32,156 nt of DNA from Bacteroidota bacterium (GCA_947459415.1 CANHDN010000014.1:1-32156), one strand, 5' to 3'; positions 1-32,156 are shown, numbered from the stretch's first letter. Made by a program: numbers and translations. Notes: generated by a model from the letters alone, not told the origin.

Positions 1-76
1 AAATCCTTTGCTGTAGTTTAGAGTTTGGATTAGCTCCTTTCAGTCGCTGATCCCTGGAGGGGTGCTTCAAACCAAG

Positions 77-138
77 AAAAGCCTGTTGCTTTCATTCCTC
101 TTCGCTAAAGCTACGCGGAATTCAATCAACGGGCTTTT
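77..138. repeat. Imperfect inverted repeat (long hairpin)
   Basis: The arms at 77-88 (aaaagcctgttg) and 127-138 (caacgggctttt) pair over 12 bases with one G-T wobble. A second short stem (attcc/ggaat) sits inside the loop. The right arm is shared with the larger inverted repeat that follows, so the two structures cannot form together. No gene is visible here. Confidence 0.7.
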
Positions 139-204
139 TTGCGCTAGCGCTTACAAAATCCTTTGCTGCGCTGCGGTTTTGACGCGCTAGCGCAAAAAAG
201 CCCG
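130..204. repeat. Perfect 21-bp inverted repeat with palindromic core
   Basis: Arms at 130-150 (cgggcttttttgcgctagcgc) and 184-204 are exact reverse complements, separated by 33 bases. Each arm ends in gcgctagcgc, which is itself a 10-base palindrome. The spacer contains aaatcctttgctg (156-168), which is identical to the first 13 bases of the window. This suggests a repeated unit extending beyond the left edge. It resembles a REP/MITE-like intergenic palindromic element, but no family is recognised. Confidence 0.8.
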
Positions 205-230
205 ATTTTGCAACGCAAAATCAGGCTTTT
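194..230 (-). terminator. Rho-independent terminator of tRNA-Ser
   Basis: Read on the minus strand, an 8-bp stem (gattttgc/gcaaaatc, 204-211 and 215-222, loop of 3) is extended past one mismatch by aaaagcc/ggctttt. It ends in a run of six T. It lies just downstream of the minus-strand tRNA and is the obvious terminator for it. Its A-rich arm overlaps the right arm of the 130-204 inverted repeat. Confidence 0.8.
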
Positions 231-237
231 ATTGGTT

Positions 238-329
238 TGGCGGAGAGAGCGGGATTCGAACCCGCGGTAGATATTACTACCTACGTCGGTTTAGCAAACC
301 GGTGGTTTCAGCCTCTCACCCATCTCTCC
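238..329 (-). tRNA. tRNA-Ser (anticodon GCU)
   Basis: On the minus strand the sequence folds as a class II tRNA. The acceptor stem is GGAGAGA/TCTCTCC with discriminator G. The anticodon loop is TTGCTAA, giving anticodon GCT for AGC/AGU codons. There is a long variable arm (GTAGGTAGTAATATCTACC) and a T arm GCGGG-TTCGAAT-CCCGC. The 3' CCA is encoded (tgg at 238-240). The outermost anticodon-stem pair is a C-A mismatch; the other four pair. The long variable arm confirms serine rather than another GCT-like reading. Confidence 0.96.
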
Positions 330-608
330 GGGCCTAGCTGAATTTACGATTAAAACTTACTAAGTGTAATTCCGAGTATGCTTTAAAAGGACTGCAAATC
401 TATGATTCTAGAACTAATTAGCAATTCCTTTTTTGTTTTTTTTTTAATTCTAAACTTTTTTTTTGAATATCTTACTTTGTTAAAAATCTAAGTGTCACAT
501 AATGAGATTTTTAATCACTTTGATGCGGGTATGCCCCATTTTTTTGCAGCAAAATCATATTAAAATTGGTCTAAATGTTGTTGTATTGATTAATCAAATC
601 CCCGTTTT

Positions 609-3212
609 ATGTCAAAAGAACTTTCACACAAATACAAAATTAGAGACATCAAAATATTTGGTTCAACTGAATGGCTCGCCAATAATGAGAAGAAATATCG
701 TCAGGTATTTGATGAAGCTGAATGTAGCTTCATTTATTGTGAACTTTCCTTTTTTAATAAATTGTTTGATGAGCAAGATTGGTCGGCTAGAATCAGCTTA
801 AAATGCGTCAATGTTGAGGATGGGGCAGAGATTTGTAATTTAACTGCCGATAGAAGTATCTTAAAGGACGAAAACATTGTTTTTATTAGAGAAGGATGGG
901 GCGTTAAAAATGCAGGTAATTATTGGAAGAAAGGCACCTACAGATGGGAGGCCTGGATAGACAATGAATTTGTTGGTGAAAGGATTTTTTATATCATAGA
1001 TCTAGGCTTGGTTTCTGAAACGGTGAATCCATTTTTTAAAATTAATAAAGTAAAATTATATGAAGGTCCAGAGTCTAATGTCATTGAATCTGAGCGTAAA
1101 TATTATTCTGTTTTTAGCAGCGAAGAAACCAGATATGTTTGGCTCGAATTAGATCTTGAAAATCTAATTGATGAGGTGGCAGTTTGGCCTTGTGAATTAC
1201 AATTTTACTTTAATACCAATACTGGCCAATTAAAAGGGGCTATAGATAAGTTGTTATTTGTAGAGACAAGCCAGAAAACATTTCAATGCACAGTTGGCTG
1301 GGGAAACCAAATGAAAGGGACTTGGGGAATAGATGCCTATTCTATTAGTGTACTTTTTATGGATCAAATAATAGCCACCATTCCATTTGAAATTGGTGTA
1401 AACTTTATTGATGAGGCAAGGCCAGTTATTCTAAAAGCTAAACCCAAGGAGCCTATTAAGGCTGAACCAATGGATGCAAGCATGGAAAAACTCTTGCAAG
1501 AATTAGATGCACTCATTGGTTTAGATGACATTAAAAAGAAGGTAAAAGAATATACTACCTACCTTAATTTTTTAAAGATCAGAAAAGAAAAAGGGTTTGA
1601 TGATACCGAAAGAATAAACCTGCATGCTGTGTTCACGGGTAATCCGGGAACGGGTAAAACTACTGTAGCCAATATGCTTGGTATGATTTATCATCAAATG
1701 GGATTGCTGAGCAAAGGTCATGTATTGGAAGTGGACAGAAGTGATTTAGTGGCTGAATATATTGGCCAAACTGCTCCAAAAACAAAGGAGGCAATTAAAA
1801 AAGCAAGAGGCGGTATTTTATTTGTAGATGAGGCATATGCCTTGGCAAGAAAAAATGATGATTCAAAAGATTTTGGTAAAGAAGCCATCGAAATATTACT
1901 CAAAGAAATGAGTGATGGAGAAGGTGACTTAGCAATTATTGTGGCAGGTTATCCAAATGAAATGAATAATTTCTTGGCATCAAACCCGGGTATGCGTTCT
2001 CGTTTTAGTATGTTTTATGATTTTGTAGACTATATCCCACAAGAGTTAATGCAAATTGCTAGGTTTACCATGCAAAAACGCGGAGTAACTTTAAGCGCAG
2101 GTGCAGAAGAATACCTATATAAAAAATTAGTGGATGCTTATCGAAATAGGGATGCCGCATTTGGGAATGCGCGCTACGTAAATACCCTCATAGATGAAAG
2201 TAAAATGAACATGGGATTACGTTTGATGCAAACCAATAATCCAGCTTTGTTAACGAATGAAGAAATTTCTACTATTCAAAGTGCAGACATTGAAAGGATT
2301 TTTGAAGGTAAGAAAAAGGGAATTGCAGATATTCCAATTGATGAAGATTTGCTCAAGCAGGCTTTGGCTACTTTGCACCATTTAATTGGGTTAGAATCTG
2401 TTAAAAATGAAATAGATGAGTTGGTTAAACTTGTTCGTTTTTACAGAGAAATTGGGAAAGATGTCCGTCAAAGTTTTTCATTACATGCCGTTTTTACAGG
2501 TAACCCAGGTACGGGTAAAACTACGGTGGCCAGAATATTAGCTCAAATTTACAAGGCTTTGGGTATTTTAGAACGAGGCAATCTGGTAGAATGTGATAGG
2601 CAAGCCTTAGTAGGTGGCTTTGTAGGTCAAACGGCCATTAAAACAGCAGAATTAATAGATAAAGCACAAGGTGGTGTATTGTTTATTGATGAAGCCTACG
2701 CATTAAGTGAAGGTGGAGAAAATGATTTTGGTAAAGAAGCCATTGAAACTTTATTGAAGCGCATGGAAGATAACCGGGGTAATTTTATTGTGATTGTTGC
2801 TGGGTATACAGAAAATATGCGCAGGTTTTTGGAGAGTAACCCAGGTTTACGTTCACGCTTTGATAGGGAACTCCATTTTGAAGACTATGCAGCAGAGCAA
2901 TTGTTTCACATTGCAATTAAAATGTTAATGGGTAATAATATCACTCCAAATGAAGCTGCCTCTGCACATTTACAAATGTATTTTTCAGATTTGTTTAAAA
3001 ATAGAAACCAGTATTTTGGTAATGCCAGAAATGTGAGAAAGGTAGTAGAGGAGGTAATTAAAAGTCAACATTTGAGATTAGCTAAATTACCTCAAACAGA
3101 GCGAAGCACAGAAATGATTAACACCTTGTATTTGGAAGATGTGCAGCATTTAAAAGTAGTTCCAAATGAGGAGACACCAAAAAGAAATATTGGTTTTAAG
3201 CAGAGTACTTAG
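609..3212 (+). CDS. Tandem CbbX/SpoVK-type AAA+ ATPase with duplicated beta-rich N-terminal domain
   Basis: The 867-residue protein has two complete AAA+ modules of the CbxX/CfqX (CbbX, SpoVK) type. Walker A motifs GNPGTGKTT lie at about residues 344-352 and 631-639. Walker B motifs are GILFVDEAYAL and GVLFIDEAYAL. Each module also has sensor-1-like IVAGY and the arginine-finger motif NPGxRSRF. Known relatives are hexameric remodelling ATPases; CbbX reactivates Rubisco, but no Rubisco gene is present and the client here is unknown. The first ~280 residues match nothing I recognise. They look like two copies (about 15-130 and 146-262) of one beta-rich domain, sharing KKY..VF...E....EL near the start and GWG...KGT/GW near the end. 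There is no signal peptide, so it is probably cytoplasmic. Its 3' end overlaps the convergent PKS gene by 17 bases. Confidence 0.93.
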   Translation: MSKELSHKYKIRDIKIFGSTEWLANNEKKYRQVFDEAECSFIYCELSFFNKLFDEQDWSARISLKCVNVEDGAEICNLTADRSILKDENIVFIREGWGVKNAGNYWKKGTYRWEAWIDNEFVGERIFYIIDLGLVSETVNPFFKINKVKLYEGPESNVIESERKYYSVFSSEETRYVWLELDLENLIDEVAVWPCELQFYFNTNTGQLKGAIDKLLFVETSQKTFQCTVGWGNQMKGTWGIDAYSISVLFMDQIIATIPFEIGVNFIDEARPVILKAKPKEPIKAEPMDASMEKLLQELDALIGLDDIKKKVKEYTTYLNFLKIRKEKGFDDTERINLHAVFTGNPGTGKTTVANMLGMIYHQMGLLSKGHVLEVDRSDLVAEYIGQTAPKTKEAIKKARGGILFVDEAYALARKNDDSKDFGKEAIEILLKEMSDGEGDLAIIVAGYPNEMNNFLASNPGMRSRFSMFYDFVDYIPQELMQIARFTMQKRGVTLSAGAEEYLYKKLVDAYRNRDAAFGNARYVNTLIDESKMNMGLRLMQTNNPALLTNEEISTIQSADIERIFEGKKKGIADIPIDEDLLKQALATLHHLIGLESVKNEIDELVKLVRFYREIGKDVRQSFSLHAVFTGNPGTGKTTVARILAQIYKALGILERGNLVECDRQALVGGFVGQTAIKTAELIDKAQGGVLFIDEAYALSEGGENDFGKEAIETLLKRMEDNRGNFIVIVAGYTENMRRFLESNPGLRSRFDRELHFEDYAAEQLFHIAIKMLMGNNITPNEAASAHLQMYFSDLFKNRNQYFGNARNVRKVVEEVIKSQHLRLAKLPQTERSTEMINTLYLEDVQHLKVVPNEETPKRNIGFKQST

Positions 3213-4278
3213 GCTGGTTTAAAAGCATTGTTTCTACCGTTAATCCGGGGCCGAAGCCAGCAGTAAAACAAGCTTGATTTGGTAAATAACCATCTCGCTT
3301 TAGAATATTTTCCAATACAAAAAGTATGGTACTGCTAGATAGATTTCCTACTTGTTTTAATACTTCATAGCTGGCACGCAAATCTGTTTGGCTCAGACCT
3401 AATTCGGCCGATAAATAATCTAAAATTTTTCTACCTCCAGGGTGTATACCCCAATGTTGAATGGAAGTAATAGAGGTGTTATTCTTTAATAATGCCTCTT
3501 CAATAATAGGTTTAATGGCACTTTGAAGTATTTGCGGAATATAGGCGCTCAAGGTCATTAAGAAGCCAGTTTCATGAATACTCCAAGCCATGTCTGATTT
3601 TCCTTGTGTAACAATTTTGGAATAAAAGGAGTCTATCGTAAAATAGGAGTTGTGATTTGGTTTTTTAGCACTTACTAAACAAGCTGCAGCCCCATCTGCG
3701 AATAATAAATTAGCTGCTATTTGGTCTGTATCTTTGGCTTTATTAAAATGTAAGGTGCACAGTTCTACACTTACAATTAATACGCAAGCATTGGGGTCAC
3801 TTTGGCAATAGGCATCGGCAATTTTTAAGGCATGGAAGTATGCATAGCAACCCATAAAGTTTACAGAACTCCTATGGATGTTTGCAGGTAAATTGAGCGT
3901 TTCAACTAACATTAAATCTAAGCCAGGAGCAGCCATACCCGTGCATGAAACACTAATTAGGTGGCTTATTTTTTCTTCTTGTAAAGAGCCTTGTGCTGCT
4001 TTTGATGCAAGAGGTAATGCATGTTTAAAATAGGATTCCATGCGTTTAGAAACACTTGGCTCTTCCTGATTTATAAAAAGTTCTTTTTGACTTTCTGCTA
4101 AATGAAAGTCTGGTAAGCAACTATGCCTATAATCAATTCCACTGCGCTGATACATGAGCATCAACTTTGCTTTTTCTATTTCAGTAAAATCATATTGTTC
4201 TGACATATAATGGCCTAATTCAATTTGTGACAGTTGATAGGCCGGAAGGCAGGTTTGAATATTAAAAAGGTAACTCAC
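3196..4278 (-). CDS. Type III polyketide synthase (chalcone/stilbene synthase family)
   Basis: The 360-residue length is typical of type III PKSs, homodimeric ketosynthases that extend an acyl-CoA starter with malonyl-CoA and cyclise it. The full Cys-His-Asn triad is visible: Cys144 in FMGCYA, His279 in WGIHPGG and Asn312 in VGNLSS. The C-terminal GFGPG motif is also present. The active-site Cys is followed by YAYFHAL, unlike the plant GCFAGG motif, which is normal for bacterial members. The start overlaps the end of the upstream prenyltransferase gene by 17 bases, suggesting translational coupling. The product (resorcinol, pyrone or similar) cannot be read from sequence. A KAS III-like enzyme is a less likely alternative because the HPGG and GFGPG motifs fit type III PKS. 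Confidence 0.9.
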   Translation of the reverse strand: MSYLFNIQTCLPAYQLSQIELGHYMSEQYDFTEIEKAKLMLMYQRSGIDYRHSCLPDFHLAESQKELFINQEEPSVSKRMESYFKHALPLASKAAQGSLQEEKISHLISVSCTGMAAPGLDLMLVETLNLPANIHRSSVNFMGCYAYFHALKIADAYCQSDPNACVLIVSVELCTLHFNKAKDTDQIAANLLFADGAAACLVSAKKPNHNSYFTIDSFYSKIVTQGKSDMAWSIHETGFLMTLSAYIPQILQSAIKPIIEEALLKNNTSITSIQHWGIHPGGRKILDYLSAELGLSQTDLRASYEVLKQVGNLSSSTILFVLENILKRDGYLPNQACFTAGFGPGLTVETMLLNQPKYSA

Positions 4279-5152
4279 TTATGTTTTTTAAATAGATTAT
4301 GGCTAAGTAATATAATACCAGCGAAATGGAAGAGATTTTGTTTAACATCATGGTATATCTGAAATTAGCATACGCATCACTTCGCCTAACTTTGTTAAAC
4401 CACCAGGTAAAAAAACTAAATGGTGGAAATATAAAAACAAGAAATAAATAAAATAAATGAGATTGTTTGGTGTTTATTAAAAAATAAGCCATGATGATAA
4501 TCACTAGTAAATTCATGAGTGCTGAAAATCCAAAAGTTCCTTGTATGCCTAATACCCTGCTTAGGGTTAAATCTCCACTGTTTTTATCTGCTTCATGTTG
4601 GTAGATTTGGGTCATAGGGTAAGCGCCAGCAACCATTAAACTGCTAATGAAGGCAGGTAGTAAAAAATTGGTTTGAGCCAAATTTTCTTGGTAGTTTGTT
4701 TCTTGACAAAACAAATAAGTGAGTGCATATGTAACAAAACCTTGAAAAATAATTACAGATAGAAAGCTTAGTACAGGAAACTTTTTTAGTCGAATTGCCT
4801 TCCAGCTATAAGCAATAGAAACGATGATATAAGCACCCACTAAAAGGCTTAGAATGGGGTGGATCCAATAACTATATGCAATGGCTATGATATTGAAAGC
4901 CATGGAAATTTTTAATAGCCAATGATCTGCTTGTGGCGGATTTTGTAATCCGCCAATACTGCTTGTATCTTGATCTTGAAAACTATTAAAGCCATTGCTT
5001 GCTGGATAAATAAGTAGATGTAAAATGATAAAAATATGAATTGCTTTTTCAATGTCTATGGTTTCTGCATAGGATAAGGCAAAGAGAAAAACAGGTAAAA
5101 GGAAAAATGAAAATGGAATTCTAAGTAAAATTAAATAGGAAGGTATTTTCAT
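4262..5152 (-). CDS. UbiA-family prenyltransferase
   Basis: The 296-residue protein has about eight to nine hydrophobic segments and two aspartate-rich loops in the positions typical of UbiA-type intramembrane prenyltransferases: NGFNSFQDQDT at about residues 54-64 and YQHEADKNSGD near residue 190. These enzymes attach isoprenoid diphosphates to aromatic acceptors using Mg2+ bound by the Asp motifs. The first loop departs from the canonical NDxxDxxxD, with an Asn-rich NGFNSFQDQD form, so chemistry or acceptor may differ. It is the first gene of a two-gene unit with the type III PKS. I infer that it prenylates the PKS product in the inner membrane. Menaquinone (MenA-like) or heme O synthase is less likely given the partner. 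Confidence 0.82.
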   Translation of the reverse strand: MKIPSYLILLRIPFSFFLLPVFLFALSYAETIDIEKAIHIFIILHLLIYPASNGFNSFQDQDTSSIGGLQNPPQADHWLLKISMAFNIIAIAYSYWIHPILSLLVGAYIIVSIAYSWKAIRLKKFPVLSFLSVIIFQGFVTYALTYLFCQETNYQENLAQTNFLLPAFISSLMVAGAYPMTQIYQHEADKNSGDLTLSRVLGIQGTFGFSALMNLLVIIIMAYFLINTKQSHLFYLFLVFIFPPFSFFTWWFNKVRRSDAYANFRYTMMLNKISSISLVLYYLAIIYLKNISELPF

Positions 5153-5210
5153 CGGCTCTTAAAATTTTCTTTAATGTTTCTAAAGTGTTTCTTAAAGTTT
5201 GTCTTCCTTA

Positions 5211-5218
5211 CAAATATA
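5211..5218 (-). promoter_or_regulatory. Putative -7 element upstream of the UbiA/PKS unit
   Basis: On the minus strand TATATTTG fits the Bacteroidota -7 consensus TAnnTTTG. It lies about 60 bases before the UbiA start. No TTG is found at the expected 19-base spacing (one is nearer, at 9 bases), so this is only a half-match. Confidence 0.4.
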
Positions 5219-5343
5219 ATCATTTGACAACGTGAAAAAACCATAAAATATATACCATATTCTATACACATTACGCTTAAGCCATTAGCTTCTGCTTCTG
5301 TAATTTGTTAAAAAATCTTACATTCGAATATAATATCACAAGT

Positions 5344-6051
5344 ATGAATCAAGGAAAATTACCACATGTTCTTATTGCAGAAGACGATGTTACACTTGCC
5401 AATTTGCTGAGAGAGAATCTAAAATTATCTGGATTTACCACTCAAATAGCTAAAGATGGTCTGGAAGCCCTTGATATATTTAAAAAAGAGAAATTCGATA
5501 TCATCTTATTAGATGTGAATATGCCCAAGAAAAATGGATTTGAAGTAGCCAGGTTAATTAGAGATGATGATGCTTTTACTCCATTGGTATTTCTTACTGC
5601 AAATAGCAGCGAAGAAGATAAATTAAAGGGCTTTACACTAGGTGCAGATGAGTATATTACTAAACCTTTTAGTACACAAGAATTGGTAGCTAGGATCAGA
5701 GCTATTTTAAAAAGAACCATCCAAGTTATTCCTGAAATTATTTTAAAAGATGAAGTGTATGAATTTGCCGGAATGACTTTAGATGTTCCAAATAGGGTGC
5801 TAAAATATGCAGAAGGAGAGCGAAGAATCAGCACGACAGAATGTGATTTATTAAAACTATTTGTTAAAAATAAAGCTCAGCTTTTACCTCGTAAAAGTCT
5901 GGTACTGCATGTTTGGGGTAGAGATGATTTTTATACGGCACGCAATTTAGACGTATATATCAATAAGCTGCGTAATGTGTTAAAAGTTAATCCCAAGGTA
6001 GAAATAGTAAATATTCATGGGTCGGGTTTTAAACTTCTTGAAAACGAATAG
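5344..6051 (+). CDS. OmpR/PhoB-family response regulator
   Basis: A 235-residue two-domain regulator. The receiver domain (about 7-122) has the acidic pair EDD, phosphoacceptor Asp57 in LLDVNMP, a conserved Thr in FLTAN and Lys107 in TKPFS. The C-terminal part (about 140-232) is a winged-helix DNA-binding domain with VWGRDDFYTARNLDVYINKLRNVL, typical of the OmpR/PhoB group. I place the start at ATG 5344 (MNQGKLPHVLIAEDD) rather than the TTG at 5305 in the track, because the receiver fold begins just after it. The kinase gene follows after five bases, so the two form a two-component pair. Target genes are not evident. Confidence 0.93.
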   Translation: MNQGKLPHVLIAEDDVTLANLLRENLKLSGFTTQIAKDGLEALDIFKKEKFDIILLDVNMPKKNGFEVARLIRDDDAFTPLVFLTANSSEEDKLKGFTLGADEYITKPFSTQELVARIRAILKRTIQVIPEIILKDEVYEFAGMTLDVPNRVLKYAEGERRISTTECDLLKLFVKNKAQLLPRKSLVLHVWGRDDFYTARNLDVYINKLRNVLKVNPKVEIVNIHGSGFKLLENE

Positions 6052-6056
6052 TAAAC

Positions 6057-8060
6057 GTGTTTAAATACTTTTCATTTATTCTAGTTTTTGTTTTACTAAC
6101 TGATGCAAAATTATTTGGACAATCAGACAGTTTACTAATATATAAAAATTTAGAGCAAGGACTTTTAGTAAAATATAATCAGCCATCACAAGCTCAAATT
6201 ATCTTTCAACAAGTACTAGAACAGTCTAAACAAAAGGGAATTCGCAGCACTCAGGTTGAGGCATTAAAGCAATTAGCACAATTAGATATTTTATCAGCCA
6301 AGTATGGCAGTGCTAAAGCTTTAATCAATGAGGCACTTGCCACTTGTGAAAATGCAAATTTGGTTCAGAAAAAAGCAGAATTAACGTATCAACTAGCTAG
6401 CATTTTTCATGCCCAAGGAGATTTTACCAAAGCCCTTGAAAAGTATTTAGAATCTCTGCGCTTTTTTGAATCACGTGTAGATTTACCCAACAGTCTTAAT
6501 ACCTACATGGCATTGGCAGATTTGTATAACAAGCAGAATAATTTTTCTAAATCCATAGAATACAATTTAAAAGCACTGACCCTTTTCGAAAAACAAAATG
6601 ATAAATTTAGGTTGCTAAATATTTATGAGCAGGTGGGAGCAATGTATGCCAGGCAAAATCAATATAGAAAAGCGGTAGACTATTATAAAAAGGCAGAGCG
6701 CATTTATAAAGAATTAAATAATAAACCAGGTCAGGCTGCGGCACTCATAAACATGGCTGCTGTTTTTGTTGCTGAAGGCAATAAAATGGTGGCTTTAAAT
6801 AATTATATGGTAGCGTATCAATTGGTAGCACCCATGCATATTGTGCCATTAGAAGTAAGTAGCTTAAATGGTATGGCAAAATTATATGCCGATTTAAAAG
6901 ATTATGAAAAGGCAAATTTGAATTATAGAAAAGCAATTGCGCTGGCAAAACCAGCTGGTCTAAAAATTGAGTTAGAGGAGGCCTATCAAGGTTTATCTGA
7001 ATTATATAAAGGTTTAAATGATCCGGGTACTTCAAAGGCATTTCGCTCTTTGAGTTCAGAAATTAAGGACTCATTGTTTAATGATTCCATTTTAAAACAA
7101 ACGGCAGATTTACAATTGCTATTTGAGACAGAAAAAAAACAAGCCCAAATAGAATTAATGGGTAAAGAACAAAAATTAAGAGCCTTAGATTTACAACAAA
7201 CCAAGCAAGAGAAAAACTTTTTTCTTGCACTTTCTGTGCTCATGGCTTTACTCATATTGGTGTTTATTTTCTTTATCACCCAGAATAGAATTATCAATAA
7301 AAAGCTTACATCAGGAATGGCAGATTTGGCTATTAAAAATACTGAAATTGAAAGTCAAAGAGCTCAATTAGATCAATTGAATCAGGTGAAGGATCGATTC
7401 TTTTCTATTATATCTCATGATTTAAGAAATAATCTTACTACCATGAAACTCTATTTTGATCTAGTTTCTTCTCCATCATATAAAGAAAGCACTTCTGAAA
7501 TGAGTAAGCAGGTTGCTGCATCGGTTCAGAATACCATAGATTTATTAGAGAATTTGTTAGTTTGGGCATCGGGTCAAATTAAAGGAATACAGGTGGAGCC
7601 AAAAAGGGTTAGTGTGCATCATTTGGCCGAATTAAATTGTCAGATGTTGAGCAGTATGGCTTTTCAGAAACAAATTCAATTAACCAATGATACAGATTTA
7701 GATGCCTGTATTGTAGCTGATGAGAACATGGTAAATTTAATCATTAGGAACCTCCTTTCCAATGCAATTAAGTTTACTAGCGAGGGTGGATTTGTTAGCA
7801 TATTATCTCAGGAGGAGGCAGATTTTCATCAAATCATTGTCATAGATAATGGGGTTGGGATTTCTGAAGAGCACAGACAAACCCTATTTACTGCACATGC
7901 CAATGTAAGCACCCAAGGTACTGCTAACGAGAAGGGGACTGGATTGGGACTTTTACTATGCAAAGAATTTGTAGAGAAAAATGGTGGCAGCATTTGGGTT
8001 GAAAGCGAGAAGGGTAAGGGTTCTAGTTTTTATTTTACATTTCCTAAGGCTTTATCTTAG
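6057..8060 (+). CDS. TPR-containing sensor histidine kinase
   Basis: A 667-residue hybrid of sensory TPR array and kinase. It has an N-terminal signal sequence (FSFILVFVLLTDAKLFGQ). About six to seven tetratricopeptide-like repeats span roughly residues 30-330, probably periplasmic. A short coiled region is followed by a single membrane segment (FFLALSVLMALLILVFIFFI, about 383-403). The HisKA domain has SIISHDLRN (His454). The HATPase domain has the N-box NLLSNAIKF, G1 DNGVGI and G2 GTGLGLLLCKEF. The start is GTG, five bases after the regulator's stop, so the pair is an operon. Kinases of this design are frequent in Bacteroidota; the TPRs presumably sense a protein or peptide, but the signal is unknown. 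Confidence 0.92.
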   Translation: MFKYFSFILVFVLLTDAKLFGQSDSLLIYKNLEQGLLVKYNQPSQAQIIFQQVLEQSKQKGIRSTQVEALKQLAQLDILSAKYGSAKALINEALATCENANLVQKKAELTYQLASIFHAQGDFTKALEKYLESLRFFESRVDLPNSLNTYMALADLYNKQNNFSKSIEYNLKALTLFEKQNDKFRLLNIYEQVGAMYARQNQYRKAVDYYKKAERIYKELNNKPGQAAALINMAAVFVAEGNKMVALNNYMVAYQLVAPMHIVPLEVSSLNGMAKLYADLKDYEKANLNYRKAIALAKPAGLKIELEEAYQGLSELYKGLNDPGTSKAFRSLSSEIKDSLFNDSILKQTADLQLLFETEKKQAQIELMGKEQKLRALDLQQTKQEKNFFLALSVLMALLILVFIFFITQNRIINKKLTSGMADLAIKNTEIESQRAQLDQLNQVKDRFFSIISHDLRNNLTTMKLYFDLVSSPSYKESTSEMSKQVAASVQNTIDLLENLLVWASGQIKGIQVEPKRVSVHHLAELNCQMLSSMAFQKQIQLTNDTDLDACIVADENMVNLIIRNLLSNAIKFTSEGGFVSILSQEEADFHQIIVIDNGVGISEEHRQTLFTAHANVSTQGTANEKGTGLGLLLCKEFVEKNGGSIWVESEKGKGSSFYFTFPKALS

Positions 8061-8103
8061 TTAAAATCAATTTTTTTTAGACCTTTGCTTCAAATTTTAA
8101 TTC

Positions 8104-8517
8104 ATGCGTTTTTACCACTATGCAGTCTTGGTTTTATCTTTATTTTTTGCCTGTGCTGAACCAAAACTTGATGCTCAAATTGCTGAAATAGAAAGTAGAG
8201 ATTCTCTCATTATGCATCTGCATGATGAAGTAATGCCTAACATATCTAAAGTGCTTAGTCTTCGCAAGCGCATTCAGCATACAATCGATTCCTTTGCCTT
8301 GCCAAATCAACTAGCACATTTGCAACAAGTTTCTTTTGCTCTTACCAAAGCTGATGCCGATATGATGAACTGGATGCGTTCGTATCAAATACCCATGAAA
8401 AGCGATACCGCAATTGCCTACCTCATAGCACAAGAAACAGAAATTACGAGAATAAGCAATGCTATTTATGAGAGCATACGCCTGGCAGATTCTACTTTAA
8501 ATAACATGCAGCCATGA
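8104..8517 (+). CDS. Small helical lipoprotein of unknown function
   Basis: A 137-residue protein with a lipoprotein signal (VLVLSLFFAC, Cys at about residue 17). The mature part is mostly alpha-helical and charged, containing MMNWMRSY. It resembles short Bacteroidota lipoproteins often found beside SCO genes and sometimes labelled 'viral A-type inclusion protein', a name that carries no functional meaning. It overlaps the SCO gene by four bases (ATGA), indicating co-translation with it. A role in copper or cytochrome oxidase assembly is inferred only from that neighbour. Confidence 0.8.
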   Translation: MRFYHYAVLVLSLFFACAEPKLDAQIAEIESRDSLIMHLHDEVMPNISKVLSLRKRIQHTIDSFALPNQLAHLQQVSFALTKADADMMNWMRSYQIPMKSDTAIAYLIAQETEITRISNAIYESIRLADSTLNNMQP

Positions 8518-9143
8518 AACATTTAATTTATTTAACGAGCCTTTTATTATTCATAGCTTGTAAGCAAAATAAATCACTTCCAATACTTGGTGAGAGGTCG
8601 CTTACAAGTCGTGTTGTGAATGGAGAAACACTGATAGATACTGTATATGCTACAGTTCCAACCTTTTCTTTATTGAACCAAGATGCTGATACAGTCACTG
8701 AATCTTTGGTTAAAGGGAAAATATATGTAGCTGATTTCTTTTTTACTTCTTGTCCTACCATTTGCCCCATTATGAAAAGGGAAATGCTACGTGTATATGA
8801 AAAAATTAAGGGCGACCCTAGTTTTGTATTGTTATCTCATACCATAGATCCAGCGTTTGACAGCATTCCATTATTAAAAGATTATGCAAATCGTTTAGGT
8901 TCAGACGGAAAACAATGGCAATTTCTAACGGGAGACAGAGAACAAATATATGAGTTGGCAGAAAAGGGCTATTATGCAACAGCCATGCCCGATAGCACCG
9001 AGCCAGGTGGTTATATTCACAGTGGCGGATTTATTTTGGTTGACCCAAAGAGCAGGGTGAGGGGTATTTATAATGGTACTGATTCTAAAGAAGTGGATCA
9101 GTTAATGGAAGATTTATTTATTCTTAAATCTGAAATTCAGTGA
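8514..9143 (+). CDS. SCO1/SenC/PrrC-family copper chaperone lipoprotein
   Basis: A 209-residue thioredoxin-fold protein. It starts with a lipoprotein signal (LLLFIAC). The SCO copper site is complete: CxxxC in FTSCPTICPIMK and the distal His in GGYIHSGGF. SCO proteins deliver copper to the CuA site of cytochrome c oxidase or act as thiol reductants outside the cytoplasm. The ATGA overlap with the upstream lipoprotein and the GTGA overlap with the downstream cytochrome c put all three in one operon. This supports a role in respiratory-chain maturation. No oxidase subunit genes are in the window. Confidence 0.93.
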   Translation: MKHLIYLTSLLLFIACKQNKSLPILGERSLTSRVVNGETLIDTVYATVPTFSLLNQDADTVTESLVKGKIYVADFFFTSCPTICPIMKREMLRVYEKIKGDPSFVLLSHTIDPAFDSIPLLKDYANRLGSDGKQWQFLTGDREQIYELAEKGYYATAMPDSTEPGGYIHSGGFILVDPKSRVRGIYNGTDSKEVDQLMEDLFILKSEIQ

Positions 9144-9556
9144 GACGCGCATTATACATGTTCATGGTATGTATTTTATTTTCCTGTTCAGATGCTGAAT
9201 TGGTGAGTATGCAGCAAATTAATAATGGCGCTAAATTATATGAAACCCATTGCAGTAATTGTCATCAGGCCGATGGCAGTGGTCTTGCCTTATTGATTCC
9301 TCCCTTAAAGCAATCTGATTATTTGGTTCAAAATGCCAATGATTTACCCTGTATCATCAAAAAGGGAATCCAAGGAGAGATTTCTGTAAATGGCAATCTG
9401 TATAACCAAAAAATGCCCGCAAATGAGAAACTAAGTGAAAAAGATATCATGGATATTTGTCTGTTTGTGCTCCAAAAGTTCCCTGAAAAACCCATTTTGA
9501 TGCCTGCAGACAGCATAGAAAAATGCTTACACCATTGCTTGGCTAATTCTCATTAA
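9140..9556 (+). CDS. Class I c-type cytochrome lipoprotein
   Basis: A 138-residue monohaem cytochrome c. It has a lipoprotein signal (VCILFSC), haem-attachment motif C38-SN-C41-H42 (CSNCHQADGSG) and a likely axial Met in NQKMPANEKLS. The length and the QADGSGLALLIPPL segment are typical of the small cbb3-/alcohol-dehydrogenase-like cytochromes. The GTG start overlaps the SCO stop by four bases. It probably transfers electrons at the outer face of the inner membrane or in the periplasm. A short Cys-containing tail (KCLHHC) after the haem domain is a small oddity. Confidence 0.9.
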   Translation: MRRALYMFMVCILFSCSDAELVSMQQINNGAKLYETHCSNCHQADGSGLALLIPPLKQSDYLVQNANDLPCIIKKGIQGEISVNGNLYNQKMPANEKLSEKDIMDICLFVLQKFPEKPILMPADSIEKCLHHCLANSH

Positions 9557-9561
9557 GTTTT

Positions 9562-9591
9562 TTGGGAATTGATAATTAAATCCTAAGTTTG
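9562..9591 (+). promoter_or_regulatory. Bacteroidota-type promoter for alanine dehydrogenase
   Basis: TTG (9562-9564), a 19-base spacer and TAAGTTTG (9584-9591) match the Bacteroidota consensus TTG-N19-TAnnTTTG exactly. The start codon of ald is 26 bases further on. Confidence 0.75.
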
Positions 9592-9616
9592 CCAACCCAA
9601 ATTTTAAAATACCATT

Positions 9617-10729
9617 ATGATTATTGGCGTTCCAAAAGAAATTAAAAACAATGAAAACCGCGTGGGTTTAACCCCAGCAGGTGTTTCGGCCTTTGTAAAA
9701 GCAGGCCATCCAGTATTTGTTCAATCTACTGCTGGTATAGGCAGTGGTTTTAGCGACCAAGAATATTCAAGTGCAGGTGCAACTATTCTTCCAACTATTG
9801 AAGAGATATATGCCACAGCAGAAATGATTGTGAAAGTAAAAGAGCCAATTGCTTCAGAATATCCTTTGATTAAAGAAAATCAATTGTTATTTACCTATTT
9901 TCACTTTGCCAGCTATGAGCCTCTCACCATGGCTATGATAGAACGTAAGGCAGTTTGCTTGGCCTACGAAACAGTTGAAAAGAAAGATCGTTCGTTGCCA
10001 TTGTTGGTTCCAATGAGTGAGGTTGCAGGTAGAATGAGTATTCAGGAAGGTGCTAAATACCTAGAAAAGCCTATGGGTGGAAGAGGAATTTTATTGGGTG
10101 GTGTACCAGGTGTAAAACCTGCTCAGGTTTTAATTTTAGGTGGTGGTATTGTAGGAACACAAGCGGCAAAAATGGCTGCTGGTATGGCTGCAGATGTTAC
10201 CATTATGGATATTTCTATCCCACGTTTGCGTGAGCTAGATGATATTTTACCTGCCAATGTAAAAACAGTTTATTCAAACGAATACAATATTCGCGAAGCT
10301 ATTAAAACAGCTGATTTAATTATTGGAGCTGTATTAATTCCTGGAGCCAAAGCCCCTCATTTAATTACCCGCGATATGTTAAAAGAAATGCGTCCGGGTA
10401 CTGTATTGGTAGATGTGGCGGTAGATCAAGGAGGTTGTATAGAAACTTGTAAGCCAACTACGCATGAAAATCCAACGTATGAAATTGATGGAATTATTCA
10501 TTATTGTGTAGCCAATATGCCAGGTGCTGTGCCTTATACATCTACATTGGCTCTTACCAATGCAACCTTGCCTTATGCATTGCAATTGGCAAATAAGGGT
10601 TGGAAGCAAGCATGTATAGACAATGAAGAGTTAAGATTAGGTTTAAACGTTGTAAATGGAAAAGTTGTTTACAAGGGCGTATCAGACGCTTTTAATTTAG
10701 CCTATAGCGAAGTAAGTGAAGTATTGTAA
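9617..10729 (+). CDS. ald: Alanine dehydrogenase
   Basis: A 370-residue protein with the standard length and N-terminus of L-alanine dehydrogenase ([23 protein letters not shown]). The enzyme catalyses NAD-dependent interconversion of L-alanine with pyruvate and ammonia in the cytoplasm. Visible features are the substrate-region YFHFAS with the conserved His, the Rossmann motif [10 protein letters not shown] at about residues 174-183, and the [10 protein letters not shown] segment near the C-terminal part. Transhydrogenase alpha subunits share the fold, but the length and the absence of PntB/PntA2 genes argue against that. It is monocistronic, with its own promoter and a following hairpin. 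Confidence 0.96.
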
Positions 10730-10754
10730 AAAATATAACAAATTTTTTTAATGT

Positions 10755-10776
10755 AAGGGCGGATTTATCCGCCCTT
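10755..10776 (+). terminator. Hairpin after ald
   Basis: A perfect 10-bp inverted repeat (aagggcggat / atccgccctt) with a minimal loop follows ald by 25 bases. The T-run is weak (cttgttta), so termination may be partial. Confidence 0.6.
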
Positions 10777-10830
10777 GCTTGTTTATAAAGGTATACAAAC
10801 ATCGAACACAAAGATAAACTTAAGGAGGCA

Positions 10831-11418
10831 TTGCGTAAATATGTGCCAGAGGCTGCGCTAAATTTGTGCGTTGAACTAATTATGCAATACCGCCTACACC
10901 TGCATATAGAAGTAGAAAGAAAAGGCAGGTACGGAGATTATACCCCGCACAGCGGGCAAGGTTCTAGAATCTCCATCAACCACAATTTAAGTCCATTTGA
11001 GTTTCTTATTACCTTTATTCATGAGTTGGCACACCATACGGCTTTTCTTAAATACGGTAATAAACACGAGCCTCACGGTGCAGAATGGAAAGAGGAGTAC
11101 AAGTGGTGTATGAGATTTTTCTTCGATTTAGATTTATTTCCTTACGATTTAAAATCGGCTTTGGCTAAGCACATGCAAAACCCCAAATACACCCAAGCCG
11201 CCGATGTAAAGCTGTTGCAGGTGCTGCGTAAATACGATGAACGTAAAGTAGATATTTTAACTTTATCACAACTTCCCGACGGAGCCCTTTTTAAAATGAA
11301 AACCCATCCTATGCTCCTGATGCGTGTTAAATTATTAAGAACCTATGTGCTTTGCGAAAATCCTGAAACCAAAAGCCGGTACAAAGTACATGCTATGGTA
11401 GAGGTGTTAACAGTGTAA
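10831..11418 (+). CDS. SprT-like zinc metalloprotease-fold protein
   Basis: At least 195 residues. The zincin motif HELAHH (HExxH) is followed by HGAEWKEEY, with the third ligand His, as in SprT/Spartan-like proteins of Bacteroidota. The C-terminal part (about 120-195) matches the beta-rich tail of these proteins (PDGALFKMKTHPML). Its function in bacteria is unknown; eukaryotic Spartan cleaves DNA-protein crosslinks. The start is uncertain. TTG 10831 is the only usual start codon in frame, but the frame is open back to 10789 and IEHKDKLKEALRKYVPEAA looks like real protein. AAGGAGG sits only two bases before the TTG, too close for a normal ribosome site. Confidence 0.82.
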   Translation: MRKYVPEAALNLCVELIMQYRLHLHIEVERKGRYGDYTPHSGQGSRISINHNLSPFEFLITFIHELAHHTAFLKYGNKHEPHGAEWKEEYKWCMRFFFDLDLFPYDLKSALAKHMQNPKYTQAADVKLLQVLRKYDERKVDILTLSQLPDGALFKMKTHPMLLMRVKLLRTYVLCENPETKSRYKVHAMVEVLTV

Positions 11419-11427
11419 ATTGTGCAA

Positions 11428-13143
11428 TTACAACTTTATTTCCAAAACCATTTCTTTGCCTTCTCGCAAAAGGGTTACTTTGGTTTGTAGGCCTTTTTCT
11501 AATTTACCTAAAGTGGCCATATAATCATCCATGCTAAGTATGGCGTATTGGTCTAGTTTGGTAATAATATCACCTCTTTTAATTCCAGCCATAGCAGCGG
11601 GTTTCCCATCGGTGGTGCCATCAACTTTTACTCCTTTGCCTTCGAATAGATAATCTGGCATGATGCCTAATGTTACTTTAAATGCAGACTTTGCTGAGCT
11701 GTTTTCTTTGGTTTTGGTAAATAACATTTTAGGTTGTTTGTCTAATTTGCCAACCAAGGTATATATGTACTTGATTATTTGTAAGGTTCCTGGCAAATTG
11801 ATTAACTCCCAATCATCGCTAGGTTTGTGGTAATCACTGTGGCTACCAGTAAAAAAATGTAATACAGGAATTTCTACATTGTAAAAGCTGGTATGGTCGC
11901 TAGCACCTGTGCCACTTGGGTCGTATTTTACTTTTAAATTGTTTACACTGATAGCTGGCAAAATGCTATCCCAACGAGGTGAAGTTCCTGTACCACTAAT
12001 AGAAAAACTATTTTTAAGCGTATCTAAACGGCCAACCATATCCATGTTTATCATATAGTCTATTTGTGTTAATGGAATGCTTGGGTGATCTACAAAATAA
12101 TGCGAACCCAACAAGCCTTGTTCTTCTCCACTAAAGGCAATAAATAAATAATTATGATTGCGGTATGGAGATTTTTGTAATAGTTCGGCTAATTCAATTA
12201 ATGCTGCGGTTCCGCTGGCATTATCATCTGCCCCATTGTGTATTTGTGGCTTTTCATTTTGTTGTTTACGATAAGTAGAGCCACCTAATTCATTATACCC
12301 CAAATGGTCAAAATGGGCTCCAATTACCACCGTTTGTGCAGCCTTATGATTGATAAATCCAATGACATTGTGGCCTTCTAGTTTAATGCTTGCGGTATCA
12401 ACATTCATGCTAATTTTTGCATTTACAAATTGAGCAGAATCAATTGCTGCTGATTTGCCTAAAAAGTATATAGGCACCATTTTAAAAGGTGCTTTTACAA
12501 TGGGTTTAAAATCTGGCTCCAAAATTTCTTCATGCGTATTCACGATCACAATTCCACTGGCACCCTTTTGTATGGCAATTGATATTTTAGTTTCTATATC
12601 AGATACAGATGCAAGTTGAGCATGTGGGTTATTAAAATCTGGGTGACCCAAACGCATGACAACAATTTTACCTTTTATGCTTTTAATAGAAGCATAATCA
12701 TTTATTCCTAGTTCTGGTGCTTCAATTCCATATCCCACCCAAACACATTTGCCCGATATCTTTCCTGGCTTACTCATAGCGAGGGGAAAATTTTTACTCG
12801 GATTAATTTGAATGAAATGATGTTTCCCTTGCTTATTTTCTATCATGAGTTCTCCTTTTTTACATACTATTTTATGTAAATGAAAACTTTGTAAATACCC
12901 ATCCTCACCCTTGGGTAGAATATTTAAAGATTGAAAGTTTTCTACGATAAACTCATAAGCTATTTTTTCTCCTCTGCTTCCCATTAATCTTCCCTCTAAA
13001 TGGTCATCTGCCAAATAGGAAATATTATGTTCCAAAGATTTTAAAATATCGGATTCGGCTTTTGGTAAGCTTTGCGCTTGAGCAGGCTTATAACCAAAAT
13101 AAAATAGGGTAGTTAAACAAAAAAGTTTAAATAAATAATTCAT
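11428..13143 (-). CDS. Secreted M28-family peptidase with PA and PDZ domains
   Basis: A 571-residue exported protein (signal ending PAQAQ). A PA-type insert lies at about 120-240. The M28 aminopeptidase domain carries all zinc ligands: GAHFDHLG, GADDNASG, SGEEQGLLG, NMDMVGRL and HSDYHKPSDD. A C-terminal PDZ domain (about 485-571) contains AMAGIKRGDIITKLD. Such enzymes remove N-terminal residues from peptides in the periplasm or outside the cell; the PDZ may recruit substrates. It is the last gene of the ctpA-permease-M28 run and overlaps the permease gene by 17 bases. It ends nine bases from the convergent SprT-like gene without a clear terminator. Confidence 0.94.
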   Translation of the reverse strand: MNYLFKLFCLTTLFYFGYKPAQAQSLPKAESDILKSLEHNISYLADDHLEGRLMGSRGEKIAYEFIVENFQSLNILPKGEDGYLQSFHLHKIVCKKGELMIENKQGKHHFIQINPSKNFPLAMSKPGKISGKCVWVGYGIEAPELGINDYASIKSIKGKIVVMRLGHPDFNNPHAQLASVSDIETKISIAIQKGASGIVIVNTHEEILEPDFKPIVKAPFKMVPIYFLGKSAAIDSAQFVNAKISMNVDTASIKLEGHNVIGFINHKAAQTVVIGAHFDHLGYNELGGSTYRKQQNEKPQIHNGADDNASGTAALIELAELLQKSPYRNHNYLFIAFSGEEQGLLGSHYFVDHPSIPLTQIDYMINMDMVGRLDTLKNSFSISGTGTSPRWDSILPAISVNNLKVKYDPSGTGASDHTSFYNVEIPVLHFFTGSHSDYHKPSDDWELINLPGTLQIIKYIYTLVGKLDKQPKMLFTKTKENSSAKSAFKVTLGIMPDYLFEGKGVKVDGTTDGKPAAMAGIKRGDIITKLDQYAILSMDDYMATLGKLEKGLQTKVTLLREGKEMVLEIKL

Positions 13144-13945
13144 ACATTAACTTAAAAAATACGATGGATGCAAAACTTGCAAACGTGAAACGAATAATTT
13201 TATGTGAGGTCTTTTGAGATAAATTTACTCCAATCGGTGCAAATATAAAAGTGCTCAGAATAAGAGGCATTACAATGGGTAATACAATATAACCAATTTG
13301 ATAGTGGCTGATTATTTGATCTGGAATATCTGTTAGGTTGTAAATGCCCATGGCAATTGCAAAAAAAGGGATTACGCCATTGGAAATGGAACTTGCTTTT
13401 TTGATTGGCTGTTTAAATAGGTCTGTAAAAATAGGAGTCATAACCACGCCCCCACCCAAGCCAGAAAATGCGGTAACAATTCCAGCTAAGAATCCGGTAC
13501 TGCCATAATAAATTACTTTATCTTTAACCAAATGTTTCGAATTTGTTTTGGGCTTTGTTAAATACATTTTAGCTACGATGAGAAGCAGCATGCTTCCAAA
13601 TACATAGCTAAAAACTGTTTTATTGTACCAGGTCCCATGTTTTATAAGATAAGTGATGAGTAAGGCAGAAACTATTCCGGGCAAGGCGGTTTGTATAATT
13701 TGTTTGGGGTAAAAATTGCCGTTTTTATATTGATAATAACTTGATACACTGCCCGAAAAAATAATTGTAAATAGAGAATTAGCTAAAATAGTTTTAACTA
13801 AAATGTCTGAATGAATGCCTAACTTTTTTAAATAATATTCTATGATGGGAATATACACTACACCTCCTCCAACTCCTAGAAATCCAGATAAAAATGCTGC
13901 AAGTCCGCCAAAAATAAAGAGTATTAGGTAATCTATGGGTTCCAA
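13127..13945 (-). CDS. TauE/SafE-family (TSUP) membrane permease
   Basis: A 272-residue protein with about eight hydrophobic segments and the duplicated glycine motifs of the TSUP family: GFLGVGGGVVYIPI near residue 22 and AFSGLGGGVVMTPIF near residue 160. Family members export sulfite, sulfoacetate or other organosulfur compounds, but most are uncharacterised. It sits between the S41 protease (five-base gap) and the M28 peptidase (17-base overlap), so it is part of that operon. The context gives no sulfur-metabolism clue, and substrate assignment would be a guess. Confidence 0.88.
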   Translation of the reverse strand: MEPIDYLILFIFGGLAAFLSGFLGVGGGVVYIPIIEYYLKKLGIHSDILVKTILANSLFTIIFSGSVSSYYQYKNGNFYPKQIIQTALPGIVSALLITYLIKHGTWYNKTVFSYVFGSMLLLIVAKMYLTKPKTNSKHLVKDKVIYYGSTGFLAGIVTAFSGLGGGVVMTPIFTDLFKQPIKKASSISNGVIPFFAIAMGIYNLTDIPDQIISHYQIGYIVLPIVMPLILSTFIFAPIGVNLSQKTSHKIIRFTFASFASIVFFKLMYELFI

Positions 13946-13950
13946 CTATT

Positions 13951-15615
13951 CTATTTTTTTAGCTTGGTGTTTGGGCTCAAAATTTCGCTATATCTCTCCG
14001 GAGATTGAAGTGTTTTGAGTGCTTCATTAATTTCTAAATCATGTGCAAAGGATGCTTCAATTCTTCCTTTTTGGAAATAATAACGTTTAACAATTTCTTC
14101 CTCTAACAAAGAAATTATTTCTTCCTTGTTTTTATCCATGTCGGCCTGTTTATCTTGTTTTAGCTGTGACTTCATTTTTTCATAAGATGCTTTTATGGCA
14201 TCGAAGTAATTTTCTGACTCAGCTTTTTTCTTGAGCTCTTCTAAACTTTTTTCTGTTTGGGTGCTATAATCTAATTCTTGGGATTCAGCCATTTTTTTGA
14301 AGGCTTCAAAATCTGAATGATTCAAAGCAAATAGTTTAGGTTCTCCGATGCTATCGTGTGTGTTGCGGTATTGGGTGGCAAAGTCAAAAATAAGCTGTTT
14401 AGCAAGCAGGCTTTGCGTAATTTGAGCAAATGGTTTAAGCGCTACTTTAATGTCTGGATCTACGCCACCTCCATCATAGACTTTTCTTCCATTTTTGGTT
14501 TTAAACTCTTTTTTAAGTGAGTCTGGCACTGCACCCACGCTGCCATCATCATTTCTATGGCTGTAATCTAATGCCTGAATACACCTTCCGCTGGGAGTAT
14601 AATACTTGGCGGTGGTTATTTTAATTTGCGTGTTATAGCTCAGCGGGCGTGTACTTTGCACTAGCCCTTTTCCAAAGCTTCTTTGCCCAATTACAATTCC
14701 TCTATCTAGGTCTTGAATGGTTCCAGATACAATTTCTGAGGCCGATGCAGATCCTCTATTTACAAGCACAGCAATTGGGATTACTGGATCTGTTGCACCC
14801 ATCGTAGTTTCATAGCTTTTATCCCATTCACTTACCTTTCCTCTGGTATAAACTACTTGTTGTCCTTGCGGAATAAATACATTTACAATATTAACTGCTT
14901 CATTTAGTAAACCACCCGGATTGCCACGAAGGTCTAAAACAAGTTGTTTGATCCCCTGTTTTTTGAGTGAAACCAAAGCATCACGCACCTCCTTGCTAGC
15001 TTCTTGGGTGAAGCCAGTGAGTTTAATATATCCGGTTTCTGGATTAATTAAGCCATAATAGGGTACATTTTTAACCTTTATTTCTTCTCTTACAATTGTT
15101 TTTTGTAGTTCTTGCCCATTGCGTTTTATGATTAGTTTTAAAGCAGTTCCTGCTTGCCCTTTTAAGAGTTTGCTCACATCTGAGGTGCTTTTACCCTTAA
15201 TATCTTTTCCATCTACTTGGATAATGATATCTCCAGCACGCAAGTCTGCCTTATAGGCTGGGTAGCCTTCGTAGGGGTCTGTTATCACAACATAATCGTC
15301 TTTTTGGCCAATTTGTGAGCCTACGCCTCCATATTGCCCTGTCATTTGATATCTAAAATCTTCTGCCTCGGCCTCACTGATAAAATTGGTGTAAGGGTCT
15401 AAGGTTTTAAGCATTTCATCAATCGCTTTTTTGTTTAACTTGCCTGCATCAATTCCATCTACGTAATAGGTATTTATTTCTCTGAACACAGAGGCATACA
15501 ATTCTAGGTTTTTGGCAATTTCAAAATAATTATCGCCAATTTTAAAGGAGAATAAACCTATGATGGTAAGCGATAGTAGAATATACCAGCGGAATTTTTT
15601 TACAAACATTTTCAT
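13951..15615 (-). CDS. C-terminal processing serine protease (S41, CtpA/Prc type)
   Basis: A 554-residue protein with one N-terminal hydrophobic anchor (WYILLSLTIIGLFSFKIG). A PDZ domain covers about 90-170 (YGGVGSQIG ... LRAGDIIIQVDGKDI). The S41 catalytic core has the nucleophile region NRGSASASE and the general-base Lys in SFGKGLVQ. The C-terminal ~150 residues are charged and helical (KSLEELKKKAESENYF), as in Bacteroidota carboxy-terminal proteases. It degrades or trims periplasmic proteins at their C-termini. It heads the run with the TSUP permease and the M28 peptidase, and lies 84 bases downstream of yidD. Confidence 0.94.
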   Translation of the reverse strand: MKMFVKKFRWYILLSLTIIGLFSFKIGDNYFEIAKNLELYASVFREINTYYVDGIDAGKLNKKAIDEMLKTLDPYTNFISEAEAEDFRYQMTGQYGGVGSQIGQKDDYVVITDPYEGYPAYKADLRAGDIIIQVDGKDIKGKSTSDVSKLLKGQAGTALKLIIKRNGQELQKTIVREEIKVKNVPYYGLINPETGYIKLTGFTQEASKEVRDALVSLKKQGIKQLVLDLRGNPGGLLNEAVNIVNVFIPQGQQVVYTRGKVSEWDKSYETTMGATDPVIPIAVLVNRGSASASEIVSGTIQDLDRGIVIGQRSFGKGLVQSTRPLSYNTQIKITTAKYYTPSGRCIQALDYSHRNDDGSVGAVPDSLKKEFKTKNGRKVYDGGGVDPDIKVALKPFAQITQSLLAKQLIFDFATQYRNTHDSIGEPKLFALNHSDFEAFKKMAESQELDYSTQTEKSLEELKKKAESENYFDAIKASYEKMKSQLKQDKQADMDKNKEEIISLLEEEIVKRYYFQKGRIEASFAHDLEINEALKTLQSPERYSEILSPNTKLKK

Positions 15616-15699
15616 TTCGGGTTCAAATTAAGCTTTAAAATTTAAAACGTAATTATCTGCTAAAAATTTTTGCTGGATTCGAATCGGCAGTTATTCAAA

Positions 15700-15927
15700 T
15701 TATGGTAATGGGTCGTGTCCATGGCTGCCCCATGGATGACAGCGAGAAATTCTTTTAATACTATACCAAAATCCTATAATGGGTCCATATTTTTGAAATG
15801 CTTGTATGCTGTAAGCACTGCATGTAGGAGTATACCTGCATGCATTTGGTAGCAGGGGCGAAAGTGCTAATTGGTAAAATTTAATCAGCCAAATGAAGGG
15901 TAGGCTTAAGATTTTTTTTAAGTTCAC
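15700..15927 (-). CDS. yidD: Membrane protein insertion efficiency factor YidD
   Basis: A 75-residue protein with the diagnostic YidD core [19 protein letters not shown] and the C-terminal [14 protein letters not shown]. The N-terminal amphipathic or hydrophobic segment ([17 protein letters not shown]) binds the inner membrane. YidD aids YidC-dependent insertion of membrane proteins. The gene overlaps the end of rnpA by 47 bases, the arrangement typical of bacterial rpmH-rnpA-yidD clusters; yidC is not next in this genome segment. Confidence 0.95.
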
Positions 15928-16297
15928 TGATTAATCTTTGGATGGCTTTGATAAAAAATGGCTCATGTTTATGGAAATCTAAACTCTCTGCACTCACCCA
16001 ATTAATTGAAAGTGCAATGGGAGTTTGATTTTCTTCTAAAAATTGTACTAAGGGCTCTTTATTGAGTCGGTATAATTCTTTAAGCAGGCGTTTTCTATGA
16101 TTTCTATCAACTGCTTTTTTAAGTTTCTTTTTTGAGCTTATAAATATAACTGCGCTAAAAGATTCTTGAGGTAATTCTAGGGTTTGAAATGAAAGTCTGA
16201 AACCATGCAATAAAAAGGCTGGACATTGTTTGGTGAATAAAGAATCTATTAAAATCTTTTTATTCAAGCGTTCAGATTTACTCAGTGTTTGTCTCAA
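15881..16297 (-). CDS. rnpA: Ribonuclease P protein component
   Basis: A 138-residue basic protein with the RNase P protein signature [21 protein letters not shown] (RNR-like motif). It also has the N-terminal [10 protein letters not shown] and the central [11 protein letters not shown] strand. It binds the catalytic RNA and helps process tRNA 5' ends. The only start available is TTG 16297, which keeps the family N-terminus. It lies downstream of rpmH across an internal hairpin and overlaps yidD. It is slightly longer than typical (about 110-130) because of the C-terminal tail. Confidence 0.93.
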
Positions 16298-16324
16298 TTT
16301 TCTTTGTTTTCAAACAGTATAAAT

Positions 16325-16355
16325 AAAAAATCCCGCACCAGTTTACCTGTTCGGG
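16325..16355 (-). terminator. Hairpin between rpmH and rnpA (attenuator-like)
   Basis: Read on the minus strand, CCCG-aa-CAG-gtaaa-CTG-gtg-CGGG is followed by ATTTTTT. It lies between the rpmH stop and the rnpA start. It probably lets only part of the rpmH transcription continue into rnpA, fitting the much greater need for L34 than for RNase P protein. Confidence 0.6.
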
Positions 16356-16406
16356 AAATTTGTTTTAAGAATTTGAATGCCTTATTGGAAGATAGGCAGT
16401 ATTTTC

Positions 16407-16568
16407 TTAATGCTTATGACGTTTTTCGTCAGAAACAGTTAATTTTTTACGACCACGTGCTCTACGGGCTTTAATTACTTTTCTGCCAGACGCGCTAGCC
16501 ATTCTCTCGCGGAAGCCATGTTTGTTCTTACGCTTTTTTATCGATGGGTTAAATGTTGGTTGAGCCAT
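16407..16568 (-). CDS. rpmH: 50S ribosomal protein L34
   Basis: Not in the ORF track because of its size. The minus strand encodes 53 residues: [18 protein letters not shown], then [18 protein letters not shown], then [17 protein letters not shown]. This is a complete L34 with the invariant KHGFRERM and RRARGRKKL segments. The start is ATG at 16568 and the stop is TAA at 16407-16409. It is a highly basic protein of the large ribosomal subunit. It has its own promoter and is followed by the attenuator-like hairpin and rnpA. Confidence 0.97.
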
Positions 16569-16589
16569 TGCCTTAATTTTTTAGGACTG

Positions 16590-16619
16590 CGAAAATATGT
16601 ATAATTTTTGGGATGACAA
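16590..16619 (-). promoter_or_regulatory. Bacteroidota-type promoter for rpmH
   Basis: On the minus strand TTG, a 19-base spacer and TATTTTCG match TTG-N19-TAnnTTTG with one mismatch in the -7 element. It begins 22 bases upstream of the rpmH start codon. Confidence 0.6.
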
Positions 16620-16642
16620 ATATTTTTTGTGAAAAAGATTAA

Positions 16643-16678
16643 AAAAAAAGAGTTCCGATTGATCGGAACTCTTTTTTT
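16643..16678 (-). terminator. Strong bidirectional-looking terminator after the small lipoprotein gene
   Basis: A 17-bp perfect inverted repeat (aaaaaaagagttccgat / atcggaactcttttttt) with a 2-base centre lies 20 bases after the lipoprotein stop. The core is agttccgat/atcggaact. It has A/T runs on both sides and would end minus-strand transcription before rpmH. Confidence 0.88.
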
Positions 16679-16698
16679 AATTTCTGTTGAGCTAAGAA

Positions 16699-16938
16699 TT
16701 ACTTAGTTTCAGCAGCAGGTGCAGTCTCAGCAGCAGGAGCAGCTTCAGCAGCAACTGCAGTTGTGTCTTGTACCATAGAAGCTTCTAAAGCAGCTAAAGA
16801 ATCTGCGTTACGTTGTGCAGCTTCGATAGAATCTTGAACTCTTTTTTCTTCAGCTTTCTTTTTTTCTTCAGCAGAAGGACCACAAGCTACGATAGCCAAC
16901 ATAGCAGAAGCGGCAAGGATTGATAATACTTTTTTCAT
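16699..16938 (-). CDS. Small Ala/Glu-rich lipoprotein of unknown function
   Basis: I choose ATG 16938 (MKKVLSILAASAMLAIVACGPS), not the upstream start in the track, because it begins a clear lipoprotein signal; this gives 79 residues. After the lipid Cys there is a charged helical stretch (EEKKKAEEKRVQDSIEAAQ). A low-complexity tail with AAEAAPAAETAPAAETK follows, whose AP/AAET units are a short tandem repeat. An exact consensus promoter and a strong terminator flank it, so it is a single highly expressed gene. The function is unknown; Bacteroidota carry many such small abundant lipoproteins. Confidence 0.85.
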   Translation of the reverse strand: MKKVLSILAASAMLAIVACGPSAEEKKKAEEKRVQDSIEAAQRNADSLAALEASMVQDTTAVAAEAAPAAETAPAAETK

Positions 16939-16977
16939 TTTACTTGGTTTTAAATTGTTATTTTCTAAAATCGTTTG

Positions 16978-17007
16978 CAAATTTACAAGGATTTTTCACA
17001 AATACAA
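16978..17007 (-). promoter_or_regulatory. Bacteroidota-type promoter for the small lipoprotein
   Basis: On the minus strand TTG (17005-17007), a 19-base spacer and TAAATTTG (16978-16985) match TTG-N19-TAnnTTTG exactly. It lies directly after the der stop and 40 bases before the lipoprotein start. Confidence 0.78.
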
Positions 17008-17013
17008 GTTTTT

Positions 17014-18327
17014 TTACTTTTTTCTAAAATAAATGGTGATTGGAACTCCTGAAAAGTCGTACTCCTCTCGAATTTTATTCTCAATATATCTTTTGTAGCT
17101 ATCGCTTACATATTGGGGCAAATTGCAGAAAAACACAAATTTTGGACTTTTTCCTGGCAATTGGGTAGCGTATTTGATACTAATAAATTTGCCTTTCACA
17201 GAGGGTGGCGGATAGGCAGAAACAATGCGTTCAACAAATTCATTTAACTTGGAAGTTGTAATTCTGCGGGTTCTATTTTCAAAAACCTCCATGGCAACCT
17301 CTACAGCTCTATGAATCCTTTGTTTTTCTAGGGCAGAGGTGAAAATAATGGGTACATCATCAAAAGGTTGTAATTTTTCCTTTATCTGAAGTTCAAAGTT
17401 CCGCGCTGTGTTGGTTTCTTTTGCCATTAGGTCCCACTTATTTACAAGTATTACCAAACCTTTCCCATTTTTAACTGCCAAACTTACCAGATTTAAATCT
17501 TGTTGATCTAATCCTAATTGTGCATCTAATACTAAGATGGCAATATCACAATTTTCTAAGGCTCTTAGCGAGCGCATTACCGAGTAGAATTCAATGTCTT
17601 CGTTAACTTTTTTCTTCCTTCTAATTCCTGCTGTATCTACTAATAAAAATTCTTTTCCGTAAAATTTATAATGTGAATTGATGGTATCTCGGGTAGTTCC
17701 AGCAATATCTGTAACAATATTTCTTTCTTCTCCGAGCAATGCATTTACCAGTGATGATTTGCCTACATTGGGTCTACCTACTACAGCAATTTTTGGAATT
17801 TCTTCTGCATCCTCTGTTATAACTAAATCTTCCGGCGGAATTAAAGATACAATTTCATCTAATAAATCTCCAGTTCCGCTGCCACTTCCAGATGATATAC
17901 AGAATAAATTATCAAATCCTAGGCTGTAAAATTCATATGAATCATGTTCTTTTTCAAAGGTGTCACATTTATTTACCACCACTAAGGTTGGCTTTTTACT
18001 TCTGCGCAGTAAATTTGCGAAGGCAGCATCTAAATCTGTAATGCCTGTTTGAACATCAACCATAAATAAGATTACATCTGCCTCATCTATGGCAATTTTC
18101 ACCTGATCGCGAATGGCTGTTTCAAATATATCGGTGCTGTTGTGCACGTATCCGCCAGTATCAATTAATACAAATTCTCTATTTTGCCATTCTGCTTTTC
18201 CATAATGACGATCTCTGGTTACCCCGCTAAAATCGTCTACAATGGCCTTGAATTCGCCCATTAATCGATTAAATAAGGTTGATTTTCCTACATTTGGCCT
18301 GCCAACAATTGCAACGATATTGCCCAT
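17014..18327 (-). CDS. der: Ribosome-assembly GTPase Der (EngA)
   Basis: A 437-residue protein with two tandem GTPase domains and a C-terminal KH-like domain, the layout unique to Der. Domain 1 has GRPNVGKS (9-16), DTGGY (56-60) and NKCD (119-122). Domain 2 has GRPNVGKS (184-191), DTAGI (231-235) and NKWD. The KH-like part (about 350-437) ends [13 protein letters not shown]. Der is essential for 50S subunit maturation. A -7-like TAATTTTG occurs on the minus strand at 18347-18354, about 20 bases before the start, but with no good TTG partner. Confidence 0.97.
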
Positions 18328-18387
18328 TTTCTAGTTTTTGAACCTACAAAATTAGGCAAAATTTCCCATAACTGTTTGTTTATACTC

Positions 18388-20928
18388 TTATTTGCCTAAT
18401 TCAATTAGATTTACGAGTAATCTATATGCTCCTGGAACACCCGCAGGAATTTCTCTAAAGAAAACTAAACCAGTATAGATAAAGTTGCCTTTTCCATACT
18501 TTCCAATGATTAAACTTCCAGCACTTGGTTTAGCATTTGGATCGGCCATGCTCAAAATATTTTCATACCTACTATCTATTTCTCCAGCTTGGTAAATGCT
18601 TCTTTCTTGAACCCATCCTTCAAAATCTATTTCACTTATTTTGTTGGGTTTGTTTAAAACCAAGTGTTCGGGATTTTCAAAATTCACTTTGGCATTTTCA
18701 TCAGTAATTCTTTCACGCGTAATTTTAAATGGATAAGGCCCAATATCTCCTTTAAATGGACCGGCAAAACTATTGGTATTGTATTGAATAATTAGATTTC
18801 CACCATTGGCTACAAATTGCATTAACTTCTGCTTAAATATGCTCAGTTTTTCATTGGTATTGTATGCCCTAACTCCCGTAATGATGGTTTCAAATTCGTT
18901 TAAATTCCCCACAGAGATTTGCTCATCAGTAACGGTAACAATGTCATAACCCATTTGCTTTAATCCTGATACGATCTCGTCTCCAGCTCCGGGTATATAA
19001 CCAATTTTATTTACTTTTCTCTGGGCATCTAACTTTACTAATTTAATTTCTGCTCTTGGGAATAAAACTTGCGTGGGAATATGATCGTAACTAATTTCTT
19101 GAAAGCCCTTTGAGTAAGATTTATTATTTACAATCACTTCAAAATTAAGATAACTTATGTTGCTGCCTTTTGGACCTTTAACAGTAAAAACCAATTCTTT
19201 TTCTATGAATTTTTTATCAATTTCAAAGGGTATTTCACAGCTAAAAGAGTCTGTTTTGCTTGCCTTTTCTGAGGTAACTTTCCATATCCCATTGTGTTTG
19301 GCGCGTAAAACTCCAATTACCTTGTCTTTTCCAGATTTTACAGTAACTTTAATGGTCTTGGTTAAGGTATCATTGCATACTAAATTAGGATTTAATAGAT
19401 TGATCATGGCAGGTGGTGTGATCATTAAATTTCTGTAAAGTTCTCCTTTTTCCGGATTTGTATATTTGTATATAACAGGTACTTTGTAAGTTAATTTTTG
19501 ATTTAGGATACTTAACATAAAATGAACTTCAAAGCCAGATTTTAATTGGTATGGCATGTCTAGCTCTGTTTGTTGTATGTCAAATTTATTTTCTTTAATT
19601 TCTTGGTTCAGCCAATACATTTCAGATATACTTGCTTCTTGGCAAACAGCAGCGGCAAAAACACTTGAAATAGGTTTATTTTGGATTAAATTTCTTTCAA
19701 TATTTTCTGTCAAGAGTATGTTTTGGCAACTCTGGCCTGAACCAAATTGTTTCAGGCTAACTTGGTGCAAATGGATGGGTGTTTTTGAGCGATTTATACT
19801 ATTCACATTAATTTTAAGTGAATCTCCAACAGAAAAAATAGCATTGTTTTCAGCCACTGCCTCTATATAAACTCCATTTACTCGAAAAATGGTCTCCAAT
19901 ATTTGATGGTATTTATAGTCGTAGTCTTCCTCTCTGCATTTAGCTTGTAAGGCTAGTGCTTTCAAAAGTTTTTTATTACATGCCAGTATATTATTATTTT
20001 TATAATCTTTTGCAGCTGCCAATATCAGTTGCTTTCTCTTTTTTGCAATAGAAACATTACTTCCACTTGCTTGGATGCCTTGAAATAAACTTTTTAAATG
20101 GCTTGTATCTCCTTTGATTGGTTTGAAGTATTCAAAAATTTCACCCCTTTGTTTGGCACTGCCAAATCCCTGACTTTTATGCATGCTTCTGCTCTCAGCA
20201 GAAATTTCACCATAACTTTTCCCAAGAGCTTGGTTAAATCCTCCTACATTTTCTGAGATAAATTGACTCATGTCTGCATTTGGATTCCAAAACCTGGCTG
20301 CGCTATTATATAATAATCTTTTGGGTTGCCAACTATTAACTGTTTTTAGTTGTTTAGGAAATCTAGCTGGGTCTCCTGCTGCATCAAATGCTTCCTCTGC
20401 TAATATTGCTGAGGCAGTATGATGCCCATGCCCTCCACTGCCATCTGTTGCAAATCGGGTAATGATAATATCTGGTCTAAATTTTCTGATCACATAAACT
20501 ACATCTTCTAATATTTCCTCTCGGTTCCATTTGTTAAATGTTTCTTCCGGACTTTTACTATATCCAAAATCATAGGCTCGGGTAAAAAATTGTTCTGCTC
20601 CATCTACTTTTCTTGCAGCAAGCAGTTCCTGGGTTCTAATGACTCCTAATTCAATGCCTTGTTCAGACCCAATCAGATTTTGGCCACCATCGCCACGTGT
20701 TAAACTTAGGTAGGCAGTTCTTACGCATTTTTCATTTACGAGCCACGAAATTAATCGGGTATTTTCATCGTCTGGATGAGCCGCTATGTATAAAACAGAA
20801 ACGTTATTGGCTAGTTTTTTAAACTCAGTTTCAATTTCACCGCTGCTGTATGTTTTGGGTATTTGTGCTTGGCAAATTGCATGAATTTGTATGAAAAAAA
20901 GAATAAAAATAAAATATATTCTAAACAT
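18388..20928 (-). CDS. Exported PIG-L/LmbE-family deacetylase with large C-terminal extension
   Basis: 846 residues from ATG 20928 (MFRIYFIFILFFIQIHAICQAQ, a good signal peptide); the track's TTG start seven codons earlier is less likely. The deacetylase domain (about 45-270) has the zinc motif AAHPDDE (51-57) and the later GGHGHHTAS histidines. PIG-L enzymes remove acetyl groups from N-acetylglucosamine-type substrates. The middle (about 330-610) looks like beta-sandwich domains. The last ~200 residues look like a ThuA/GATase-like Rossmann domain (KIGYIPGAGDEIVSGLKQMGYDI ... ITGVRAYNTNE). Proteins of this architecture are common in Bacteroidota and poorly studied; I infer a role in glycan degradation or remodelling in the periplasm. 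Confidence 0.88.
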   Translation of the reverse strand: MFRIYFIFILFFIQIHAICQAQIPKTYSSGEIETEFKKLANNVSVLYIAAHPDDENTRLISWLVNEKCVRTAYLSLTRGDGGQNLIGSEQGIELGVIRTQELLAARKVDGAEQFFTRAYDFGYSKSPEETFNKWNREEILEDVVYVIRKFRPDIIITRFATDGSGGHGHHTASAILAEEAFDAAGDPARFPKQLKTVNSWQPKRLLYNSAARFWNPNADMSQFISENVGGFNQALGKSYGEISAESRSMHKSQGFGSAKQRGEIFEYFKPIKGDTSHLKSLFQGIQASGSNVSIAKKRKQLILAAAKDYKNNNILACNKKLLKALALQAKCREEDYDYKYHQILETIFRVNGVYIEAVAENNAIFSVGDSLKINVNSINRSKTPIHLHQVSLKQFGSGQSCQNILLTENIERNLIQNKPISSVFAAAVCQEASISEMYWLNQEIKENKFDIQQTELDMPYQLKSGFEVHFMLSILNQKLTYKVPVIYKYTNPEKGELYRNLMITPPAMINLLNPNLVCNDTLTKTIKVTVKSGKDKVIGVLRAKHNGIWKVTSEKASKTDSFSCEIPFEIDKKFIEKELVFTVKGPKGSNISYLNFEVIVNNKSYSKGFQEISYDHIPTQVLFPRAEIKLVKLDAQRKVNKIGYIPGAGDEIVSGLKQMGYDIVTVTDEQISVGNLNEFETIITGVRAYNTNEKLSIFKQKLMQFVANGGNLIIQYNTNSFAGPFKGDIGPYPFKITRERITDENAKVNFENPEHLVLNKPNKISEIDFEGWVQERSIYQAGEIDSRYENILSMADPNAKPSAGSLIIGKYGKGNFIYTGLVFFREIPAGVPGAYRLLVNLIELGK

Positions 20929-21049
20929 GTTTTGTAGGTATTTTGACAAGCGAATATGACAAAATATTTTTCATTTTTTTTATAAGCTAGTTATTTCTTT
21001 ACAAATGGTATTATTTGTCTGTCTATTATCTTTTACCTTATTTTGAGGC

Positions 21050-22315
21050 ATGGCAAACTTATTAGTAACTGAAATTAAGTCTTTGGCGGGTATCATAGAA
21101 ACTGGGGCCTTAAAATTATCTGGAAAAGAAATGGCGCATTTGTATGCCATTGATAATGCTTGGTTGTGGCTTGAAAACGGATTAATATGTGATTACGGTG
21201 CAATGTCTAAATTAGATATCTCTAGGTTTGATCCAATGGAATATACTCAAATTTCTGCAAAGGATTGTTTTGTATTGCCTTGTTTTGTGGATTCACATAC
21301 CCATATTGTTTTTGCAAAAACCAGAGAGGAAGAATTTGTGATGCGCATTAAGGGCAAAACTTATGAAGAAATTGCAGAGTCTGGTGGAGGAATTCTTAAT
21401 TCTGCAAAGCGTTTACAAGCAATGAGTGAAGAGGATTTATTTTTGCAAGCAAAACAGCGATTATGGGAGTTAATTGCCTTTGGAACTGGTGCGATTGAAA
21501 TTAAAAGTGGATATGGCTTAACTGTTCAAGATGAAATTAAAATGCTTCGGGTTATTAAGCGTTTAAAGGAGATTAGTCCAATTCCCATAAAGGCAACGTT
21601 TTTGGGGGCACACGCTATTCCGGCCAATTATAAAGAGAATAGAGAAGCATATATTCAATTGATCATAGAACACATGTTGCCAGCTGTGGCATCAGAGCAA
21701 TTGGCAGATTACATGGATGTGTTTTGTGATCAAGGTTTTTTTACTCCATCAGAAACGGATACTTTATTGGAAGCTGCTAAAATATATGGATTAAAAGCAA
21801 AAATTCATGGCAATGAATTAGGCTATACAGGTGGGGTTCAAACGGCTGTCAGAAACCATGCCTTAAGTGTAGATCATTTAGAATATACGGGCGATGCTGA
21901 GATAAGCTGTTTGTTGCAAAGTGAAACCATGCCTGTTGCCTTACCAGGGTGTTCATTTTTTCTTGGAATACCATACGCGCCAGTAAGAAAAATGATAGAT
22001 GCCGGTTTGCCTGTTTGTTTAGCCAGTGATTTTAACCCTGGAAGCACGCCAAACGGGAGGATGGGATTTGTTATCGCATTGGCATGTTCCCAAATGAAAT
22101 TGACTCCAGAAGAGGCTATTAATGCAAGCACCATAAACGGAGCTTATGCACTCGAACTTAGTAATGAAATTGGCTCCATTACCAGAGGTAAAAGAGCCAA
22201 TATAATGATAACTAAACCAATGTCTTCCTTAGCAATTATGCCCTACTATTTTGGAGTTGATCAAATTGCCCAGGTTATAATCAATGGTGAAATTTTTAAT
22301 TCATCTAAAGATTAG
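21050..22315 (+). CDS. hutI: Imidazolonepropionase
   Basis: A 421-residue amidohydrolase-fold enzyme of the third step of histidine breakdown, hydrolysing imidazolone-5-propanoate to formiminoglutamate. Visible are the metal site DSHTHIVFAKTREEEF, the HutI-typical ESGGGILNSAKR, IEIKSGYGLT, KIHGNELGY and ASDFNPGSTP. The length is slightly above the usual ~405-415. No hutH, hutU or hutG gene is in the window, so hutI stands alone here and the rest of the pathway must be elsewhere. Its end lies two bases from the convergent folE stop. Confidence 0.95.
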   Translation: MANLLVTEIKSLAGIIETGALKLSGKEMAHLYAIDNAWLWLENGLICDYGAMSKLDISRFDPMEYTQISAKDCFVLPCFVDSHTHIVFAKTREEEFVMRIKGKTYEEIAESGGGILNSAKRLQAMSEEDLFLQAKQRLWELIAFGTGAIEIKSGYGLTVQDEIKMLRVIKRLKEISPIPIKATFLGAHAIPANYKENREAYIQLIIEHMLPAVASEQLADYMDVFCDQGFFTPSETDTLLEAAKIYGLKAKIHGNELGYTGGVQTAVRNHALSVDHLEYTGDAEISCLLQSETMPVALPGCSFFLGIPYAPVRKMIDAGLPVCLASDFNPGSTPNGRMGFVIALACSQMKLTPEEAINASTINGAYALELSNEIGSITRGKRANIMITKPMSSLAIMPYYFGVDQIAQVIINGEIFNSSKD

Positions 22316-22317
22316 AA

Positions 22318-22968
22318 TTAACTTTCCAACTTAATTAATCGTAAAAGTTCTTCCCGGTTTTTTCCATCCAAAAATTTACCACTAAATTCAGAGGTAATGG
22401 TACTGCTTGTGATGTCTTGAACGCCTCGCATTGCCACGCACATATGATCTGCTTCTATAATTACAGCTACGTCTTCTGTGGCTAAAGCTTCTTTTAACAT
22501 ATTTACAATTTGCACGGTCATGCGCTCTTGCACTTGCGGTCTTTGTGCAAAGTACCTCACAATTCTGTTTAACTTAGATAAACCAACTACTTTTCCATTC
22601 GGAATGTATGCCACATGTGCCTTACCTATAATGGGAACAAAATGATGTTCGCAAACGCTATGGAATGAAATGTTTTTTTCTATCAGCATGTTTTTATACT
22701 GATATTTATTTTCAAATAATTTGGCTTCAGGTATGTTTTTAGGATTTAATCCTTTGAACATTTCTGTTACATACATTTTAGCTACACGGTGCGGCGTTCC
22801 ACTTAAAGAATCATCATTTAAATCAAGGCCTAAAATAAGCATGATTTCTTTAAAATGTTTCCCAATGAGTTCTATTTTCAACTCATCATCCAAGGCAAAA
22901 GCATCTTCGCGAATGGGTGTTTCCATTGAAAAACCTACATGATTTTCACCGATTTCTTCGGCATGCAT
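22318..22968 (-). CDS. folE: GTP cyclohydrolase I
   Basis: Converts GTP to 7,8-dihydroneopterin triphosphate, the first step to folate and also the source for queuosine. The catalytic and zinc residues are present: SVCEHHFVPIIG (Cys and His) and DHMCVAMRGVQD (second Cys), plus GLSKLNRIVRYFAQRPQVQE and TSEFSG. I choose ATG 22968 (MHAEEIGENH, 216 residues), which places the gene four bases after the QueD stop. The track's start at 23013 would overlap that gene by 41 bases and add a poorly conserved stretch. It is translated from the same unit as the PTPS-family gene. Confidence 0.94.
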   Translation of the reverse strand: MHAEEIGENHVGFSMETPIREDAFALDDELKIELIGKHFKEIMLILGLDLNDDSLSGTPHRVAKMYVTEMFKGLNPKNIPEAKLFENKYQYKNMLIEKNISFHSVCEHHFVPIIGKAHVAYIPNGKVVGLSKLNRIVRYFAQRPQVQERMTVQIVNMLKEALATEDVAVIIEADHMCVAMRGVQDITSSTITSEFSGKFLDGKNREELLRLIKLES

Positions 22969-22972
22969 GTTC

Positions 22973-23383
22973 TTAATTTCCGTTGTATTCAACGAAGTTT
23001 CTTTCTGTTTCATATAATATTACTTTCAGATGTTTAATATTGTTTAATTTACTTCTTAATAGTTGCCAAATGACTACCGCTAAATTTTCTGTACTTGGGT
23101 TGAGTGTTTTAAACTCTTCACAATCTAAATTCAAATTCTTGTGGTCGAATCTGTCTTCAATTTCTAATTTAATTAAATTGCTCAACCACTTCATGTCTAT
23201 AAAATATCCTGATATGGGATCAATTTCGCCAGTAATACTAACTATCAGTTCATAATTATGCCCATGAAAATTTGGATTATTGCAATGTCCAAAAAATCTT
23301 TTATTCTCTTCATCACTCCATTGTGCAACATGTAATCTGTGTGCTGCATTAAAGTGTGCTTTTCTTGATACTGTTATCTCCAT
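22973..23383 (-). CDS. queD: 6-carboxytetrahydropterin/6-pyruvoyltetrahydropterin synthase family
   Basis: A 136-residue T-fold enzyme that acts on dihydroneopterin triphosphate, the product of the adjacent FolE. Zinc-binding His residues are visible in FNAAHRL and NFHGHNY, and the catalytic Cys lies in GHCNNPNFHGH. Later motifs are FDHKNLN and PSTENLAVVIW, and the closing Glu is in LYETERNF. The 'CxxxHGH' arrangement fits QueD (queuosine pathway). A true PTPS for biopterin cannot be excluded because queE and queC are not nearby. Coupling to folE suggests substrate channelling. A -7-like TAAGTTTG at 23392-23399 (minus strand) lies so close to the start that the transcript would be nearly leaderless. 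Confidence 0.85.
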   Translation of the reverse strand: MEITVSRKAHFNAAHRLHVAQWSDEENKRFFGHCNNPNFHGHNYELIVSITGEIDPISGYFIDMKWLSNLIKLEIEDRFDHKNLNLDCEEFKTLNPSTENLAVVIWQLLRSKLNNIKHLKVILYETERNFVEYNGN

Positions 23384-23748
23384 GCTACTTACAAACTTAA
23401 CTTTATATTATTAAAAGCTATGTATAATCCTTATTATTTATTTTTACTGTTGTTTAAACTAATAAGGCAAAAGCTTAACAAAAGTTTTATTTAGTATAAA
23501 ATTTATTTCATGTTTTTAAGCCTTGTAAGGGTGCTATTTGTCAGTTTAGCTTTAAAATAGACTTAAAATAGGAGGTATTTTAATCCTAGTTGTGTTAAAT
23601 TTAGGGTCAGTTACAATTTTAAAATGTTGAAAATTAGGTATTTAATTTTTGTTGAACAAATATTGACAATTATTAAACAAAATTATTTGCAAACTTGATT
23701 GGCTTCTCCATACATTTGTTTAACAATAACAAATAAAATTTAAACAAA
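23384..23748. other. AT-rich intergenic region between divergent queD and the sigma factor
   Basis: 365 bases with no open reading frame of note. The right end carries the sigma-gene promoter and the left end a possible queD -7 element. The rest is A/T-rich with no clear hairpin, repeat or RNA gene that I can see. Its length leaves room for further regulation. Confidence 0.6.
23686..23718 (+). promoter_or_regulatory. Putative promoter of the ECF sigma gene
   Basis: TACATTTG (23711-23718) is a full match to TAnnTTTG, with TTTG (23686-23689) 21 bases upstream, slightly longer than the usual 19. The sigma start codon follows 30 bases later. Confidence 0.6.
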
Positions 23749-24288
23749 ATGACTTCTATAGATTTTAAAAAGATGGTTCAGAAAGAAGCAAAGCCATTAA
23801 GGCATTATGCTTATCAATTAACCCGCAACGTAGAAGATACAAATGATCTTGTGCAGGAAACCATGCTAAAAGCATATACCTATCAAGATAAGTTTGAAAA
23901 TGGTACCAATTTAAAAGGATGGCTTTATACCATCATGAAGAATACCTTTATTAATAACTATCGCAGAATGGTAAAGCGAAATACCTTTATAGATCAAACA
24001 GACAATGATTTTTATTTAGACAGTGTTGCTCCGTTGGTAAAAAATGAAGGAGAACAAGGTTTTCTTAGAAAAGATATTGAATCGGCTATTGGCGAATTGC
24101 CAGTTAATCTTCAAAAGCCATTTACCATGAACGTGAAAGGGTTTAAATACCATGAAATTGCAGAGATATTAAATATTCCGATAGGTACTGTGAAAACCAG
24201 AATTTTTGTTGCTCGCAGACAACTTCGTGATGCCTTAGCTTCCTATGGCGCCATGTATGGATATGCCATTGAAAAAGAAGTAGCTTAA
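23749..24288 (+). CDS. ECF-type RNA polymerase sigma factor
   Basis: A 179-residue sigma-70 family protein with only regions 2 and 4. Region 2 (about 15-80) has YAYQLTRNVEDTNDLVQETMLKAY and LKGWLYTIMKNTFINNYRR. Region 4 (about 115-170) has ELPVNLQKPFTMNVKGFKYHEIAEIL and IPIGTVKTRIFVARRQLRDAL. No anti-sigma gene follows; a strong terminator closes the transcript. This matches the orphan ECF sigma factors widely conserved in Bacteroidota, which have no anti-sigma partner. Its own promoter looks like the housekeeping type, so autoregulation is not evident. Confidence 0.93.
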   Translation: MTSIDFKKMVQKEAKPLRHYAYQLTRNVEDTNDLVQETMLKAYTYQDKFENGTNLKGWLYTIMKNTFINNYRRMVKRNTFIDQTDNDFYLDSVAPLVKNEGEQGFLRKDIESAIGELPVNLQKPFTMNVKGFKYHEIAEILNIPIGTVKTRIFVARRQLRDALASYGAMYGYAIEKEVA

Positions 24289-24307
24289 TAATATTTATTT
24301 GTTTACC

Positions 24308-24340
24308 AAAAAGCGATTTGATCTCAAATCGCTTTTTTTT
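24308..24340 (+). terminator. Rho-independent terminator after the sigma gene
   Basis: A perfect 14-bp stem aaaaagcgatttga / tcaaatcgcttttt with a 2-base centre, followed by further T, lies 19 bases after the sigma stop. The stem core is gcgatttga. Confidence 0.88.
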
Positions 24341-24386
24341 TATCCATTTATTTGGCAAATTGCACAAAACTTAAACCAATCAAATA

Positions 24387-25247
24387 ATGAAAAGATTACT
24401 CTTATTGAATGTTTTCTTACTAGCCTACCTCGTTTCTTTTGCCCAATTTGGAAATTTCAAAAAGAAGGAAGATCTCGAAAAATTCAAAGATACCCGTTTG
24501 GTAGTAGTATTATTTGAGGATAGTGCATATAGCGCTTCAATCATTGCAGCAGTAGAAAGGTATTGGTCTTTTACAGGTTTTGAATTTGCACAAGACTATG
24601 AAATTGCTAATTATAAAAAAGGCGATTATGCTTTTCTTTATTTTAGTAAATCTAAAGGTTCAAAAATTAAAGCTAAAGTATGCAGCTCAGAGGAGGATAT
24701 GAATGCCTTTGTGATTACCAAGAAATTTAGCCGTAGGGTTCAAGCAGATAATTTATTGGCTTATGGTTTTTGTAGCAATCAAATTGACACCAATGATTGG
24801 GCTGCCGAGTCTACACGTGCTGTTCAATTATTAAACAACTATTTTAATGCAGCCATTCAGATAGAAAAAAATAGTGAATTAAGTGCAAGCAACATGATGA
24901 GTAATTATCCATCAGATAAAATTCAGTTGGTAGATAAAAAATTATTAATTGAAGATAAACAGTTAGAATTAAAGGGAAAAGAAGATGCCATGAATTTATT
25001 TGATGGCGATGTTGAGGAAGTTGATGGCGATGAAATTAAAAAAGTGATAAAATGGCAAGATAATGGGTTTGCCTACTTTTATTATTCCAAAGATGAGAAG
25101 TTCTGTAACAAACTTGTGGTAAGTGCAGCAAACAGTGAACTGATGTATTTTACAAGCAGCAGTCCGGCAAATTGTAAATGCAACGCCAAAGACCTAAAAG
25201 CCTTAAAACTGATAAAAGATAAAGCAGTAAAAGGGGGAGGGAATTAA
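24387..25247 (+). CDS. Secreted protein of unknown function
   Basis: A 286-residue protein with a clear signal peptide (MKRLLLLNVFLLAYLVSFAQ). I do not recognise the family. The mature protein alternates beta strands and helices. The first half has LVVVLFEDSAYSASIIAAVERYW, which resembles the start of a Rossmann-like or TolB-like fold. The C-terminal part holds three cysteines (CNKL, CKCN) that could form disulfides. It is preceded by the sigma terminator, so it is transcribed separately. It shares a four-base convergent overlap with the TerB-like gene. No function is proposed. Confidence 0.8.
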   Translation: MKRLLLLNVFLLAYLVSFAQFGNFKKKEDLEKFKDTRLVVVLFEDSAYSASIIAAVERYWSFTGFEFAQDYEIANYKKGDYAFLYFSKSKGSKIKAKVCSSEEDMNAFVITKKFSRRVQADNLLAYGFCSNQIDTNDWAAESTRAVQLLNNYFNAAIQIEKNSELSASNMMSNYPSDKIQLVDKKLLIEDKQLELKGKEDAMNLFDGDVEEVDGDEIKKVIKWQDNGFAYFYYSKDEKFCNKLVVSAANSELMYFTSSSPANCKCNAKDLKALKLIKDKAVKGGGN

Positions 25248-25609
25248 TCTAATCCCCAACAATCAAATAATGCATTGATGTATGCATTTTCTTCATTTTC
25301 CATTTTTTTATCGGCCATTACCACTTGCATGGCAAAGGCAATGAACTTGTCACGATCTTCCTGACTTGAAATAGCATACAATTGTTGGGCAGATTCAGTA
25401 AAGTGTTGCAATCTTTCCTCTGCTGGGCAAGCTCTAATGAATGCTTGTTCTTTTATAATTTCAATTGGTTCATTAAAGTTTTCTTCAAGAAAATTCAAAA
25501 TGACAGAGCTTTCAGAACTTTGAATGCTACCATCCACTAAACTCAACATCATAAGTATATGGAATCCAGCCTCGGTTTTATTCATTTTGCTAATAAATTG
25601 TGTAGGCAT
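25244..25609 (-). CDS. TerB-like (tellurite-resistance-type) helical protein
   Basis: A 121-residue all-helical protein with the TerB-like pattern. GFHILMMLSLVDGSIQSSESSVILNFL near the N-terminus and FAMQVVMADKKMENEENAYINALFDCWGL near the C-terminus look like two half-repeats. Acidic 'D(G/K)xxxxxE' turns sit where TerB binds metal. TerB domains are common in stress and membrane-associated systems; alone, the function is unknown. A second in-frame Met (MNKTEAGFH, at 25585) could be the true start. It converges on the secreted protein with a four-base overlap. Confidence 0.72.
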   Translation of the reverse strand: MPTQFISKMNKTEAGFHILMMLSLVDGSIQSSESSVILNFLEENFNEPIEIIKEQAFIRACPAEERLQHFTESAQQLYAISSQEDRDKFIAFAMQVVMADKKMENEENAYINALFDCWGLD

Positions 25610-25751
25610 ATTATTTGTTTCAATTAGGGAGTGAAAATAAGTTTATTCCCTAAAAATGCAAATTTTTTCCGTTTGAAATATCTTTAAGTGATTAATGCTA
25701 TTCTATTTAAGTTTTGAAGCGTAAATTCGCAAACAAATAATTTAAGTAAAA

Positions 25752-26906
25752 ATGAATCACTCAGCATTTAAATTTGGTACCCGAGCCATACATGCAGGTC
25801 AAGAGCCTGATCCTACCACTGGGGCGGTTATGACGCCAATCTATCAAACAAGTACTTATTGGCAAGAAAGTCCGGGTAAACATAAAGGTTATGCCTATGC
25901 CAGAGGTAAAAATCCAACTCGTTCTGCATTAGAAAAGTGTTTGGCCTCATTGGAAAATGCTAAATATGGCTTGTGTTTTAGCAGTGGGATGGGGGCAACT
26001 GATGCCGTTGTGAAAATGCTTAAGCCTGGTGATGAAGTGATTACGGGAAATGATTTATATGGCGGAACCTATCGCATGTTTACAAAGGTATTTGCTAATT
26101 ATGGAATCAAGTTCCATTTTATTGATTTAAGTAATCCTGAAAATATTATTCCTTATGTCAATGAACATACCAAGTTGCTTTGGGTCGAAACACCTACCAA
26201 CCCAACCATGCAAATTGTAGATATTGCCTCTTGTGCTGCCATTGCTAAAACGCATCACATTACGTTTGCAGTAGATAATACATTTGCTTCTCCGTACTTA
26301 CAAAATCCACTAGATTTAGGTGCAGATATAGTCATGCATAGTGTAACTAAATACCTTGGTGGTCATAGCGATGTAGTGATGGGTGCATTATTAACCAGTG
26401 ATGATAAATTGTATGAACAATTGTCTTTTATTCATAATTCTTGCGGTGCCACACCAGGGCCAATGGACAGTTTTTTAGTGTTACGTGGTCTAAAAACCTT
26501 GCATTTACGTATGAAAGCTCATTGCGAAAATGGTAAACAAGTAGCTTTGTTTTTAAAAGATCATCCTGCTATTGAAAAGGTTTATTGGCCAGGGTTTATA
26601 GAACATCCCAATCATGAAATTGCCAAAAATCAAATGCGCGATTTTGGAGGGATGATTTCAATTGTACTTAAAAATGCAGATTTGCATAAAACATTTGATA
26701 TTGCCTCCGGATTTGAAGTTTTTACATTGGCAGAAAGCCTAGGAGGCGTAGAGAGTTTAATTAATCATCCGGCCACCATGACCCATGCTTCTATTCCAAA
26801 GGAAGAAAGAGAAAAAGCAGGTGTAGTTGATAATTTATTGAGATTAAGTGTTGGGGTTGAAGACATAGAAGATATATTACAAGATTTGAAAAGAGTTCTT
26901 GGATAA
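25752..26906 (+). CDS. Cystathionine gamma-synthase family PLP enzyme
   Basis: A 384-residue Cys/Met-metabolism PLP enzyme. The lysine forming the internal aldimine is K200 in HSVTKYLGGH. Other family landmarks are ARGKNPTRSALEKCLASLE, SSGMGATDAV, the PLP Asp in AVDNTFASP, and the substrate segment SLGGVESLINHPATMTHASIP. Members are cystathionine gamma-synthase, gamma-lyase and O-acetylhomoserine sulfhydrylase. The ~385 length and the SCGATPGPMDSFLVLRGLKTL segment favour synthase or lyase, the latter two not separable from sequence alone. It is a single gene with its own terminator. Confidence 0.88.
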   Translation: MNHSAFKFGTRAIHAGQEPDPTTGAVMTPIYQTSTYWQESPGKHKGYAYARGKNPTRSALEKCLASLENAKYGLCFSSGMGATDAVVKMLKPGDEVITGNDLYGGTYRMFTKVFANYGIKFHFIDLSNPENIIPYVNEHTKLLWVETPTNPTMQIVDIASCAAIAKTHHITFAVDNTFASPYLQNPLDLGADIVMHSVTKYLGGHSDVVMGALLTSDDKLYEQLSFIHNSCGATPGPMDSFLVLRGLKTLHLRMKAHCENGKQVALFLKDHPAIEKVYWPGFIEHPNHEIAKNQMRDFGGMISIVLKNADLHKTFDIASGFEVFTLAESLGGVESLINHPATMTHASIPKEEREKAGVVDNLLRLSVGVEDIEDILQDLKRVLG

Positions 26907-26940
26907 GCGAAACTCTTAAATTTTTCTTAATTTTTAGATA

Positions 26941-26972
26941 GCCCCGCCCCAAAAAGGCGGGGTTTCTTTTTT
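26941..26972 (+). terminator. Rho-independent terminator after the PLP enzyme
   Basis: A 7-bp GC stem ccccgcc / ggcgggg with the loop ccaaaaa is followed by ttctttttt, 35 bases after the stop. Confidence 0.88.
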
Positions 26973-27072
26973 AATTCTTGTAAATGATTAATTTTTTTTA
27001 TTATTTGAATTTATAAAATGATATGCAAAATGCCTCATTTTTTGTAAAAACAAACAAACAAATCCAAATATT

Positions 27073-30000
27073 ATGAAAAAGTTTCTACCATTTAAAGCTT
27101 CAGTTTTTTTGGTGTCTATGATGCTGTTCTGCATACAAGACTCCTATGCGCAATGTTATTCCACGCCCAATTATTGTACTGCTATCACTGCTGCCAATAA
27201 TGCAAATTATGGGATGGGGATACAACGTGTTAATTTAGGTACTTCTGTTACTCCAAACCAAATTAACAACATTACTACAGCAGGGCAGGGTACTCAAATT
27301 TATTTTGATTATACCAGTCAGATAGTTCGTGCAGCTGCAGGAGATTCTGTTTATTTTATTGTTCGAGGAGGTAATAGTAATCAAACTTTATTTAGAATTT
27401 ACCTAGATTACGATAATAATGGAACTTTTGCCACCACTGCTCCCGAATTGGTTTTTACTTCACCAAATTTAACGGTAGTTAACACCGATGTAAGTGGAAG
27501 TTTTGTTTTGCCAACTACTTTAACAGCTGGTGTTTATCGCATTCGTGTAGCCAGTGATGGCCAAGGCTTAATTCCACAACCTTGTGGTCCTTTAACCTAT
27601 TCTGCAGAATATGAAGATTATACCTTATTAGTACCAGCAAGTACACCAGATTTAATGTCTGGTAAAATTACGGCTCCAGCTGCACCTTTGGTTGGTAATA
27701 ATACCGTTGCATTTAATTTTACAAATATTTCTACCACCACCATAACTAGTGTAGATATCTATTATCAATTAAATAATAATACTCCTGTATTTCAATCTTT
27801 AAGTTCATTGTCTATAGCTCCTGGAGCTACCTATACAGCTACTTTTACAACACAAGTTTCTTTGCCAACTACAGGTAGCTACAGTTTGCGCACATGGACA
27901 GATAATCCTAATTTCCTGGGTAATAATACCCCTGCCAATGATACCATTTGTAGAACAATGGTAACCTATTGTTCTGCCCCATTATCTGGAACCTATACAA
28001 TTAATCCAACGGGTACTGCCATTAATAATTTTACTAGATTTGGTTCAGCAGATTCTGCATTAATCGCTTGTGGTGTTTCTGGTCCGGTAGAAATCAATGT
28101 TACACCAGGTATTTATAATGAAAATTTAATTATCCCTGCTATTCCGGGTGCTTCAGCTATTAATACCATTAAATTTTTTGGAGGTGGAGCTACCTTGCAA
28201 TTTAATTGTGATGCCAATAATATTTCTGTAGTTAGGCTTCAAGGTGCTAAACATATTACCATTGATAGTTTAAACATTAGAACCACAAATGCAAATTTTG
28301 GTTGGGGGGTTCATTTCTTTCAAAATGCAGATTCCAATGTAATTCGCAGGTCTGTAATAGATATCTCAACGGTTACTTCATCTACTGCAAATAATTCGGC
28401 GGGAGTTGTTTTTTCTAATAGTACTTCTTCTAATAATACCAGTGGTGCTAATGGTAGGTTCAATACGATTGAATATAATACTATTAAGGGTCACCCAACT
28501 TCATCGGGTATGTATTACGGTATCGTTGGATATCCGCAAGCTTCCGGTACCACCTGGTCTAACAATAGGTTTTTATATAATAGAATTGAAAACTTCTTTT
28601 ATGCAGGTGTAAATTGGCAATTTGGAAATAGAACTGTTTTTCGTGGGAATACCATTACGCGCCCAACCAAAACCTCATTTACTACTACCTATGCTTTTTA
28701 TTTGAACAGTACTGCTCGTTTAGACACCTTTGATGCAAATATTATTACCAATTTGTTTGGAGGTTCTCCAACTACAACTACTCAAATGTTTTTGTTTTAT
28801 GGAATTAATTATTCTGGATCTAGTGCAGAGCCTTGCATTTTTACCAATAATTTAGCCTATAACTTAAATGGAAATGGTCAACAGTTTGGATTTTATTTTC
28901 TAACAAGCTTTAACCACCGTATTTATAATAATACTTTCAATTTTGATTATGCTGCTTCTACCAGCACAAATCCAACGCAAGGTTTATATTGGACAGGTGG
29001 CACATCTACCTCTAGTTTTCTTGATTTCAGAAATAATATTATTACCATCACCAAAGGTGGAACTGGCGCTAAACATGCCTTGTTTACAACAGGTTCTTGG
29101 GCTACTGGCGCTACCATTAATAATAATGCCTATTTTAGTAGTTCATCTGCTTATAATGTAGTAAATTATTTAGGGGTAGATTATGCTTCTTTAGCATCAT
29201 GGAAAACAGCTTTTCCTGCATTTGATCAACAAAGTGTTTCATTTTCGCCAAACTATATAAATGCTAGTACGGCTAATTTTTCTCCACAAGATGGGGCTTA
29301 CAATGCCTCTGGAGCCAATGTAATTGCCACAGTGCCTTTTGATGTAACAGGTGCGCCACGCGCCTTGCCAATGGATATTGGGGCAGTGGAAGCTAGCCCA
29401 ATTGCTTTGGATGCTGCCATGGATCAAATAGTGATGCCTGCTGCTCCTTATGCTGCAGGTAATAAAGCAGTATTTGTAAAAATAAGGAATGCAGGACAAA
29501 ATGTGATTACCAGCGCTACCATTAATTGGACATTAAACGGTGTGGCTCAAACGCCAGTAAGTTTTACTGATAGTTTATATGGTGGAATGGTAAGTAATAA
29601 TATATTCTTAGATTCAATTGCCATTGCTTCAAATACCTTATATCGCATCGTAGCTACCATCAGTAATCCAAATGGTTTAACAGATCCAAATGCTGCTAAT
29701 AATGAAGCATCTGGAATTACCGCCTCGAGTGTGTCTGGAGTAATAACCATTAACAATGCTGCAACACCTGGTGTTGGTGTATTTACTAATTTTACAGATT
29801 TTGCTACCTTACTTCAAGTTGGTGGATTAGGTGGTGCGGTTACTGCAAACGTGACTACGGGAAGTGGACCATATACAGAACAAGTTATGTTTACACAGTT
29901 CCCAGGAACAAGCGCTACTAATACAGTTACTATTAATGGAAATGGAGCAACGCTTCAATTTAATAATACAAGTAGTGCTAGTTTGGGTATTTTTAACTTG

Positions 30001-32156
30001 GTAGGAACAGACTATTGTACGATTAATAATTTAAGAATAGTAAGTTTAAATGCGAGTCAGGGGATAGGTGTTATTTTAACGGCTGCTGCCAATTTTAATA
30101 CCATTCAAAATTGCACCATCGATATTGGCTCTGTTACCGGTGGATCACTTTCTGCAGGTATTGCCATGACAGGTAGTTTAAGTAGTCCAACTACAACAGG
30201 AAATACGGGCTCTAATAACTTAATACAAAATAATTCTATTGTAGGAAATAGCACAGGTGGTCCATATTATGCAATTTCATATTGCCCAACCAATACTACA
30301 AATGGACCGAATACTTTTAACGTAATTAAAAATAACGATTTAAGAGATTTTACGGTGTATGGCATGTATATGATGTATACATCTGGTTCAACCATTTCTG
30401 GAAATGTGATGTGGCGTCCTACTAAGGCATCTCCAACAACTTTTTATGGAATGTATGGTGTAAACGGAATGGCGCAAGATACCATTGAGAATAATGTGAT
30501 TAAGCAGCCATTTCAAATGAATCAAACTAACACAGGAACTTTTTTTGGTTATTATTTTATTGCTACCAATACCCAAGCTACAAGACCAATCATTTTTAGA
30601 AATAACTTAATGTATGACATCAAGTTTAATGGTACTTTATATGGATATTATCAGCAAAGTGTTAATAATATACGTATTTACAACAATACCTTTGATGTAG
30701 ATCATCCAACAAGTACTTCTGCTTCTGTTGCTTACTTGTATTATAATTCGGGTACTCCAACGGGATTAATTTTAAGAAACAATATTTGGGGATTGAATAG
30801 AGGTGGTTCAGGTGCTAAATATATTTATTATTTAGCTACCACTGGTGCTGGTTATACCATCAATAATAATAATGTTTACCTCAGAATTCCTGCAGGAAGT
30901 TCGAATAATCATGTTGGCTTTTATACAAGTAATCAATCTACTTGGGCAGCCTGGAGAACAGTAAATGCCAGTGCCTATGATCAACAAGGTGTTTTTGCAA
31001 ACCCTATGTTTAGATTTAGTGTGAACCCTGAATATTTTATGCCAGGAAACGATTCCTTGAATAATAAAGGATTTAATACCTTAGATGTTCCAAGAGATTA
31101 TTTAGGTGTATCTAGAAGTTCAACGCCAGATATCGGAGCTTATGAATTTTCAGTACCAGGAGCAGATGCAGCATTAACCAGATTGGTATCTCCGGCAAGC
31201 CCATTATCGCTTGGCGTTCAAAATGTACAGGTAATGGTTAAAAGTTTTGGAACTTCAGCTTTAACGAGTGCAAATTTGGATTGGACTGTAAATGGAACTG
31301 CACAAACACCAAGTTTATGGACTGGAAGTTTGCCATTTGGAGATAGCTCAGTTGCGTTTTTAGGTTCATACAATTTCACTAGTTCTGGATTTTACAGAAT
31401 TAAAGCCTGGTCTTCAAGCCCAAATAGTGTGGCAGATAGTTTCCCTCTCAATGATACGATTGATGTAACAGTTTGTACTCCATTAGCAGGTAATTATTAT
31501 ATTAATCCTGCTGTGCCTGCTAATGATACAATTTTTAATAATGTAGTGGCATTTTCACAAACAGCACAGTTGTGCGGTGTTGCCGGACCTATTGTCGTTA
31601 ATATCGTTCCAGGTGTGTATAATGGATCGATTGCATTCAATGGGGTTGCACCAGGAATGAGTGCTATTAATAACATTACCTTTGTAGGTGCAGATACTGC
31701 CACTACAAGAATTGTACATAATGGATCAGGACAAAGAGCAACCATTCTAATGAATGGAGCAAAGCATATTCATTTCAGAAACCTAAGCATTGAAAATACA
31801 GCATCATCTGGCGGAGGTTATGGAATTTTATATATGAATGCTGCAGATAGTAATAGTGTAGTAAGGTGTGCTGTTAAAACTAGTTTATTAACTACTGGCT
31901 TTACTTCTTTTGCACCCATTGTTTCAAGTGCAAATAATATGAATGTGAATACGGCAGGGAATAATGCCAATTATTTACTCATAGATAGCTGTACCCTAGT
32001 TGGAGGCTATTATGGAGTAAACTTATATAATAATTCGTCGCCTAAAGCTAATGGAAATATTGTAAGAAACTCTGTGTTTGTAAATCCATTCTACTATGGT
32101 GTTTTTGCTTATTGGCAAAATGGAATTGTTTTAGACAATAATGTAATTATTAATGC
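27073..32156 (+). CDS. Giant secreted modular protein: GEVED-like domain plus repeated CARDB-like/beta-helix modules (partial, C-terminus outside window)
   Basis: Absent from the ORF track because no stop occurs in the window. Starting at ATG 27073 I translated 1694 codons without interruption. A signal peptide (LMLFC...SYAQ-type; mature start CYSTPNYC) is followed by a GEVED-like domain at about 75-190, with YLDYDNNGTF and SAEYEDYTLL. Then comes a repeating module. Ig/CARDB-like domains begin near residues 193, 773 and 1363. Each is followed by a probable right-handed parallel beta-helix (from about 299, 890 and 1466) rich in N/T/I ladders such as IINN and FRNN. The helix units end in W(K/R)...DQQ..F.P motifs. 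Such proteins are typically exported by the type IX system with a C-terminal sorting domain, which would lie beyond the window. It is probably an adhesin or polysaccharide-active surface protein; no catalytic motif is seen. A TTG (26978) sits a consensus distance from TTTG (27004), but the -7 element is imperfect. Confidence 0.9.
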   Translation, partial: MKKFLPFKASVFLVSMMLFCIQDSYAQCYSTPNYCTAITAANNANYGMGIQRVNLGTSVTPNQINNITTAGQGTQIYFDYTSQIVRAAAGDSVYFIVRGGNSNQTLFRIYLDYDNNGTFATTAPELVFTSPNLTVVNTDVSGSFVLPTTLTAGVYRIRVASDGQGLIPQPCGPLTYSAEYEDYTLLVPASTPDLMSGKITAPAAPLVGNNTVAFNFTNISTTTITSVDIYYQLNNNTPVFQSLSSLSIAPGATYTATFTTQVSLPTTGSYSLRTWTDNPNFLGNNTPANDTICRTMVTYCSAPLSGTYTINPTGTAINNFTRFGSADSALIACGVSGPVEINVTPGIYNENLIIPAIPGASAINTIKFFGGGATLQFNCDANNISVVRLQGAKHITIDSLNIRTTNANFGWGVHFFQNADSNVIRRSVIDISTVTSSTANNSAGVVFSNSTSSNNTSGANGRFNTIEYNTIKGHPTSSGMYYGIVGYPQASGTTWSNNRFLYNRIENFFYAGVNWQFGNRTVFRGNTITRPTKTSFTTTYAFYLNSTARLDTFDANIITNLFGGSPTTTTQMFLFYGINYSGSSAEPCIFTNNLAYNLNGNGQQFGFYFLTSFNHRIYNNTFNFDYAASTSTNPTQGLYWTGGTSTSSFLDFRNNIITITKGGTGAKHALFTTGSWATGATINNNAYFSSSSAYNVVNYLGVDYASLASWKTAFPAFDQQSVSFSPNYINASTANFSPQDGAYNASGANVIATVPFDVTGAPRALPMDIGAVEASPIALDAAMDQIVMPAAPYAAGNKAVFVKIRNAGQNVITSATINWTLNGVAQTPVSFTDSLYGGMVSNNIFLDSIAIASNTLYRIVATISNPNGLTDPNAANNEASGITASSVSGVITINNAATPGVGVFTNFTDFATLLQVGGLGGAVTANVTTGSGPYTEQVMFTQFPGTSATNTVTINGNGATLQFNNTSSASLGIFNLVGTDYCTINNLRIVSLNASQGIGVILTAAANFNTIQNCTIDIGSVTGGSLSAGIAMTGSLSSPTTTGNTGSNNLIQNNSIVGNSTGGPYYAISYCPTNTTNGPNTFNVIKNNDLRDFTVYGMYMMYTSGSTISGNVMWRPTKASPTTFYGMYGVNGMAQDTIENNVIKQPFQMNQTNTGTFFGYYFIATNTQATRPIIFRNNLMYDIKFNGTLYGYYQQSVNNIRIYNNTFDVDHPTSTSASVAYLYYNSGTPTGLILRNNIWGLNRGGSGAKYIYYLATTGAGYTINNNNVYLRIPAGSSNNHVGFYTSNQSTWAAWRTVNASAYDQQGVFANPMFRFSVNPEYFMPGNDSLNNKGFNTLDVPRDYLGVSRSSTPDIGAYEFSVPGADAALTRLVSPASPLSLGVQNVQVMVKSFGTSALTSANLDWTVNGTAQTPSLWTGSLPFGDSSVAFLGSYNFTSSGFYRIKAWSSSPNSVADSFPLNDTIDVTVCTPLAGNYYINPAVPANDTIFNNVVAFSQTAQLCGVAGPIVVNIVPGVYNGSIAFNGVAPGMSAINNITFVGADTATTRIVHNGSGQRATILMNGAKHIHFRNLSIENTASSGGGYGILYMNAADSNSVVRCAVKTSLLTTGFTSFAPIVSSANNMNVNTAGNNANYLLIDSCTLVGGYYGVNLYNNSSPKANGNIVRNSVFVNPFYYGVFAYWQNGIVLDNNVIIN

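Follow-up and report, generated by a model that had tools for sequence, protein, structure and literature searches.

The closest described system to the genes reported here is agqABCD of Actinoplanes missouriensis, which yields alkyl-O-dihydrogeranyl-methoxyhydroquinones (Awakawa et al. 2011, as summarised in PMC10896814, PMC7692728 and PMC4044012). According to these summaries, the AgqA alkylresorcinols are prenylated and hydroxylated, agqB-D being the partner genes (PMC10896814, PMC7692728), and the prenylation is performed by a membrane-bound UbiA-like enzyme (PMC4044012). Operons encoding a polyketide synthase (PKS), a methyltransferase and an oxidoreductase without UbiA occur in planctomycetes and cyanobacteria and lead to methylated alkylresorcinols and hierridins (PMC10896814). 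The core of PKS, methyltransferase and FAD oxidoreductase is common to srsABC of Streptomyces griseus, hidABC of cyanobacteria, the planctomycete methyltransferase-oxidoreductase-PKS operon and the Bacteroidota genes described below; in the first three it makes decorated alkylresorcinols or alkylquinones (PMC10896814).

The Bacteroidota genes were found in a stretch of 32,156 nucleotides (GCA_947459415.1 CANHDN010000014.1:1-32156), the whole of which is called the window. AgqB and AgqC are a methyltransferase and an FAD enzyme, and the complete agqABCD-type set of PKS, methyltransferase, FAD enzyme and membrane prenyltransferase is present in the window genome, not as a single cluster but split over contigs C14 and C22. 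Both systems combine a type III PKS with three partner genes, a likeness taken from the descriptions in the cited summaries. The Actinoplanes cluster belongs to another phylum, whereas the genus of the window has its genes at two loci. Unlike agqABCD as summarised, the window system has UbiA first, overlapping the PKS, and includes an additional SDR, a flavin reductase and a divergent two-component system. The standard srsABC, hidABC and planctomycete clusters are without UbiA and have a gene order unlike that of the Bacteroidota set; a three-gene PKS-methyltransferase-FAD operon of their type was not found in the window genome, where the methyltransferase and FAD genes lie away from the PKS. 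The genes of the window locus are as follows.

5152-4262, minus strand: UbiA-superfamily integral membrane prenyltransferase gene, first of the pair (296 aa, ATG start; Pfam PF01040, 46 bits)
4278-3196, minus strand: type III PKS gene, second of the pair (360 aa, GTG start; Pfam PF00195/PF02797)
4262-4278, minus strand: 17 nt shared by the 3' end of UbiA and the 5' end of the PKS, as in most same-genus pairs read
5305-6051, plus strand: divergent response regulator, candidate regulator (TTG start set mechanically; first ATG near 5344)
6057-8060, plus strand: TPR-sensor histidine kinase, partner of the response regulator above
609-3212, plus strand: CbbX/SpoVK-type AAA ATPase, convergent neighbour, synteny conserved in the genus

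The reading frames and the 17-base overlap were as the initial annotation had given them, and both proteins score above the Pfam cut-off (Chal_sti_synt_N/C 75/78 bits, UbiA 46 bits). The overlap is exact in 10 of the 12 same-genus pairs read, the window pair included, and recurs down to 51-57% protein identity; the exceptions are L062 (47 nt) and L064 (35 nt), for which the longest start was taken. Given that exactly 17 nt recurs in this way, the overlap is evidently not due to chance. The two genes are probably translationally coupled. Comparison with the nearest relative gave dN/dS values of 0.073 for UbiA and 0.058 for the PKS with synonymous sites near saturation, and closer pairs gave 0.04-0.14. 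The initial annotation had proposed a survey of Bacteroidota genomes and would have fallen had the pair been conserved in no relative; in the survey the two genes were adjacent in all 31 genomes of the family that have both. This adjacency and the dN/dS of about 0.06-0.07 indicate that the pair is, as judged from sequence, a genuine, selected and conserved functional unit. The 3' end of the PKS gene also reaches 17 nt into the convergent AAA ATPase gene, and the equal length of the two overlaps looks like a coincidence. The AAA ATPase is probably outside the pathway.

Across five genera of the family, a response regulator and a TPR-histidine kinase diverge from UbiA, also where the PKS has been lost, and this two-component system may control the UbiA-PKS pair. 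On the minus strand at 5211-5218, upstream of UbiA, the sequence TATATTTG resembles TAnnTTTG, the -7 box of Bacteroidota, and is not accompanied by a clear -33 element.

The initial annotation stated that no methyltransferase or oxidase gene follows the pair. This is accurate at the locus itself, the AAA ATPase being the next gene there, and misleading for the genome as a whole, since both are encoded on contig C22:

C22, locus L175 2114-5295: methyltransferase-FAD-SDR-flavin reductase locus
C22 4588-5295: SAM methyltransferase, PRK06202-type
C22 3462-4598: flavoprotein (FAD) of the geranylgeranyl-reductase superfamily
L175:2114-3434: SDR and flavin-reductase-like genes, after the FAD gene

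The methyltransferase and FAD genes overlap by 14 nt, and each is the one strong match in the window genome to homologues linked to the pair elsewhere (53% identity in both cases). Other genera of the family have UbiA-PKS and, after it, the methyltransferase, the FAD flavoprotein, the SDR, the flavin reductase and in some cases a photolyase-related protein. The six genes from UbiA to the flavin reductase are contiguous in L078, L079, L082 and L083, and those on C22 stand in the same order. The window genome is a bin of 204 contigs. An assembly break between C14 and C22 was considered and rejected, for in the near-complete genome G013 the pair and the methyltransferase are on different large contigs (C2 at about 209 kb and C1 at about 433 kb). 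It is also unlikely that C22 is a foreign contig in the bin, as the methyltransferase and FAD proteins are about as close to three relatives (70-78% identity) as UbiA and PKS are to the same three (71-83%). The SDR and flavin-reductase-like proteins, and in L078, L079, L082 and L083 the photolyase-related DPRP proteins, travel with the methyltransferase and FAD genes. Such SDR, flavin-reductase and photolyase-related sets are light-responsive in other bacteria.

A close homologue of the PKS is present in 31 of the 64 family genomes; UbiA is present in all 31 and adjacent by coordinates in all of them, while the methyltransferase and the FAD gene are each found in 30. Genome G014, which is 81% complete, has the UbiA-PKS pair with neither the methyltransferase nor the FAD gene detected. 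Among the family genomes without the PKS, none has the methyltransferase and two, 65-70% complete, have the FAD gene. The sole exception to co-occurrence above 81% completeness is G009, with a lone UbiA. Linkage does not account for the co-occurrence, because of the 30 genomes carrying all four genes 21 have the methyltransferase away from the PKS. In an even sample of the phylum (148 near-complete genomes), the PKS was found in 46 genomes and UbiA in 23, every one of which also has the PKS. Fisher tests gave p values of 2e-17 to 9e-15 for the co-occurrence in the 64 family genomes and 1.6e-14 for the association of UbiA with PKS in the phylum sample, values which overstate the strength since related genomes are not independent. 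With UbiA in 23 of the 46 PKS genomes, prenylation would therefore be absent from some versions of the pathway.

A scan of one genome per species, covering 84,980 species, returned at least 586 relatives of the UbiA protein, the best 80 of which include members of the Chitinophagales, Cytophagales, Sphingobacteriales and Flavobacteriales. Of these best 80 loci, the PKS lies within the same stretch in 52, and 35 carry PKS, methyltransferase and FAD gene together. Where UbiA stands alone (16 genomes, including Pontibacter, Rufibacter, Hymenobacter, Emticicia and Arcicella) the PKS is elsewhere in 15, mostly adjoining the methyltransferase and/or FAD gene. No homologue of UbiA was found in the viral contigs or plasmids searched. 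PKS homologues up to 39% identical are present on plasmids; those in Psychrobacter and Deinococcus have a methyltransferase and an FAD gene nearby and no annotated prenyltransferase.

The residues of the two window proteins that bear on their chemistry are encoded at these positions:

3847-3849, minus strand: catalytic Cys144 codon of the PKS, NFMGC context
3442-3444, minus strand: catalytic His279 codon of the PKS, HPGG context
3343-3345, minus strand: catalytic Asn312 codon of the PKS, GNLSS context
4934-4996, minus strand: first Asp motif of UbiA, N53-x-x-N56-S57-x-x-D60-x-D62...IGGLxNPP, subfamily-specific
4565-4621, minus strand: second motif of UbiA, YPMTQIYQHEADKNSGDLT, with QHxxD in place of the MenA-type DxxxD

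The complete triad noted in the initial annotation was confirmed: Cys144, His279 and Asn312 are at those exact positions in the expected contexts, are invariant in an alignment of 14 members and, in a thiolase-fold protein, place it among the type III PKS enzymes. The best solved relatives, closest by sequence and by fold, are the Mycobacterium marinum type III PKS (7cb3) and PKS18 (1ted), with 27-28% identity and TM of about 0.89. PKS18 makes long-chain pyrones, and we know of no UbiA partner for mycobacterial PKS18 or the M. marinum enzyme. Structure and family alignments place the invariant C174 at the PKS18 tunnel residue Cys205, and the invariant C112 occupies the position of the second active-site cysteine (THNS Cys106, ORAS Cys120), the roles of the PKS18, THNS and ORAS residues being those given in PMC6274091. 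This pattern favours an acyl starter and a putative resorcinol-like product. The acyl-tunnel residues are only partly common to the window PKS and the mycobacterial enzymes, N208, A209 and L348 of PKS18 being H177, F178 and S314 here, and the changes of A209 to F178 and L348 to S314 make the starter uncertain. The nearest NCBIfam model is DpgA (157 bits, cut-off 425), thus starter and cyclisation could differ.

The UbiA protein belongs to its superfamily both by the Pfam score and by its AlphaFold model, which is all-helical (pLDDT 93) and finds 4tq3, 4od5 and 6m31, UbiA homologues or archaeal DGGGP synthases, as Foldseek matches in the PDB. In place of the NDxxDxxxD and DxxxD motifs required of aromatic prenyltransferases it has the variants NSxxDxD and QHxxD, which are invariant in the subfamily. 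Residues 53-62 read NGFNSFQDQD; N53, N56, S57, D60, D62, G67, G68, P72 and P73 are invariant in an alignment of 15 PKS-associated copies, in which 48 positions are invariant in all, D189 among them. The first motif was present in 77 and the second in 80 of the best 80 of at least 586 relatives, counts that are not fully independent of the search, whose patterns share residues with the second motif and with the stretch immediately preceding the first. The first motif had been called atypical. It differs from NDxxDxxxD, yet this is no oddity of the window protein: NSxxDxDxxxIGG is the norm of the subfamily.

The UbiA protein was also compared with named families. The EboC/UbiA-297 prenyltransferase of marine Flavobacteria is likewise a UbiA-like, non-MenA protein of Bacteroidota with a distinctive Asp motif, and EboC sits in the ebo cluster (PMC9235831). 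The window UbiA has a PKS partner and no EboC model match; with no ebo genes adjacent and different neighbours, this identity was rejected. A fifth, divergent UbiA-fold protein of the window genome (L178:5926-7053, 375 aa) matches no NCBIfam model above cut-off, and its surroundings look like a sugar/polysaccharide or natural-product region.

Homologues without the partner genes were found in the family. Five genomes of a sister genus (L084-L087 and L089, from G055, G058, G061, G053 and G059) have lost the UbiA-associated PKS, the methyltransferase and the FAD gene, and in them UbiA is first in an operon with an SDR and a flavin reductase, diverging from the same two-component system as in the window. 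Its first Asp motif is replaced by a NQLQxANANM-like sequence and its dN/dS is 0.14-0.22. It looks like a fold kept for a different job, possibly a non-catalytic one. Loss of the first motif within the family is confined to genomes from which PKS, methyltransferase and FAD gene are absent, which ties the motif to the PKS pathway. The lone UbiA of G009 (99% complete; L068 3590-4480) is in the same syntenic place, without the three other genes, and its second motif has drifted to YKHKSD; this may be decay at an early stage.

Gene content, conservation, co-occurrence, active-site residues and folds are taken from the results above, and from them we infer the substrates, order, product and role given here. 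Two steps of the pathway would be encoded by UbiA-PKS in the window and the rest by the genes on C22, that is, by at least two loci. The type III PKS would extend a long-chain acyl starter with malonyl-CoA and cyclise it to an alkyl-resorcinol or resorcylic acid, which the PRK06202-type enzyme would methylate. The membrane UbiA would then add a prenyl group to the phenolic product, and the flavoprotein would hydroxylate the ring or saturate the prenyl chain, giving a membrane-resident, prenylated (hydro)quinone-like phenolic lipid. By analogy with agqABCD, a prenylated resorcinol-type polyketide is the product class with the best precedent. We regard it as fairly likely that this split pathway leads to a prenylated, methylated and redox-tailored alkyl-resorcinol or -hydroquinone lipid. 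No product of a Bacteroidota UbiA-type III PKS cluster was found in the open-licence literature, an absence that is weak evidence.

The "minimal pathway" of the initial annotation, in which the two enzymes suffice for a simple prenylated polyketide and the genes on C22 have nothing to do with it, has become very improbable. The locus has two genes only in the window genus, the methyltransferase is apart from the PKS in most four-gene genomes, and G014 would fit such a pathway, but the methyltransferase and FAD genes accompany the pair in 30 of 31 genomes, adjoin it in many other Bacteroidota genera and keep the ancestral order on C22. It is less credible still that UbiA is a primary-metabolism enzyme (MenA, heme O synthase or like a DGGGP synthase) placed beside the PKS by chance. 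The weak NCBIfam matches to MenA (25 bits, cut-off 346) and to homogentisate phytyltransferase are far below cut-off; the genome encodes a separate MenA (238 bits, cut-off 102), CtaB and a DGGGP-synthase-type gene; and the window protein (P0002) and its homologues form a clade of their own, apart from the other UbiA paralogues of the genome. In the phylum sample the gene is moreover confined to a minority of the genomes and found only together with the PKS. Grouping with MenA or primary metabolism, which would have counted against the initial annotation, was thus not observed, and the MenA, CtaB and DGGGP-synthase identities were rejected.

A split pathway in which UbiA does not prenylate the PKS product has to be taken more seriously, though we think it rather unlikely. 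The product would be an alkylpyrone or other lipid, and UbiA would act on another acceptor or donor or serve as a scaffold or carrier. Since UbiA is without the canonical motifs, prenyl transfer is not assured; the motif-less protein of the sister genus is under selection, so the fold can persist without the site, and many genomes of the phylum carry the PKS without UbiA. Against this stand the 48 invariant positions, N56, D60, D62 and D189 included, and the loss of the first motif in the family only together with the PKS, methyltransferase and FAD gene.

Bacteroidota genomes are often predicted to carry type III PKS clusters, and in the window genus cluster-based mining misses half of the proposed prenylating pathway. 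The co-inheritance of PKS, UbiA, methyltransferase and flavoprotein, even when scattered, makes a four-enzyme pathway testable, and a UbiA subfamily is now defined whose metal motif is non-canonical. More tentatively, a large share of the Bacteroidota might make an unrecognised class of prenylated polyketide hydroquinone or quinone membrane lipid by way of a UbiA whose metal site is rearranged (NSxxDxD), and this lipid might act alongside menaquinone as a redox carrier or antioxidant; this wider proposal is a speculative one. A redox-active prenyl-phenol lipid, should that be the product, would enlarge the known quinone pool of these bacteria.

Other genera of the family (L088, L090 and L091) have a further type III PKS, distinct from the one described here and accompanied by an ICMT-type methyltransferase; this set is alkylpyrone-like, in the style of BpsAB.
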